From Nioella halotolerans (GTDB lineage Bacteria; Pseudomonadota; Alphaproteobacteria; Rhodobacterales; Rhodobacteraceae), in NCBI GenBank assembly GCA_003428585.1, contig QVQC01000032.1, forward strand, positions 102,583 to 166,582: a DNA stretch of 64,000 nt, read 5' to 3'. This document shows positions 1-64,000 of this stretch, in pieces. The translations under genes were made by a program, and so were the position numbers. How positions within the stretch are numbered: position 1 is the first letter of the stretch; each line of letters begins with the position of its first letter. Below the pieces are notes generated by a model. That model made no database searches and was not told the DNA's origin. It saw nothing but the letters and a program-made list of their open reading frames with translations.

Positions 1-276
1 GCGGTGCGGGTGCCAGTGAAGGAGGCGTTCGAGATCTACAGCTGCGGCGCGGCGCGGATCGTATCGGTGTCGGAGGAGGAGATCGCCGAGGCGATCCGGC
101 TCTACTACACCGCGACGCATAACCTTGCCGAAGGCGCCGGCGCGGCGCCGCTGGCCGCGCTGATGCAGGAAAAGGACAAGATGACGGGCAAGAAGGTCGG
201 CGTCATCCTGTCGGGCGGCAATATCGACATGGGCTGGATGCGCCGCGTGCTGGAAGGCGGGGTTCCGGCGGTGTGA
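1..276 (+). CDS. Threonine/serine dehydratase (PLP-dependent), C-terminal part
   Basis: The gene runs in from outside the window; only the last 91 codons are visible. What remains matches the C-terminal end of fold-type II PLP enzymes of the threonine/serine dehydratase family: a helix with ATHNLAEGAGAAPLAAL followed by KKVGVILSGGN, the conserved glycine-rich strand near the C terminus. These enzymes deaminate L-threonine or L-serine (or hydroxyaspartate-type substrates in some members) in the cytoplasm. The PLP lysine lies upstream and cannot be checked, so the exact substrate is open. The family is well supported. The gene converges on glmU-glmS, which read from the other strand. Confidence 0.8.
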   Translation, partial: AVRVPVKEAFEIYSCGAARIVSVSEEEIAEAIRLYYTATHNLAEGAGAAPLAALMQEKDKMTGKKVGVILSGGNIDMGWMRRVLEGGVPAV

Positions 277-576
277 ATGCGCCGGCCTTGGGCCGTCGCG
301 GCGAGGGCGCCCCTCCTCAAGCCCCTTCGGGGCCCTCGTCGGGCCGCGTTGTCACGGGACATCTTCGCGTCAGGGATCGGTCGCTGCGGGCGTGGTTCGT
401 GTTGCAAGGCGGGGCCGGTTTGCCGAGAGGTGCTGTTGCCGGGGTCTGTCCGGCAACGGGGCCCTTTAGAGGCTGTGGGCGAGTCGCGTCCGCGTCTAGG
501 GCAAGCGGCCTTGCGGCCGTCGCTGGCGCGACCCTTGACCCGGCCCCGACTCGCGGGGGCGGATGGGTGAGCGCGG
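277..576. other. 300-base convergent gap with one inverted repeat
   Basis: There is no credible gene here; open frames on both strands are low-complexity Arg/Ala/Gly translations of GC-rich DNA. The one clear structure is an inverted repeat at 435-457, with 8-base arms GTTGCCGG and CCGGCAAC around a 7-base loop. It lies between the ends of two converging genes, so a transcription-termination role is plausible, but no T-run follows it. Confidence 0.5.
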
Positions 577-2394
577 CTATTCCACCGTCACCGACTTGGC
601 GAGGTTGCGGGGCTGGTCCACGTCGGTGCCCTTGTGCACGGCGGTGTGATAGGCGATGAGCTGCGCCGGCACCGAATAGAGGATCGGCGCGAAGATCGGC
701 TCGACATTGGGCATCACCAGCGTTTGCCAGACGCCTTCGCGCGCCATATCGGCACCGTCATTGTCGGTGACCAGCCAGACATTTCCTTCCCGCGCCATGA
801 CCTCCTGCATGTTGGAAACTGTCTTGTCGAAGAGCGCGTCACTGGGCGCCATCACGATCACCGGCACCGTCTTGTCGACAAGCGCGATGGGGCCGTGTTT
901 CAACTCGCCGCTGGCATAGCCCTCGGCATGGATATAGCTGATTTCCTTCAGCTTCAGCGCCCCTTCCAGCGCCATCGGGAACATCGCGCCGCGCCCGAGG
1001 AAGAGCACCGTCCGCGCCTCCGACAGGGCGCCGGTATGGATGCGGATCTGATCCTCTAGCGCCAATGCCTGGTTGATCAGGCCGGGCAGGCCACGCAGGG
1101 CTGCCAGCAACTCGGCCTCGCGGGCGGCGTCGATCCGGCCTTTCTGGCGCGCCGCCAGCACCGCGAGGTTGGCCAGCACGGCCAACTGGCAGACGAACGC
1201 CTTGGTGGAGGCGACGCCGACCTCCACCCCGGCCATGATCGGCAGCGCGAGGTCGCTTTCGCGCGCGATCGAGCTTTCGGGGACATTGACCACCGACAGG
1301 ATGCGCCCCGCCTTGCCGCTGGTGTAGCGCAGCGCGGCCAGCGTGTCGGCGGTTTCGCCCGACTGGCTGACGAACAGCGCCGTGGAGCGGCTTGAAACCG
1401 GAGGTTCGCGATAGCGGAACTCGCTGGCGATGTCGACATCGCAGGGCAGGCCGGCGAGCGTTTCAAACCAGTACTTGGCGACCATGCAGGCGTAATGGGC
1501 GGTGCCGCAGGCGACCAATGTAACCCGGTCAGTATCGGTGAAATCGAGGTCGCCCTCGGGGATCCGCACCGCATCGCCATCGGAATAATGCGCAAGGCAC
1601 TCTGCCAGCACGGTGGGTTGCTCGTAGACCTCCTTGGCCATGAAATGCCGGTGGCCGCCCTTGTCGATTTGCGTCGCCTGCGCCGGGATGGCCCGGATCT
1701 CGCGGTTGGCGGGGCGGTCGTCGGCGTCGAAGATCTCGGCACCGGCGCGGGTGACATAGGCGTAATCGCCTTCCTCGAGATAGGTGATCCGGTCGGTCAT
1801 CGGCGACAGCGCGATCGCGTCGGAGCCGACGAACATCTCGCCCTCGCCATGGCCGATCGCCAGCGGCGAGCCCCTGCGCGCGGCGACCATCAGGTCGGGT
1901 TCGCCGTCGAACAGGAAGGCCAGGGCGAAGGCGCCTTCCAGCCGGCGCAGCGTTTCGCGCGCAGCGGCGCGGGGCGCGAGGCCGGTATCAAGCAGGTGTT
2001 CGCAGAGCAGCGCCACCGTTTCGGTGTCGGTATCCGTTTCGAATCCGATGCTCTTGGCCGCCAACTCGGCCCGCAGATCGCGGTAATTCTCGATGATGCC
2101 GTTATGGACAACGGCCACCCGGCCTGCCCGGTGCGGGTGCGCGTTGTCAACGGTGGGCGCGCCATGCGTGGCCCATCGGGTGTGCCCGATACCCGACATG
2201 CCGCGCAAGGGGTCGTGGACCAGCAGGTCCGAGAGGTTCACCAGCTTGCCGACGGCACGGCGGCGGTCGAGCCGTCCCTCGCTGACCGTCGCGATCCCGG
2301 CGCTGTCATAGCCGCGGTATTCCAGCCGTTTGAGCGATTCCACGAGGAGGGGGGCCACTTCGTGGCGGCCCAGAACGCCGACGATGCCACACAT
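577..2394 (-). CDS. glmS: Glutamine--fructose-6-phosphate aminotransferase (isomerizing)
   Basis: It makes glucosamine-6-phosphate from fructose-6-phosphate and glutamine, the first committed step to UDP-GlcNAc for peptidoglycan and LPS, in the cytoplasm. The 605-residue length matches the family. The N terminus is MCGIVGVLG, with Cys2 as the glutaminase nucleophile after removal of Met1. The glutaminase domain covers roughly residues 1-220 and two SIS (sugar isomerase) domains follow (VSQSGETADTLAALR near residue 350). The C terminus DQPRNLAKSVTVE is the conserved tail that closes the active site. It starts two bases after the stop of glmU on the same strand, so the two are almost certainly co-transcribed. 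No glmS ribozyme could lie in the two-base gap before it. Confidence 0.97.
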   Translation of the reverse strand: MCGIVGVLGRHEVAPLLVESLKRLEYRGYDSAGIATVSEGRLDRRRAVGKLVNLSDLLVHDPLRGMSGIGHTRWATHGAPTVDNAHPHRAGRVAVVHNGIIENYRDLRAELAAKSIGFETDTDTETVALLCEHLLDTGLAPRAAARETLRRLEGAFALAFLFDGEPDLMVAARRGSPLAIGHGEGEMFVGSDAIALSPMTDRITYLEEGDYAYVTRAGAEIFDADDRPANREIRAIPAQATQIDKGGHRHFMAKEVYEQPTVLAECLAHYSDGDAVRIPEGDLDFTDTDRVTLVACGTAHYACMVAKYWFETLAGLPCDVDIASEFRYREPPVSSRSTALFVSQSGETADTLAALRYTSGKAGRILSVVNVPESSIARESDLALPIMAGVEVGVASTKAFVCQLAVLANLAVLAARQKGRIDAAREAELLAALRGLPGLINQALALEDQIRIHTGALSEARTVLFLGRGAMFPMALEGALKLKEISYIHAEGYASGELKHGPIALVDKTVPVIVMAPSDALFDKTVSNMQEVMAREGNVWLVTDNDGADMAREGVWQTLVMPNVEPIFAPILYSVPAQLIAYHTAVHKGTDVDQPRNLAKSVTVE

Positions 2395-2396
2395 GG

Positions 2397-3761
2397 TTAC
2401 AGCCCTTTTCGCCCTGCCTTCATCGCGCGGAGCCGCGCCATGAGCCGGGCGCCGAGGCCCGGTTTGTTCACTTGCCGGGCCCGCCCAAGCGCGAGGTCAC
2501 CGGCGGGCACGTCCGAGGTGATGACCGAGCCCGAGCCGGTCATCGCGCCGTCGCCAAGACTGACCGGCGCCACCAGCATGGTGTTCGACCCGACAAAAAC
2601 ATCGCGGCCCACTTCCGTTCGGTGCTTGAATACCCCGTCGTAATTGCAGGTGATGGTGCCGGCGCCGATATTGCTGCCGGCGCCGATGCCGGCATCGCCG
2701 ATATAGCTGAGGTGATTGACCTTCGCCCCCTCGCCGATCTCGGCCGACTTGACCTCGACGAAATTGCCGATTCGTGCCTCGTTGCCCAGTTCCGCCCCGG
2801 GGCGCAGCCGGGCATAGGGGCCAACGGTGGCGCGGGCGCCGACATGGCAGCCTTCCAGGTGGCAAAAGGCACGGATCACCGCCTCGCTTTCCACCGTGAC
2901 GCCCGGGCCGAACACGACATGCGGTTCCACCAGAACATCGCGACCCAGATACGTGTCATGGGCAAAGAAGACGGTTTCCGGCGCGATCAGCGTGGCGCCG
3001 TTTGCCATGGCCTCGGCGCGCCTTGCCTGCTGGAACAACGCCTCGGCGCCGGCCAGTTCGGCGCGGGTATTGATGCCGAGGGTCTCGGCCTCGTCACAGG
3101 CGATGGCGGTCGCCGACAGCCCGCGCGCGGCTGCGAGTGCGGGAACATCCGTCAGGTAATACTCGCCCGAGGCATTTTCATTGCCAACCTCGGCCAGCAG
3201 GTCCATCAGCGTCGCGGCATCGGCGGCCATGAGGCCGGAGTTGCAGAAGGGAATCGCGAGCTCTTCGGGCGTGGCATCCTTGGCCTCGACGATGCGATCG
3301 AGCCGATCGCCCGCCATCACCAGCCGCCCGTAGCGACCGGGGCTCGTCGCCTCGAAGCCCAGAACCACGATGTCATGGTCCGCGCGCGCCGCCAGCATCC
3401 GGGCCAGCGTGTCCTCGCGCACGAACGGCGTGTCGCCGTAAAGCACGATCACGTCACCGTCGAACCCTTCAAGCGCCCCGGCGGCCTGCAACACCGCGTG
3501 ACCGGTGCCAAGCTGCTCGGCCTGGGTGACGCAGGTGGCCGCGTCGTTATGCGCGTGAACCGCCTTTTCGACGGCGGCCCCGCCATGCCCGACCACGACC
3601 ACCATGCCCGCCGGAGACAGCGCCGCGCCGGCATTCATCGCGTGCACGACAAGCGGCGCACCGCCCAGAGGGTGCAGCACCTTGGGCAGGTCCGAGTTCA
3701 TCCGGGTGCCCTGTCCCGCGGCGAGGATGACAAGGGCGCAGGGCCGGGTCGTCTCTTGCAT
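2397..3761 (-). CDS. glmU: Bifunctional GlcNAc-1-P uridyltransferase / glucosamine-1-P acetyltransferase
   Basis: It carries out the last two steps of UDP-GlcNAc synthesis: acetylation of glucosamine-1-phosphate, then uridylyl transfer. At 454 residues it has the family length. The N-terminal nucleotidyltransferase domain carries the LAAGQGTRMNSDLPKVLHPL signature (residues about 13-32) and GNENASGEYYLTDV. From about residue 250 a left-handed beta-helix of hexapeptide repeats forms the acetyltransferase, ending with SNIGAGTITCNYDG and SVITSDVPAG. It is first in the glmU-glmS operon and divergent from the phosphatase gene at 3896, with a 134-base gap that must hold both promoters. Confidence 0.97.
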   Translation of the reverse strand: MQETTRPCALVILAAGQGTRMNSDLPKVLHPLGGAPLVVHAMNAGAALSPAGMVVVVGHGGAAVEKAVHAHNDAATCVTQAEQLGTGHAVLQAAGALEGFDGDVIVLYGDTPFVREDTLARMLAARADHDIVVLGFEATSPGRYGRLVMAGDRLDRIVEAKDATPEELAIPFCNSGLMAADAATLMDLLAEVGNENASGEYYLTDVPALAAARGLSATAIACDEAETLGINTRAELAGAEALFQQARRAEAMANGATLIAPETVFFAHDTYLGRDVLVEPHVVFGPGVTVESEAVIRAFCHLEGCHVGARATVGPYARLRPGAELGNEARIGNFVEVKSAEIGEGAKVNHLSYIGDAGIGAGSNIGAGTITCNYDGVFKHRTEVGRDVFVGSNTMLVAPVSLGDGAMTGSGSVITSDVPAGDLALGRARQVNKPGLGARLMARLRAMKAGRKGL

Positions 3762-3895
3762 GTTAGCTGCTTTCGTTTATCTCGCGCTCTTATCGGGCAA
3801 GCCGGGCGATGTTGCAAGGCGGGGGTCTTTCAAAAAGCCCAACAGAAGGTTTCACGGGCAGGCGGATTCCTGCCAAGCGGGGAGGGCGCGGAGCA

Positions 3896-4561
3896 ATGCG
3901 CACGGTGATCTTCGATCTCGACGGGACGCTGGCGGACACCAGCGCCGACCTGATCGCGGCGGCGAACGCGGCGCTGGGGGTCATGGGCCATGCGCCGCAG
4001 CTTGTGCCGGGGCGCGACGATGCAACGGCCTTTCGCGGCGGCCGGGCGATGCTGACGCTGGGGCTGGAACGGCTGGGCCACCTTGAGCCGGAAGCCGAAG
4101 TGGCGCGCGGCTACCCCATCCTGCTGGAGGCTTACGGCCGGGCGCTCGACGTGCACACGGTGCTTTACCCCGGTGCGGTTGCGGCGGTGGAGGCGCTGCG
4201 GGCCGAGGACATCCGAGTCGGCATCTGCACCAACAAGCCCGAGGGGTTGGCCCATACGCTGTTGCAACGCCTTGGGGTGCGGGGGCTCTTCGCGTCGCTC
4301 ATCGGCGCCGATACGCTGGCCACGCGCAAACCTGATCCGGCGCCTTATATCGCGGCGGTGGACCGGGCCGGCGGTGCCTTGGCGCATTCCTTGCTGGTGG
4401 GCGACACGATCACCGACCGCGAAACCGCGCGCGCGGCGGGGGTGGCTTCGGTTCTGGTAAGCTTCGGCCCGCTGGGGCAGGGGGTCGCGGATCTGGCGCC
4501 AGAGGCGCTGTTGCACCATTTCGATGACCTTCCGGCACTGGCGCGGCGGCTTCTGGATTGA
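3896..4561 (+). CDS. gph: Phosphoglycolate phosphatase-type HAD hydrolase
   Basis: A 221-residue HAD-superfamily phosphatase. Motif I is IFDLDGTLADT at the N terminus (nucleophile Asp in DLDGT), motif II lies in GICTNKPEG, and motifs III/IV lie in RKPDPAPY and LVGDTITDRETA. Its closest relatives dephosphorylate 2-phosphoglycolate, from DNA repair or Rubisco side reactions; substrate assignment within HADs is always tentative. I chose the ATG at 3896 because the DLDGT motif must sit at the extreme N terminus and a GGAGGG lies just upstream. A longer frame from 3809 has no family support. The next gene overlaps its stop codon. Confidence 0.85.
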   Translation: MRTVIFDLDGTLADTSADLIAAANAALGVMGHAPQLVPGRDDATAFRGGRAMLTLGLERLGHLEPEAEVARGYPILLEAYGRALDVHTVLYPGAVAAVEALRAEDIRVGICTNKPEGLAHTLLQRLGVRGLFASLIGADTLATRKPDPAPYIAAVDRAGGALAHSLLVGDTITDRETARAAGVASVLVSFGPLGQGVADLAPEALLHHFDDLPALARRLLD

Positions 4562-5793
4562 CGAAGCCGGATGCGGACCCCAAGACTTCGCCCATGAAAC
4601 CCGTGTTCGATGGCAGCTTCACGCAACAGGAACCGATCCCGGATGCCGGGATCGCGGCGGCGCTCGACGTGCTGCGCGGCGGGCGCCTGCACCGCTACAA
4701 CGTGGCCGAGGGCGAGGCGGGCGAGGTGGCGCTTCTGGAAGAGGCGTTTGCCGCCTTCACCGGCGCGCGCTACGCGCTGGCCGTTGCCTCGGGCGGCTAC
4801 GCGATGTCCTGCGCCCTGCGCGCGCTTGGCGTGGGGCCGGGCGACAAGGTATTGAGCAACGGCTTCACGCTGGCCCCGGTGCCCGGCGCGATAGCCTCGG
4901 TCGGGGCAGAGCCGGTCTTTGTCGAGGTGACGGAGGATCTGACCATCGACCTCGATCACCTCGCGCGGCTGGCGGGCACGTCCGGGGCGAAGGTGCTGCT
5001 CTTGTCGCACATGCGCGGCCACGTCTGCGACATGGACCGCCTGATGCGGATCTGCGACGCGGCCGGCGTGCAGGTGGTCGAGGATTGCGCCCACACGATG
5101 GGGGCGGCGTGGAAGGGCGTGCCCTCGGGCCGGCATGGGGCGATGGCGGCCTATTCGACGCAGACCTACAAGCACATGAATTCCGGCGAGGGCGGCTTGC
5201 TGACCTCCGACGACCCGGTGCTGATGGCGCGCGCGATCGTGCTCTCGGGCAGCTACATGCTTTACGCCCGGCACCGCGCCGCGCCGCCGTCCGAGGCGTT
5301 CGAAGAGGTGAAATGGGTCACACCGAACGTGTCGGGCCGGATGGACAACCTGCGCGCCGCGATCCTGCGCCCGCAACTGGCCGACCTGCCGCGCCAGATC
5401 GACCGCTGGAACGCGCTTTACCGCACGGTGGAGGAGGGGCTGCGCAACACGCCCGCCCTGAAGGTGATCGAGCGGCCGGTCGAGGAAAGCATCGTCGGCT
5501 CCTCGTTCCAGTTCCTGTTGCCGTCGTTTTGCGAGGCGCGGATCGGGGCGGTGCTTGATGCCTGCGCCGCGCGGGGGGTGGAGCTGAAATGGTTCGGCCG
5601 GGCCGAGCCCGTTGCCTTCACCTCGCGCTATGACAGTTGGCGCTTCGCCCCGCCGCAGAGCCTGCCCGAGACCGACCGCATCCTTGCCGGCCTGATCGAC
5701 ATGCGCCTGCCGCTGACGTTCACTGTCGACGACGCGCGGCTGATCGCGCGGATCATCCGCGAAGAGGTCTCTACCGTCGCGCTGGCCGGCTGA
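4558..5793 (+). CDS. DegT/DnrJ/EryC1/StrS-family aminotransferase
   Basis: A fold-type I PLP enzyme of about 400 residues, of the family that transaminates keto-sugar nucleotides. The N-terminal GGRLHRYN and the cofactor-site region STQTYKHMNSGEGG are visible; Lys205 (numbered from the TTG) is the predicted Schiff-base lysine. The middle reads LLSHMRGHVCDMD then VVEDCAHTMGA, the usual PLP aspartate strand. Two starts are possible: TTG at 4558, overlapping the previous stop by four bases, or ATG at 4594, which begins MKPVFDG. No sugar-biosynthesis genes flank it, so its substrate is unknown. Confidence 0.85.
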   Translation: MTKPDADPKTSPMKPVFDGSFTQQEPIPDAGIAAALDVLRGGRLHRYNVAEGEAGEVALLEEAFAAFTGARYALAVASGGYAMSCALRALGVGPGDKVLSNGFTLAPVPGAIASVGAEPVFVEVTEDLTIDLDHLARLAGTSGAKVLLLSHMRGHVCDMDRLMRICDAAGVQVVEDCAHTMGAAWKGVPSGRHGAMAAYSTQTYKHMNSGEGGLLTSDDPVLMARAIVLSGSYMLYARHRAAPPSEAFEEVKWVTPNVSGRMDNLRAAILRPQLADLPRQIDRWNALYRTVEEGLRNTPALKVIERPVEESIVGSSFQFLLPSFCEARIGAVLDACAARGVELKWFGRAEPVAFTSRYDSWRFAPPQSLPETDRILAGLIDMRLPLTFTVDDARLIARIIREEVSTVALAG

Positions 5794-5829
5794 GGCGGGG
5801 AACAAAAAGCTTCGAGAAGATTTTCCGGG

Positions 5830-5859
5830 GCCGAAGACTTTTCCCGAAAAGTCTTCGGC
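5830..5859. repeat. Perfect 13-bp inverted repeat, terminator-like intergenic element
   Basis: The arms GCCGAAGACTTTT and AAAAGTCTTCGGC pair perfectly around a CCCG loop. It lies 36 bases after the aminotransferase stop. Very similar GAAGACTTTT hairpins recur between genes in Roseobacter-group genomes (recalled, not searched), so this may be a dispersed element doubling as a transcription terminator. Confidence 0.65.
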
Positions 5860-5912
5860 ACGCGTGGGGCGTAGTGTCAGGATTGTTTTGACTCGGCGGG
5901 CGCGCGGGCGTA

Positions 5913-5936
5913 TTAAATGAACAAGCGTTCAATTAA
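5913..5936. promoter_or_regulatory. Palindromic operator candidate upstream of the leucine/isovalerate operon
   Basis: Two 10-base arms, TTAAATGAAC and GTTCAATTAA, flank a 4-base spacer (AAGC), with a single mismatch between arms. It stands out as AT-rich in GC-rich DNA and ends 15 bases before the ivd start. The TGAAC-N4-GTTCA core is the kind of site bound by dimeric TetR-family repressors of acyl-CoA catabolism. No regulator gene for it is in the window, so the cognate protein is inferred. Confidence 0.6.
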
Positions 5937-5951
5937 GCAGGAGGGCTGCCC

Positions 5952-7115
5952 ATGTTCATGGCCAGCATGACATTCGATCTGGGCGAAGACGTGAATGCCC
6001 TGCGCGACATGGTGCACCGCTGGGCGCAGGAGCGGATCCGCCCGATGGCGCAGGAGATCGACAAGCAGAACCTGTTCCCGGCGGAGTTGTGGCGCGAGAT
6101 GGGTGACCTTGGTCTTCTGGGCATCACCGTGTCCGAAGAACATGGCGGTGCCGGCATGTCCTACCTCGCCCATGTCATCGCGGTGGAGGAGATCGCCCGC
6201 GCCTCGGCCTCTGTCTCGCTGTCCTACGGGGCGCATTCCAACCTGTGCGTGAACCAGATCAAGCTGAACGGCACCGACGAACAGCGCGCGAAATACCTGC
6301 CCGGGCTGGTCTCGGGCGAAAATGTCGGCGCGCTGGCCATGTCCGAGGCGGGGGCCGGGTCCGACGTCGTCTCCATGAAATTGCGCGCGGAAAAGCGCAA
6401 TGACCGCTACGTTCTGAACGGCACGAAATACTGGATCACCAATGGCTGCGACGCCGATACGCTGGTGGTCTACGCCAAGACCGACCCCGAGGCGGGGGCC
6501 AAGGGCATCACCGCCTTCCTGATCGAGAAGGACATGGTGGGCTTCAGCACATCGGAACATTTCGACAAGCTGGGCATGCGCGGGTCGAACACCGCCGAAC
6601 TGATCTTCGAGGAGTGCGAAGTGCCGTTCGAGAACGTTCTGGGCGAGGAAGGCAAGGGCGTGCGCGTGTTGATGTCGGGGCTGGATTACGAACGCGTGGT
6701 GCTGGCCGGCATCGGCACCGGCATCATGGCCGCCTGCCTTGACGAGATCATGCCCTACATGCGCGACCGCAAGCAATTCGGCGAGAGCATCGGGAACTTC
6801 CAGCTGATGCAGGGCAAGATCGCCGACATGTACACGGCGATGAACTCCGCGCGCGCCTATGTCTACGAGGTCGCCAAGGCCTGCGACCGGGGCGATGTCA
6901 CCCGTCAGGACGCGGCGGCCTGCTGCCTCTATGCCTCCGAGGAGGCGATGAAGCAGGCGCATCAGGCGGTGCAGGCCATGGGCGGGGCCGGGTTCTTGTC
7001 CGACAGCCCGGTTTCCCGCATCTTCCGCGATGCCAAGCTGATGGAGATCGGCGCCGGCACGTCGGAAATCCGGCGCATGCTGGTCGGGCGCGAATTGATG
7101 AAGGCGATAGGGTAA
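5952..7115 (+). CDS. ivd: Isovaleryl-CoA dehydrogenase
   Basis: A flavin-dependent acyl-CoA dehydrogenase (387 residues) that oxidises isovaleryl-CoA to 3-methylcrotonyl-CoA in leucine breakdown, passing electrons to ETF. Family signatures are [20 protein letters not shown] (about 127-146) and the C-terminal [20 protein letters not shown]. The residue that separates isovaleryl-CoA dehydrogenases from most paralogues is a glutamate on the G helix; here Glu247 in [10 protein letters not shown] fits. AGGAGG lies just upstream of the ATG. It is first in an operon with the MCC subunits, HMG-CoA lyase and a hydratase, which supports the substrate call. Confidence 0.93.
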
Positions 7116-7128
7116 CCACGGGGGCTGG

Positions 7129-7524
7129 ATGGACTGGAGCGTTCTGAGCGGGACCGAGGGCGTGTTGCACGATAACCTCGGCGGTCTGGCCGCGGTGCTG
7201 TCCTGGGTCGTCGCCGGGGTGGAACTTCTGGCCATTGCGGTGATGCTGATCGGCACCGCGCGCTTCCTGGTCGGCTTCGTCTCGGCCGAGGTGCAGCGCG
7301 CCGAGTCCGCCCGCGCCCATGTCATCAACCGCGAGCGGGTGGAGCTTGGGCGCTATATCCTTTCCGGTCTGGAACTCCTGATCGTTTCGGACATCATCCA
7401 CACCGCGCTCAGCCTTGCCCTGGCCGACCTCGTCTACCTTGCGCTCCTTGTGGCGATACGATCGGCCATCAGCTACTTTCTCGATCGTGAAATCCGCGAG
7501 ATCAAGGAGGATCCCGACCGATGA
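7129..7524 (+). CDS. DUF1622 small membrane protein
   Basis: A 131-residue protein with three likely membrane helices (about 20-45, 78-95 and 97-115) and the DUF1622-type segment RERVELGRYILSGLELLIVSDI. The function of this family is unknown. It sits 13 bases after ivd, and its stop overlaps the next start (ATGA), so it is part of the leucine operon by position. A metabolic link to isovalerate oxidation is not evident from the sequence; it may simply be carried in the operon. Confidence 0.75.
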   Translation: MDWSVLSGTEGVLHDNLGGLAAVLSWVVAGVELLAIAVMLIGTARFLVGFVSAEVQRAESARAHVINRERVELGRYILSGLELLIVSDIIHTALSLALADLVYLALLVAIRSAISYFLDREIREIKEDPDR

Positions 7525-7616
7525 TGGACGACCAGACAGGGCCAGCCCGCAACGACCGGCGGGCCTTCGCCGCGGGCTGCCGCTTCGACTATGAAAACCC
7601 GGAGTATCGCGCATGA
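7521..7616 (+). CDS. 31-residue ORF translationally coupled on both sides
   Basis: This ORF is too short for most gene finders. Its ATG overlaps the stop of the DUF1622 gene (ATGA) and its own stop overlaps the next ATG (ATGA). The product begins MMDDQTGPARNDRRAF and ends FDYENPEYRA: hydrophilic, with one cysteine and no signal or membrane segment. The double four-base overlap is the arrangement of a genuine coupled gene, and it fills exactly the space between its neighbours. It could instead be a coupling leader for the next gene. I know no family for it. Confidence 0.5.
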   Translation: MMDDQTGPARNDRRAFAAGCRFDYENPEYRA

Positions 7617-8107
7617 AACATGCAGGCTTTCTGGCAGCCCTTTGCCTTGCCGTAGCCGGCCACGCCGGCGCGCAGGATCTGGTCTTCGACCCGTCGCACA
7701 CGCTGACCTGCATCGCGGCGACGCCGGATCATCACGCGGCGGAGGCCTGTTTCGGCACCTCGGCGGAACGCTGCATGTCCGACACGCCGGGCGGGTACAG
7801 TACCGTGGCCATGGGCGGTTGCATGTCGGCGGAAGCCGAATTCTGGGATGACCGGCTCAACGCCGCCTACCGGCAACTGCGCGCGCAGGACCAGCGGCAG
7901 GATGCCGAGGCGCCGGATCATGCCCCCGCGCAAGCCGAGGCGCTGCGCGACATGCAGCGCGCCTGGATCGGGTTTCGCGACGCGACTTGCGCCTACGAGG
8001 CCAGCCAATGGGGCGGCGGCACCGGGCAGGGCCCGGCCTATGCAGGATGCGTCATGCGCATGACCGCGGCGCAGACGCTTTACTTGCAGCGCCAGCGGGG
8101 CATGTGA
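7613..8107 (+). CDS. LprI-like (DUF1311) secreted protein
   Basis: A 164-residue protein with a Sec signal peptide (MKHAGFLAALCLAVAGHAGA, cleavage near residue 20) and a C-terminal DUF1311/LprI-type domain: FWDDRLNAAYRQLRAQ, then LRDMQRAWIGFRDATCAYE. Six cysteines suggest periplasmic disulfides. LprI of Mycobacterium inhibits lysozyme, but most proteins with this domain are uncharacterised. It is coupled to the preceding short ORF and followed 33 bases later by mccB, so it lies inside a cytoplasmic catabolic operon, an odd place for a periplasmic protein. Confidence 0.75.
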   Translation: MKHAGFLAALCLAVAGHAGAQDLVFDPSHTLTCIAATPDHHAAEACFGTSAERCMSDTPGGYSTVAMGGCMSAEAEFWDDRLNAAYRQLRAQDQRQDAEAPDHAPAQAEALRDMQRAWIGFRDATCAYEASQWGGGTGQGPAYAGCVMRMTAAQTLYLQRQRGM

Positions 8108-8140
8108 CCCCACCGCAGCCACTTGCAACCGGAGATCGCC

Positions 8141-9745
8141 ATGAAACTTGTATCCAGGATCATCACCGGCTCGGCGGACTTCGCCACCAACCGCGCCACG
8201 CATCTCGACGCCTTGGCCGAGGTGCGCGCGGCGGCCGAGGCGGCGGAACAGGGCGGCGGCGACAAGGCCCGCACCCGGCACCTGTCGCGCGGCAAGATGC
8301 TGCCGCGTGATCGGGTGGCGAACCTGCTCGACCCCGGCTCTCCGTTTCTGGAGGTGGGCGCGACGGCCGGGCACGGCATGTATGACGGGGCCGCGCCCGG
8401 CGGCGGCGCGATCGCGGGCATCGGCCGGGTGCATGGGCAGGAGGTTATGGTGGTCTGCAACGACGCCACCGTGAAGGGCGGAACCTATTTCCCGATCACC
8501 GTCAAGAAGCACCTGCGCGCGCAGGAGATCGCGGAGCAGAACAACCTTCCTTGCATCTACCTCGTGGATTCGGGCGGCGCCAACCTGCCGCAGCAGGACG
8601 AGGTCTTTCCCGACCGCGACCATTTCGGGCGCATCTTCTACAATCAGGCCAACATGTCGGCCAAGGGCATTCCGCAGATCGCGGTGGTCATGGGGTCTTG
8701 CACGGCGGGCGGGGCCTACGTGCCGGCGATGTCGGACGTCACCATCATCGTGAAGCAACAGGGGACGATCTTCCTGGCCGGCCCGCCGCTGGTCAAGGCC
8801 GCGATCGGCGAGGTGGTGACGGCCGAGGATCTGGGCGGCGGCGACGTGCATACGCGCCTGTCGGGCGTGGCCGATTACCTGGCCGAGGATGATGACCACG
8901 CGCTCGCCCTCGCGCGGCAAGCGGTGGCGGGGTTCAACCGCACCCGGCCCGCAACGGTGGATTGGCAAAGCCCCGAGGATCCGGCCTACGACCCCGAGGA
9001 GATCCTCGGCGTCGTGCCGGCCAGCCTGACCACGCCCTACGATATCCGCGAGGTCATCGCGCGGGTGGTGGATGGCAGCCGCTTCGACGAATTCAAGGCG
9101 CGGTTCGGCGAGACCATCGTGACCGGCTTTGCGCATGTCATGGGTTGCCCGGTAGGGATCGTGGCCAATAACGGGGTGCTCTACAGCGAAAGTGCCGCGA
9201 AAGCCGCGCATTTCATCGAGCTGTGCAGCCAGAGGAATATTCCGCTGGTCTTCCTGCAGAACATCACCGGCTTCATGGTCGGCCGGAAATACGAGGCCGA
9301 GGGGATCGCGCGGCACGGCGCCAAGATGGTGACGGCGGTGGCCACCACGAAGGTGCCCAAGATCACCATGCTGGTCGGCGGCTCTTTCGGCGCCGGGAAC
9401 TACGGCATGGCGGGGCGCGCCTATAGCCCGCGCTTCCTGTGGACCTGGCCCAGTTCGCGGATTTCCGTGATGGGCGGCGCGCAGGCGGCGGGCGTGCTGG
9501 CGACCGTCAAACGCGACGCGATCGAGCGGGCGGGCGGCAGCTGGTCGGCGGAGGAAGAGGCGGAATTCAAGCGCCCGACGCTGGACATGTTCGAGCACCA
9601 GTCGCACCCGCTCTATGCCTCGGCGCGGCTTTGGGATGACGGGGTGATCGACCCGCGCAAGACGCGGCAGACGCTGTTCCTGTCGCTGTCGGCGGCGCTC
9701 AATGCCCCGATCGAGGAGACGCGCTTCGGCGTGTTCCGGATGTGA
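8141..9745 (+). CDS. mccB: Methylcrotonyl-CoA carboxylase, carboxyltransferase (beta) subunit
   Basis: It transfers the carboxyl group from carboxybiotin to 3-methylcrotonyl-CoA, giving 3-methylglutaconyl-CoA. The 534-residue carboxyltransferase has two crotonase-like halves, with oxyanion segments [18 protein letters not shown] and [19 protein letters not shown], as in MCC beta subunits. The start at 8141 is preferred because GGAG lies at 8131 and MKLVS begins the conserved region; a TTG at 8123 is possible. It works with mccA downstream, the two being separated by an ASCH-domain gene. Confidence 0.94.
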
Positions 9746-9752
9746 GGCCGGG

Positions 9753-10171
9753 ATGAGCAAGAAAACCCTGCAAGAGATCATCGACCAGAACCCGGAGGCC
9801 GAAACCTTCCGCTTCGGTGACAGCGAAGATTTGTGCAACAGAATCCTCGCGCTCGTCCGCGCGGGCAAGAAGACCGCAACCTGCGAGGCGATGCGCGCTT
9901 ACACCGAGGGGGGCGATGCCTTCCCCGAGGTCGGGCGGCGGGACATCGCGCTCAACTGGGACGGGACACCGGCAATGATGCTGGAAACGGTCGAGGTGAC
10001 GACGCGCCGCTTCGACGAGATGGACGACGAGTTCGTGGCCGCCCAGGGCGAATTCCGCGATCTCGCCCACTGGCGCAAGGGGTATCGCGCCTATTTCACC
10101 CGCAACGGCGGCTTTTCGGAAGACATGGAAATCATGTGCGAACGGTTCCGCATGGTGGAGGATTACGCCTG

Positions 10172-10172
<1 letters not shown>
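9753..10172 (+). CDS. ASCH-domain protein
   Basis: A 139-residue protein fitting the ASCH domain, a PUA-related beta-barrel with predicted RNA or modified-nucleoside binding. The segments LALVRAGKKTATCEA (about 30-45) and ETVEVTTRRFDEMDDEFV match the family pattern, including the G-K-K-T loop. Some ASCH proteins are ribonucleases or N4-acetylcytidine amidohydrolases, so nucleic-acid activity is possible. It begins eight bases after mccB and its stop overlaps the mccA start by one base, so it is co-translated with the carboxylase subunits. The reason for that placement is not known. Confidence 0.78.
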
Positions 10173-12132
<1,960 letters not shown>

Positions 12133-12136
<4 letters not shown>

Positions 12137-12792
12137 TCCGCCTGCATCACGTGCCGCAAAGCCGCTCGATGCGGGTGCTGTGGTTGTTGAACGAGCTGGG
12201 CGTGCCCTACGAGGTGCAGGTCTGGCCGTTCGACAAGACACTGCGCTCGGACGATTATCGCAGCCGAAACCCCGCCGGCCGGGTGCCGGCGCTGGAGATC
12301 GACGGGACCTGCTGGTGGGAAAGCGGCGCCATCACCGAACTTCTGTGCGAGCGGTTCCCGGAGGCGGGCATGGGCCGTGCGCCGGGCCACCCGGACCGCG
12401 CGCAATGGTTGATCTGGGTGCATTTCGCCGAGACGATCAGCCAGCATGTCGCGGCGCTGACGCAGCAGCACATCATGCTGCGCGCGGATGCGATGCGCAG
12501 CGCAACGGTGATGCAACTGGAGGCCAAGCGGCTGGAAAAGTGTTTTGCCGCCATTGACGGGCGGCTTTCGGGCCGCGACCTTCTGCTGGACGGCGGGTTT
12601 TCCGCCGCCGATATCTCGGTTGGGCAGGCCGTCTACATGGCCCGGCATTTCGCACGGATCGAGCCGTTTCCGGCGCTTCAGGGCTGGTACGAGCGGATCA
12701 CCGCGCGGCCCGGTTTCGCGCTGGCCTGCCCGAACGAGGCGCAGGCCCGGATTTACACGCAGGCGTTCTACGCGCCGTGGGAGGGGACATGA
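12133..12792 (+). CDS. Glutathione S-transferase family protein
   Basis: A 219-residue GST fold. The N-terminal thioredoxin-like domain has HHVPQSRSMRVLWLLNELG with the cis-Pro segment NPAGRVPALEIDG and the glutathione-binding WWESGAI. The helical C-terminal domain includes LLLDGGFSAADISVGQA, the usual N-capping box motif. Substrate is unknown; catalysis would use a Ser in the first helix region (SRSMR) rather than Tyr. It overlaps both neighbours by four bases (ATGA), so it is fully embedded in the leucine operon, where it may act on a CoA-thioester or a reactive intermediate. That role is inference. Confidence 0.85.
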
Positions 12793-13643
12793 GCGACCCG
12801 GTTGAAATCTTCGAGGTCGGCCCGCGCGACGGGCTTCAGAACGAGGCGCGCCAGATCCCGACGGCCGAAAAGGTCGCGCTGGTCGATTGCCTTGGCCGCG
12901 CCGGGTTTCACCGGATCGAGGTGGCAAGCTTCGTCAGCCCGAAATGGGTGCCGCAGATGGCCGACTCGGCGCAGGTGCTGGCCGGGATCACCCGCGCGCC
13001 GGGCGTGTCCTACGCCGCGCTGACCCCCAACATGCAAGGCTACGAACGTGCGAAAGAAGCGCGGGCCGACGAGATCGCGATCTTCGCCTCGGCCAGCGAA
13101 GGGTTCTCGAAGGCCAATATCAACGCCACGATCGAGGAAAGCATAACCCGCTTCGTGCCCGTGGCGCAGGCCGCACGGGCCGATGGCATCCCGGTGCGCG
13201 GCTATATCTCCTGCGTGACCGACTGCCCCTTCGACGGGCCGGTGGCGCCGGGCGACGTGGCCCGCGTGGCCGCGACTCTGCGCAACATGGGGTGCTACGA
13301 GATCTCGCTCGGCGATACGATCGGGCAGGGGCGTCCGGAAACCGTCGACGCGATGCTGGCTGCCGTACTGGAGTGCTGCGCGCCGGAGGAACTGGCCGGG
13401 CATTTCCACGACACGGGCGGCAAGGCGCTGGCCAATATCGAGGTGTCGCTGGCGCGCGGGCTGCGGGTTTTCGACGCCGCCGTCGGCGGGCTTGGCGGCT
13501 GCCCCTACGCGCCGGGCGCGGCGGGCAATGTGGCGACAGAAGCGGTCGCGGCGCGGCTGGCGGAACTGGGCCATGAGACGGGGCTCGACCAGACCGTTCT
13601 GGCCGAGGCCAGCGCCATGGCACGGGCGATGAGGAAAGGGTAA
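12789..13643 (+). CDS. mvaB: Hydroxymethylglutaryl-CoA lyase
   Basis: It cleaves HMG-CoA to acetyl-CoA and acetoacetate, the final step of leucine breakdown. The 284-residue TIM-barrel enzyme shows EVGPRDGLQNE at the N terminus, the metal-binding HFHDTGGKAL (about 200) and the signature GGLGGCPYAPGAAGN with the catalytic cysteine. The ATG at 12789 overlaps the GST stop by four bases. Its presence beside mccA/mccB and ivd completes the route, apart from a separate acetoacetate-activating enzyme that is not in view. Confidence 0.94.
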   Translation: MSDPVEIFEVGPRDGLQNEARQIPTAEKVALVDCLGRAGFHRIEVASFVSPKWVPQMADSAQVLAGITRAPGVSYAALTPNMQGYERAKEARADEIAIFASASEGFSKANINATIEESITRFVPVAQAARADGIPVRGYISCVTDCPFDGPVAPGDVARVAATLRNMGCYEISLGDTIGQGRPETVDAMLAAVLECCAPEELAGHFHDTGGKALANIEVSLARGLRVFDAAVGGLGGCPYAPGAAGNVATEAVAARLAELGHETGLDQTVLAEASAMARAMRKG

Positions 13644-13646
13644 GGC

Positions 13647-14429
13647 GTGGAGACCATTGATATTTCCGTGGACGGGCGCGGGGTGGCCGTACTCATGCTG
13701 GACCGGCCGGAAAAGCACAACGCGCTGTCGGCGCAGATGATCGCGGAGGTGACCGAGGCGGCGGAGCGGCTGGGCCGCGACCCGGCGGTGCGGGTCGTGG
13801 TGTTGACGGGCAGCGGCAAGAGCTTTTGCGCGGGTGGCGATCTGGGTTGGATGAAGGAACAGATGGGGGCCGATGCCGCCACCCGCGCCGCGGAGGCGCG
13901 CAAGCTGGCCGAGATGTTGGGCGCTCTGGACCGGATGCCCAAGCCGCTGATCGGGCGGGTGCAGGGGCAGGCTTTCGGTGGCGGAATCGGCATGATGTCG
14001 GTCTGCGACGTGGCCGTCGGGATCGAGGGCGCGAAATTCGGGCTGACGGAAACCCGTCTTGGCCTGATCCCGGCCACGATCGGGCCCTACGTGGTGGCGC
14101 GGATGGGCGCGGCGCGGGCGCGGCGCGTCTTCATGTCGGCGCGAATTTTCGAGGCGGACGAGGCGGTTACGCTTGGCCTTCTGGCACGGGCGGTGGCGCC
14201 GGACGATCTCGACGCGGCGGTGGAGGCGGAAATCGAGCCCTACCTTGCCTGCGCGCCGGGCGCGGTGGCGCGGGCCAAGGCGCTGGTCGCCAAGCTGGAG
14301 CCGCGGGTCGATGACGCCGTGGTGGCGCTGACCATCGACGCGCTTGTCGACGCTTGGGAAAGCGAGGAAGCGCCGGAGGGCGTTGCAGCGTTTTTCGAAA
14401 AGCGAAAGCCACGCTGGCAAGAGGGATAG
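13647..14429 (+). CDS. Enoyl-CoA hydratase family, probable methylglutaconyl-CoA hydratase
   Basis: A 260-residue crotonase-fold enzyme starting at GTG three bases after mvaB. The oxyanion-hole segments are KSFCAGGDLGWMKEQ and QGQAFGGGIGMMSVCDVAVG. The catalytic glutamate region ETRLGLIPATIGPYV is in the expected position. The operon lacks any other candidate for hydrating 3-methylglutaconyl-CoA to HMG-CoA, so this role is inferred from context; the fold itself is certain. It is the last gene of the leucine operon. Confidence 0.85.
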   Translation: METIDISVDGRGVAVLMLDRPEKHNALSAQMIAEVTEAAERLGRDPAVRVVVLTGSGKSFCAGGDLGWMKEQMGADAATRAAEARKLAEMLGALDRMPKPLIGRVQGQAFGGGIGMMSVCDVAVGIEGAKFGLTETRLGLIPATIGPYVVARMGAARARRVFMSARIFEADEAVTLGLLARAVAPDDLDAAVEAEIEPYLACAPGAVARAKALVAKLEPRVDDAVVALTIDALVDAWESEEAPEGVAAFFEKRKPRWQEG

Positions 14430-14605
14430 GGCCGCCGCGCGCCTCGTCGCGGTCGCCCATCCGCGGGGCGCGTCGCGGTGGCCGGTCGGCGCGGACGGGC
14501 AGGGGGCCGGGACGGGCGCTGCCGCCGCGCCTTGCGCCCGTCCCCCCCCGAGACAGTCGCGCCAAGCGGGGGCCAATACGAAAGTGGCGGCGCATCGGCT
14601 GCAAT

Positions 14606-14636
14606 AGCGGCGCCGGCCCGGGCTGCGCTGTTTTTT
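14606..14636 (+). terminator. Candidate Rho-independent terminator of the leucine operon
   Basis: A GC-rich imperfect hairpin (14606-14629, outer bases AGCG/CGCT with mismatches inside) is followed by six T at 14631-14636. It is in the right place to end transcription after the hydratase gene. The stem is imperfect, so this is tentative. Confidence 0.35.
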
Positions 14637-14671
14637 CCCGTTCGGGATGCCCGTGATGCGTCCGGGTTCGG

Positions 14672-14699
14672 TTGACCCCCGGGCGGTGCGGCCCTAAAC
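14672..14699 (+). promoter_or_regulatory. Candidate sigma-70 promoter of the nuo operon
   Basis: TTGACC at 14672-14677, a 16-base spacer, then CTAAAC at 14694-14699. The strong TTGAC and a weak CTA-containing -10 element resemble promoters described in Rhodobacter. It is the only good match in the gap before nuoA. Confidence 0.4.
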
Positions 14700-14785
14700 A
14701 CCATGGCAAGGGCGGCGCATGACAGATGCGCCGGCACCAGACCCGCGCCGGGGCATCCGGCGCCTGCGAGCCGAAGGAGCCAGCC

Positions 14786-15151
14786 TTGGAAGACCTGCTC
14801 AGGGATTATGCACCCGTCCTGATCTTTCTCGCCCTCGCCATCGGGCTGGGGATCGTCCTGATCCTTGCCGCCGTGGTTCTTGCGGTAAGCAACCCGGACC
14901 CCGAAAAGGTGTCGGCCTATGAATGCGGGTTCAACGCCTTCGATGACGCGCGGATGAAGTTCGACGTGCGCTTTTACCTCGTGTCGATCCTGTTCATCAT
15001 CTTTGACCTCGAAATCGCCTTCCTGTTTCCGTGGGGCGTCGCCTTCCCGACAATGTCGGATGCCGGCTTCTGGTCGATGATGATATTCCTTGCCGTGCTG
15101 ACCATCGGCTTTGCCTACGAATGGAAGAAAGGGGCGCTCGAATGGGAGTGA
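14786..15151 (+). CDS. nuoA: NADH-quinone oxidoreductase subunit A
   Basis: A membrane subunit of respiratory complex I, 121 residues with three membrane helices. The conserved loop [20 protein letters not shown] between helices 1 and 2 is diagnostic and holds the cysteine of the quinone-site loop. I place the start at TTG 14786, six bases after AAGGAG at 14774-14779; the product then begins at [10 protein letters not shown], which gives the usual family length. A longer frame from 14726 lacks support. It is the first of 14 nuo genes. Confidence 0.93.
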
Positions 15152-15675
15152 TGACCGGGGCCAATACCGCCGGAGCGGACAAGGACGTGGCCACCCAGAC
15201 CCTGAACGCGGAGCTGCAGGACAAGGGGTTCCTGCTGACGACCGCCGATGACCTGATCAACTGGGCGCGTACCGGAAGCCTGCACTGGATGACCTTCGGG
15301 CTGGCCTGTTGCGCGGTCGAGATGATGCACACCTCGATGCCGCGCTACGATGGCGAACGGTTCGGGATCGCCCCGCGCGCCTCCCCGCGCCAGTCCGACG
15401 TGATGATCGTGGCCGGCACGTTGACCAACAAGATGGCGCCCGCGCTGCGCAAGGTCTATGACCAGATGCCGGAGCCGCGCTACGTGATCAGTATGGGGTC
15501 TTGCGCCAATGGCGGCGGCTACTACCACTATAGTTATTCCGTGGTGCGCGGCTGCGACCGGATCATCCCGGTCGACCTTTACGTGCCGGGCTGCCCGCCG
15601 ACCGCCGAAGCGCTGCTTTACGGGTTGCTGCAATTGCAGCGAAAGATCCGCCGCACCGGCACCATTACCCGCTGA
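15142..15675 (+). CDS. nuoB: NADH-quinone oxidoreductase subunit B
   Basis: The peripheral complex I subunit that carries iron-sulfur cluster N2 at the end of the electron path. It has 177 residues, and the N2 ligands are visible as the tandem cysteines in [10 protein letters not shown], then MGSCANGGG and [14 protein letters not shown]. It overlaps the nuoA end by ten bases if it starts at ATG 15142; an in-frame ATG at 15151 would give one base of overlap. Confidence 0.97.
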
Positions 15676-15702
15676 GGGCCGCACGCCCCGAGGAGACATG
15701 CG

Positions 15703-16317
15703 ATGAGCGACGACACGCTGCGCGAACTGGCCGAGGTGATCACCCTCAAGCACGGGGATGCCGTCGTGGGCACGGAAATCACCCACGGCGAATTGACGGT
15801 GGAGATCACGCTGGCCGCGATTCCGGCCTTCATCGACTTCCTGAAGACCGACATGGCCTGCCGGTTCTCCACGCTGGTCGATATCACGGCGGTGGATTAC
15901 CCGAGCCGCGAGAAGCGCTTCGAGATGGTGTGGCACTTCCTGTCTATGTATCAGAACCACCGCATCCGGGTGAAATGCCCGGTGCGCGAAGATGACGTGG
16001 TGCCCTCGATCACCGGCGTCTTCCCGTCCGCCAACTGGTTCGAGCGGGAGGTTTACGACATGTATGGCATCCTGTTCTCGGGCCACCCGGACCTGCGCCG
16101 CATCCTGACCGATTACGGGTTTCGCGGCCATCCGCTGCGCAAGGATTTCCCGACCACAGGCTATACCGAGCTGCGCTATGACGAGGCGCTGAAACGCGTG
16201 GTCTACGAACCGGTCAAGCTGGTGCAGGAATACCGCCAGTTCGATTTCATGAGCCCGTGGGAAGGGGCCGATTACATCCTGCCGGGTGACGACAAACCCG
16301 GGGCCGCGAAAGGCTGA
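15703..16317 (+). CDS. nuoC: NADH-quinone oxidoreductase subunit C
   Basis: A 204-residue peripheral-arm subunit (30-kDa subunit). The family signature [21 protein letters not shown] is present (around residues 110-130), followed by [11 protein letters not shown]. It is separate from nuoD here, not fused as in E. coli. GAGGAGA precedes the start. Between it and nuoD lies an unexpected sulfotransferase-type gene. Confidence 0.96.
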
Positions 16318-16325
16318 CCACTGGC

Positions 16326-17195
16326 ATGGCACAGGCAACGCTTCTTTACGGGATCGGCGCGGCGAAGGCGGGGACCACCTGGCTTTACCGCTACCTTGCC
16401 CGGCACCCCGAGGTGCGGCTGCCCGCCGTGAAGGAGCTGCATTATTTCGACACCTGTGAAACGGGCAAGTTCGAGCGGCAGGTGCAACGCATGACCCGCG
16501 AACGCCGCCGCCGCAAGGCGCGCCTGCCCACGGGCGATGCGAGGTTGGACAAGCGGCTGCAACGCGAGGTCTGGGCCTATACCGGATGGCTGAACGTGAT
16601 CCGCGGAGGCCGCAACGATGCCGGCTATCTCGGGTTTCTCAACCATGACGCGGGCGCGGCGCGGCTGGTGGGCGATATCACCCCGGCCTATGCGACCCTG
16701 TCGGAGGGGTCGTTCCGGCACATGGCGGGGCTGGCGCCGGCGACGCGCTTCGTCTTCCTGATGCGCGACCCGCTGGACCGGTTGTGGTCCAACATCCGCA
16801 TGGCGGCAACGCGCAAGGGCGGGGATTTCGCCGCAGACGCGGGCGCGCTTCTGGACAAGGTGCTGGGCGGTGGCGACCGGACGATGGCGGACCGCTGCGA
16901 TTATGCCGGAACACTGCGGCGGTTGGGGGTCGCGGTCGACCCGGCCACGGTGTTCACCGGGTTCTACGAGACGCTGTTCCAGCCGGGAACGCTGTCGCGG
17001 CTTTGCGGGTTCCTCGGCATTTCCGAGCGGCCTGCCGACAGTGAGGCGCGGGTGCTGGTGGGCAACGACCTGACGATGACAGAGGCGCAGCGCGCCCGCG
17101 CGATGGCGTGGCTGGCCCCTCAATACGACGCGGTGGCGCGGGCAATGGGCCCGCTGCCTGCCCGCTGGACGGATAACATGGAGGCGCTGGCATGA
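16326..17195 (+). CDS. Sulfotransferase family protein inside the nuo operon
   Basis: A 289-residue protein with the PAPS-binding elements of sulfotransferases: the 5'-phosphosulfate loop [16 protein letters not shown] at the N terminus and the 3'-phosphate motif [15 protein letters not shown] near residues 142-156. Such enzymes move sulfate from PAPS to a hydroxyl or amino group of a small molecule or polysaccharide; the acceptor cannot be read from sequence. It begins eight bases after nuoC and its stop overlaps nuoD (ATGA), so it is co-transcribed with complex I. No sulfur-activation genes are nearby. A complex I role is not expected from the family. Confidence 0.82.
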
Positions 17196-18415
17196 TGGAT
17201 GGCGGCAAAGGCTTCGAGGACGCCCTGACGGGCGAACAGAAGATCCGGAATTTCAACATCAATTTCGGGCCGCAGCACCCGGCGGCGCATGGTGTGCTGC
17301 GGCTGGTGCTGGAACTGGACGGCGAGATCGTCGAACGGTGCGACCCGCATATCGGCCTGTTGCATCGCGGCACCGAGAAGCTGATGGAATCCCGCACCTA
17401 CCTGCAGAACCTGCCCTATTTCGACCGGCTCGATTACGTGGCGCCGATGAACCAGGAACACGCGTGGTGCCTGGCCATCGAGAAGCTGACAGGCGTCGAG
17501 GTGCCGCGCCGGGCGAGCCTGATCCGGGTGCTCTATTCGGAAATCGGGCGCATCCTGAACCACTTGCTGAACGTCACCACGCAAGCCATGGACGTGGGCG
17601 CGCTGACCCCGCCGCTATGGGGGTTCGAGGAACGCGAGAAGCTGATGGTGTTCTACGAACGGGCCTGCGGCGCGCGGCTGCACGCGGCCTATTTCCGCCC
17701 CGGAGGGGTGCATCAGGACCTGCCGCCGGAATTGCTGGACGATATCGAGGAATGGGCCGGGCATTTCCCAAATGTGCTGGATGATATCGACGGGTTGTTG
17801 ACGGAAAACCGCATCTTCAAGCAACGCAACGCCGATATCGGCGTGGTGAGCGAGGAGGAGATCCTCGACTGGGGCTTTTCCGGTGTCATGGTGCGCGGGT
17901 CGGGCCTGGCGTGGGATTTGCGCCGCGCGCAACCCTATGAATGCTACGACGAGTTCGAGTTCCAGATCCCCGTGGGCAAGAACGGCGATTGCTACGACCG
18001 CTACCTCGTGCGGATGGAGGAGATGCGCCAATCGCTTCGCATCATCCTGCAGGCGATCGAGAAGCTACGCGCCCCCGAGGGCCAGGGCGACGTGCTGGCG
18101 CGCGGCAAGATCACGCCACCCAGCCGGGGTGAGATGAAAACCTCGATGGAGGCGCTCATCCATCACTTCAAGCTGTATACCGAGGGTTTCCACGTTCCCG
18201 AGGGCGAGGTCTATGCCTCCGTCGAGGCGCCCAAGGGCGAATTCGGGGTCTACCTTGTCGCAGATGGCACCAACCGGCCCTACAAGGCCAAGATCCGGGC
18301 GCCGGGCTACCTGCATTTGCAGGCCATGGATCACGTCGCGGGCGGCCATCAACTGGCCGATGTCGCGGCCATCATCGGCACCATGGATGTCGTGTTCGGG
18401 GAGATTGACAGGTAA
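17192..18415 (+). CDS. nuoD: NADH-quinone oxidoreductase subunit D
   Basis: The 49-kDa subunit that forms the quinone-reduction chamber with NuoB. It has 407 residues. The conserved [20 protein letters not shown] at the N terminus includes the quinone-pocket histidine region, followed by [14 protein letters not shown] and ending FGEIDR. The start overlaps the sulfotransferase stop (ATGA). The stop TAATG shares one base with the next small ORF. Confidence 0.97.
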
Positions 18416-18588
18416 TGCTGAGCAATATCGGACTGCCGGGACTGCTTCTGGTCGGACTGATGTCCGGGGGCGGTCCCGGCATGATCGGGGTGTCGACGGT
18501 GCAGGTCTTGCAACCTTTGCCGATGGCAGGGCCTGCGCCGTGGATGATGCCGCTCGTGTCCGGCGCGACGCACGGGGCCGATCAGTGA
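18415..18588 (+). CDS. 57-residue ORF with a TatA-like N terminus
   Basis: This short ORF is coupled to nuoD (TAATG) and to the next gene (GTGA). Its product begins [16 protein letters not shown], nearly the same as the start of the true TatA at 49523 ([12 protein letters not shown]); over the first 24 bases 22 are identical between the two genes. After residue 16 it diverges into a Gly/Pro/Met-rich tail ending GATHGADQ, with no TatA hinge or amphipathic helix. It may be a small single-pass membrane protein or a remnant of a tatA duplication. Translation is supported by coupling only. Confidence 0.5.
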
Positions 18589-18953
18589 GCCTCGCACTTC
18601 TCACGACGCTCTGCGGCGGGGTCACTGTGCTGATCCTCGGCGCGCTGTCGCTGGCCTTCTGGACCGATCCGGCCCGTGGCATGGCGCAGACCACGCATCG
18701 CCTCGAAACGCTGCCGCTTGTCATGGCCGACCGCTACGCCGCCTTCGCGGTGCTGGCGTTGGTCTTCACGATCTACGGCGATCTGAACGTCCTTATCGCC
18801 CTTTTCGCCGTCTGCGCCTTCATGGGCTTTGCCGACGGCGTGATCTATGCCCGCGCCGGGCATCCGCACATGAAACACACGATCTCGGGCGTGCTGTCCT
18901 CGGTGGCGCTTGCCATCGCCGCCGCCGCCCGTTTGACCCAAGGAGCCAGCTAA
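18585..18953 (+). CDS. Small integral membrane protein of the nuo operon
   Basis: A 122-residue protein starting at GTG, overlapping the preceding short ORF by four bases. Hydrophobic stretches suggest four membrane helices (about 3-26, 50-68, 70-90 and 100-116), with the short charged loop [12 protein letters not shown] before the last. I do not recognise the family. It shares a base with the nuoE start (TAATG), so it is tightly built into the operon, and a role near the complex I membrane arm is possible but unproven. Confidence 0.65.
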
Positions 18954-19987
18954 TGCTTCGCCGCCTGTCCCAAGACCAGCCCGACAGCTTTGCCTTTACC
19001 CCTGCCAACCTGGAATGGGCGCGGGCGCAGATCACCAAGTACCCGGAGGGGCGGCAGGCCTCGGCGATCATCCCGCTTCTGTGGCGCGCGCAGGAACAGG
19101 AAGGCTGGCTGACGCGGCCGGCAATCGAATACGTGGCCGAGATGCTGGGCATGGAATATATCCGCGCCTTGGAAGTGGCCACGTTCTACTTCATGTTCCA
19201 ATTGCAGCCGGTGGGCAGCATCGCGCATGTGCAGGTCTGCGGTACACTAAGCTGCATGATCTGCGGCGCCGAGGACCTGATCGCCGTCTGCCGCGACAAG
19301 ATCGCCGCCGAGCCGCACGCCCTGTCGCCAGATGGCAAGTTCTCGTGGGAAGAGGTCGAATGCCTCGGCGCCTGTTCCAACGCACCGATGGTGCAGATCG
19401 GCAAGGATTACTACGAGGATCTGACGACGGAGAAATTCGCGTGGCTGCTCGATGAACTGGCCGCCGGCCGGGTGCCGACGCCGGGGCCGCAGAACGGGCG
19501 CTACGTATCGGAACCCGAGGGCGGATTGACCTCGCTTGCGGAATACGAGGCAGGGCGTGATCCGCTGAACGCCTCTGCGCGGCTGGCCACCGATATCGGC
19601 GACACGGTGAAACGTATCGACGGCACGGAGGTGCCGCTGCTGACGCCATGGGGCAAGCAATCAGGTTGCGCGGAGGCGGCCGAGGCTGCCCCTGTCGCGG
19701 CCGAGAAGGCCGAGCACTGTGGCTCCCCCGCCGCCGAGGTTGCGGAAGCCGAGCCCGAGCGTCTGTCCGCCCCGCGCGCGGGGCGCGCCGCCGACGATCT
19801 CAAGAAGATCACCGGCGTCGGGCCGAAGCTGGAGGCGCTGCTGAACGAGATGGGCTTCTACCATTACGACCAGATCGCCGCATGGGGGCCCGCAGAAATC
19901 GCGTGGGTCGATGCGCGGCTGACGTTCAAGGGCCGGATCGAGCGCGATGACTGGGTGGCGCAGGCGACCGAGTTGGCCGGCAACTGA
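18953..19987 (+). CDS. nuoE: NADH-quinone oxidoreductase subunit E with C-terminal helix-hairpin-helix extension
   Basis: The 24-kDa complex I subunit, holding the [2Fe-2S] cluster N1a. The cluster ligands are CGTLSC and, further on, CLGAC (C-x4-C and C-x3-C). At 344 residues it is much longer than the roughly 170-240 usual for NuoE. After about residue 230 there is an Ala/Glu-rich linker, then from about residue 281 a helix-hairpin-helix domain ([19 protein letters not shown], then [10 protein letters not shown]). Two downstream genes carry the same domain. Long NuoE forms are known in Rhodobacter relatives. Confidence 0.93.
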
Positions 19988-20044
19988 CAGGCGGCCGGGC
20001 TGGTCCGGGCGCCGTATCCATAACGGCCAGTGCAGGAGGGCGCG

Positions 20045-20743
20045 ATGACGGATACCTACGGGCACATGTTTTCCGACCACTTGAACCAAGCCGAGAAGCG
20101 GCAGGCCAATGCCGATGTCATGGCCCAGATCCTGTGGCGGTATTACCAGCCGCGCTCGGTGATCGACCTTGGCTGCGGGCTGGGCTTTTTCCTGAAAGCC
20201 TGCGCCGCGCGGGGCGCGGAGATCACCGGCGTCGATGGCGACTGGGTCGATCCGGACGATAGCGTGATCCCGGGCCCGGCGCGGCGCAACGCCGATCTGA
20301 ACGCGCCCTATGAGGAGGCGCGTCGCTACGAGCTTGCCGCGACGATCGAGGTTGCCGAACACCTAAAGCCAGAACGCTCCGAGGGGTTCGTGGACGATCT
20401 TTGCGCGCTGTCCGATGTTGTCCTGTTCTCGGCCGGCATCCCCGACCAGGCGGGGGTGGACCACATCAACCTGCGCTTTCAGGGCGACTGGGCCGAAATG
20501 TTCGCCGCGCGCGGTTACGCCTGCTACGACCCGATCCGCAGGCGGCTGGCCGGCTTCGACCAGGCATTGCCATGGCTGGTGCAGAACGTGCTGCTCTACG
20601 TCAAGGAGGGAACCCCGGTCGACCCGCTGCTGGCGGAACACCGGATCGTTCCCAAGGCGGCGTCTTATGCAACGAAGTGGCACTACAGGCGGCAGGTGCG
20701 CAAGTTGCGCAAGCAAATAAGGAACATGAAGGCGCCGAAATAG
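20045..20743 (+). CDS. Class I SAM-dependent methyltransferase
   Basis: A 232-residue protein with the SAM-binding motif I VIDLGCGLGFFLKAC (about residues 45-60) followed by GVDGDWVD, and a post-motif acidic strand at IEVAEHLKPERS. The substrate is unknown. The last 30 residues are strongly basic (RRQVRKLRKQIRNMKAPK). GGAGG lies about eight bases before the ATG at 20045. It lies between nuoE and the helix-hairpin-helix genes; a target in complex I biogenesis would be a guess. Confidence 0.78.
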   Translation: MTDTYGHMFSDHLNQAEKRQANADVMAQILWRYYQPRSVIDLGCGLGFFLKACAARGAEITGVDGDWVDPDDSVIPGPARRNADLNAPYEEARRYELAATIEVAEHLKPERSEGFVDDLCALSDVVLFSAGIPDQAGVDHINLRFQGDWAEMFAARGYACYDPIRRRLAGFDQALPWLVQNVLLYVKEGTPVDPLLAEHRIVPKAASYATKWHYRRQVRKLRKQIRNMKAPK

Positions 20744-20822
20744 CCCGCCGGCGGAATTTTCCCTTCACAGTGCGGTGGCCGATAGTGTCTACTTTTCCTG
20801 AATGACGGGAAAGGGAAAGACC

Positions 20823-21545
20823 ATGTCGACGGACAATAACGGTTCGGACTGCTCCATGAAATGCCTTATCGCGGGGGTGCTGCTTGGCCTCGCGGTGCTT
20901 GTGGTCTCGTTGCTGGCAACGGGGATCGGGTTTCTCATGTCACTGGTTCTGGGGATCGTGGTGGCGATCCTGTTGACCATCGTGCTGCGCATGGTGCTGT
21001 GCGTGGACAGCGACGCGGTCGGAGCGACCCGCGTCAGCGACACGACCGCCAGCAGCAGCGCACCGGTTTCGCCCGCGCAATCGTCCGTGCCCGCCTCCGA
21101 GTCTGCGGCGCCGGCGCGCGAGCCGCAGGTGGACAGGGCGCCGGATCCCGACCCGGAACCAGAGCCGCAGGTGGACAGCACGCCGGAGCCGGAACGGGTG
21201 GCCGAGGCGCCGCCGCAAACGCCGGAGCCCGAGCAGCAAGCGGATGAAGCGGGGGAGGCCGTGCAGCCTGCCGCCTTGCAAGCGGCGCGCGACGGCGGGC
21301 CGGACGACCTCAAGAAGATCAAGGGCATCGGCCCGAAGCTGGAACAATTGCTGCACTCGCTCGGCATCTATCACTATGACCAGATCGCCGCCTGGGGATC
21401 GGCGGAAGTGGCGTGGATGGATGACAACCTGCAAGGTTTCCGAGGCCGTGTGACGCGCGACGATTGGGTGGCGCAGGCACGTCGATTGGCCGCAGGCGAC
21501 GAGACGGAATTCTCAAGAAAAGTTGACGATGGGGATGTATACTGA
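20823..21545 (+). CDS. Membrane-anchored protein with C-terminal helix-hairpin-helix domain
   Basis: A 240-residue protein (start at ATG 20823; an in-frame ATG at 20802 is possible). Two adjacent hydrophobic helices at about 13-55 anchor it. They are followed by a long Pro/Glu/Ala-rich linker (about 60-155) and then a domain from residue 161 ([37 protein letters not shown]). The domain is about two-thirds identical by eye to the extension of NuoE. The cytoplasmic tether plus domain suggests a scaffold or assembly role, which is inference. No enzyme motif is present. Confidence 0.7.
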   Translation: MSTDNNGSDCSMKCLIAGVLLGLAVLVVSLLATGIGFLMSLVLGIVVAILLTIVLRMVLCVDSDAVGATRVSDTTASSSAPVSPAQSSVPASESAAPAREPQVDRAPDPDPEPEPQVDSTPEPERVAEAPPQTPEPEQQADEAGEAVQPAALQAARDGGPDDLKKIKGIGPKLEQLLHSLGIYHYDQIAAWGSAEVAWMDDNLQGFRGRVTRDDWVAQARRLAAGDETEFSRKVDDGDVY

Positions 21546-21588
21546 TCACCGGGAGGTTGTGTAAAATCAACCGAGAAGGACGGACGAC

Positions 21589-22194
21589 ATGAAACTTGCT
21601 GACGATATCTGGTTGGGATCTGTCGCGGCGCGAAACAACATGATGGCCGCGGCGAACTATTCCGCGGCCTTCTACGGAAATGCCGCGGTGCAGAGCTGGG
21701 CGTTCGGCCTGCGCGCACCGCAGCGCTTCTGGACGGCCATGGTGCGCGCGATGGACGCGATGGACACCGCGCCCTGCAATGCGGAGGCGGCTCCGGCTTT
21801 GCACGCGACCGAGGTAGCCGAGAACGCGGCCGAGATGTCCGCCGCTGACGCGGATGCGCACCCTGTCGTGGTACCCCAAGTGACACAGGCAGCGGCGCCC
21901 GCCGAGCCGCCCGCTGCTGCCCTCGCCGACGTGGCCGAGGATCCTGCGGCGGCGCCCATGGCCTCGCCCCTTCTGCTCGATGCGCCCCGTGGCGACGCCC
22001 CGGATGATCTGACCGCTGTCAAGGGGATCGGCGCCAAGATGGCCGCCAGCCTCAACGAATTCGGGATCTACCATTACGACCAGATTGCCGCGTTGGACGC
22101 GGCGGGGATCGACTGGCTCGATGAACACCTGCCGGGATTCAAGCGCAATTGCGCCCGGTTCGATCTGGTTTCCGGGGCCGCACAATTGGTTTGA
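21589..22194 (+). CDS. Protein with a third copy of the helix-hairpin-helix domain
   Basis: A 201-residue protein. Residues 1-60 are amphipathic, with many Ala/Met/aromatic residues (SAAFYGNAAVQSWAFGLRAP), loosely phasin-like. Residues 65-135 are an Ala/Pro-rich linker. From residue 139 comes a diverged form of the domain seen in NuoE: LTAVKGIGAKMAASLNEFGI, then YHYDQIAAL. It differs more from the other two copies than they do from each other. It has no membrane helix. GAAGGA precedes the ATG. Confidence 0.68.
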   Translation: MKLADDIWLGSVAARNNMMAAANYSAAFYGNAAVQSWAFGLRAPQRFWTAMVRAMDAMDTAPCNAEAAPALHATEVAENAAEMSAADADAHPVVVPQVTQAAAPAEPPAAALADVAEDPAAAPMASPLLLDAPRGDAPDDLTAVKGIGAKMAASLNEFGIYHYDQIAALDAAGIDWLDEHLPGFKRNCARFDLVSGAAQLV

Positions 22195-22218
22195 CGCGCC
22201 CCTGTGCGGTGCTAGGTC
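22191..22218 (+). promoter_or_regulatory. Candidate internal promoter in the nuo operon
   Basis: TTGACG (22191-22196), a 16-base spacer and TAGGTC (22213-22218). It has the same layout as the candidate promoter before nuoA. It overlaps the last codons of the upstream gene and runs straight into a hairpin with a T-run. The -10 match is weak. Confidence 0.35.
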
Positions 22219-22219
22219 T

Positions 22220-22249
22220 ACACCTGCCGGGATGACCGGCGTGTTTTTT
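22220..22249 (+). terminator. Terminator-like hairpin inside the nuo operon
   Basis: ACAC-CT-GCCGG pairs with CCGGC-GTGT (two-base bulge CT, five-base loop GATGA), followed by five T at 22245-22249. It lies in the 155-base gap between the third helix-hairpin-helix gene and the DUF5337-like gene before nuoF. It could reduce read-through from nuoA-E to nuoF-N or act as a processing site. Confidence 0.55.
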
Positions 22250-22349
22250 CAATGCGCGCGGGGCGAATTCGCGGCCCCGATAGTGGACATTGCCAGCCGC
22301 CCTGCCATAAACGGGGCCAAACAAACCCGCGACCCGAGGCATGCTGCCC

Positions 22350-22580
22350 ATGGCTGACGCCCCCCGGAAAGCCCCCGTTCAGGCCCGCAAGGCCCGCATC
22401 GCCGCAAGCGTGATGGCCACGACGATGCTTTTGTGGATGGGGGCGCAGCTTCTGGGTGGACAGCTCGGCCTGCCGGTGCGCTACGTGTTTCTGTTCGACC
22501 TTGCGGCAATCGCGGCTCTGGTCTGGGCGCTGATCGTGACGTATCAGGTCTGGCAAGCCCGCCGCGCAGAAAGGGACTGA
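22350..22580 (+). CDS. DUF5337-like small membrane protein
   Basis: A 76-residue protein: a basic N terminus ([20 protein letters not shown]), two hydrophobic helices (about 20-38 and 43-66), and a basic tail RRAERD. It fits DUF5337, a Rhodobacteraceae-restricted family found in nuo operons. Start choice: ATG 22350 has a GAGG ten bases upstream, while the ATG at 22341 has it one base away. Two bases separate its stop from nuoF. Function unknown. Confidence 0.65.
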
Positions 22581-22582
22581 GG

Positions 22583-23881
22583 ATGCTTCAGGACAAAGAC
22601 CGGATCTTTACCAACCTTTACGGCATGCATGACCGCACGCTGGCCGGCGCGAAAAAGCGCGGCCACTGGGACGGCACCAAGGACCTGATCGGCCTTGGAC
22701 GCGACAAGATCGTGGAGATCATGAAGGCCAGCGGGCTGCGCGGGCGCGGCGGCGCGGGCTTTCCGACCGGCCTCAAGTGGTCCTTCATGCCCAAGGAAAG
22801 CGACGGGCGCCCCGCCTACCTCGTCGTCAATGCCGACGAGTCCGAGCCAGGGACCTGCAAGGACCGCGAGATCATGCGCAACGATCCGCACACCCTGATC
22901 GAAGGGTGCCTGATCGCCAGCTTCGCGATGAACGCGCATGTAAGCTACATCTATATCCGCGGCGAATACATCCGCGAGCGCGAGGCGCTGCAGGCCGCGA
23001 TCGACGAATGTTATGACGCGGGCCTGCTGGGCAAGAATGCCGCCGGGTCGGGCTGGGATTTCGACCTCTACCTGCATCACGGGGCTGGAGCCTATATCTG
23101 CGGCGAGGAAACCGCGCTGCTGGAAAGCCTTGAAGGCAAGAAGGGCATGCCCCGGATGAAGCCGCCCTTCCCGGCCATGGCGGGCGTCTATGGCTGCCCC
23201 ACCACCGTCAATAACGTCGAATCGATCGCCGTCGCTCCGACTATCCTGCGCCGCGGGGCGGAGTGGTTCGCAGGCTTCGGGCGCGAGAACAATGCCGGCA
23301 CCAAGATCTTTGCGATCTCGGGTCATGTGAACAAGCCGTGCGTCGTCGAAGAGGCGATGTCGATCTCCTTCGAAGACCTGATCGAGACGCATTGCGGCGG
23401 CATTCGCGGCGGTTGGGACAACCTGCAGGCGGTCATCCCCGGTGGCTCGTCGGTTCCTTGCGTGCGCGGCGAGAACATGCGCGACGCGATTATGGATTTC
23501 GACTACCTGCAAAAGGACCTGCGCTCCGGCCTCGGGACGGCGGCGGTGATCGTGATGGACCAGTCCACCGATATCGTGAAGGCAATCTGGCGGCTGTCGA
23601 AATTCTACAAGCACGAAAGCTGCGGGCAGTGCACGCCGTGCCGCGAGGGTACCGGCTGGATGATGCGGGTGCTGGATCGTCTGGTGCGCGGAGACGCCGA
23701 ACTGGAAGAAATCGACATGCTATTCGACGTGTCCAAACAGGTCGAGGGTCACACGATCTGCGCGCTTGGCGACGCGGCGGCCTGGCCGATCCAAGGGTTG
23801 ATCCGCAATTTCCGCGAGGAGATCGAGGACCGGATCAAGGCCCAGAAGGCCGGGCGGGTCAGCGCCGTCGCGGCGGAGTAG
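22583..23881 (+). CDS. nuoF: NADH-quinone oxidoreductase subunit F
   Basis: The 51-kDa subunit that binds NADH and FMN and carries cluster N3. It has 432 residues. The nucleotide-binding glycine-rich segment is [18 protein letters not shown] (about 50-67). [11 protein letters not shown] and [16 protein letters not shown] are conserved. The [4Fe-4S] ligands are in [15 protein letters not shown], plus a later cysteine in [10 protein letters not shown]. The ATG at 22583 is chosen because it begins the conserved [14 protein letters not shown]. Confidence 0.97.
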
Positions 23882-23887
23882 GCACGG

Positions 23888-24310
23888 TTGCGCGCCGTGC
23901 TGCGGGTCACGGGGGCGCTGATGCTCTGCCTGTTGGGGCCGCTTGCGGCACCGGCGGCGGGATTCGACGAGGACGTGGAACTGGAACGCACCGTGCGCGA
24001 CGATGATCGTGGGGTGCGCGCCATCGTCCGCTATCGCCCATTCGTCATGACCGGCGGGCGGGAGGAGATCCTCAACGGGAACGGGACCGTGACGGTCCTG
24101 CACTGGGACGGGTTCGTTGGCCAGTTCGAGGCCGAGGTGATCGCGGGCCACCTCGCCGACGATGATGCCGAGGCTTTCCTGCGCGAGGCGGTCGTCGCTG
24201 TCTGCCCGTCGGTCGATGCGGACGTGCTGGCCGGGGAATGGGTGCAGGTGTCCGGCAATCGGCTGCTCGTCTTTGCCCAATGCCCGGCGATCGACGAGAC
24301 GCTGGATTGA
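23888..24310 (+). CDS. Secreted protein of unknown family in the nuo operon
   Basis: A 140-residue protein starting at TTG, six bases after nuoF. It has a signal peptide (LRVTGALMLCLLGPLAAPAAG, cleavage near residue 24). The mature part is acidic, with two cysteines about 57 residues apart (AVVAVCPSV and VFAQCPAID) that could form a disulfide. I recognise no domain. The periplasmic location separates it from the complex I matrix arm. Confidence 0.55.
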   Translation: MRAVLRVTGALMLCLLGPLAAPAAGFDEDVELERTVRDDDRGVRAIVRYRPFVMTGGREEILNGNGTVTVLHWDGFVGQFEAEVIAGHLADDDAEAFLREAVVAVCPSVDADVLAGEWVQVSGNRLLVFAQCPAIDETLD

Positions 24311-24340
24311 TCCGTTCCGGCCGGACCGGTGCACGGAATG

Positions 24341-24369
24341 TTGAAAAGACGCGCGCGTCCGGGTAACCT
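24341..24369 (+). promoter_or_regulatory. Candidate internal promoter before the small membrane gene
   Basis: TTGAAA (24341-24346), a 17-base spacer, TAACCT (24364-24369). A perfect 6-bp hairpin (GCCCCG-GATAA-CGGGGC, 24382-24398) follows in the leader. Spacing is ideal and the -35 element is one base from consensus, but support is by pattern only. Confidence 0.3.
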
Positions 24370-24426
24370 GAAGCGCAAAGAGCCCCGGATAACGGGGCAG
24401 TGGGGTTCCTCTGCAAGGAGGCGGCA

Positions 24427-24720
24427 GTGGCAAATCAGCAGGTTCAGGGCGGCGACCGCCCGGTTCTGGTCGGGTTCTACCGGCTTTGGATGGTGTCGGT
24501 TTTCCTCGTGATGATCGGGCTTGGCGTCTGGTTGGGCTATACGTGGGGGATCGGGGGGTCCATCCTCGGGTCGGTGGTCGGAATTCTCGTCGCGGGCATG
24601 GTGATGATGGTACTCAACACGCCCGAAAAGCTGGAAACGGCGATTTACACCACGCTCGGCATCGGCTTCGTCGGGTTGCTCATCTACCTTATCATCGCGT
24701 TCTGGGGCGTGCGCATCTGA
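24427..24720 (+). CDS. Small membrane protein, unknown family
   Basis: A 97-residue protein beginning at GTG six bases after AAGGAGG (24415-24421), a strong ribosome site. Three hydrophobic helices are predicted (about 20-38, 41-60 and 72-94), with YTWGIGGSILGSVVGILVAG as a Gly-rich second helix. A short NTPEKLE loop separates helices 2 and 3. No known domain is recognised. It is among the small extra genes between nuoF and nuoG. Confidence 0.65.
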   Translation: MANQQVQGGDRPVLVGFYRLWMVSVFLVMIGLGVWLGYTWGIGGSILGSVVGILVAGMVMMVLNTPEKLETAIYTTLGIGFVGLLIYLIIAFWGVRI

Positions 24721-24833
24721 ACGGTTTGGCATTTGGCCGCCGATGTCATCGAGTAACACCGCCCTGTTATTGAATTTCAGGGCCGGGTTGCCCCATCTAT
24801 CGCGGACCGGTTTCCCTAGCCAAGGTTCTTCAG

Positions 24834-25235
24834 ATGTCCCGACTCGTGCCGATGATCGCCCTAGCCCTTCTGGTTGCGCAGCCACTGCGCGCCGATCAGT
24901 GGGACGCGTTGCGCGCCGATCCCGTCATCAGCGAAGGGCTGATCCGCTTTGCCATTGCGCGCCACATCCATAACCGCTGTGACGATATTTCCGCCCGCCG
25001 CCTGCGCGCCCTTGGTTATATCACCTCGCTTGTCAACATGGCGGAGGATATGGGCTACAGCCGGTCGGAGATCCGTGCCTATGTCGATGACGAGGCGGAA
25101 CAGGACCGCGTGCGCGCCTTGGCCGATGAACGGCTGGCCGCGCGCGGTGCCTCGCCCGAGCAAATGGACGGCTATTGCACCGTGGGGCGTGAGGAGATCG
25201 CCGCCGGAAGCGAGATCGGCCGCTTGCTGCGGTAG
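24834..25235 (+). CDS. DUF5333-like secreted protein
   Basis: A 133-residue protein with a Sec signal peptide (MSRLVPMIALALLVAQPLRA) and a helical body with two cysteines (NRCDDISARRLRALGYI and GYCTVGREEIAAGSEIGRLL). It fits DUF5333, a Rhodobacteraceae family found in nuo operons between nuoF and nuoG. Function unknown. A 243-base gap follows before nuoG. Confidence 0.68.
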   Translation: MSRLVPMIALALLVAQPLRADQWDALRADPVISEGLIRFAIARHIHNRCDDISARRLRALGYITSLVNMAEDMGYSRSEIRAYVDDEAEQDRVRALADERLAARGASPEQMDGYCTVGREEIAAGSEIGRLLR

Positions 25236-25336
25236 CGCCGGAGTCCTACCTTTCCCCTGAAACGCGACAATGGTTGCCGTGCCTGTCCACCGCGATTCTC
25301 GTGCCACGCGTCCGTGTTGCGGGATCGTGGCGGATA

Positions 25337-25408
25337 GCGGAAAATCCTGCCCGCGGCGTTGCATCTTCTGCGCAAGCGCGGCAGGACGGACGGGCGGCAA
25401 TTTTCCGC
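25337..25408. repeat. Nested inverted repeats upstream of nuoG
   Basis: Outer arms GCGGAAAAT (25337-25345) and ATTTTCCGC (25400-25408) match perfectly. Just inside, CCTGCCCGCG (25346-25355) pairs with CGCGGCAGG (25377-25385) with one bulged base. RNA from here would fold into a long stem-loop 70 bases ahead of the nuoG start, in a 243-base gap with no gene. Confidence 0.5.
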
Positions 25409-25478
25409 GTGAAACCGGCCGCGTGGTGCGCTAGATGTGCCGCGAACGGGACGATCGCGCGATGCGCAAGGGTGAAGC

Positions 25479-27503
25479 ATGACCGAGCTACGCAAAATCA
25501 TCATCGACGAGCAGGAATACGAGGTCGATCCGGCGCTGACGCTGATCCAGGCCTGTGAAGAGGTGGGGATCGAGATCCCCCGCTTCTGCTACCACGAACG
25601 CCTTTCGATCGCCGGCAATTGCCGCATGTGCCTCGTCGAGGTGCAGCCGGGCCCGCCGAAGCCAGCCGCCTCCTGCGCGATGCAGGTCAAGGACATGCGC
25701 CCTTTCCCCGATGGCAGCCCGCCGAAGGTTGCGACCAAGTCGCCGATGGTCAAGAAAGCGCGCGAAGGGGTGATGGAGTTCCTGCTCATCAACCACCCGC
25801 TCGACTGCCCGATCTGCGATCAGGGCGGCGAATGCGACCTGCAGGACCAGGCGATGGCCTACGGGGTCGATTTCAGCCGCTACCGCGAACCCAAGCGCGC
25901 GACCGAGGACCCGGATCTCGGGCCGCTGGTCGGCACCCACATGACCCGCTGCATCAGCTGCACGCGCTGCGTGCGCTTCACCACCGAGGTGGCGGGCATC
26001 CACCAGATGGGCCAGACCGGGCGGGGCGAAGACGCCGAGATCACCAGCTATCTCGGCCAGACACTGCATTCGAACCTGCAGGGCAACATCATCGACCTGT
26101 GCCCGGTCGGCGCGCTGACCTCGAAACCCTATGCCTTCACCGCGCGTCCCTGGGAACTGACCAAGACCGAGACCATCGACGTGATGGATGCGCTCGGCAG
26201 CAATATCCGGGTCGATACCAAGGGCCGCGAGGTCATGCGCATCCTGCCGCGCAACCATGACGGCGTGAACGAGGAATGGATTTCCGACAAGACGCGTTTT
26301 GTCTGGGACGGGCTGCGCCGGCAACGGCTCGATCAACCTTACCTGCGTGAGAACGGCAAGCTGCGCCCCGCGACATGGCCCGAGGCGCTGTCGGCGGCCG
26401 CATCCGCGATGAAGGGCAAGACAGTGGCCGGCCTGGTGGGCGACCTCGCGCCGACCGAGGCGGCCTTTGGCCTCAAGCAGTTGATCGAGGGGCAGGGCGG
26501 CCGTGTCGAATGCCGCACCGACGGCGCCAAGTTGCCCGCGGGCAACCGGGGCGCTTACGTGGGCACCGCCACGGTCGAGGATATCGACGACGCCGAGATG
26601 ATCCTGCTGATCGGTACCAACCCGCGCGACGAGGCGCCGGTGCTGAACGCACGCATCCGCAAGGCGTGGCTGGCCGGGGCCGAGGTGGCGCTGATCGGGC
26701 CCGCCGCCGACCTGACCTACGACTATTACCATGCCGGAACGGGGCGCAAGGCGCTGCTCGACATGATCGCGGAGGGCGTCTCGGAGGAGACGCGGGAGGG
26801 CAAGAAGACCCTAGTGATCGTCGGGCAGGGTGCGCTGCGCGAAGCCGATGGCGCGGCGGTCATGGCGCAGGCGCAGAAGATGGCGGAGGTTTCCGGCTCT
26901 GGCCTGTTGGTGCTGCATACCGCCGCGGGGCGTGTCGGCGCGATGGACGTGGGCGCGGTGACCGAGGGCGGCTTGGAGTCCGCGATTGAAGGGGCCGAGG
27001 TGATCTACAACCTTGGTGCCGACGAGGTGGACATCGCTGACGGCCCGTTCGTGATCTACCAGGGCAGCCATGGCGACCGGGGCGCGCACCGCGCCGACGT
27101 GATCCTGCCCGCCGCCGCCTATACCGAGGAACAGGGCCTGTTCGTCAACACAGAGGGCCGCCCGCAACTGGCGCTGCGCGCCGGGTTTGCGCCGGGCGAG
27201 GCCAAGGAGAACTGGGCCATCCTGCGGGCGTTGTCGGCGGAACTGGGCGCGACTCAGCCGTGGGATAGCCTCGTGCAACTGCGCAGGGCGATGGTCGAGG
27301 CCGTGCCGCACTTGGCAATGGTCGACGAGGTGCCGGTGAACGAGCCCGTGTCGCTGGACCTGCGCGCGCCGGGGGATGCGGATTTCGTGCCGGCGATCCG
27401 GGATTTTTACCTGACCAACCCGATTGCCCGCGCGTCGAGCCTGATGGCCGAGTTGAGCGCGCAGGCCAAGGCGCTGACCGAAACCGCCCTCGCGGCGGAG
27501 TGA
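25479..27503 (+). CDS. nuoG: NADH-quinone oxidoreductase subunit G
   Basis: The 75-kDa subunit, with several iron-sulfur clusters. In order: a [2Fe-2S] ferredoxin-type domain ([19 protein letters not shown]), [19 protein letters not shown], a [4Fe-4S] pair in [11 protein letters not shown] and [12 protein letters not shown], then a molybdopterin-oxidoreductase-like region that binds no molybdenum in complex I. It has 674 residues, within the alphaproteobacterial range. The start is an ATG after a gap containing a structured repeat. Confidence 0.97.
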
Positions 27504-27509
27504 TGGGGG

Positions 27510-27926
27510 GTGCCGGGCGCGGAATCGCTTTGGCCTGTCTGCGGCGCCGCCGCCGTGGCGCTGGTGCTTTCGGGCTGCACCCCCGGAGAGGGCGACACGC
27601 AACGCGCGACCGAGTCGCGCTTTGAGTATCTGGAGGTCGAGACACGGCTTCTGGATGAGGATCTGGTGAATGTCCGCGTTGAGATGCGCGGGGCGAGAGG
27701 ACGCGAGGACGTGGCCGATTACGCCGAATGTGCAGCCGCCCAGTACACGCTGATCCGGGGTTACGGATTCGCGCGACATGTTCGCACAAATGTGCAGGAA
27801 GAGGCTGGCCTTTGGCGGGCAGATGCGGTTTACACCGTGTCACCGGCGCTACCGCGCGGGGTGCGGACGGTGGACGCCGAAGTGGTGGTCGCCGACTGCG
27901 CCGAGCTAGGCATTCCGACGGTGTGA
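27510..27926 (+). CDS. Small lipoprotein in the nuo operon
   Basis: A 138-residue protein starting at GTG. A short hydrophobic N-terminal segment leads to a lipobox VLSGC (Cys near residue 22), so it is probably lipidated and anchored in an envelope membrane. The rest includes GYGFARHVRTNVQEEAG and two further cysteines (ECAAAQY, VADCAEL), possibly a disulfide. No family is recognised. It begins seven bases after nuoG and ends seven bases before nuoH. Confidence 0.6.
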   Translation: MPGAESLWPVCGAAAVALVLSGCTPGEGDTQRATESRFEYLEVETRLLDEDLVNVRVEMRGARGREDVADYAECAAAQYTLIRGYGFARHVRTNVQEEAGLWRADAVYTVSPALPRGVRTVDAEVVVADCAELGIPTV

Positions 27927-27932
27927 GGAAAA

Positions 27933-28970
27933 ATGGCTGAATTCTTTACGACCACCCCGGGCATCGCGCTGATCATCGTCGCGCAATGTCTTGCCGTGAT
28001 CGGTTTCGTGATGATCTCGCTGCTGTTTCTGGTCTATGGCGACCGGAAGATCTGGGCGGCGGTGCAGATGCGCCGGGGGCCGAACGTCGTCGGTGCCTTT
28101 GGACTGCTGCAATCGGTGGCGGATGCGCTGAAATACGTGCTGAAGGAGGTGGTGATCCCGGCCGGTGCGGATCGGCCGGTCTTCATCCTCGCGCCGCTGA
28201 CCAGCTTCGTGCTGGCGATCGTCGCCTGGGCGGTGATCCCCTTCAATGACACATGGGTTCTGGCCGATCTCAACGTTGCCATCCTCTACGTCTTCGCCAT
28301 CTCCTCGCTGGAAGTTTACGGCGTGATCATGGGCGGCTGGGCCTCGAACTCGAAATACCCGTTCCTCGGGTCTCTGCGGTCGGCGGCGCAGATGATTTCC
28401 TACGAGGTGTCGATCGGCCTCATCATCATCGGAGTGGTGATTTCCACCGGTTCGCTCAATTTCGGCGAGATCGTGCGCGCGCAGGATACCGGCTACGGTT
28501 TCTTCGGCTGGTACTGGCTGCCGCACCTGCCGATGGTGTTCCTGTTCTTCATCTCGGCCCTTGCCGAGACCAACCGCCCGCCCTTCGACCTGCCGGAGGC
28601 GGAATCGGAGCTTGTCGCCGGCTACCAGGTGGAATACTCGGCCACGCCCTTCCTGCTGTTCATGGCCGGCGAATACATCGCCATCTTCCTGATGTGCGCG
28701 CTGACCTCGCTGCTGTTCTTCGGCGGCTGGCTGTCGCCCATCCCCGGTCTGCCCGACGGGGCGCTGTGGATGGTTGCGAAGATGGGCTTCTTCTTCTTCA
28801 TCTTCGCCATGGTGAAGGCGATCACCCCGCGCTACCGCTATGACCAGCTGATGCGGATCGGCTGGAAAGTGTTCCTGCCGATGTCGCTGGCCTGGGTGGT
28901 GATCGTGTCCTTCCTGGCGAAATTCGAAATCCTCGGCGGCTTCTGGGCCCGCTGGATGATCGGAGGCTGA
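27933..28970 (+). CDS. nuoH: NADH-quinone oxidoreductase subunit H
   Basis: The membrane subunit (ND1 homologue) at the junction of the arms, forming part of the quinone channel and proton path. It has 345 residues and about eight or nine helices. Conserved signatures are [34 protein letters not shown] and the glutamate-rich loop [20 protein letters not shown]. The start is ATG 27933. Confidence 0.97.
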
Positions 28971-28973
28971 TCA

Positions 28974-29468
28974 ATGACTCAGATCGACTATACCCGCGCC
29001 GCGAAATACTTCCTTTTGGCGGATTTCTTCCAGGGCTTCAAACTGGGGCTCCGGTATTTCTTCGCCCCCAAGGCCACGGTGAATTACCCGCATGAAAAGG
29101 GGCCGCTCTCGGTCCGGTTCCGTGGCGAACACGCGCTGCGCCGCTACCCCAATGGCGAGGAACGCTGCATCGCCTGCAAGCTGTGCGAGGCGATCTGCCC
29201 GGCGCAGGCGATCACGATCGACGCAGAACCGCGCGAGGATGGCAGCCGCCGCACCACCCGTTACGACATCGACATGACCAAGTGCATCTATTGCGGCTTC
29301 TGCCAGGAAGCCTGCCCGGTCGATGCGATCGTGGAAGGCCCCAATTTCGAGTTCGCCACAGAAACCCGGGAAGAGCTTTTCTACGACAAGGCGAAGCTTC
29401 TGGAAAACGGCGATCGCTGGGAAGCCGAGATTGCCCGCAACCTCGAACTGGACGCGCCCTACAGATGA
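28974..29468 (+). CDS. nuoI: NADH-quinone oxidoreductase subunit I
   Basis: The 23-kDa subunit with two [4Fe-4S] clusters (N6a, N6b). Two ferredoxin motifs, [12 protein letters not shown] and [12 protein letters not shown], are intact (C-x2-C-x2-C-x3-CP). It has 164 residues. It begins three bases after nuoH and its stop overlaps the next short gene (ATGA). Confidence 0.97.
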
Positions 29469-29668
29469 GCGAGAATGTCGACAACCTGATACTCACCCAG
29501 TTACGGGAAATGCGCGAAGAAAACGCCGCGTTCCGTAACCAGGTGACGTCCGAGCTTGCCGAGCTGCGCAACCTCATCGGCGGGCAGGGTGTCATTCTGA
29601 CCTCGATCGCAGGCTATGTGCACCAGGTCGAGGAACGGGTCGACCAATTGGAAGGGGACAAGGATTGA
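29465..29668 (+). CDS. 67-residue coiled-coil protein between nuoI and the CMD gene
   Basis: A short acidic protein, mostly heptad-like helix ([39 protein letters not shown]), with no signal or membrane segment. It is coupled to nuoI (ATGA) and overlaps the TTG start of the next gene. Tight coupling on both sides argues for real translation. It could be a small oligomerising partner of the next protein or of complex I. Confidence 0.55.
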
Positions 29669-30078
29669 GCCAGTCACCGCAAAACCCCTTTGCCGCGCTG
29701 ATGGCGCAGACGCAGGACATGGCCAAGGACTGGGTCAAGGCCATGAACCCGGCGCTTGCACAATTCGCGCCGCAGGATGTCACGGCCAACTGGCCGACCG
29801 TCCCCGCCGAGATGATGGAGGCGTTCATGGGCAAGCAGTTCAACCCCGAGGGGCTGGACAGCAAGACCCGCCTGTTGCTGACCCTGCAGGGGCTGACGAT
29901 CCAGGGCGCCATCGCCGAGCCGCAGATCCGCCTGACGGTGCGCCATGCGCTTGCCGCCGGGGCCACGAAGCAGGAAATCGCCGAAACCATCGCGCAGGCT
30001 GCCATGTTCGGCGGCGTTCCGGCGATGAACAAGGCGATGGAGCTTGCCCGCGAGACCATCGACGGAACCGAGGAGTAA
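29665..30078 (+). CDS. Carboxymuconolactone decarboxylase-family protein
   Basis: A 137-residue protein starting at TTG, overlapping the preceding stop. The core [39 protein letters not shown] and [14 protein letters not shown] matches the CMD/AhpD-like helical fold. The AhpD catalytic cysteine pair (C-x-x-C) is absent, so peroxidase activity is not expected. The decarboxylase name reflects the family only. Its position between nuoI and nuoJ is unusual and no partner enzyme is nearby. Confidence 0.72.
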
Positions 30079-30082
30079 CCCC

Positions 30083-30697
30083 ATGGGGATCGCCGATTTC
30101 ACCTTTTATCTATTCGCCGTGACGACCGTGATGGCCGGGTTTCTGGTCGTCGTCAGTCGCAACCCGGTGCATTCGGTTCTGTGGCTGATCCTCGCGTTCC
30201 TGAGTTCGGCCGGCCTTTTCGTCCTGATCGGCGCGGAATTCGTGGCCATGCTGCTGATCATCGTCTATGTCGGCGCGGTCGCGGTACTGTTCCTGTTCGT
30301 GGTGATGATGCTCGACGTTGATTTTGCCGCTCTGAAGGCGGAAATGGCGCGCTACATCCCGCTTGCGGGGCTGATCGGTGTCGTCATCCTGATGCAATTG
30401 TCGATGGCTTTCGGCCAGTGGCAGTATTCGCAAGGGATCGACACGCGGCTGGGCAACCCGACGCCGGCGATCGACGAGGTGCACAACACCGCCGCGCTTG
30501 GCGGCATCATTTACGACCAGTATTTCCTGTTGTTCCAGTTGGCCGGGCTGATCCTGCTGGTGGCGATGATTGGCGCCATCGTGCTGACGCTGCGCCACCG
30601 CCAGGACGTCAAGCGCCAGAACGTGCTGGCCCAGATGTACCGCGACCCGGCCAAGGCGATGGAGCTGAAGGACGTGAAGCCGGGGCAGGGGCTCTAA
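30083..30697 (+). CDS. nuoJ: NADH-quinone oxidoreductase subunit J
   Basis: A membrane subunit (ND6 homologue), 204 residues with five predicted helices. Family segments are [20 protein letters not shown] and [19 protein letters not shown], where pi-bulge flexibility is linked to coupling. The start ATG lies four bases after the CMD stop. Confidence 0.95.
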
Positions 30698-30780
30698 CCC
30701 CCGGTTCCGGACGAAAACGGGCCGTCACCGCGCCCGAACGCAGAAAAAAACCAAGGGGCGGACAGCCCCGGAGGGACTAG

Positions 30781-31089
30781 ATGAGTATCGCACTGGAACA
30801 TTACCTGACGGTGGCCGCCGCGCTGTTCGTCATCGGGATTTTCGGGATCTTCCTCAATCGCAAGAACGTCATCATCATCCTGATGTCGATCGAGCTGATG
30901 CTGCTGGCGGTCAATATCAACCTTGTCGCGTTCTCCGCCTATCTCGGCGATCTGACCGGTCAGGTTTTCACCCTCTTCGTGCTGACCGTCGCCGCGGCCG
31001 AGGCCGCGATCGGGCTGGCCATTCTCGTCTGTTTCTTCCGCAACCGCGGCACCATCGCCGTGGAAGACGTCTCGAACATGAAGGGCTGA
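30781..31089 (+). CDS. nuoK: NADH-quinone oxidoreductase subunit K
   Basis: A membrane subunit (ND4L homologue), 102 residues with three helices. The second and third helices carry the conserved glutamates in [14 protein letters not shown] and [17 protein letters not shown] used in proton transfer. It starts at ATG 30781 after an 83-base gap that holds GGAGGGA. Confidence 0.96.
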
Positions 31090-31096
31090 GCGATTC

Positions 31097-33166
31097 ATGG
31101 AAACTATCCTTCTCTTTGCCCCTCTCGTCGGCGCGCTGATTTGCGGCTTTTCGTGGCGCCTGATCGGCGAGGCGGCCGCGTGCTGGGTTGCCACCGGGCT
31201 GCTGTTCCTGTCCATGGCCCTGTCGTGGGTCGTGTTCCTCGGTTTCGACGGTGAAACCACTACGCGCGACCTATTCACATGGATATCGTCGGGCACGCTG
31301 GATACAAGCTGGCAGGTGCGCATCGACCGGCTGACGGCGATCATGCTGATCGTGATCACCACCGTTTCGGCGCTCGTGCATCTGTATTCCTTCGGCTACA
31401 TGGCGCATGACGAGAATTTCCGCGAGGGTGAAAGCTACCGGCCCCGATTCTTCGCCTACCTGTCGTTCTTCACCTTCGCGATGCTGGCGCTGGTCACGGC
31501 CGACAACCTGTTGCAATTGTTCTTCGGATGGGAAGGGGTCGGCGTCGCCTCCTACCTGCTGATCGGCTTCTATTTCCGCAAGCCGAGCGCGGGGGCCGCC
31601 GCGATCAAGGCCTTCGTGGTCAACCGGGTCGGCGATTTCGGCTTCCTGTTGGCGATCTTCGCGATCTACAAGCTGACCGACAGCATCAGTTTCGACGTGA
31701 TCTTCGCCGAGGGTCCCGCGCTCGCCGAGCAAAGCATCAGCTTTCTCGGGGCGGATCTGAACGCCGCCAACACGATCGGCATGCTGTTGTTCATCGGTGC
31801 AATGGGCAAATCGGCGCAGCTTTTCCTGCACACGTGGTTGCCGGACGCGATGGAGGGGCCGACGCCGGTCTCGGCGCTGATCCACGCCGCGACCATGGTG
31901 ACGGCGGGCGTGTTCCTTGTCTGCCGGATGTCGCCGATCCTTGAATACGCGCCCTACGCGACGAACTTCATCATCGTCATCGGCGCGGCCACGGCGTTTT
32001 TCGCGGCGACCGTGGGGCTGGTGCAGAACGACATCAAGCGGGTGATCGCCTATTCCACCTGTTCGCAGCTTGGCTACATGTTCGTGGCCGCCGGTGTCGG
32101 CGCTTACCCGGTGGCGATGTTCCACCTCTTCACGCATGCCTTCTTCAAGGCGATGCTGTTTCTCGGCGCCGGGTCCGTCATCCACGCGATGCACCACGAA
32201 CAGGACATGCGCAACTATGGCGGGCTGCGCAAGAAGATCCCCTATACCTTCGCGGCGATGCTGATCGGTACGCTGGCCATTACCGGGGTTGGCATTCCGC
32301 TGACCGGCTGGATCGGCTTTGCCGGCTTCGCGTCCAAGGACGCGGTGATCGAAAGCGCCTTCGCCTTCGGCGGTCCGCTCGGCAGCTACGCGTTCTGGTT
32401 GCTGGTCGTCGCGGCGCTGTTCACGTCCTTCTATTCATGGCGGCTGATCTATCTGACCTTCTACGGGCGTCCGCGCGGCGACAAGCATTCGCATGAGCAT
32501 GCCCATGAAAGCCCGCGCACGATGCTGATCCCGCTGGCCGCGTTGGCCGTGGGCTCGGTCTTTGCCGGCGCGGTCTGGTACAACCAGTTCTTCGGGCATA
32601 CCGACACGGTCGGGCGCTTCTTCGGCGTGCCCTACGCGGTTGAGGCCCATGCCGATGAGCAGGGTGAAGAGGCCACGGATCACGGCGCGGCGCATTACGT
32701 CCTGACCGGGGCACCGGGAGAGGGTGCGATCCACATGGCCCCGGAAAACACCATTCTGAACGATGCCCACGAGGTGCCGAAATGGGTGAAGGTCGCCCCG
32801 TTCGTGGCGATGCTGTTCGGGTTCTTCACCGCGACACTGTTCTATATCCTCCGCCCCGGCCTGCCCGCCCGTATGGCGGAGCTGTTCGGTCCGCTTTACC
32901 AGTTCCTGCTGAACAAGTGGTATTTCGACGAGATCTACAACGTGATCTTCGTCCTGCCGGCCCGGTGGATCGGGCGCGCCCTGTGGAAACGCGGCGACGG
33001 GGATGTCATCGATGGCGGCATAAACGGGCTGGCCCTTGGGATCGTGCCGTTCTTCACCCGGCTCGCGGGGCGGGCACAATCGGGCTACCTCTTTCACTAC
33101 GCGTTCGCGATGGTCCTTGGCATCGCGGTCCTGATCACCATCGTCACCCTGAGCTTCGGGGGCTGA
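31097..33166 (+). CDS. nuoL: NADH-quinone oxidoreductase subunit L
   Basis: The largest antiporter-like membrane subunit (ND5 homologue), 689 residues. Core signatures are [39 protein letters not shown] and [22 protein letters not shown]-terminal amphipathic region precedes the last helix ([19 protein letters not shown]). A histidine-rich loop, [10 protein letters not shown], occurs near residue 470. Confidence 0.96.
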
Positions 33167-33176
33167 GAGCAGAGAC

Positions 33177-34724
33177 ATGGAACAAAGCCTACTGTCCATC
33201 GTAACCTTCCTGCCCCTGGTCGCGGCCGTGATCATGGCGCTCTTCCTGCGCGGTGACGACGCCGCGGCACGGCTGGGTGCCAAGCGGCTGGCGCTTTTCG
33301 CAACCGCGGCGACCTTCGTCGTGTCGCTCTTCATCCTGTTCCAGTTCGACCCGGCCAATCCCGGTTTCCAGATGGTCGAGGAAAGCGAATGGATGATGGG
33401 CTTGACCTACAAGGTCGGGGTTGACGGGATCTCCGTCCTTTTCGTGATGCTGACCACGTTCCTCATGCCGCTCGTCATCGGCGCCTGCTGGCAGGTGGAG
33501 CACCGCGTCAAGGAGTACATGATCGCGCTTCTGGTGCTGGAAACGCTGATGATCGGCGTCTTCGTGGCGCTCGATCTCGTCCTCTTCTACCTGTTCTTCG
33601 AGGCGGGGCTGATCCCGATGTTCCTGATCATCGGGATCTGGGGGGGCAAGGACCGCATCTATGCCGCGTTCAAGTTCTTCCTCTACACCTTCCTCGGCTC
33701 GGTCCTGATGCTGGTCGCCATGGTGACGATGTATGTCGATGCCGGCACCACCGATATCCCGACCCTGCTGAGCCACCAGTTCAGCACCGCCCCCATCAGC
33801 CTGTTCGGCTGGGCCATCGTGGGCGGGTTGCAGACGCTGCTCTGGATCGCGTTCTTCGCCAGTTTCGCCGTCAAGATGCCGATGTGGCCGGTCCATACAT
33901 GGCTGCCGGATGCGCACGTACAGGCGCCGACCGCCGGGTCGGTCGTGCTGGCCGCGATCCTGCTGAAGATGGGCGGCTACGGCTTCCTGCGCTTTTCGTT
34001 GCCGATGTTTCCCGTCGCCTCCGACCTGATGGGCGAATTCGTGATGTGGCTGAGCGTGATCGCCATCATCTACACCTCGCTGGTGGCGCTTGTGCAGGAG
34101 GATATGAAGAAGCTCATCGCCTATTCCTCGGTGGCGCATATGGGCTACGTCACCATGGGGATTTTCGCCGCCAACCAGCAGGGCGTTGATGGCGCGATCT
34201 TCCAGATGCTGAGCCACGGCTTCATTTCCGGCGCGCTGTTCCTGTGCGTCGGCGTGATCTATGACCGGATGCACACCCGCGAGATCGACGCCTATGGCGG
34301 GCTGGTGAACCGGATGCCGGCCTACGCGCTCGTCTTCATGCTGTTCACCATGGCCAATGTCGGCCTGCCGGGCACCTCGGGCTTCGTGGGCGAACTTCTG
34401 ACGCTGATCGGGGTCTTCCAGGTCAACACATGGATCGCGGTCTTCGCCGCGACGGGCGTGATCCTGTCGGCCGCCTATGCGCTGTGGCTCTACCGCCGGG
34501 TGGTGTTCGGGGATCTCATCAAGGAGAGCCTGAAATCCATCACCGACATGACGCCGCGCGAAAGATGGATCTTTGCACCGCTCATCGTGATGACCCTGCT
34601 TCTGGGCGTCTACCCGAGCCTTGCCCTCGACGTGATCGGCCCCTCGGTCGAGAACCTTGTTCACAATTACGATCTGGCGCTTGAGCACAACGTGCCCGAA
34701 ACCGCCGTCGCCGCCAGCCGCTGA
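33177..34724 (+). CDS. nuoM: NADH-quinone oxidoreductase subunit M
   Basis: An antiporter-like membrane subunit (ND4 homologue), 515 residues. Signatures: [20 protein letters not shown] with the conserved glutamate, [19 protein letters not shown], and [15 protein letters not shown]. It pumps protons as part of the membrane arm. It begins ten bases after nuoL. Confidence 0.96.
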
Positions 34725-34733
34725 GGTACTGAG

Positions 34734-36170
34734 ATGTTTGGGTCCGAAATCGCCATTCTCCTGCCAGAGATTGTCCTCGCCGTCTTCGCGATGGTGGGCC
34801 TTCTTGCGGCGGTGTACACCTCCAAGGACGGCATGACGGCGCTGCTGACATGGCTGACCGCCGGACTGCTGGCACTGGTCGGGCTGTACATCGGTTTCAG
34901 CGGCGCAGGGACGCACGAGGCGTTCGGTGGCATGTTCATCGACGATGGCTTCGCGCGCTTTGCCAAGGTTGTCATCCTGTTGTCGGCGGCGGCCATCCTG
35001 CTCGTGGGCAAGGAGGTCATGCAGCGCGACGACCTGATGCGCTTCGAATACCCGGTTCTGATCGTGCTGGCGACGGTCGGCATGATGGTCATGGTCTCGG
35101 CGGGCGACCTGATGACGCTTTACATGGGGCTCGAGTTGCAGTCGCTGTCGCTCTACGTCGTGGCGGCGCTGCGCCGCGACAGCGTCCGCTCGACCGAGGC
35201 TGGGCTGAAATACTTCATGCTGGGCGCGCTGTCCTCCGGCCTTCTGCTCTACGGCGCCTCGCTGACCTATGGCTTTGCCGGCACGACCCAGTTCTCCGGG
35301 ATCGTCGAGGCGGCATCGGGCGGCGCCTCCATCGGGCTCATCTTCGGGCTGGTCTTCATGTTGGCCGGCCTGGCCTTCAAGGTGTCCGCCGTGCCCTTCC
35401 ACATGTGGACGCCCGATGTCTATGAAGGGTCGCCCACCCCGGTCACCGCGTTCTTTGCGACCGCGCCCAAGATGGCCGCCATGGCCCTTTTCGCGCGCGT
35501 CGTGCATGATGCTTTCGGCGGGGTTGTCGGCGATTGGCAGCAGATCGTCGCGCTTCTCGCGGTGTTGTCGATGTTCCTTGGTGCGATCGCCGCGATCGGT
35601 CAGACCGATATCAAGCGGCTGATGGCCTATTCCTCGATCACGCATATGGGCTTTGCGCTGATGGGGCTGGCCGCGGGGACAGAACAGGGCGTCAGCGCGA
35701 TGCTGATCTACATGGCGATCTACGTGACCATGAATATCGGCACCTTCGCCTTCATCCTTTCGATGGAACGCGACGGGCGCCACATCACCGATATCTCGTC
35801 GCTCAACGGCTTCGCCTCGAAGGAGCCGACGAAGGCGCTTGCCATCCTCGTGTTGATGTTCAGCCTTGCCGGGGTGCCGCCGCTTGTCGGGTTCTTCGGC
35901 AAATACGCCGTGTTGCTGGCCGCCGTCGACGCGGGGCTGAGCTGGCTTGCCATCCTCGGTGTGATCGCCTCGGTGATCGGGGCCTTCTACTACCTGCGCA
36001 TCGTCTACTACATGTATTTCGGCGAGGCGCGCGAAGGGCTCGACGGCAAGATGGGCGCGCTGTCCTATGTCGGGCTGGTCGCCGGGGCGGCGATCATGCT
36101 TCTTGGCGTCTTCAACCTCTTCGGCGTGGACAGCCTGGCCGAAGCCGCCGCCGCGACGCTGGTGCGTTAA
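34734..36170 (+). CDS. nuoN: NADH-quinone oxidoreductase subunit N
   Basis: The last antiporter-like subunit (ND2 homologue), 478 residues. Signatures: [38 protein letters not shown] and [20 protein letters not shown]. It ends the nuo set; birA follows after three bases, so the transcript continues. Confidence 0.96.
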
Positions 36171-36173
36171 GGC

Positions 36174-36929
36174 ATGCAGGGCTGGCCCGAGGGCGTCGGC
36201 CGCAGGGTTCTGGCATCGGTCGACAGTACCATGGCCGAGGGCGCGCGGATCGCGCCGACGCTTTCCGGGCCGGAATGGGTGCTGGCCAGAGCGCAGACCG
36301 CCGGGCACGGCCGCAGGGGCCGTGTCTGGTCCTCCGCCCCGGGCAATTTCTACGCCTCGCTGGTGATGCGTCCAGAGGGCACGCCGCGCACGGCGGCGCT
36401 GCGCAGTTTCGTGGCGGCGCTCGCCCTGCGCGAGGCGCTTGTCGGGGCGACCGGGCGGGCCGAGGCGGTCAGCCTGAAATGGCCCAATGACGTTCTTCTG
36501 AACAGTGGCAAGGTCGCGGGGATCCTTCTGGAAAGCCTTGGCGCCGGGCAGGGGCGGGACGTAAATCGCCTGATCATCGGGGTTGGCGTCAATCTGGTTA
36601 CGGCCCCCGCCGCGCAGGAGGTCGAGCCCGGAGCGGTCACGCCCGTCAGCCTGATGTCGGAAACCGGCATCCGCGTGGAGCCTGAAGCGTTCCTCGATCT
36701 GCTGGCCCCGGCTTACGCCCGGTTCGAGGCGCAGTTTGCCACCTACGGCTTCGCGCCGATCCGCGCCGAGTGGCTACGCCACGCCGCCCGGCTTGGGCAG
36801 ACGATTACCGCGCGCACCATGTCGGAAAGCGTCACCGGCCGGTTCGACACCATCGACGAGGCGGGTAACCTGATCCTGCAAACGGCCAAGGGGGAACGAA
36901 GGATCCCGGCGGCCGACATCTTCTTCTGA
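36174..36929 (+). CDS. birA: Biotin--[acetyl-CoA-carboxylase] ligase
   Basis: It attaches biotin to carboxyl-carrier lysines, here including that of MccA (residue 609) and presumably acetyl-CoA carboxylase. It has 251 residues. The biotin/ATP loop is GHGRRGRVWSS; then KWPNDVLLNSGKVAGILLE and IGVGVNL. It begins directly with the catalytic domain, lacking the N-terminal winged helix of repressor-type BirA, so it is monofunctional. A C-terminal SH3-like domain is present (GRFDTIDEAGNLIL). Confidence 0.92.
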   Translation: MQGWPEGVGRRVLASVDSTMAEGARIAPTLSGPEWVLARAQTAGHGRRGRVWSSAPGNFYASLVMRPEGTPRTAALRSFVAALALREALVGATGRAEAVSLKWPNDVLLNSGKVAGILLESLGAGQGRDVNRLIIGVGVNLVTAPAAQEVEPGAVTPVSLMSETGIRVEPEAFLDLLAPAYARFEAQFATYGFAPIRAEWLRHAARLGQTITARTMSESVTGRFDTIDEAGNLILQTAKGERRIPAADIFF

Positions 36930-36948
36930 CCCATCTGGGGGGCGGCCC

Positions 36949-37725
36949 ATGCTTCTGGCGATCGACACCGGCAATACCAATACCGTCTTTTCCATCTGGG
37001 ACGGCGCGCAAATCCTTGCCACTTTCCGAACGACCACCGAACATCTGCGCACGGCGGATCAGTATTTCGTCTGGCTCTCGACGCTGATGGCGCACAAGGG
37101 GCTGGATGTGGTGATCACCGATTGCATCATCTCCTCGACCGTGCCGCGGGTGGTGTTCAACCTCCGTGTGCTGTGCGACCGTTATTTCGGATGCCGCCCT
37201 CTGGTCGTCGGAAAGCCCGAATGCCGTCTGCCGCACCCGCCGCGGGTGGACGCCGGCACGCAGGTCGGCCCCGACCGCCTGGTCAACACGGCGGCCGCCT
37301 ATGACCGGCATGGCGGTGACCTGATCGTGGTGGACTTCGGCACCGCCACCACCTTCGACGTGGTGGCCGGGGACGGCGCCTATGTCGGCGGCGTGATCGC
37401 GCCGGGCGTCAACCTCAGCCTCGAGGCGCTGCACCACGCCGCCGCCGCCCTGCCGCATGTGGACGTGACCAAGCCGCAAGCGGTCATCGGCACCAACACC
37501 GTGGCCTGCATGCAATCGGGCGTGTTCTGGGGCTATGTCGGCCTTGTGAGCGGGATCTGCGACCGCATACGCGCGGAATACGAGAAACCCATGCGGATCA
37601 TCGGCACCGGCGGCCTCGCGCCATTGTTCTCTCAGGGGGATGTGTTATTTGACCTGATCGAGGACGATCTGACGATCCACGGGCTGACCGTGATTTACCA
37701 ATACAACAAGGAAAACGCACACTGA
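36949..37725 (+). CDS. coaX: Type III pantothenate kinase
   Basis: It phosphorylates pantothenate, the first step to coenzyme A. The 258-residue protein shows the N-terminal phosphate loop MLLAIDTGNTNTVFSIWDG, a central VGPDRLVNTAAAYDRHGGDL and DFGTATTFDVVAGDGAYVGG, and the C-terminal IGTGGLAPLF. Type III enzymes are distinct from CoaA and insensitive to CoA feedback. Its stop overlaps the start of rnj by one base. The birA-coaX-rnj order is common in alphaproteobacteria. Confidence 0.94.
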   Translation: MLLAIDTGNTNTVFSIWDGAQILATFRTTTEHLRTADQYFVWLSTLMAHKGLDVVITDCIISSTVPRVVFNLRVLCDRYFGCRPLVVGKPECRLPHPPRVDAGTQVGPDRLVNTAAAYDRHGGDLIVVDFGTATTFDVVAGDGAYVGGVIAPGVNLSLEALHHAAAALPHVDVTKPQAVIGTNTVACMQSGVFWGYVGLVSGICDRIRAEYEKPMRIIGTGGLAPLFSQGDVLFDLIEDDLTIHGLTVIYQYNKENAH

Positions 37726-39401
37726 TGACCTCTTCTTCACGCTTGATGTATCTCCCCCTTGGCGGCGCGGGGGAGATCGGGATGAATTGCTACGTCTACG
37801 GCTACGGGCCGCAGGGAAAGGAACGGTTCATCCTCGTCGATATCGGCGTGAGCTTTCCCGACATGGACGGCACCCCGGGGGTGGATCTGATCCTGCCCGA
37901 TATCGCCTGGATCGCGGAGCGCGCGGACCGGCTCGACGGCATCTTCATCACTCACGCCCATGAGGATCACGTTGGCGCGCTTGGCCATCTCTATCGCCAC
38001 TTCCCCGGTGTGCCGGTCTTCGCGCGCGCCTTCACCGCCATCATCGCGACGCGCAAGCTGGAAGAAACCGGGCAGGACCCGGCGATGGTGCAGATCGCCC
38101 CGGTCTGGCCCGAAACGGTGCAGGCCGGGCCCTACACGGTTGGCTTCGCCCCGACATCGCATTCCATCCCCGAGGCCTCGGCGCTGATCATCGACACCCC
38201 CGAAGGCCGCATCGTCCATTCCGGCGATTTCAAGATCGACCCCGACCCCGGCCTTGGCGAACCGTTCGATCCCGCGATGTGGGAAGAGATCGGCAAAACG
38301 GGCGTCCGCGCGCTGATCTGCGATTCCACCAACGTCTTCTCGCGCCATCCGGGGCGCAGCGAAAGCGACCTGCCCGGCCCGATCACCGACTTGGTCGCCG
38401 GGGCCAAGGGCATGGTGGTGGCGACCACCTTCGCCTCCAACGTGTCGCGGGTGAAGACCCTGGCCGAGGCCGGGCGCGCCGCCGGGCGCACCGTCTGCCT
38501 GATGGGCCGGGCGATGAAGCGCATGGTCGCCGTCGCGCAGGAAAGCGGTGTTCTGGGCGACTTCCCCGCGACCGTCAGCCCGGAGGAAGCCACGCAAGTC
38601 CCGCGCGAGAACCTGATGCTAATCGTCACCGGCAGCCAGGGGGAACGGCGCGCCGCCTCGGCGGCGATGGCGCGTGGCAAGTATCTGGGCCACCAGTTGA
38701 AGGAGGGGGACACGTTCCTGTTTTCCTCCAAGACGATTCCCGGCAACGAGATCGCCGTGGGCCGCATCCAGAACGCGATGTCGGAGGCCGGCGTCGAGAT
38801 CGTCGATGAACAGACCGGGTTCTACCACGTTTCGGGCCACGCCAACCGGCCCGATCTGGAACGCATGCACGGGCTTCTGAAGCCGCAGATCCTGGTGCCC
38901 AACCATGGCGAGCACCGCCACCTGCGCGAACATTGCCGGGTCGCGGCAGAGGGCGGCATGACGCCGGTTCTGGCCCCCAACGGCGCGCTGGTGGAGCTTT
39001 CGGGCAACGCGCCCGGCGTGGTCGAGCATATCGAGGTCAGCCGCACCTACCTTGACGGGTCGCGCCTAGTCGGGGCGCTTGACGGGGTGGTGCGCGACCG
39101 CATGAAGCTGGCCCTGAACGGGCTGGTGGTGGTGGCGCTGATCATCGACGAGGAAGATGAGCCGATCGAGGATAGCTGGGTTGAACTGCGCGGCCTGCCC
39201 GATACCGCTGGCGACACAAGCTTGTCGGAGATGATCGAGGATCAACTGTCCGATCTGCTGCCGCGGCTCGACCGCAAGACCGTGATGGATGATGACAAGC
39301 TGGAGGAGGCTGTGCGCCGCGTTGCACGACAGGTCTGCGTGTCGGAAATCGGCCGCAAGCCCGAGGTCACGGTCGTCATCTCGCGGCTTATGGCGGCCTG
39401 A
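37725..39401 (+). CDS. rnj: Ribonuclease J
   Basis: A metallo-beta-lactamase/beta-CASP ribonuclease with 5'-3' exonuclease and endonuclease activity for mRNA turnover and rRNA maturation. It has 558 residues. The zinc motif THAHEDHVGALGHL is near residue 70, and the further metal ligand lies in VHSGDFKIDP. The beta-CASP part includes VTGSQGERRAAS, then YHVSGHANRPDLERM and PNHGEHRHLREH. A C-terminal dimerisation domain follows. It is convergent with the RhlE-type helicase gene across a shared terminator. Confidence 0.93.
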   Translation: MTSSSRLMYLPLGGAGEIGMNCYVYGYGPQGKERFILVDIGVSFPDMDGTPGVDLILPDIAWIAERADRLDGIFITHAHEDHVGALGHLYRHFPGVPVFARAFTAIIATRKLEETGQDPAMVQIAPVWPETVQAGPYTVGFAPTSHSIPEASALIIDTPEGRIVHSGDFKIDPDPGLGEPFDPAMWEEIGKTGVRALICDSTNVFSRHPGRSESDLPGPITDLVAGAKGMVVATTFASNVSRVKTLAEAGRAAGRTVCLMGRAMKRMVAVAQESGVLGDFPATVSPEEATQVPRENLMLIVTGSQGERRAASAAMARGKYLGHQLKEGDTFLFSSKTIPGNEIAVGRIQNAMSEAGVEIVDEQTGFYHVSGHANRPDLERMHGLLKPQILVPNHGEHRHLREHCRVAAEGGMTPVLAPNGALVELSGNAPGVVEHIEVSRTYLDGSRLVGALDGVVRDRMKLALNGLVVVALIIDEEDEPIEDSWVELRGLPDTAGDTSLSEMIEDQLSDLLPRLDRKTVMDDDKLEEAVRRVARQVCVSEIGRKPEVTVVISRLMAA

Positions 39402-39416
39402 CAGCGCGACCCGATG

Positions 39417-39448
39417 AAAAAAGCCCCGCGTCACCGGCGGGGCTTTTC
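39417..39448. terminator. Bidirectional Rho-independent terminator
   Basis: A perfect 11-bp stem (AAAAGCCCCGC with GCGGGGCTTTT) has a 7-base loop, with A-run on the left and T-run on the right. It lies between two converging genes and can end transcription from both sides. Confidence 0.85.
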
Positions 39449-39486
39449 GTCACCGGAACGGCCAGTCAGCCGCTGACCGCGCGTGA

Positions 39487-41040
39487 TCAGGCGGCGTTCT
39501 CGTTGTCGTCCTTGGTGGAATCCTCTGCCGTCTCATCCGTGTCCTGCGGGGTCTCCGCAGGGCCCCCGCGACGCTCGGCAAAGCTGAGCGCGATGAAGCT
39601 CGGCAAGTGATCGCCCATGCCAACCACCTGCGACTGGCCACGATCATTTCGGTCGTTGCGGCGGCCGGACCTGTTGCGCGGCGCGGGCTTGTCACGGGGC
39701 GCGGGCTTGGCCCCGTCCTCGTTACGCGGTTTCGGAGTGTCGCGTGGCGTGGACTCCTGCGCCTCGGGCGCGGGGGCGGCGGGTTCGCTCGGCTTTGCCT
39801 CGGCCTTCTTGCTGCGGCTGCGGCTGCGGCGGGCGGGTTTTTCCGACGCGCCCGTGTCCTCGGCCGCAGGGCTTTCGGGGGCGGCCCCCGGTTGCCACGG
39901 CGCTTCGACGCGCGGGATCGTCGTTTCGATCAGCGCCTCGATGGAGCCCAGCAGCTTGTCGTCCGAGGGCACGGATATCATGATCGCGGTGCCCTTGCGC
40001 CCTGCACGCCCGGTGCGGCCGATCCGGTGCACGTAGTCCTCCGCATGGCCGGGAACGTCATAGTTCAGGATGTGGCTGACATTCGGCACGTCAAGTCCGC
40101 GCGCGGCCACGTCAGAGGCGACGAGGAACTTGATCGTTCCGTCGCGGAACCCGTCAAGCGTACGCGTGCGGTGCGACTGATCAAGGTCGCCATGGATCGG
40201 CTCGGCGTTGTAGCCGTGGGTTTTCAAAGACTTGGCAACGGTATCCACATCCACCTTGCGGTTGCAGAAAATGATCGCATTGGTGCAAGCGTCGCCCTCG
40301 GCATTGATGATGGCGCGCAGCATCTCGCGCTTCTGCTTGGCGGCCTGCGAGCGATGCGTCGGCTTTAGTTCCACCAGCTTTTGCGTGATCGTGTCCGAGG
40401 CGCTGGATTGGCGCGCGACCTCGATCTTGGCGGGGTTGGACAGGAAGGTGTTGGTGATCCGCTCGATCTCGGAGGCCATGGTGGCCGAGAAGAACAGTGT
40501 CTGGCGGGTAAAGGGCGTAAGGCCGAAGATCCGCTCGATATCGGGGATGAACCCCATGTCGAGCATCCGGTCGGCCTCGTCCACGACCATGATCTTGACG
40601 TCGTTGAGGATCAGCTTGCCGCGTTCGAAATGATCGAGCAGCCGGCCCGGCGTGGCGATCAGCACGTCAACGCCCTTGTCAATCAGTTGTTCCTGTTCCT
40701 TGAAACTGACACCGCCGATCAGGAGCGCCTTGGTCAGCTTCACGTGCTTGGCATAGGTATCGAAGTTCTCGGCAACCTGCGCGGCGAGTTCCCGCGTCGG
40801 GCACAGCACAAGGCTGCGCGGCATCCGCGCGCGTGCACGGCCGCGGGCAAGCGCGGTGATCATCGGCAGCGTGAAACTGGCGGTCTTGCCGGTGCCGGTC
40901 TGGGCGATTCCCAGAACGTCGCGCCCTTCGAGGGCGGGGGGAATCGCACCGGCCTGAATCGGCGTGGGCGTTTCGTAGCCCGCTTCTTCAACGGCCTTGA
41001 GAACCTTGGGATTAAGGTTGAGATCGGTAAATTTCGTCAT
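39487..41040 (-). CDS. DEAD-box ATP-dependent RNA helicase, RhlE-type
   Basis: A 517-residue helicase that remodels RNA using ATP. Motifs in order: Q motif (TPTPIQAGAIP), I (AQTGTGKTASF), Ia (PTRELAAQ), II (VVDEADRMLDMGF), III (FFSATM), V (VASDVAARGLDV), VI (HRIGRTGRAGR). A low-complexity C-terminal tail (from about 385) rich in Arg/Lys/Ala/Pro follows, typical of RhlE proteins. The ATG at 41040 is preferred because it begins MTKFTDLNL; an upstream frame extending to 41169 shows no conserved sequence. Confidence 0.92.
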   Translation of the reverse strand: MTKFTDLNLNPKVLKAVEEAGYETPTPIQAGAIPPALEGRDVLGIAQTGTGKTASFTLPMITALARGRARARMPRSLVLCPTRELAAQVAENFDTYAKHVKLTKALLIGGVSFKEQEQLIDKGVDVLIATPGRLLDHFERGKLILNDVKIMVVDEADRMLDMGFIPDIERIFGLTPFTRQTLFFSATMASEIERITNTFLSNPAKIEVARQSSASDTITQKLVELKPTHRSQAAKQKREMLRAIINAEGDACTNAIIFCNRKVDVDTVAKSLKTHGYNAEPIHGDLDQSHRTRTLDGFRDGTIKFLVASDVAARGLDVPNVSHILNYDVPGHAEDYVHRIGRTGRAGRKGTAIMISVPSDDKLLGSIEALIETTIPRVEAPWQPGAAPESPAAEDTGASEKPARRSRSRSKKAEAKPSEPAAPAPEAQESTPRDTPKPRNEDGAKPAPRDKPAPRNRSGRRNDRNDRGQSQVVGMGDHLPSFIALSFAERRGGPAETPQDTDETAEDSTKDDNENAA

Positions 41041-41199
41041 CTGCGTCCAGTCTGGCGGGGCGTTCCCGCAGGTGTGAATGGAGCGCTGATCTTCCGCGCG
41101 CCCCGCGTAGCCATACCGCGCGCATCGCGGCATCGGTCGTTGCATAATCCATATCCGGGAAATCGTCAAATATCACTGTAACCGGGCGGTTCGCCTTCA

Positions 41200-41670
41200 C
41201 TACGGGGCTTGTGACAACCCGGTAAAGAGGTTCGGCGGCGCATGGATCTCGATCCGGCCCGTGGGGCCGACCAAACTGGCGCAGAAGCCCTGTTGCGTGG
41301 CGCGCGCGATCATTCCATCGCCCAGCAGGATCATCCCCACGGCATCGTTGCGGCAATGGCCGTGGGTGCAGCCCAGCCGCCGGTTCATCCGCCGGTAGGG
41401 CAAAGCGCGCGCGCCGCTCCACGCCTCGTAGAACCGCAGGCGGTGGACGCCGTCGCGCCGGTGGCTGACGATCAGCGCGCGGACGCGGACATCGCCATCG
41501 GTGACATCCACGACATGGCCGTAAAGGACGTGATGCGGGTGGTCGGAGATAACCACCTGCCGGCTGTAGCTGCCCGTCAGACCCGTCGCGGGCGCGGCAA
41601 GCTCACCGCCCGCGGGGACACAGGCGGTGAGCGCAAGGCACAAGAGAAGGAGCCGGACCATGCCCCGCAT
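41200..41670 (-). CDS. Small lipoprotein of unknown function
   Basis: A 156-residue protein with a signal peptide ending in a lipobox (LALTACVPAGG; the Cys near residue 17 would be lipidated). The mature part holds SDHPHHVLYGHVVDVTDGDV and a C-terminal tract with two cysteines close together (GCTHGHC). No family is recognised. It sits 45 bases downstream of the 41716-42234 gene on the same strand. Confidence 0.6.
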   Translation of the reverse strand: MRGMVRLLLLCLALTACVPAGGELAAPATGLTGSYSRQVVISDHPHHVLYGHVVDVTDGDVRVRALIVSHRRDGVHRLRFYEAWSGARALPYRRMNRRLGCTHGHCRNDAVGMILLGDGMIARATQQGFCASLVGPTGRIEIHAPPNLFTGLSQAP

Positions 41671-41715
41671 GAGACACGCAAAGGGTTAACAAATGGTTGT
41701 GCCTCGCGCCCCCGG

Positions 41716-42234
41716 TCAGCCCGCGACAAGTTCCCCGTCCAAGCGGAACAGTCGGTCGGGCGCGGCGGCGGGTGCCGGGGCGGGGGTGATGTGCAGGGTT
41801 CCCGCGCCTTGCAGGCCCTCATGCGCGCCGGTGGCGCCCACGACCTCCCAGTAGCCGTTGTCGAGCAGGCGCATCCCGCCCGCCTCATCGGGCACGAAGA
41901 CCGCCCGCACACGGAACTGCACGTAGACCAGCCCCTCGTCGGTATCAAAGGTCAGGTAGCCGCGCGGGTCGCCGCCGGTGCCGGGCTGGATGTCGTGCCA
42001 GCCGTGTTCCGTCACCTCGGCACCATCGAGGATACCGGAGCCGCCAGCCGTGCCCTCGCGCCGGACCATCAGCACGAAATGGTTGCTGCCATCCTCGAAG
42101 TCGAGGCGCATTTGTTCTTGCGGCACCATCACGGCCTCGATGGTGATCTCCTCGGTCAGGGCCGGGCCGGCAGCAAGGATGAGTGCGCCAAGCGCGGCAT
42201 TGCGAAACGTCTTGATCACGACAGGATCTCCCAT
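41716..42234 (-). CDS. Secreted protein of unknown function
   Basis: A 172-residue protein (start ATG 42234; a longer frame reaches 42285). A short basic-then-hydrophobic N terminus (VIKTFRNAALGALILAAGPA) is a signal peptide. The mature part is a beta-rich segment with EDGSNHFVLMVRREG, then YWEVVGATGAHEGLQGAG and a Pro/Ala stretch near the end. A small beta-barrel is possible but not established. Its co-directional neighbour is the lipoprotein gene at 41200. Confidence 0.5.
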   Translation of the reverse strand: MGDPVVIKTFRNAALGALILAAGPALTEEITIEAVMVPQEQMRLDFEDGSNHFVLMVRREGTAGGSGILDGAEVTEHGWHDIQPGTGGDPRGYLTFDTDEGLVYVQFRVRAVFVPDEAGGMRLLDNGYWEVVGATGAHEGLQGAGTLHITPAPAPAAAPDRLFRLDGELVAG

Positions 42235-42357
42235 GGCTTGTTGACAATGCAAACAAGCAAGCATGAAAGCCCTGCCCGACCCCAATCACGAAGCGGTCAG
42301 ATCGCGCCGGGGCCGGTCACCTTCGCGTCAGGGGTCCGTGAACACGGAGGCGCAAAC

Positions 42358-43122
42358 CTATTCCGAGAACGAAAAACGATATGAATAGCTACGAAGTGAC
42401 AGATGCGGAACAGCCTTTGCCGCGGCGATAACGCGATCGTGGTGAGCCGCGCCAACAAGATACCCTCTGACCGTTGCGCCATTTTCTTCGGCTATGTCAG
42501 ACATATAGCCGAGAATCTGCGCCACCGCAGCGGGGCGGGTTTGCCCAGACTTCAGTTCGATAACAACTGTGGTGCCATCCGCCCCTTTCGCGAGAATGTC
42601 GATGAAGCCGGACCCTACTTTTCGTTGTTGTCCGCCATCAGCCAAGACAAGTCCCTCCTCGAGTTGATGTAGCTCACTGCGTAGCGCGGCTTCCAGATCG
42701 GCTTCCAACGCAAAGGTAAGTTCATCAGCATCAGAAACTTCGACAAGGTCATCATGATTTTCGTCATGGGCAAGAAAATCCGGTTCCTCATCCTCCATGC
42801 TCGTCGGCTCGGAATGCCCTTGCCCTGTTGCTTCGCAGAATTTTCGGTAACTGTTGATCTGCGTTCGATACCACGCCACTTGCGAACGAATATCGCCGCG
42901 CGAGATGTTCATACGTGTCGGATTTGGTTTATTGCGTGCTGCGTCCTCGGTCGAATATGAAAATTGCTCGACAACCGAGGCGAGTCCGTCCCGGTTGTAG
43001 GCTTCGTCAAGATCGATGCCATAGGCATTCTCGATCCGGGCAACGGCCCGCACCCTCATTGCTGCTGTGTTCGCGTTGACCGGTTGTCCTGCTAGCCATG
43101 CACGGAATTGGTTTTTTCGCAT
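42358..43122 (-). CDS. NucS-like PD-(D/E)XK nuclease-domain protein
   Basis: A 254-residue protein. The C-terminal domain (from about residue 145) has GSGFIDILAKGADGTTVVIE then LKSGQ, that is Asp175, Glu189 and Lys191 in the D-x13-E-x-K spacing of NucS/EndoMS-type nucleases. It includes the LVLADGGQQRKVGSG segment before it. The N-terminal part (FRAWLAGQ, then about 100 residues) is not recognised, and a Glu/Asp-rich linker (about 108-140) joins the halves. The composition is clearly more AT-rich than neighbouring genes, which suggests acquisition. A strong AGGAGGG precedes the start. It may cleave mismatched or damaged DNA, or act in defence; substrate is not known. Confidence 0.7.
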   Translation of the reverse strand: MRKNQFRAWLAGQPVNANTAAMRVRAVARIENAYGIDLDEAYNRDGLASVVEQFSYSTEDAARNKPNPTRMNISRGDIRSQVAWYRTQINSYRKFCEATGQGHSEPTSMEDEEPDFLAHDENHDDLVEVSDADELTFALEADLEAALRSELHQLEEGLVLADGGQQRKVGSGFIDILAKGADGTTVVIELKSGQTRPAAVAQILGYMSDIAEENGATVRGYLVGAAHHDRVIAAAKAVPHLSLRSYSYRFSFSE

Positions 43123-43197
43123 GCTGCCCTCCTGTCAGGACAGCACAACGCCAAAAGGTAAACTAATCGTAAACTCACCGCGAAGAGGGTGATCAGA

Positions 43198-44805
43198 TCA
43201 CACCATCATTTCCTTGGTCGCCGACAGGGTGACATCGGGGTAATCGCGTGCCACGCGGTCGATATCCCATTGCAGGCGGGTCAGGAACACCGGGTCGCCG
43301 TCATTGTCGGTGGCGATGTGCTGCTTGTTGGCGGCGGCGAATTTGTCCACCGCGTCCTTGGCGCCCAGCACCCAACGGGCGGAGGTGAATTGCGTCGGTT
43401 CGAACCGCACGGGCAGGCCGTATTCCAGCTCGATCCGGCTGGCCAGCACCTCGAATTGCAGCGCGCCGACCACGCCGACGATGAAGCCCGAGCCGAAGGT
43501 CGGCTTGAACACCTTGGCCGCGCCCTCCTCGGCGAACTGCATCAGGGCCTTGTCGAGGTGCTTGGCCTTCATCGGGTCACCGGCGCGGCAGGCTTGCAGA
43601 AGCTCCGGCGCGAAAGAGGGGATGCCGGTGAAGCGCAGCGCCTCGCCTTCCGTCAGCGCATCGCCAATGCGCAATTGCCCGTGGTTGGGAATGCCGATGA
43701 TGTCGCCGGCCCAGGCCTCTTCCGCCACTTCGCGGTCGGAGGCGAGGAACAGCACCGGCGCCGAGACGGTCATCGGTTTCTTGCTGCGCACATGGGTCAT
43801 CTTCATGCCGCGTTTGAAATGGCCCGAGGCGAGGCGCACGAAGGCCACCCGGTCGCGGTGGCGCGCGTCCATGTTGGCCTGCACCTTGAAGACGAAGCCA
43901 GTGACGTTCTTCTCCTCCGGCGCGACCTCGCGCGGGGTGGCCTTCTGCACCTGCGGTTCGGGGCCGTAGCCGGCGATGCCGTCCATCAGCTCCTTCACGC
44001 CGAAGCTGTTGATCGCCGAGCCGAACCAGATCGGCGTCAGGTGCCCCTCGATCAGGCTTTGCGGGTCGAGCGGCGGCAGCAGTTCGCGCGCCATCTCCAC
44101 CTCTTCGCGCAGCTTTTCCAGAAGGTCCGCGGGGATGTGTTCATCCAGCAGGGGGTCATCCAGCCCCTCGATCTTGATGCTTTCGGCCACCTTGTTGCGG
44201 TCGGCGCGGTCCATCAGTTCCAACCGGTCGCGCAAGAGGTCATAGCAACCAAGGAAATCGCGCCCCATACCGATGGGCCAGCTTGCTGGTGTCACGTCGA
44301 TGGCGAGGTTTTCCTGGATCTCGTCGATGATGTCGAAGGTGTCGCGGCTTTCGCGGTCCATCTTGTTGCAAAAGGTCAGGATCGGCAGGTCGCGCATGCG
44401 GCAGACCTCGAACAGCTTCTGCGTCTGGCTTTCCACGCCCTTTGCCCCGTCGATCACCATGATCGCGGCGTCGACGGCGGTCAGCGTGCGGTAGGTATCC
44501 TCGGAAAAATCGCTGTGGCCCGGCGTGTCCACCAGGTTGAAGCGATAGTCGCCGTAGTCGAAGGACATGGCCGAGGCCGAGACCGAAATGCCGCGGTCCT
44601 TTTCCATCTGCATGAAGTCCGACCGGGTGCGCCGCGCCTCGCCCTTGGCGCGGACCTGCCCGGCCAACTGGATGGCGCCCCCGTAGAGGAGGAACTTTTC
44701 CGTCAGCGTCGTCTTGCCCGCGTCGGGGTGCGAGATGATCGCGAAGGTCCGACGACGGGCGATTTCGAGGGGCAGGTCGGGGCGGTTGGTGGGCGTGTCA
44801 AGCAT
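43198..44805 (-). CDS. prfC: Peptide chain release factor 3
   Basis: A translational GTPase that removes RF1/RF2 from the ribosome after termination. It has 535 residues. G motifs: G1 SHPDAGKTTLTEK, G3 DTPGHSDFSEDTYR, G4 FCNKMDRE. The domain II/III regions follow. The start at ATG 44805 begins MLDTPTNRPDLPL; the open frame upstream to 45039 has no conserved content. The gene is divergent from the unrecognised gene at 44942. Confidence 0.95.
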   Translation of the reverse strand: MLDTPTNRPDLPLEIARRRTFAIISHPDAGKTTLTEKFLLYGGAIQLAGQVRAKGEARRTRSDFMQMEKDRGISVSASAMSFDYGDYRFNLVDTPGHSDFSEDTYRTLTAVDAAIMVIDGAKGVESQTQKLFEVCRMRDLPILTFCNKMDRESRDTFDIIDEIQENLAIDVTPASWPIGMGRDFLGCYDLLRDRLELMDRADRNKVAESIKIEGLDDPLLDEHIPADLLEKLREEVEMARELLPPLDPQSLIEGHLTPIWFGSAINSFGVKELMDGIAGYGPEPQVQKATPREVAPEEKNVTGFVFKVQANMDARHRDRVAFVRLASGHFKRGMKMTHVRSKKPMTVSAPVLFLASDREVAEEAWAGDIIGIPNHGQLRIGDALTEGEALRFTGIPSFAPELLQACRAGDPMKAKHLDKALMQFAEEGAAKVFKPTFGSGFIVGVVGALQFEVLASRIELEYGLPVRFEPTQFTSARWVLGAKDAVDKFAAANKQHIATDNDGDPVFLTRLQWDIDRVARDYPDVTLSATKEMMV

Positions 44806-44941
44806 GGGCCGCGTATAGGTGTCGGACCCGCGATTGGCAAGGCGCGGCACCCGCGCCCCGGCGCGGCGTCCGACCGTTGCCCGAATGGGTGAGCGGACTA
44901 CCTTGAGATCGCATGACGGGCTGCAAGGAGGACCGGAGCAG

Positions 44942-45682
44942 GTGACACGTACGGTATTGATCATTGGCAGCGGCCCGAATGCGCCCGATTGCCTTGGCTG
45001 GGATCTGTCGACATTCGCCGCCGTGGTGGCGATCAACAACGCGTGGCGCGTCCGCGAGGACTGGACCCACCTGATCCACCCCGAGGATTTCCCGCCGGAG
45101 CGGCGCCCGGATCGCCTGTCGTCCGGACAAACGGTCGTGACGGCCAGCGACTACGTCCCCAGCCTGAACCGCTTTGGCGGGGTTGTCTATGCCGGGGGGA
45201 CGATGGCGTTTACCGCCGGATACTGGGCGCTTGATGCGTTGGCCCCCGATGTGCTGGCCTATATCGGCTGCGACATGGTCTACCCGTGCTCTGGCCCGAC
45301 CCATTTCTACGGAACCGGCACCGCCGATCCGCTGCGCGCCGACGTGACGTTGCAGGATCTTGAGGCGAAGTCCGCCCGGTTGCTGCTGATGGCCGCGGCG
45401 TCTGGCTGTCGCTGCGTTACCCTGTCGCGCGCGACCGAGACGCGGCTGGTCTTTCCCCGTACCACGCCGCAGGCTCTGGCGGCCCTGCCGCCCCCGGCAT
45501 CGCCCGCCGCCTTGCCCGATTTTCAGGAGGCAACAGCACACGAAGCCGCACTTGGACTCTACGTGCCGTCGGGGCGCTACTGGGAGGCGGGTGACCTCGA
45601 CCCGCATGCCCTTGCCGCAGTGGACCAGTTGTGGATCGAGGCGCACCGGGCCCATGCGCGGCCCGCCGGGCAGGCTGCCTAG
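44942..45682 (+). CDS. Protein of unknown function, nucleotide-binding-like N terminus
   Basis: A 246-residue protein, start GTG preceded by AAGGAGG. It begins TRTVLIIGSGPNAPDCLGW, a strand-glycine loop as in Rossmann-like folds. AINNAWRVREDWTHLIHPED and AYIGCDMVYP are also notable. It might belong to a Rossmann or glycosyltransferase-like family, but I cannot place it. Its stop overlaps the end of the converging Hint-domain gene by four bases. Confidence 0.55.
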   Translation: MTRTVLIIGSGPNAPDCLGWDLSTFAAVVAINNAWRVREDWTHLIHPEDFPPERRPDRLSSGQTVVTASDYVPSLNRFGGVVYAGGTMAFTAGYWALDALAPDVLAYIGCDMVYPCSGPTHFYGTGTADPLRADVTLQDLEAKSARLLLMAAASGCRCVTLSRATETRLVFPRTTPQALAALPPPASPAALPDFQEATAHEAALGLYVPSGRYWEAGDLDPHALAAVDQLWIEAHRAHARPAGQAA

Positions 45683-46677
45683 TCCTTGCTGCCCCGGCTG
45701 GCGCGGGTCAGCCGTTCGGCCGGGTCGCCCGTCTCCGAAAGCGCGTTTCGGTCCACCTCCAGGTCAGAGGCGAGGAACCGGTCGGCATCGGTCTGGTCCG
45801 TTGCCACGTCCTCTGGCAGGGCGGCGCGGGTTTGCGGCGTGACCAGCAGGCTTTCGACGGCGATGCCCTCGGCATAGATGATCTCGTGCGCGCCGAAAAG
45901 GATCTGGTAGCTTTCCACGAAGCCGCCTTCCTCGCGCGTGACCGTGTCGCCGTTGACCAGATGTTCGGCCTTGACCAGAAGCTCGGACCGCCCGGCCCCG
46001 ATCTCGTCCCGGCGCTGCCAGACAAAAAGCCGGTGATGCGGAAACAGGCGCAGGTCGTTGGCGGCATTCATCGTGCCCGCGCAGATCAGGATCGGCGCGA
46101 GGGCGCCGGTGGCACGGCTCACCTGCTGGCCGATCCAGCGGATTTCCTGCGCCCCGTGGTCGCGAGTCAGAAGGCGGTCGCCGGGTTGCAAGTCCTCGAC
46201 CGGGGTCTGGCGCCCGTTGGCCATGGTCAGCCGTGTGCCGGAGATGAAACTGACGGAGGCGATATCGGCCAGCCGTCGCGCGGCCATCTCCGTTTGTGAT
46301 GCGACGAGTTCGTATTCGCCGCGCGGCTCCATCGGGGCGAGCGGCAGGAAGACCCGCGCCGTGTCCGCCTCGCCGGTGACCGTCAGGACGAGCAGTTCCA
46401 CCAGCGTGCCGCCGGGCGCCATCATGCTGTGGCAGACTTCCAGCAGCACCCGGTCACCCGGCTGCCCGATCTCGGAGCCATCGGCGACCTCCGCGCCGCT
46501 GGGCCCGTCCCAGATCGACAATTGCCGCGCCGCCGCCTCGCGCGACAGGCGATAGCTGTCGCCCGGCACGACGTCGGCGGCACCGCCGATCGGGTCGCGT
46601 TCGTTCGCGCCGCGATGCACCACGAGGCTGGTCGCGGCATAGGTGGGAAAGCTGAACTGCGCGGGTCTGCGGGGCAT
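45679..46677 (-). CDS. Hint-domain protein with Cys-to-Ser change
   Basis: A 332-residue protein. The N-terminal half is not recognised. The middle holds a Hint-domain (Hedgehog/intein fold) start: SFISGTRLTMANGRQTPVED, then DLQPGDRLLTRDHGAQEIRW. Family members usually have CFxxGT, whereas here Ser143 stands where the nucleophilic Cys is expected. The C-terminal half has HHRLFVWQ and VNGDTVTREEGG, normal for Hint domains. Such proteins are frequent in Rhodobacteraceae; function is unknown. A weak TTGACC-type element on the minus strand lies just upstream (46720-46725). Confidence 0.75.
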   Translation of the reverse strand: MPRRPAQFSFPTYAATSLVVHRGANERDPIGGAADVVPGDSYRLSREAAARQLSIWDGPSGAEVADGSEIGQPGDRVLLEVCHSMMAPGGTLVELLVLTVTGEADTARVFLPLAPMEPRGEYELVASQTEMAARRLADIASVSFISGTRLTMANGRQTPVEDLQPGDRLLTRDHGAQEIRWIGQQVSRATGALAPILICAGTMNAANDLRLFPHHRLFVWQRRDEIGAGRSELLVKAEHLVNGDTVTREEGGFVESYQILFGAHEIIYAEGIAVESLLVTPQTRAALPEDVATDQTDADRFLASDLEVDRNALSETGDPAERLTRASRGSKD

Positions 46678-46802
46678 GGGATCTCCTTCGCGCCATGGCT
46701 ATCCGGCGCGCTTGTGTGGGGTCAAGCCGGCATATGCTGGCGCCCGCCCTCGCAAGCTGCTATGCTAGGCGGCAACGAATGACAAAAGACAGAGGCAGAG
46801 CA

Positions 46803-47582
46803 ATGGATCTGGGCATTTCCGGAAAGAAGGCGCTTGTCTGCGCATCCTCCAAGGGGCTGGGGCGCGGTTGCGCCGAGATGCTGGCCGCCGAGGGGGTTCA
46901 CCTCGTCCTGAACGCCCGTGGCGCAGAAACGCTGGACGCCACGGCCGAGGCCATCCGCGCCACGCATGGTGTCACCGTGACGCCAGTCGCCGCCGACATC
47001 ACCACCGAGGAGGGCCGCGCGCGGGTGCTGGAGGCGGCCGGCGACGTGGATATCCTCGTCAACAATGCCGGCGGCCCGCCGCCCGGGTCTTGGCAGGATT
47101 GGGAACGCGACGATTTCATCGCGGCGCTCGACGCCAACATGCTGACGCCGATCGCGCTGATCAAGGCGCTCGTGCCGGGGATGATGGCGCGTGGATGGGG
47201 GCGGGTGGTCAACATCACCTCGCAATCGGTGAAGGCGCCGATCCCGGTTCTCGGCCTTTCCAATGCAGCGCGGGCGGGGCTGACGGGGTATGTCGCCGGC
47301 ACCTCGCGGCAGGTCGCGGGCAAGGGCGTGATCATCAACAACCTGTTGCCGGGCATCCATGCCACGGACCGGGCGGTGTCGCTGGATCGCGGCGTCTCCG
47401 AGCAGGAGGGCATCACCATGGACGAGGCGAAGACGCGTCGCGCGGCGACCATCCCGGCGGGCCGCTACGGCACACCGCAGGAGTTTGGCGCCGCCTGTGC
47501 CTTCCTGTGCTCGCAACATGCCGGGTTCATCGTCGGGCAAAACCTGCTGCTGGACGGTGGCGCGGTGAACGCGACCCTGTAA
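46803..47582 (+). CDS. Atypical short-chain dehydrogenase/reductase
   Basis: A 259-residue Rossmann protein. Its glycine motif is CASSKGLGRG rather than TGxxxGxG, NNAG is present, and the active-site Ser140 is kept. The usual catalytic Tyr and Lys of the YxxxK motif are not in place: the aligned segment LSNAARAGL has Ser153 and Arg157. It resembles a known beta-ketoacyl-reductase-like SDR subgroup with imperfect catalytic motifs. Reductase activity is therefore uncertain. It stands alone, with a 720-base gap downstream. Confidence 0.78.
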   Translation: MDLGISGKKALVCASSKGLGRGCAEMLAAEGVHLVLNARGAETLDATAEAIRATHGVTVTPVAADITTEEGRARVLEAAGDVDILVNNAGGPPPGSWQDWERDDFIAALDANMLTPIALIKALVPGMMARGWGRVVNITSQSVKAPIPVLGLSNAARAGLTGYVAGTSRQVAGKGVIINNLLPGIHATDRAVSLDRGVSEQEGITMDEAKTRRAATIPAGRYGTPQEFGAACAFLCSQHAGFIVGQNLLLDGGAVNATL

Positions 47583-48301
47583 CAACGGCGTGTTGGCCTG
47601 CCAGAATGCGTGGTCACATCTGGAATGGGTTCCAGGCGTATGAAAACTATTGATAAATTCGGATCCTGAACGCCTTGCACCGACACCGTCGGGGTGTCGG
47701 TGCCGTCGCGTTGCGCTGGCTTCCCAAAAAAACTGTGTCAAAAAAGACCATGCCGTTGCGGATGATGGGCCTGAACGGGCTGAACCGGGCCGCAAACCCT
47801 TGCAGATCGCGGGTAACATTCTTTCCTTTGTGCGATATTTGGAAGTCTATATTTCCGTAGTTTTCCAGAATAGATTACATTTATGCAATAATTCTCCCTG
47901 TTCTGTGCGCCCCGACACAAGCGCAGCCTAAATTTGGGTTTCGAGACCGTATATTTTTGATCATACGTGGAAATCCATGCTGCCTGTGTGATAAGGAAGG
48001 CCGCGACGCGACCCAGTTCGATAAGGCGAGGCTTGCGTTGGGGCATCGCGCGCTGAACGCTGCTCTCCTTTCGCATCGCGGGCTGGGAGCGCACGATGCC
48101 TGTCTGTGGATAACTCTGTGTATCGAAGCGATTGTTCAAATTGAATCAGGGAAGTTCAGCGTATAGTTGAAGCGATGCAGAACGTTGCCTTGTCGCGCCC
48201 GTGTCGTTTTTGCCCGGTCAGGCGCACAACGAGGGCGGCTTGAAAGACCGGAAAACCCCTGTTAGCTGCCTTTCCCGAGCCAATCTATCAGGAACCGCCC
48301 T
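47583..48301. other. 720-base gene-free, comparatively AT-rich gap
   Basis: No credible gene was found. The longest frame is a 133-codon minus-strand ORF, hydrophilic and without features of any family. The composition changes to A/T-rich around 47820-47980. It contains a perfect 11-bp inverted repeat at 47677-47703 and a small palindrome TTCAAATTGAA at 48135-48145. The gap separates the SDR gene from an ABC ATPase that has no transporter partners. It may be a degraded acquired segment or a regulatory region. Confidence 0.45.
47677..47703. repeat. Perfect 11-bp inverted repeat
   Basis: Arms GCACCGACACC (47677-47687) and GGTGTCGGTGC (47693-47703) surround a 5-base loop GTCGG. It lies about 95 bases after the SDR gene. 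No T-run follows, so a terminator role is uncertain; a protein-binding site is possible. Confidence 0.6.
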
Positions 48302-49378
48302 GTGCCGAATGCCCCTAGACTGGATGTCGTTTCCGTTTCCTGTGCCTTTGCGGGGCGTGCTGTCGTGCGCGATGTCTCGCTCACCGTTGCCCCGGGAGAA
48401 GTCATGTGTCTGCTTGGGCCTTCGGGCTGCGGCAAGACGACCACGCTTCGGCTCATTGCCGGGATCGAACGCTTGTCTGCCGGCGCGATCCGGGTCGATG
48501 GGCGCACGCTTGCCGATGAGAGCCTGCATCTTCCCCCCGAGGCGCGTGGCGTCGGGCTGATCTTCCAGGATTTCGCGCTCTTCCCGCATCTCAGCGTGGC
48601 GCAGAACGTTGCCTTCGGGCTTGCCGGAACGCGGGCCGAAAAGGCGGCCCGGGTGGCGGAATTGTTGCGGCGGGTCGATCTGAAGGGCTACGACGACAAG
48701 GCCCCGCACATGCTTTCAGGCGGGGAACAACAGCGGGTCGCGCTTGCCCGTGCCCTCGCGCCACGCCCCGGCGTGATGCTGATGGATGAACCCTTTTCCG
48801 GGCTCGACAACCGGCTGCGCGACGGGATCCGCGACGAAACGCTGGAACTGCTCAAGGAAGAGGGCACCGCCGTTGTCCTCGTCACCCACGAACCCGAGGA
48901 GGCGATGCGCATGGCCGACCAGATCGCGCTGATGCGCGACGGGCGGATCGTGCAGCAGGGGGCGCCCTACAACATCTACAATGCACCCTGTGACCGGGAC
49001 GCCGCCGCCTTCTTTTCGGATATCAACGTGATAACCGGCACCGTTAACGGCGCCCTGACCGATACCGCATTCGGCCAGTTCCTCGCCCCCGGTCATCCCG
49101 ACGGCACCGAGGTCGAGATCATCTTTCGCCCGCAGCACGTCAAGATAGACTTCGACCGGGGCGGGCGCGGGCCCAACCCGACGCCGATGGATGGTACGCC
49201 CGCGCGGGGCGTGGTGCAACGCGCCCGCTTCATGGGGCATGAAAGCCTCGTGGAGTTTCGCATGGATTTCAACCAGCAGGTGCTGAAAGCCACCGTCCCG
49301 GGGGTGTTCCTGCCCAAGCCGGGGATGCCGCTCTGGCTGACGGTTCGTCGCGATCGGTGCTTTGTTTTCGCGCGATGA
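48302..49378 (+). CDS. ABC transporter ATP-binding protein, iron(III)/spermidine-type
   Basis: A 358-residue ABC ATPase starting at GTG. Walker A GPSGCGKTTTLRL, signature LSGGEQQRVALARAL, Walker B GVMLMDEPFSGLD, and H-loop VTHEPEEAM. The C-terminal TOBE-type domain (about 270-358, FRPQHVKIDFDRG) is typical of the FbpC/PotA class. No substrate-binding or permease gene is adjacent, so it is an orphan in this window. The substrate is unassigned; sequence class suggests ferric iron. Confidence 0.85.
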   Translation: MPNAPRLDVVSVSCAFAGRAVVRDVSLTVAPGEVMCLLGPSGCGKTTTLRLIAGIERLSAGAIRVDGRTLADESLHLPPEARGVGLIFQDFALFPHLSVAQNVAFGLAGTRAEKAARVAELLRRVDLKGYDDKAPHMLSGGEQQRVALARALAPRPGVMLMDEPFSGLDNRLRDGIRDETLELLKEEGTAVVLVTHEPEEAMRMADQIALMRDGRIVQQGAPYNIYNAPCDRDAAAFFSDINVITGTVNGALTDTAFGQFLAPGHPDGTEVEIIFRPQHVKIDFDRGGRGPNPTPMDGTPARGVVQRARFMGHESLVEFRMDFNQQVLKATVPGVFLPKPGMPLWLTVRRDRCFVFAR

Positions 49379-49522
49379 TCGCGCTGCGCCCTCCGCGTGT
49401 CGGCCAATTTCTGCCGGCATGTGACAGATTGGGGCTTTGATCCGGCCGTGAGAATCCATAGTTATGTCAAGTAGCACTCACGGTGGCGGATGACGGTTCT
49501 GCCCCGGACAAGGGAGACTGAC

Positions 49523-49747
49523 ATGCTTAACAATATCGGACTGCCGGGCCTTCTGCTCATCGCGGTCGTCGTTCTGGTGCTCTTTGGCCGGGGCAAGATC
49601 GCCGGCCTGATGGGCGAGGTTGGCAAGGGCATCACCTCGTTCAAGCGCGGCGTGCGCGAAGGCACCGAGGAAATCGAGAACGCCAGCGAAGACACAGGTG
49701 AAGCCGCCCGCGACGTGACGCCGGAGCGTGATCGCGAAAACGCCTGA
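49523..49747 (+). CDS. tatA: Twin-arginine translocase subunit TatA
   Basis: A 74-residue protein with one N-terminal membrane helix ([20 protein letters not shown]), the FGRGK hinge, then an amphipathic helix ([19 protein letters not shown]). It forms the pore-forming oligomer of the Tat pathway, which exports folded proteins. The start at 49523 is preferred; GGGAGA lies upstream. It leads tatB and tatC. Confidence 0.93.
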
Positions 49748-49788
49748 ACGTCCTGCGGCGTCTGGCTTAACCGGGTTGAGGAACTGCC

Positions 49789-50334
49789 ATGTTTGACATC
49801 GGCATGTGGGAACTGCTTGTCGTGGGGGTGGTCGCGCTGATCGTGGTCGGCCCTAACGACCTGCCCAAGATGTTCCGCACGCTCGGCCAGGTGACGGGCA
49901 AGATCCGGGGCATGGCGCGGGAATTCCAGAGCACGATGAACGCGGCGGCCAGCGAATCCGGTTTCGATGACCTGTCCAAGGATCTCAAGTCCGCCACCGA
50001 CGTGGCGCGAGACCTGCGCAACGTGTCCAACCCGCGTAAGATGGGGATGGAGGCAATGAAACGCGCCGGCGCAGGAATTGATGGCGATGAAGACCCGGAA
50101 ACCCCTGGAAAGCCGGAAACCCGTGGAGAGCCGGAAAAGCCCTTGAGCGAGACCGAGAAACTGGCGCAGAAACGCCGCGATGAGGCCGAGGCGCGCGTGA
50201 CCGCCGCCAAGGAGCGCGCCGCGGCACGCGCCTCCGCCAAACGTCAGCCCGTCGCCAGCACTGCTGCCGCCGATGCTGAGGATGACGGCACCGCAGCCGA
50301 AACCGCGCCGCGCACCGGAACCTCCGACACATGA
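49789..50334 (+). CDS. tatB: Twin-arginine translocase subunit TatB
   Basis: A 181-residue protein with one N-terminal helix (MFDIGMWELLVVGVVALIVV), GPNDLPKMFRTLGQV, and a long charged helical tail (ETEKLAQKRRDEAEARVTAA). With TatC it forms the substrate-receptor complex. The start is 42 bases after tatA. Its last codons overlap tatC by four bases (ATGA). Confidence 0.93.
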   Translation: MFDIGMWELLVVGVVALIVVGPNDLPKMFRTLGQVTGKIRGMAREFQSTMNAAASESGFDDLSKDLKSATDVARDLRNVSNPRKMGMEAMKRAGAGIDGDEDPETPGKPETRGEPEKPLSETEKLAQKRRDEAEARVTAAKERAAARASAKRQPVASTAAADAEDDGTAAETAPRTGTSDT

Positions 50335-51218
50335 ACAAAGACGATATCGAAGAAAGCTCTGCCCCGCTGATCGAACATCTGGCAGAGCTTCGGACGCGGC
50401 TGATCTGGTCGGTCCTGGCTTTCGTCATCGCCATGGTGGCCTGTTTCACCGTGGCCGAACCGATCCTTGAATTCCTGTTCCAGCCGATCGCCGACATCCT
50501 GCGCGAACGCGGCGAGGACCCGCGCCTGATCTTCACCGCGCCGCAGGAAAAGTTTTTCACGCTGATCCGGGTCTCCGTTGTCGTGGGCTTCGGGCTCGCG
50601 TTTCCCGTGATCGCGCACCAGATGTGGCGCTTCGTCGCGCCGGGCCTCTACCGTACGGAAAAGAACGCGTTTCTGCCATTCCTCGTGGCCTCGCCGTTGT
50701 TGTTCCTTGCCGGCGCGGCGTTCGCCCATTTCGTGGTGACACCGCTGGCGATGCGATTTTTCATCGGGTTTTCCGACGTGGTTCCGGCACTGGCGTCCAT
50801 TCTTGCCGGAACCGAGCCGGGGGTTGAACCGGGCACCAATGACCGGCTTCAGACCGTGTTCCTTGGCTCGGTCAAGGAATCGCTCGATCTGGGGCTGAAA
50901 TTCATCTTCGCCTTCGGCCTCTGTTTTCAGCTGCCCGTATTGCTGACCCTGATGGGCAAGGCCGGGTTGGTCTCTGCCGAGGGCCTTGGAAACATGCGCA
51001 AATACGCGATGGTCGGCATCCTTGTGCTGGCCGCGCTTGTCACGCCGCCGGACGTGATCACACAATTGATCCTGTTCACCGTGGTTTACGGTCTCTACGA
51101 AGTGTCGATCCAGTTGGTGAAACTGGTGGAGCGCAAGCGCGAGCGCGAGCGCGACCTGCGCGCCGAAGGCCTGTGGGATGACGAGGCGGAGGACGACCCC
51201 GAGGACAGGCAGGAATGA
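50331..51218 (+). CDS. tatC: Twin-arginine translocase subunit TatC
   Basis: A 295-residue polytopic protein with six predicted helices. The conserved start PLIEHLAELRTRLIWSVLAF and the first-loop FTAPQEKFFTLIRVSVVVGF with FPVIAHQMWRFVAPGLY are present. It recognises the twin-arginine signal. It overlaps tatB upstream and the DUF815 ATPase downstream by four bases each. Confidence 0.95.
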   Translation: MNKDDIEESSAPLIEHLAELRTRLIWSVLAFVIAMVACFTVAEPILEFLFQPIADILRERGEDPRLIFTAPQEKFFTLIRVSVVVGFGLAFPVIAHQMWRFVAPGLYRTEKNAFLPFLVASPLLFLAGAAFAHFVVTPLAMRFFIGFSDVVPALASILAGTEPGVEPGTNDRLQTVFLGSVKESLDLGLKFIFAFGLCFQLPVLLTLMGKAGLVSAEGLGNMRKYAMVGILVLAALVTPPDVITQLILFTVVYGLYEVSIQLVKLVERKRERERDLRAEGLWDDEAEDDPEDRQE

Positions 51219-52057
51219 GCGAGGCCGCGTCCCTGGACCGCATCGCCGCGGCGCTGGAACGCTTGCGCCCGGCGCCGGCATCCGCCCCTGACTGGGGTGC
51301 TGCGGGCGCATTCGTCTGGCACGTTGATCCCGACTGGCTGGACCCTGTCGAGAAGGTCAACCGCGTGGACCTGTCGCTGCTTCTGGGGATCAACCGGGCG
51401 CGCGATACCCTGATCGAGAATACCCGCCATTTCGCGGCCGGCCTGCCCGCGAACAACGCCCTGCTTTGGGGCGCGCGCGGAATGGGGAAATCCTCTCTCG
51501 TCAAGGCGGTTCACGGCGCTGTCGAAGCGGATCACGAGGCCCTGAAACTGGTCGAGGTGCAGCGCGAGGATCTGCCCTCCATCGGGCGGCTGCTGGCGAT
51601 CCTGCGGGCCGCGCCGGTGCGCATCATCTTGTTTTGCGATGATCTCAGCTTCGGTCACGATGACGAGCATTACAAATCGCTCAAGACCGTGCTCGACGGC
51701 GGGGTCGAGGGACGGCCGGACAACGTGATCTTCTACGCCACCTCGAACCGGCGCCACCTGATGCCGCGGGACATGATCGAGAATGAACGCTCCAGCGCCA
51801 TCAACCCCTCGGAAGCGGTGGAGGAAAAGGTGTCCCTCTCGGATCGCTTCGGGCTGTGGCTTGGCTTTCACCCCTGCGATCAGGACGCCTATCTTGCCAT
51901 GGTCCGGGGCTATTGCGACGCCTACGGGGTGCAGATTGACGATGCGACCCTGCGCGCGGAAGCCATCGAATGGCAGGCGACTCGCGGCGCGCGGTCGGGC
52001 CGGGTCGCGTGGCAATACTTCACCGATCTGGCTGGACGCCGGGGCGTGAAGATCTGA
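51215..52057 (+). CDS. DUF815-family AAA-like ATPase
   Basis: A 280-residue protein with Walker A LLWGARGMGKSSLVKAVHG and Walker B IILFCDDLSFG, plus ATSNRRHLMPRDM, a typical DUF815 motif. Family function is unknown; members are often placed with envelope or export genes. It is coupled to tatC (ATGA). A bidirectional hairpin terminator follows at 52084. Confidence 0.85.
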   Translation: MSEAASLDRIAAALERLRPAPASAPDWGAAGAFVWHVDPDWLDPVEKVNRVDLSLLLGINRARDTLIENTRHFAAGLPANNALLWGARGMGKSSLVKAVHGAVEADHEALKLVEVQREDLPSIGRLLAILRAAPVRIILFCDDLSFGHDDEHYKSLKTVLDGGVEGRPDNVIFYATSNRRHLMPRDMIENERSSAINPSEAVEEKVSLSDRFGLWLGFHPCDQDAYLAMVRGYCDAYGVQIDDATLRAEAIEWQATRGARSGRVAWQYFTDLAGRRGVKI

Positions 52058-52083
52058 CGCCAACCCGTTGATGGAAAATCGAG

Positions 52084-52106
52084 AAGGCGCCCCGACGGGC
52101 GCCTTT
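52084..52106. terminator. Bidirectional hairpin terminator
   Basis: A 9-bp perfect stem AAGGCGCCC/GGGCGCCTT with a CGAC loop, followed by one more T. It lies between the converging DUF815 and nlpD genes. Confidence 0.7.
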
Positions 52107-52110
52107 CGCA

Positions 52111-53247
52111 TTACTCGATATAGGGCGTCGGGTCGACCGACTCGAAGCCTTGGCGCACCTCGAAATGCAGGAAAGCCGGGTCGCCGTCGCCCACCGTGGC
52201 GATGGTCTGGCCGCGGCTGATCGTGTCGCCGCGTTCCACCCGGATATCGGCGATATTGGCATAGACCGTCAGCAGGTTGCCCGGATGGCGCAGCACGAGG
52301 ATCGGCACCTGGTCGGTGTCGCGGGTGATGGCCGCCACCTCGCCTTCGGCAGCGGCGCGGACAGGCGTGCCCGCGTCGGCGCCGATGTCGATCCCTTCGC
52401 TGCGGCCGCTGAAGGGCCGGATGATCTGGCCCGGCACCGGGCGCTGCATCTGCGGGCCGGCGGCCTCCTCGGCGGTTTCCTCGGGCGTGGGAGTGGGGGC
52501 CTCCATGTCCGGGGCGTCGGGCAGTTCGGCGGTGGCGATATCCTCGGGCAGCGGCTCGGCGGCCGACGGGGGCACGGGGGCCCGGCTGTCGCCGGGGGCA
52601 TTGCCGTCTGGTTCCGACGGGGCCTCTTCCATGACGATGGGGATGATCAGGAATTGCCCTTCGCGCACCGTCAATTCGGGGCCGAGCCCGTTCCATTCGG
52701 CCAGCGACCGGACCGAGACGCCATAAAGCCGCGAAACCGAGTAGGCGGTTTCCCCGCGTGCCACACGGTGGCGGACGGGTTCTGCACCTTCCTGCACCGC
52801 GAGCGCCGGTTCCGCGTCCTGCGCCGCGTCGGGGGCCTGTTCATCGGCGCGGTCAATGGCGGCGGAGGCGATCGCGGTGATATCGGTCTCGTCCTCCGCA
52901 CCCGGCGGCGTGATCCGACGCGGCAGGGCCAGCACCTCGCCATTGCGCAGGTTATCCGTCGCGTTGCGGCCGTTGAAACGGGCCAGCTCGTCCGGCTCCA
53001 TGCCGATGCGGTTGGCGACATCGGCGAGGCTGTCGCCACGACGCGCCACCACGACCTGATAGGTGGGGTAGGTGATCAGCCCGAATTCATCGGCCTCGGG
53101 CCGCGGCGCGGTTTCGGCATCCTCGGCCGGCGCGGCCGGGCTGGATATGCCATTGTTGCGGAAATCGAAATCGAAGGCGCCGGGCTGGTCGCAGGCCGCC
53201 AGCAGCGTCGCGCTCAGGCCAAGAAGGATCACGGGAAATCTGGGCAT
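52111..53247 (-). CDS. nlpD: NlpD-like lipoprotein with LysM domains and degenerate LytM domain
   Basis: A 378-residue envelope protein. It has a signal peptide with lipobox (TLLAACD, Cys19), two LysM repeats (about 62-110 and 157-203), a Pro/Glu/Ala-rich linker and a C-terminal M23 (LytM) domain (about 290-378). The metal-binding His of GxHxGxD is missing (SEGIDIG) and VYANI lacks the usual His, while FLHFEVR keeps the last one; thus it is a degenerate activator rather than an enzyme, like EnvC/NlpD. It is in the surE-pcm-nlpD order typical of proteobacteria. A longer ATG upstream (53274) is possible. Confidence 0.88.
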   Translation of the reverse strand: MPRFPVILLGLSATLLAACDQPGAFDFDFRNNGISSPAAPAEDAETAPRPEADEFGLITYPTYQVVVARRGDSLADVANRIGMEPDELARFNGRNATDNLRNGEVLALPRRITPPGAEDETDITAIASAAIDRADEQAPDAAQDAEPALAVQEGAEPVRHRVARGETAYSVSRLYGVSVRSLAEWNGLGPELTVREGQFLIIPIVMEEAPSEPDGNAPGDSRAPVPPSAAEPLPEDIATAELPDAPDMEAPTPTPEETAEEAAGPQMQRPVPGQIIRPFSGRSEGIDIGADAGTPVRAAAEGEVAAITRDTDQVPILVLRHPGNLLTVYANIADIRVERGDTISRGQTIATVGDGDPAFLHFEVRQGFESVDPTPYIE

Positions 53248-53374
53248 CGGCTCGAAGACCTCGGTTCGTGTCAAAAGGAACGCCCCTGCGCGGGGTCTTG
53301 CCGTGCCAGCGGCACGGGGGAATGACCGCGCTTCTACACGCGAATCAGGTGTGTTTGCCAGCCCGTTGGCCGGT

Positions 53375-54016
53375 TCATTCCTGTGCCACGCCCTCGATCA
53401 ACGGCACGAAGCGCACCGGGCAAAGCTCGTGATAGTCCAGCCCGTCCGGGGTTTTCGTGACCTTGATCAGGCTTTGCACAGCGTCCGACTGGCCCACGGG
53501 CAGCACCATGATCCCGCCCTCCTTGAGTTGTGACAGCAGCGGCCCCGGGGGGTCTTCGGCCGCTGCTGTCACGATGATGCGGTCGAAGGGGGCCTGTTCG
53601 GCCAGGCCGAAGCTGCCGTCGCCGGTGATCACGGTGACATTGTGCAAATCCAGCGACTCGAACAGCTTTTCACACTCCCGTGTCAGTCGGCGGTGACGGT
53701 CCACGGTGTAGACGCGGCGCGCGAGGTGGCTCAGGATCGCGGCCTGGTAGCCGGACCCGGTCCCGACCTCCAGCACCTTGTCGCGGGGCTGCACGTTCAG
53801 CGCCTGCGTCATCAGCCCCACGACAGACGGCTGACTGATCGTCTGGCCCGAGGCGATCGGTAGCGGCATGTCCTCGTAGGCGCGGGCTTCGAAATGTCCC
53901 TTCACGAACATCCCGCGATCCACCTTTTCCATGGCGCCGAGCGCGCGCGCATCCGTAACGCCCTTCGATCGAAGAGCGAATAGGAACTGCATCTTCTGCT
54001 CGGCGTCCCAGGTCAT
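53375..54016 (-). CDS. pcm: Protein-L-isoaspartate O-methyltransferase
   Basis: It repairs isoaspartyl residues in aged proteins using SAM. It has 213 residues; the SAM-binding motif is [20 protein letters not shown] (about 80-99), with the pre-motif region [34 protein letters not shown] is the post-motif. It overlaps surE by four bases. Confidence 0.93.
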
Positions 54017-54798
54017 TCAAGCCGCGCTTTGAGATCGGCCAGCACGTCATGCGCGGTGAGGTCCGCGCGCAACGGCGTGATCGAGATGTAGCCGTCGAGA
54101 TTGGCCTGCGCATCGCTGTCGGCGGCGGTTTCGCGGGTCTGGTCGCCGCCTGCGATCCAGACGAAGCGGCGGCCGTTGGGCGCGGTATGGGGCACGGTCG
54201 AAAAGCCGGTCCCGCGCCGGAACCCTTGGCAGGAGACGCGCCGCCCCTTGACGTCGCCGGCCGCGACGGGCGGAAAGTTCACGTTGTAGAACACCCGGTA
54301 ATCGGCCTCGTCCCAGTGGCCGTGGTCCAGCAATGCGCGCACGGTTTCGGCGCCGTGTCGTGCCGCGGCCTCGAACGGGTCGTCGAGGGACAGGTTGCCG
54401 GGGCCGTAATATTGCGACAGCGCGATCGAGGGGACACCTTGAAGGGCTGCTTCAAGAGCGGCGCCTATCGTGCCGGAATAGAGAACATTCTCGGCCGCGT
54501 TGTTGCCCCTGTTGACGCCCGACAGGATCAGGTCTGGCGGGTGGTCGGCCATGATGTCGTGCAGGGCGGTCAACACGCAATCGGCCGGCGTGCCTTCGGT
54601 GGTGTAGACCTGCGGGCCAAAGCGCGAAACCAGCGTCGGGTGCACGAAGCTGATGCAATGGGCGACGCCCGATTGTTCGAAGGCCGGGGCCACCGTCCAG
54701 ACCTCGCCATCGGGGCCTGCGACCTCGCGCGCGATGGCCTCCATCACCTTGAGGCCGGGGGCGTTGATGCCGTCATCATTGGTGATGAGAATGCGCAT
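54013..54798 (-). CDS. surE: 5'/3'-nucleotidase SurE
   Basis: A stationary-phase survival nucleotidase/exopolyphosphatase, 261 residues. The metal-binding N terminus [20 protein letters not shown] and the conserved [20 protein letters not shown] (about 95-114) are present. It dephosphorylates nucleoside monophosphates. It is coupled to pcm. Confidence 0.94.
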
Positions 54799-54874
54799 GG
54801 GTCTGCCTTTGTGTCGGATACCGTGCCGCCCTGTTATCGGAGGGCGCAGGCCCGGTAAAGGGCCGCGCGGGCGG

Positions 54875-55609
54875 TTACGCGCGGCGAAGCGCGGGCAGCG
54901 TCATCGCCGCCACGAGGACTGCACCGGCGCCCGCCGCTACAAGGAAGGGCAGGTTGTCCGACAGGTTCGATACCATGATGCCGATCAGGGCCCAGACAAA
55001 CGCGACGGCGTAGCCCGGCTGCGGCATGGCGCGCAGCACCGCGAGGCTGGTGATCAATGCCGCGACAAGGCCGATCCAGCTTCCGATCGCGGGTGACAGG
55101 GCGCTGTAGCCCACCACGGTCGTGGTCAGCGCCACCCAGGACGCCGCTGTCAGCCACCCCGCCAGCAGGGCAAGCGGTACGTGCATCCACCATGTCTCGG
55201 GCGTGCGAAGCGCGGCGCGCAAGGCCAGCAGCGCGCCGGCCAGCATGATCCAGATCGTGATCGTCGCCATCACCGGCGAGACCTGCGCGATGCCGATCCA
55301 CGCCGCGCCGATCACCTGCGTGACGAAAAGCGGCCAGCGGGTCGCGTCCCAGCCGGGATCGGTGTCGCGCTTGATGAGCCCGTAAAAGGCGTTCAGGATC
55401 AAGCCGATGAAGATCACCCCCCAGATCGAGAATGCATAGCCCGCCGGGGTCAGCGGCAGGGGCGCGACCGGGTTGGGGAAGGCCGCCGGGTCATAGCCGT
55501 CGAAGCCCGGCGTCATCAGCGAACCCGCCGCGAAGGCCAGCGCCCCGCAGACCACCGCGATGGCCTTCATGCGGCGCGTGTCGCCGGTATCGTTCGCCGG
55601 ATCAGTCAA
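54875..55609 (-). CDS. TspO/MBR-like tryptophan-rich membrane protein
   Basis: A 244-residue membrane protein with about seven hydrophobic segments. The [17 protein letters not shown] and [19 protein letters not shown] segments fit a wider family named for TspO (tryptophan-rich sensory protein). Whether it binds porphyrins as TspO does cannot be told. Its start overlaps the 3' end of serS by eight bases. Confidence 0.65.
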
Positions 55610-56894
55610 GGGTTGCGTCCGCTGTCAGCCGGGTCATGCCGCCGAGATAGGGGTGCAGCGCCTCGGGCAGGAGCACGGAGCCATCCGCCTGCTGGCCGTT
55701 TTCCAGCACCGCGATCAGGCAACGCCCCACCGCCACGCCGGAACCGTTGAGCGTGTGCAGAAACTCCGGCTTGCCGCCGTCCTCGGGGCGGAAACGGGCG
55801 TTCATGCGCCGCGCCTGGAAGTCGCCGCAGACGGAAACCGAGCTGATCTCGCGGTAGGTGTTCTGCCCCGGCAGCCAGACCTCGATATCGTGGGTGCGCC
55901 GCGCGCCGAAGCCCATATCGCCGGTGCACAGCACGACGGTGCGATAGGCAAGCCCCAGTCTTTCAAGAATATTTTCGGCGCAGCGCGTCATGCGGTCCAG
56001 CTCGTCCCGGCTCTGGTCGGGATGGGTGACGGAGACCATCTCGACCTTCTCGAACTGGTGCTGGCGCAGCATGCCGGCGGTGTCGCGGCCGGCGCTGCCC
56101 GCCTCGGAGCGGAAGCAGAGCGAGTGGGCGGTGTAGCGCAGCGGCAGGCTGGCCGCGTCCACGATCTCGCCCGCGACGATATTGGTCAGCGGTACTTCCG
56201 AGGTGGGGATCAGCCACCAGCCTTCGCGGGTCTGGTAGCTGTCCTCGCCGAATTTGGGCAGCTGGCCGGTGCCATACATCGCCTCTTCCAGCACCAGAAC
56301 GGGCGTGTTGATTTCCGTCAGGCCATTCTCAACCGTCTGAATATCAAGCATGAATTGCGCCAAGGCCCGGTGCAGCCGGGCGATGCCGCCCTTGAGCATC
56401 ACGAAGCGCGCGCCGGACAGTTTGGCCGCGGTTTCGAAATCCATGTTCCCCGCGACGGCGGGCAGGTCGTAATGTTCGCGCGGGGGGAAATCGAAGGCGG
56501 GCGGGGTGCCCCGGCGCCGCAATTCGACGTTGTCGGCCTCGTCCGCGCCCTCGGGCACATCGTCGTGCGGCAGGTTCGGCAGCGCCTCCAGCAGCGCGGT
56601 GAGGGCGGCGTCCCTCGCCTTCGCCTCTTCCTCCAGCCGGGCGATTTCCTCTTTCTTTTCAGACACTAGCGCGCGCAGGCGCTGAAACTCCGCCTCGTCG
56701 CCCGCGGCCTTCGCCCGGCCCACATCCTTCGACGCGGAATTGCGCGCGGCCTGCGCGGTTTCGGCGGCGGTGATGCAGGCGCGGCGGGCCTCGTCGAGGG
56801 CGAGGATCTCGGGCGATTGCGGCGGCAGGCCACGGCGGGCCATGGCGGCGTCGAAGGCGTCGGGGTTGTCGCGTATGGCGCGGATATCGTGCAT
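55602..56894 (-). CDS. serS: Serine--tRNA ligase
   Basis: It charges tRNA-Ser (and selenocysteine tRNA where present). It has 430 residues. An N-terminal coiled-coil arm (about 30-110) is followed by the class II core: motif 2 around [20 protein letters not shown], motif 3 around [16 protein letters not shown]. The start at ATG 56894 begins [18 protein letters not shown]; the upstream frame to 57188 is not conserved. It is the first of the minus-strand serS-tspO-surE-pcm-nlpD run. Confidence 0.96.
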
Positions 56895-57375
56895 TTTGGC
56901 CTCTTCAGGGCGGGCGGTTCCGGGCGATCTATGCCGCAAAGCGCCGGGCGTTTGAACCCGAAAATCGGGGGGTGCCATGCGTGCATCCCCTGTACACCCC
57001 CCGTACACCCTGCGTGCAGACGGTTGGCGAAGATGGGGACGGCGCGTTGGAGCGCACGCCGCGCAGTTCCGGGGGATCGGAGCGATGGCGTAGGGTGGGC
57101 AATGTTGCCCACGATTGAGGAGCGCGGAGAGGTTGGCAAGCCTGCCCACCCTACTCGCGGCCTTCTGCTTTCCGCACCACTGTGTCACTCATTGCGAACC
57201 GGTCATCCATTGCGTTCCCCCCGCCATACACCATATCCGCAGGACACCGCCAGCGCGGCGGGGGATTCGCGGCCGGGCCGCCTTGCGCTTCCCCCCTTGC
57301 GCCAGTAACGTGCCGCCGATTTCGCGGGGCAAAACGACCAAGGCCCCGCGCCACCGAACAAAGGACGCCCCACAG
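56895..57375. other. 481-base divergent gap between serS and yajC
   Basis: No gene is seen. It must hold the promoters of serS (minus) and yajC (plus). It contains the palindromic 65-base element 57090-57154 and two near-copies of GTACACCC at 56994-57010. Frames across it are unconserved extensions of serS and yajC. Confidence 0.5.
57090..57154. repeat. 65-base two-hairpin palindromic element (MITE/REP-like)
   Basis: The outer 12-base ends GTAGGGTGGGCA and TGCCCACCCTAC are exact inverted repeats. Each end also forms its own hairpin: GTGGGCAA-TG-TTGCCCAC on the left (57095-57112), and GGTTGGCA-AGCC-TGCCCACC with one mismatch on the right (57131-57150). The double-hairpin design resembles short dispersed elements with GTAGGGTGGGC ends (recalled); I cannot count copies from this window. 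Confidence 0.65.
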
Positions 57376-57657
57376 ATGGAAGCCATCGGAAGCTTTATCC
57401 CGCTCATCCTGATCTTCGTGATCATGTATTTCCTGATGATCCGCCCGCAGCAGCAGCAGCGCAAGCAGCACCAGGCCATGATCGAGGCGCTGCGCCGCGG
57501 CGACCAGGTTGTCACCTCTGGCGGGTTCATCGGCAAGATCACCAAGGTCAAGGACGAGGACGAGGTCGAGGTCGAACTGGCCGATGGCGTGCGCGTCCGC
57601 GTGGTGCGCAACACCATTGCCAAGGTGGTCAGCAAGACCGAACCGGCCGAAGCCTGA
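57376..57657 (+). CDS. yajC: Preprotein translocase subunit YajC
   Basis: A 93-residue single-pass membrane protein of the SecDF-YajC complex. The N-terminal helix (FIPLILIFVIMYFLMIRP) is followed by QQQQRKQHQAM and the DUF-type core RRGDQVVTSGGFIGKITKVK. It is followed by secD after 23 bases. Confidence 0.94.
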   Translation: MEAIGSFIPLILIFVIMYFLMIRPQQQQRKQHQAMIEALRRGDQVVTSGGFIGKITKVKDEDEVEVELADGVRVRVVRNTIAKVVSKTEPAEA

Positions 57658-57680
57658 CCCCCTGACAGGAAAGCGCGACG

Positions 57681-59339
57681 ATGCTCAATATCCCCCTTTG
57701 GAACCGGATCGTGATCTGGGGCCTCGTCGCCCTCGGGCTTGCCTTCGCGATGCCCAACCTGTTTTACCCGCGCGTCGAGCGCCACAACGATGCCGCTGCC
57801 GCGATCGAGGCGGGGCTGAGCAGCGAGGAGGCCGAGGCGGATCTGGCCGCGTGGCCGTCCTTCCTGCCCTCGACACTGGTCAATCTCGGGCTCGACCTGC
57901 GCGGTGGCGCGCATCTTCTGGCGCAGGTGAATGTCGAGGATGTCTATGTCGCGCGGCTGGATGCGCTGTGGCCGTCCGTGCGCGACGCGCTGCGCGACGA
58001 ACGCGAGACGGTCGGCACCATCCGGCGGCAGGATTCCGCGCCGGGCGAATTGCGGGTTCGGATCTCTCAGCCCGACGGGATGACGTCGGCGCTTGAAGCG
58101 GTGCGCACCCTGTCGCGGCCGGTCAGCAATCTGACCGGGGTCGGGGCCTCGACGCTCGATGTGCGGGCCGATGGCGACGAAGTCGTCGTTACCCTGTCGG
58201 AGGCCGAGCGCACGGCGACGGATGATCGCACCATGCGCCAATCCGTCGAGATCGTGCGCCGCCGCGTCGACGAGGTCGGCACCCGCGAACCCACGATCCA
58301 GCGGCAGGGGCAGGACCGGATCCTGATCCAGGTGCCGGGGATCGGCAGCGCCGAGGAACTCAAGCGCCTGATCGGCACCACCGCGCGGCTGACCTTCCAC
58401 CCCGTCACGGGGCGCGGCGGATCCGGGTTGCAGCCGGAATCGCGCGAGATCGTGCTGCCCGATATCGAGGATGACAGCCTCTACTACCGGCTGGAACAAA
58501 CGCCGGTCCTGTCGGGCGAGGACCTGTCCGACGCGCAGCCGGCCTTCAACCAGAACGGCCAGCCGACGGTGAATTTCACGCTGACAACGTCAGGCTCGCG
58601 CGCCTTTTGTGAGTACAGCCAGAACAATGTGGGCGCACCGTTCGCCATCGTGCTGGATGAAGAGGTGCTGTCGGCGCCGACGATCCGCGAGGCGATCTGC
58701 GGCGGGTCGGGCCAGATCAGCGGCAATTTCACGGTCGAAACCTCCACCGAACTGGCGGTGTTGCTGCGCGCGGGCGCCCTGCCGGCCGAGATGACCTTCC
58801 TCGAGGAACGCACCGTCGGGCCGGAACTGGGCGCCGACAGCATCGCGGCGGGCGAAACCGCGGCCGTCGTGGCCGGGATCGCCGTGCTGCTGTTCATGGG
58901 GCTGAGCTACGGGCTGTTCGGCCTGTTCGCCAACGTGGCGCTGATCGTGAACGTGGTGCTGATCTTCGGCCTTCTGTCGCTGATCGGGGCGACGCTGACC
59001 CTGCCGGGGATCGCCGGGATCGTGCTGACCATCGGCATGGCGGTGGATGCCAACGTGCTGATCTTCGAGCGTATCCGGGAGGAACTGAAAACCGCCAAGG
59101 GGCCGAGCCGGGCGATCGAGCTGGGCTATGAAAAGGCGCGCTCGGCGATCTACGACGCCAATATCACAACCTTCATCACCGCGGTGATCCTCTACATGAT
59201 GGGATCCGGCCCGGTTCGGGGCTTTGCGATCACGCTGGGCCTTGGCATCGTCACCTCGGTCTTTACCGCGCTTTTCGTCACCCGGCTTCTGATCGTGATG
59301 TGGTTCGAGCGCCGCCGTCCCAAGACTATCGAGGTGTGA
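57681..59339 (+). CDS. secD: Protein translocase subunit SecD
   Basis: An RND-type membrane protein (552 residues) that uses the proton gradient to aid Sec-dependent export. The first helix and GLDLRGGAHLLAQV (D1 motif) are followed by a large periplasmic domain (about 60-370), then five helices with GMAVDANVLIFERIREEL (D4) and GSGPVRGFAITLGLGI. secF begins four bases after its stop. Confidence 0.96.
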   Translation: MLNIPLWNRIVIWGLVALGLAFAMPNLFYPRVERHNDAAAAIEAGLSSEEAEADLAAWPSFLPSTLVNLGLDLRGGAHLLAQVNVEDVYVARLDALWPSVRDALRDERETVGTIRRQDSAPGELRVRISQPDGMTSALEAVRTLSRPVSNLTGVGASTLDVRADGDEVVVTLSEAERTATDDRTMRQSVEIVRRRVDEVGTREPTIQRQGQDRILIQVPGIGSAEELKRLIGTTARLTFHPVTGRGGSGLQPESREIVLPDIEDDSLYYRLEQTPVLSGEDLSDAQPAFNQNGQPTVNFTLTTSGSRAFCEYSQNNVGAPFAIVLDEEVLSAPTIREAICGGSGQISGNFTVETSTELAVLLRAGALPAEMTFLEERTVGPELGADSIAAGETAAVVAGIAVLLFMGLSYGLFGLFANVALIVNVVLIFGLLSLIGATLTLPGIAGIVLTIGMAVDANVLIFERIREELKTAKGPSRAIELGYEKARSAIYDANITTFITAVILYMMGSGPVRGFAITLGLGIVTSVFTALFVTRLLIVMWFERRRPKTIEV

Positions 59340-59343
59340 GCCC

Positions 59344-60330
59344 ATGCGACTGAAACTTGTCCCCACCGAGACTGCCTGGGATTTCTTCCGCTTTACGAAA
59401 GTGGCGATTTTCGGATCGTCGCTGGCAATGATCGCCTCGATCCTGCTGTTCTTCGTTGTCGGGCTCAATTTCGGCATCGACTTCCGCGGCGGCACCACGA
59501 TCCGCACCGAGGCGCATTCCGAGGTGGATGTCGCCGCCTACCGCGGGGCGCTGCAGGGGCTGGATCTTGGCGACATCACGATCACCGAGGTGTTCGACCC
59601 GTCCTTCGAGGCCGATCAGCATGTTGCCATGATCAACGTGCAAGCGCAGGAGGGGCAGGAGGCGGTGACGCCGGAGACCATCGCCGCGATCGAGGCGGAG
59701 CTGCAACAGGTCGATCCGAGCATCACCTTCCCCTCCGTGGAAAGCGTCGGGCCGACCGTCTCGGGTGAGCTGGTGCGCACCGCGATCATTGCCGTGGCGC
59801 TCGCCATCACGGCGGTGCTGATCTATATCTGGCTGCGCTTCGAATGGCAGTTCTCGCTTGGCGCGGTGGCGGCGCTGGTGCATGACGTGACGCTGACGAT
59901 CGGCATCTTCAGCCTGCTTCAGATCCGCTTTGATCTGGCCATCATCGCGGCGCTTCTGACCATCGTGGGCTATTCGCTCAATGACACGGTGGTGGTCTTC
60001 GACCGGGTGCGCGAGAACCTGCGCAAATACAAGAAGCGGCCGCTGGGCGAGGTGCTGAACCTGTCGATCAACGAGACGCTGAGCCGCACGGTGATGACCT
60101 CGGTCACCACGCTGATCGCGCTCATATCGCTGTTCGTGCTGGGCGGCGACGTGATCCGCGGTTTCGTCTTCGCGATGATCTGGGGCGTGATCGTGGGCAC
60201 GTACAGTTCGGTCTTCGTGGCCTCCGTGGTGCTGCTGCGGCTGGGTGTGACGCGCGACTGGTCGAAGTCCGATAACGGCGCCGGTCCCGGGCCGGGCGGC
60301 GGAACGCAGTTTTCCAACGTCGATGCCTGA
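59344..60330 (+). CDS. secF: Protein translocase subunit SecF
   Basis: The partner of SecD, 328 residues, six helices. Motifs: NFGIDFRGGTTIRTEA, the fourth-helix VGYSLNDTVVVFDRVRENL and the last-helix region GDVIRGFVFAMIWGVIVGTY. It ends with a Gly/Pro-rich tail. Its 3' end overlaps the next gene by eight bases. Confidence 0.96.
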   Translation: MRLKLVPTETAWDFFRFTKVAIFGSSLAMIASILLFFVVGLNFGIDFRGGTTIRTEAHSEVDVAAYRGALQGLDLGDITITEVFDPSFEADQHVAMINVQAQEGQEAVTPETIAAIEAELQQVDPSITFPSVESVGPTVSGELVRTAIIAVALAITAVLIYIWLRFEWQFSLGAVAALVHDVTLTIGIFSLLQIRFDLAIIAALLTIVGYSLNDTVVVFDRVRENLRKYKKRPLGEVLNLSINETLSRTVMTSVTTLIALISLFVLGGDVIRGFVFAMIWGVIVGTYSSVFVASVVLLRLGVTRDWSKSDNGAGPGPGGGTQFSNVDA

Positions 60331-61075
60331 GCTGCTTGCCCCGGCCCTTGCGGTGCCGGGGCTTGGCTGGTTGGCCACGGTCGCGCTTGTCGCCGGCGTG
60401 GTGCGCGGTTTTTCCGGCTTCGGCACGGCAATGGTCTACATGCCCGTTGCCGGCCAGATGCTGAGCCCGGTCGCGGCGCTGGTCAGCCTTGTCATCATGG
60501 ATGCGATCGGGCCGTTGGCGCATGTGCCGCGAGCATTGCGGCAGGTCGAGCGCGTTGACCTGTTGCGCCTGTGCGCCGGGCTGGCGGTGGCGCTTCCGGC
60601 GGGGCTGTGGTTGCTGACGCGGCTGCCGGCGGAGGCGTTCCGCTACGGCGTGTCGCTTATTTCGCTGCTTCTGCTGGTGCTTCTGGTACGCGGATGGCGC
60701 TACCACGGGCGGCTGACGCCGGGGCTGGTGGTGGGCACCGGCATGCTGGGCGGCGCGCTGGGCGGGGCGACGGGGCTGACCGGGCCGCCGGTGATCATGC
60801 TTTACATGAGCGCGTCGCTGCCCGCGCGGGTGGTCCGCGCGACGTTGATGCTTTACCTCATCGTGGCCGATGCCTTGATGGTGGGGGTTCTCGGCGCGAT
60901 GGGGCGGCTGACTCCCGTGGCGCTGGGGGTGGGCGTGCTGATGCTTGCGCCCTATATCGCGGGCAACCTGCTGGGTGGCTGGCTGTTCCGGGCGGAGCGC
61001 GAGGCGCTCTACCGGTGGGTGGCCTACGGGATCATCGCGGTATCGGCTGTCATGGGCCTGCCGCTTCTGGATTGA
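60323..61075 (+). CDS. TauE/SafE-family permease
   Basis: A 250-residue polytopic protein with about seven or eight helices; FGTAMVYMPVAGQML and MLGGALGGATGLTGPPVIML fit the TauE/SafE (sulfite/organosulfur exporter) family. The substrate is unknown. It overlaps secF by eight bases, so it may be translated from the same message. Confidence 0.82.
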   Translation: MPELLAPALAVPGLGWLATVALVAGVVRGFSGFGTAMVYMPVAGQMLSPVAALVSLVIMDAIGPLAHVPRALRQVERVDLLRLCAGLAVALPAGLWLLTRLPAEAFRYGVSLISLLLLVLLVRGWRYHGRLTPGLVVGTGMLGGALGGATGLTGPPVIMLYMSASLPARVVRATLMLYLIVADALMVGVLGAMGRLTPVALGVGVLMLAPYIAGNLLGGWLFRAEREALYRWVAYGIIAVSAVMGLPLLD

Positions 61076-61085
61076 GGAGGCGAGG

Positions 61086-61439
61086 ATGCGCTTGAACGAG
61101 ATCGGTTTTGACGACGCGCGCCCGGTGGATGGCTACGGGCCGGGATTCTTCCGCATCGGCGGCGAGGTCGTCGAGGGGGCGGTGCTGTTGAGTTCGCAGG
61201 GCGTCGCGCCATGGGGCGGACCGGAGGACCGGGCGGCGCTGCTGGCGCTGGCCGGCAAGGTCGATGTGCTGCTGATCGGGATGGGGGCGGAGTTGGCGCC
61301 GCTGCCACGGGCCACACGCGATGCGTTGGAGGCCGCGGACATCGCACCCGAACCGATGGGCTCGCCCGCGGCGGCGCGGACCTACAACGTGCTGCTGGCG
61401 GAGGGGCGGCGCGTGGCGGTGGCGATGCTGCCGGTGTAG
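61086..61439 (+). CDS. Mth938-like domain protein
   Basis: A 117-residue protein matching the Mth938/DUF498 family (related to NDUFAF3, a complex I assembly factor in mitochondria). Segments YGPGFFRIGGEVVEGAVLL, DVLLIGMGAELAPL and SPAAARTYNVLLAEGRRVAV are characteristic. It commonly follows secDF in alphaproteobacteria. Whether it serves complex I here is not shown by sequence. Confidence 0.8.
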   Translation: MRLNEIGFDDARPVDGYGPGFFRIGGEVVEGAVLLSSQGVAPWGGPEDRAALLALAGKVDVLLIGMGAELAPLPRATRDALEAADIAPEPMGSPAAARTYNVLLAEGRRVAVAMLPV

Positions 61440-61530
61440 GCAGGGCCTCTTCGCGTGCGCTTATCGGCCTTGGGGGCGGTGACCGGACCGTGTGCGCGGA
61501 TGGATGGGTGCGAGGGGGCGCTGCCACCGG

Positions 61531-61560
61531 CGACTCCCCCGGAGTATTTGCACCAAGAAG
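61531..61560. repeat. Short repeat-type element (CTCCCCCGGAGTATTT)
   Basis: The stretch CTCCCCCGGAGTATTTG followed by CACCAAGAAG contains a 5-bp hairpin ACTCC-CCC-GGAGT. Similar sequences are familiar between genes in Rhodobacteraceae, from memory only. It lies between two converging genes and could be a terminator. Confidence 0.35.
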
Positions 61561-61569
61561 AAGGCGCAA

Positions 61570-62283
61570 TCAGTCAAGCGCGCCAAGGGCCATGACCCCG
61601 AGTTCGCGTTCAAGCTTGCGGCGCATCGCGGCGGCGAAGTCGTCATGGGTGGCGGCGTATTCCACGAACGCGCCGGGGCCGTGCATGATCTCCTCCTCGA
61701 AATAGGCGCGGATGTCGCGGCTGGCCCCACCGATGGCAAGCCCGTTCACCGTGATGCCGGCGAAGGGGAAATGCTCATAGGCCATCGCGGGCGGAAACCC
61801 GTCGTTGTTTTCACCGTCCCCGGCCATGTCGACGGTCTGGAACAGGCAGGGCGGCGCGCTGGCGAACATCTCTGCCGCGAAGCCGATGGCGTAGCCGAGC
61901 GCGGTGGGCAGGTCGCCGGTGCTGCGCGGGGCGCTTTGCAAGGTGTCCGCGATGGCGCGAAGCTGCGCCTCGGAGGTGACGAGTTGCCAGTCGCTGATGA
62001 CATCCTGCTGGAACCGGCCCGACCATTCGTAGATGGCGAGCGCCACAGGGCCGGGGCCATTGAGCAGCGGGCCCTGCACCTCCGGCGCAAGCAGGGCGGC
62101 GGCGAGGCCGTCACGCTGCAACCGATGTTCGGCCGCGTCAACGGAGGCCGACACGTCGAGCGCCAGAAGCAGGGCCAGCCGGCAATCCTGCGCGGTGGCG
62201 GGCAGCGCCGTCACGAGCGAGGCCAGCCCCGCGATGGCGGCGGCGCGGATCACCAGTGACCGGTGTTTTCCATGCTTTCCCAT
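61570..62283 (-). CDS. DUF1194 secreted protein (VWA-like)
   Basis: A 237-residue protein with a signal peptide ([18 protein letters not shown]) and a VWA-type metal-ion site DVSASVD, as in DUF1194. Also [12 protein letters not shown] and AYIGF-like helices. The family is of unknown function, periplasmic. The start is uncertain: ATG 62283, overlapping gloA by 34 bases, or GTG 62253, giving a four-base overlap. Confidence 0.78.
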
Positions 62284-62678
62284 GGCTCGGCGGGGGGCAG
62301 CGCCTCGCCCTCCTGCAACAGCTCGATCGAGATATTGTCGGGCGAGCGCACGAAGGCCATGCGCCCGTCACGCGGCGGGCGGTTGATGGTGACGCCGTTG
62401 TCCATCAGGTGCTGGCAAGTCTCGTAGATGTTGTCCACCTCGTAGGCGAGATGCCCGAAATGGCGGCTGTCCGACGGCAGGCCATCGTCGCCATCCCAGT
62501 TCCATGTCAGTTCCACCGGGCATTCGGGTTGGTTCGGGGGCGCCATGAAGACCAGCGTGAAGCGCCCGCCCTCGTTTTCCCAGCGGCGGGTCTCGTGCAG
62601 GCCGAGCAATTGGTAGAAGGCCATGCTGGTTTCGAGGTCCTTCACCCGGACCATGGTGTGCAGGTACTTGATCGACAT
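62250..62678 (-). CDS. gloA: Lactoylglutathione lyase (glyoxalase I)
   Basis: A 142-residue glyoxalase-fold protein that converts the hemithioacetal of methylglyoxal and glutathione to S-lactoylglutathione. [30 protein letters not shown], and [16 protein letters not shown] are typical, and the last metal-binding Glu is in [11 protein letters not shown]. The start ATG 62678 begins [10 protein letters not shown]. It is divergent from thyX. Confidence 0.9.
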
Positions 62679-62840
62679 CGTGCAATCCTTTCGCCTCGTT
62701 CGGGGCAGAGGGTAGCGCGCGCCGCCGGCTTTGTCGCGTGGGGGCGGCAAGAATTTTCGCACCCGTCACGGCGGCTTGAGCAGGCGCCATCCCTCGGGCA
62801 CAACGGGACCGGAAGATCCCTGTCACGGAAAGAGACCGCC

Positions 62841-63746
62841 ATGCCCCTGAGCAAAGACCAACAGGCCGAGATCGCCGCCGCGCGCGCCGCCGCGCAACCC
62901 ACCCTGCGCGCCGTCGCGCCGGGGATGGAGACGCACCTGTACACCGCCCAACCGGTGCTGGACCACGGCTTCGTGCGGGTGGTGGATTACATGGGCGACG
63001 ATGCCGCCATCGTGCAGGCGGCCAGGGTCAGCTACGGCGCCGGCACGAAAAAGGCGCGCGATGACAGTGGCTTGATCCGCTACCTGATGCGGCACTGGCA
63101 CTCCACCCCCTTCGAGATGTGCGAGATCAAGCTGCATGTGAAGCTGCCCGTCTTCGTGGCGCGGCAATGGATCCGGCACCGCACGGCCAACGTGAACGAG
63201 TATTCGGCGCGCTATTCCATCCTCGACCGCGAATTCTACATCCCCGCGCCGGACGCGCTGGCGGCGCAGTCCACCGTCAACAACCAGGGCCGCGGGGACG
63301 TGCTGCAGGGCGAGGAGGCGGAGCGCGTGCTGCGCCTGCTGAAGGACGATTCGACGCGCGCCTATGACAATTATGCCGCGATGCTGAGCCAGGAGGGCCA
63401 GCAGGGGCTGGCGCGGGAACTGGCGCGCATGAACCTGCCCGCCAATGTCTACACGCAATGGTACTGGAAGACCGACCTGCACAACCTGTTCCACTTCCTG
63501 CGGCTGCGGGCGGATGCCCATGCACAGTATGAAATCCGGGTCTACGCGGAGGCGATCGCCCGGATGGTGAAGGACTGGGTCCCGGCGGCCTACGGCGCGT
63601 TCGAGGATTACCGGATGGGCGGGGTGCAGTTGAGCGCCAAGGGGGTCGAGGTGATCCGGCGGCGGCTGGCCGGGGAAGCGGTGACGCAGGAGAGTTCGGG
63701 CATGAGCAAGGGCGAATGGCGGGAATTTGTGGAGGTGTTTGGGTGA
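62841..63746 (+). CDS. thyX: Flavin-dependent thymidylate synthase
   Basis: It makes dTMP from dUMP using FAD and methylene-tetrahydrofolate, the alternative to ThyA. It has 301 residues and carries the ThyX motif [35 protein letters not shown] precedes it and [19 protein letters not shown] follows. The start at ATG 62841 is the one giving this family length. Confidence 0.95.
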
Positions 63747-63762
63747 GTGAAGGAGTGAAGTG

Positions 63763-63966
63763 TTGAAGAAACTTTGGATTAGCTATGCTTGGTCGGACAA
63801 TACGGAAAGCGAATTTGATTTCTTAGTGCAGGAACTTGAAGGGCAGGGACTCGATGTTTCCTATGATCGTGCAGAATTGTTGGCGGGACGCAGACTGTGG
63901 GCGCAAATAGAGGAAAAGATTGCAGACCCTTCACTGGACGAAGGCTTATCCCTTTCCTTCCGGTGA
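63763..63966 (+). CDS. TIR-like domain protein, incomplete
   Basis: This is a short reading frame at the window edge with a TTG start (or GTG 63760) after AAGGAG. The N terminus KKLWISYAWSDNTESEFDFL, LVQELEGQGLDVSYDRAELL and GRRLWAQIEEKI matches the first half of a TIR/SEFIR-like domain; the domain is cut by a stop at 63964-63966 before its second half. A frameshift, deletion or degraded gene is likely, or the true protein continues in another frame beyond the window. Composition is AT-richer than thyX. The family is often linked to antiphage defence. Confidence 0.5.
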   Translation: MKKLWISYAWSDNTESEFDFLVQELEGQGLDVSYDRAELLAGRRLWAQIEEKIADPSLDEGLSLSFR

Positions 63967-64000
63967 GCACGACATGTGGTGTCCCTCGCACCGACGCGCG

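Follow-up and report, generated by a model that had tools for sequence, protein, structure and literature searches.

Three genes of a nuo operon encode proteins that end in one common C-terminal domain of 63 residues, and comparison of sequences relates this domain to the tails of proteins as different as the helix-hairpin-helix (HhH) phasin PhaH and the ribosomal proteins L21 and S2. According to the list of open reading frames (ORFs) of the stretch of DNA that was analysed (the window, 64,000 nt), the interval between nuoD and nuoF holds all three genes, and their features are given in Table 1. Tentatively, and with some hesitation, we favour a nucleoid tether: the tail would be a portable HhH module of alphaproteobacteria, joined through a flexible linker to the C-terminal ends of otherwise unrelated components of large assemblies.

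Table 1. Features of the three HhH-tailed proteins encoded between nuoD and nuoF
Feature	Position	Strand	Basis
NuoE with C-terminal extension, 344 aa	18953..19987	+	PF01257 5.9e-52; NCBIfam PRK12373 1.4e-169
NuoE Ala/Pro/Glu-rich linker, residues 235-280	19655..19792	+	61% A+P+E
NuoE HhH tail domain, residues 281-342	19793..19978	+	alignment A1; hmmsearch 7.3e-34
Protein-O homologue, 240 aa	20823..21545	+	phmmer against 8yy9_O, E 2.3e-44, residues 1-240 on 1-239
Protein-O homologue, predicted two-helix membrane hairpin, residues 8-63, with Cys10, Cys14 and Cys60	20844..21011	+	AF2 helices 8-32 and 37-63; hydropathy; sequence
Protein-O homologue, Ala/Pro/Glu-rich linker, residues 64-160	21012..21302	+	49% A+P+E; mostly low pLDDT
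Protein-O homologue, HhH tail domain, residues 161-223	21303..21491	+	AF2 pLDDT 91.8; BLASTP E 6e-30 to NuoE
Third HhH protein, 201 aa, phasin-like by architecture only	21589..22194	+	ORF list
Third protein, amphipathic stretch, residues 40-57	21706..21759	+	hydrophobic moment 0.62
Third protein, Ala/Pro/Glu-rich linker, residues 60-138	21766..22002	+	58% A+P+E
Third protein, diverged HhH tail domain, residues 139-200	22003..22188	+	BLASTP E 1e-17 and 6e-20; alignment

An earlier note on this DNA had claimed that one domain recurs in the three genes. This was borne out by BLASTP, with E values of 6e-30 between the tails of NuoE and the protein at 20823 and of 1e-17 and 6e-20 for the third protein, at 21589, against the other two. 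In each protein the domain begins with DDL, at exactly the residues that had been proposed (281, 161 and 139). Identity to the NuoE copy is 71% for the 20823 protein and 50% for the third protein, far above chance, which agrees with the description of the latter copy as more diverged; the GRxxRDxW part is missing from its aligned tail. All three tails contain the G-[IV]-G-x-K-[LM] hairpin and the YHYDQIAA motif that had been listed, the former as GVGPKL (NuoE), GIGPKL (20823 protein) and GIGAKM (third protein) and the latter at residues 303, 183 and 161, respectively. The linkers are rich in Ala, Pro and Glu, as described. As for the differing N-terminal parts, NuoE and the membrane hairpin stood, but the amphipathic region of the third protein is clear only near residues 40-57.

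An HhH-like fold of the tail is confidently predicted. The AF2 model of the domain of the 20823 protein comprises five helices (pLDDT 91.8), and the nearest solved folds in Foldseek were HhH domains, namely RadA (probability 0.98) and the C-terminal repeats of NusA (0.94-0.96). The Foldseek search with this model gave no match at an E value of 1e-3 or better, which was counted against the DNA-tether reading, as was the fact that the NusA repeat AR2 is a domain that binds proteins. With the three window proteins, every score for the Pfam families HHH_5, HHH and IMS_HHH was under the gathering cut-off, the best being 19.9 bits for IMS_HHH (cut-off 24.4) and 18.8 bits for HHH_5 (cut-off 27). The name COG3743 (H3TH) occurs in PMC8686332. 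Alignment A3 comprised 49 domain copies found by profile in the window and in loci L034-L072; both Gly residues of the G-h-G hairpin were invariant across several carriers, and the HYDQIAAW and GRxxRDxWxxQA positions were kept. No frequencies were derived from the loci that had been selected with short peptide patterns, HYDQIAAW among them. The tails are mostly acidic, with a mean net charge of -3.0 in 105 NuoE copies and -2.3 in 63 protein-O copies (window tails: 0 in the 20823 protein, -4 each in NuoE and the third protein), which is unusual for DNA binding and was also counted against a tether.

The NCBIfam model of PhaH (NF045508) matched the tails of NuoE (1.4e-22), the 20823 protein (5.6e-19) and the third protein (3.4e-9), and the NuoE tail was matched by the L21 (8.8e-28) and S2 (2.6e-18) models as well. 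When the PhaH model was cut down to its domain (166-232), it matched another carrier at 3.3e-15, indicating that the linkers are not the cause of the similarity. Judged by sequence, the three tails are thus homologous to one another and to the tails in the PhaH, L21 and S2 models. The carriers seen were NuoE, the hairpin protein, phasin-like proteins, L21, S2 and membrane anchors; L21 bears the same tail in the window's own genome, and the S2, phasin-like and membrane-anchor carriers were found in other genomes. Among the other loci, L21 and S2 carriers were identified from characteristic sequence motifs, with the NCBIfam models as support, rather than by individual scans. No paper that mentions L21 together with HhH turned up in a literature search. 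The PhaH model matched only Caulobacter vibrioides, above the cut-off, among 14 control genomes; the cut-off was passed by no sampled genome beyond the control set (0/143 and 0/41), a result counted against the tether, and by no window protein at full length (best 81 bits, cut-off 250).

According to a review (PMC13052382), the N-terminus of PhaH binds PHB granules, its HhH end binds DNA non-specifically, and granules are disorganised without PhaH; the wording of another paper is more cautious, the HhH domain being proposed to help the interaction of granule and nucleoid (PMC12028471). By analogy, we infer that the tails of the nuo operon may bind DNA and position complex I. The tail would bind DNA non-specifically and hold its carrier loosely at the nucleoid, that is, complex I via NuoE, the membrane hairpin via the 20823 protein, ribosomes via L21 and perhaps a granule or membrane surface via the third protein. 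The shared interaction or tethering module of the earlier note holds as a portable module on flexible linkers, but not as one specific to complex I, since the tail is also found on L21, S2 and other proteins; of the kinds of explanation, tethering continues to fit best.

The distribution of the tail genes was surveyed in 100 genera (the window genome and 99 genera of the same family, evenly drawn from a larger group), with membrane helices scored by a simple hydropathy window and counts taken from tallies per genome. A hairpin ORF between nuoE and nuoF was present in 72 genera, HhH-bearing in 62 and tail-less in 10, and none was found in 28, so the HhH-bearing gene was absent or undetected in 38; two hairpin-like ORFs (L122 and L157, profile E 0.012 and 0.12) were left out of the count. 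The NuoE tail was absent or undetected in 21 genera, a figure counted against the tether that includes G086, whose nuoE is cut by the contig end and hence uninformative, and some NuoEs (such as L091, L116, L149 and L163) with long C-terminal extensions but no domain by profile. This tail was present in 53 of the 62 genera with an HhH-bearing protein-O, in 9 of the 10 with a tail-less hairpin and in 17 of the 28 without a found hairpin. Of the 79 genomes with a NuoE tail, 26 had no HhH-bearing O, and 9 of the 62 with such an O had no tail on NuoE.

The NuoE and O tails were more alike within a genome than between genomes (0.707 versus 0.662 in 53 genomes; 0/20000 permutations, kinship ignored), and the excess persisted without the 10 best pairs (5/20000). 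It is modest, however, as a tail's own partner had a median rank of 10 among 53 and came first in 8. The two tails are near-identical in some genomes; in one (L159) they are 98.4% identical at the DNA level and equal at 24/24 four-fold sites. On a tail tree of 141 rows, which is weak with about 63 columns, the NuoE/O labels need 34 changes, compared with a mean of 45.5 and a lowest value of 37 in 100 shuffles. The nearest relative of a tail was on the same carrier in 98 of 141 cases and on the other carrier in 43, seven of the latter in the same genome; that it is mostly on the same carrier speaks against free mixing of NuoE and O tails. The third tail showed no significant within-genome likeness to the NuoE or protein-O tail (2685 and 3288 of 20000 permutations).

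These data also bear on a possibility with a real, if limited, chance of being right, namely that the tail is a protein-protein module which, through one common hub or by self-pairing, clusters complex I, the hairpin protein (with RC-LH1 in phototrophs), ribosomes and granules. An acidic domain fits this, and the top Foldseek matches of the tail model include NusA AR2, which is likewise an acidic HhH domain and has proteins as its ligands. Higher likeness of the NuoE and O tails within genomes would be expected if one partner fits both, and the conserved HYDQIAAW and GRxxRDxWxxQA positions could form a binding face. However, the sole carrier found with reported biochemistry, PhaH, is said to bind DNA, no hub protein was identified, and the single occurrences in the survey imply that the NuoE and O tails are not obligate partners. 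The nucleoid tether is the preferred, though tentative, reading.

The 20823 protein, whose ORF has an alternative in-frame start upstream at 20802, is homologous over its full length to protein-O of a photosynthetic core complex, and its N-terminus is predicted to form a two-helix membrane hairpin; in the full-length AF2 model the linker is poorly predicted (mean pLDDT 66.6). Structures put the hairpin of protein-O inside RC-LH1 (PMC12079452), and chain 8yy9_O was tied to the protein-O of that paper by name and by its length of 239. The PDB matches of the 20823 and 21589 proteins under E 1e-10 were 8yy9_O and 9wqv_a, reaction-centre entries by name or title; 9wqv_a is chain a of a Rhodovulum LH1-RC entry, though labelled with a complex I name. 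The protein-U/Y hairpin of Rhodobacter sphaeroides RC-LH1 resembles protein-O in shape and position (PMC12079452). A relationship to it by sequence was rejected, as a search of the PDB with a profile of 62 hairpins gave only 9wqv_a and protein-O entries at E <0.04; the matches at E 0.04 or worse, photosystem II PsbJ among them, seem to reflect single membrane helices.

No reaction centre was found in the window's genome (no PF00124 match; genome 99.99% complete), and the protein-O homologue thus cannot act in RC-LH1 here. In the survey, a reaction centre was present in the search results of 35 genera and absent from those of 65. The hairpin ORF was found in 27/35 and 45/65 of these, respectively (p 0.49), and the HhH-bearing protein-O in 26/35 and 36/65 (p 0.08; kinship ignored in both, as in every table of this analysis). 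The flanking Cys pair was kept in 16/26 hairpins with and 31/36 without a reaction centre, and the two groups do not differ in which positions are conserved; seven full-length HhH-tailed hairpin proteins from the window and L034-L072 make up alignment A4. As the presence of the gene at this place is unrelated to that of a reaction centre, the protein-O homologue looks like a nuo-operon protein first. A more far-reaching scheme seems rather doubtful: protein-O would be a complex I-operon hairpin by origin that RC-LH1 captured in phototrophs, and the tails of NuoE and O would be a single DNA-binding module, interchangeable and subject to gene conversion, which would tie complex I, and in phototrophs RC-LH1 too, to the same stretch of nucleoid-facing membrane. 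One tag, shared with L21, S2 and PhaH, would then fasten ribosomes, granules and the complexes of respiration and photosynthesis to DNA.

The earlier note had further considered an undescribed assembly system for complex I. A dedicated assembly or tethering system made up of the NuoE tail, the hairpin protein and the third protein would suit the position of the genes between nuoD and nuoF, the occurrence of the hairpin ORF in most genera, including 45 in which no reaction centre was found, and the frequency of the NuoE tail alongside an HhH-bearing O. Nevertheless, it is unlikely, because the tail is also borne by other proteins, such as L21, S2 and phasin-like ones, the hairpin lies within RC-LH1 in the structures, the strong PDB matches of the hairpin protein, including the complex I-named 9wqv_a, are all reaction-centre entries, many relatives are without one or more of the parts, and the third gene is present in only about a tenth of the genera. 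Moreover, the C-terminal domain shared by NuoE and protein-O is already in print (PMC12079452). That the 20823 gene is a relic of photosynthesis, encoding an RC-LH1 subunit retained after the loss of the reaction centre, as its homology to protein-O and the Rhodovulum chain, the absence of a PF00124 match and the somewhat commoner HhH-bearing O in phototrophs might suggest, is highly improbable, given that the presence of the hairpin is unrelated to the reaction centre and that a leftover would decay rather than keep its Cys pair.

The third gene is rare, being found as a non-membrane ORF in 9/100 genera. Phasin identity of its N-terminus was rejected, since among 10 third-type proteins (alignment A5: eight of these nine, L141 being excluded for a doubtful start, plus L129 and L048) Pfam gave scattered weak matches outside the HhH domain, the best being Apolipoprotein at 0.0058 in one member. 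The single PF09361 match in the window genome is below the cut-off and located elsewhere. By its architecture, which is like that of PhaH, the third protein may belong to granules.

These results give a puzzling subunit of recent photosynthetic core structures a wider context, that of a complex I operon and a family mostly without a found reaction centre, and link an obscure tail on NuoE, L21, S2 and protein-O to a domain for which DNA binding is reported in PhaH. If true, one small tag would attach several of the largest machines of the cell to the nucleoid, and a simple test is possible. Among known systems, protein-O of Dinoroseobacter shibae RC-LH1 (8yy9_O, identical in 8yz2, 9jpb and 9km0; 'protein LRC' in 9lts and 9ltv) is like the 20823 protein in having an N-terminal membrane hairpin flanked by Cys, a long linker, the same C-terminal domain and a gene between nuoE and nuoF, but acts in RC-LH1, whereas the 20823 protein occurs in a genome without a detected reaction centre. 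The N-terminal part of NuoE is 2Fe-2S thioredoxin-like (PF01257), and the closest PDB NuoE (8qby_E, 239 aa), which we take to be from Paracoccus denitrificans complex I, aligns to residues 1-234 only. The window NuoE passes the cut-off of the long-form NADH-quinone oxidoreductase subunit E (NF009040, PRK12373; 565 versus 514 bits), and the long form is thus an already recognised annotation, the description of which names no function for the extension. The third protein is like PhaH in architecture, although its N-terminus matches no phasin model, and PhaH, the HhH phasin of Caulobacter, has the same C-terminal tail family on a flexible linker. Tail-bearing L21 (PRK12278) and S2 (PRK12311) have the same tail as the window proteins on a different carrier.

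The three ORFs sharing a helix-hairpin-helix (HhH) tail were confirmed, with the domain borders that the earlier note had given them. Pairwise BLASTP returned E-values of 6e-30 for NuoE against the membrane protein, 1e-17 for NuoE against the third protein and 6e-20 for the membrane protein against the third protein. The linkers of the three proteins are 49–61% Ala+Pro+Glu, and Pfam HhH models matched the window tails only below cut-off. The 79-aa ORF is presumably DUF5337, and ORFs of about 74 aa like it were seen at the same site in many relatives lacking protein-O.

Coordinates of the HhH-tailed genes, the other ORFs of the nuo region and the L159 gene pair
Feature	Position	Strand	Remarks
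Sulfotransferase-like ORF	16326–17195	same as nuoC and nuoD	between nuoC and nuoD; PF13469, 2.6e-12
Small ORF	18498–18953		between nuoD and nuoE; weak DUF4267 match, 0.0017, below cut-off
NuoE gene	18953–19987		C-terminal domain of ~63 residues, begins DDL, has YHYDQIAA
Methyltransferase-like ORF	20045–20743		between nuoE and the protein-O homologue; PF13489, 4.6e-9
Membrane protein gene (protein-O homologue)	20823–21545		same ~63-residue DDL/YHYDQIAA domain at end; alternative start possible at 20802
Third protein gene	21589–22194		same ~63-residue DDL/YHYDQIAA domain at end
79-aa ORF	22341–22580		immediately ahead of nuoF; two hydrophobic stretches by eye
NuoE gene of L159 (a relative's locus)	7797–8966	minus	
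Protein-O gene of L159	6829–7629	minus	

The tail is not confined to complex I. It is also contained in the NCBIfam models of ribosomal proteins L21 and S2 and of the phasin PhaH, besides that of long NuoE, and the window's own genome (99.99% complete) holds four copies, those of the three window proteins and one on L21. Elsewhere the carriers are NuoE, L21, S2, phasin-like proteins and membrane anchors; in many cases the middle part looks coiled-coil-like by eye, and the tail is sometimes in tandem. It was found in 84 of 299 genomes of a phylum sample, 82 of them in the window's class and two outside it (E 4.7e-7 and 7.5e-7), and in 16 of 143 genomes of a class sample, three of the 16 being from the window's family, window genome counted. 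Among single loci, L180 and L178 have two tandem HhH domains behind hydrophobic N-terminal parts; at L219 (genome G250), L222 (G260) and L237 (G245) the tail follows N-terminal parts that are phasin- or PhaE-like by eye.

The membrane protein is homologous end to end to 8yy9_O (E 2.3e-44), annotated 'Reaction center protein O chain'. A second homologue, matching most of the protein, is chain a of 9wqv (E 5.9e-39), an entry titled 'Cryo-EM structure of LH1-RC from Rhodovulum sulfidophilum'. According to excerpts of PMC12079452, only residues 8–59 of Dinoroseobacter shibae protein-O are visible, forming a hairpin between the reaction centre and the LH1 ring; the Cys pair bracketing this hairpin is placed on the cytoplasmic side. 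The same excerpts liken its C-terminal domain to that of NuoE and others and situate its gene between those of NuoE and NuoF; the observation in the earlier note is therefore partly in print.

The distribution of the hairpin gene was determined in a family sample of one genome per genus (100 genera, window included), by taking up to 9.5 kb around nuoE, which was found in 100/100, and scoring reaction centres. The results showed a reaction centre in 35 genera, a detected tail on NuoE in 79 and an HhH-tailed hairpin protein adjoining nuoE in 62; searching the genome of the window for reaction-centre proteins (PF00124) gave no match. Without phylogeny correction, the HhH-tailed hairpin protein occurs in 26/35 genera with and 36/65 without a reaction centre (p 0.08). 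A hairpin profile added ten genomes in which the hairpin is present and the HhH domain undetected, giving 72/100, or 27/35 with and 45/65 without a reaction centre (p 0.49, likewise uncorrected). In the hairpin protein the same positions are conserved whether or not a reaction centre is present; the Cys pair is more frequent in its absence (31/36) than in its presence (16/26; no phylogeny correction). By its distribution, the protein-O homologue is not a photosynthesis gene. Because ten genomes have the hairpin without a detected HhH domain, the tail is an optional part of the hairpin protein. Loci with a hairpin at the protein-O position and no detectable HhH tail are L077, L089, L098, L103, L104, L111, L121, L136, L165 and L171 (10/100 genera).

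Mean identity of NuoE and O tails was 70.7% within vs 66.2% between genomes (53 genomes; 0/20000 permutations), and the excess persisted without the ten best pairs (5/20000). This excess is modest: the own-genome partner was the best match in 8/53, with a median rank of 10. The nearest relative sat on the same carrier for 98/141 tails, and carrier labels (NuoE, O) on the tail tree need 34 changes vs 45.5 for shuffles. In L159 the two tails are 98.4% identical in DNA and equal at 24/24 four-fold sites, compared with 43% four-fold identity between its NuoE tail and O tails of other genomes, the signature of a recent conversion or re-duplication event. Such occasional interchange suggests that NuoE and O tails do the same job. 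No significant within-genome likeness to NuoE/O tails was found by permutation for the third protein's tail. In L184 (G114), the NuoE and protein-O tails are both L21-like, with TSFAQ and TTFAQ replacing YHYDQ, hinting at exchange with L21 as well.

The part of the literature consulted, which takes in only a minority of subscription papers and no bioRxiv preprints, does not describe what the tail does on NuoE or L21. The only carrier found with reported biochemistry is Caulobacter PhaH, whose N-terminus binds PHB granules and whose HhH end binds DNA non-specifically; granules are disorganised without PhaH (excerpts of the review PMC13052382, citing Salinas 2023). The PhaH model matches Caulobacter alone among 14 control genomes, and its domain part by itself matches the tail family. 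Because of this match and the reported DNA binding, we infer that the tail may be a nucleoid tether. Against this, tail domains are mostly acidic. An AlphaFold2 model built from an alignment of 49 copies (mean pLDDT 91.8) gave zero Foldseek matches at E 1e-3; its nearest neighbours were the RadA N-terminal region and the NusA C-terminal repeats (prob 0.94–0.98, E 0.15–0.2), and its likeness to NusA AR2, a protein-binding domain, also speaks against a tether. Both the acidic composition and this likeness favour the main alternative, that the tails of all carriers bind a common protein partner. Topology fits either reading, because the hairpin Cys pair, NuoE and DNA are all on the cytoplasmic side. 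In the excerpts of PMC12028471, better granule–nucleoid contact through the PhaH HhH domain is put forward as a proposal; they also mention that the PHA synthase of an archaeon, Haloferax mediterranei, carries an HhH domain.
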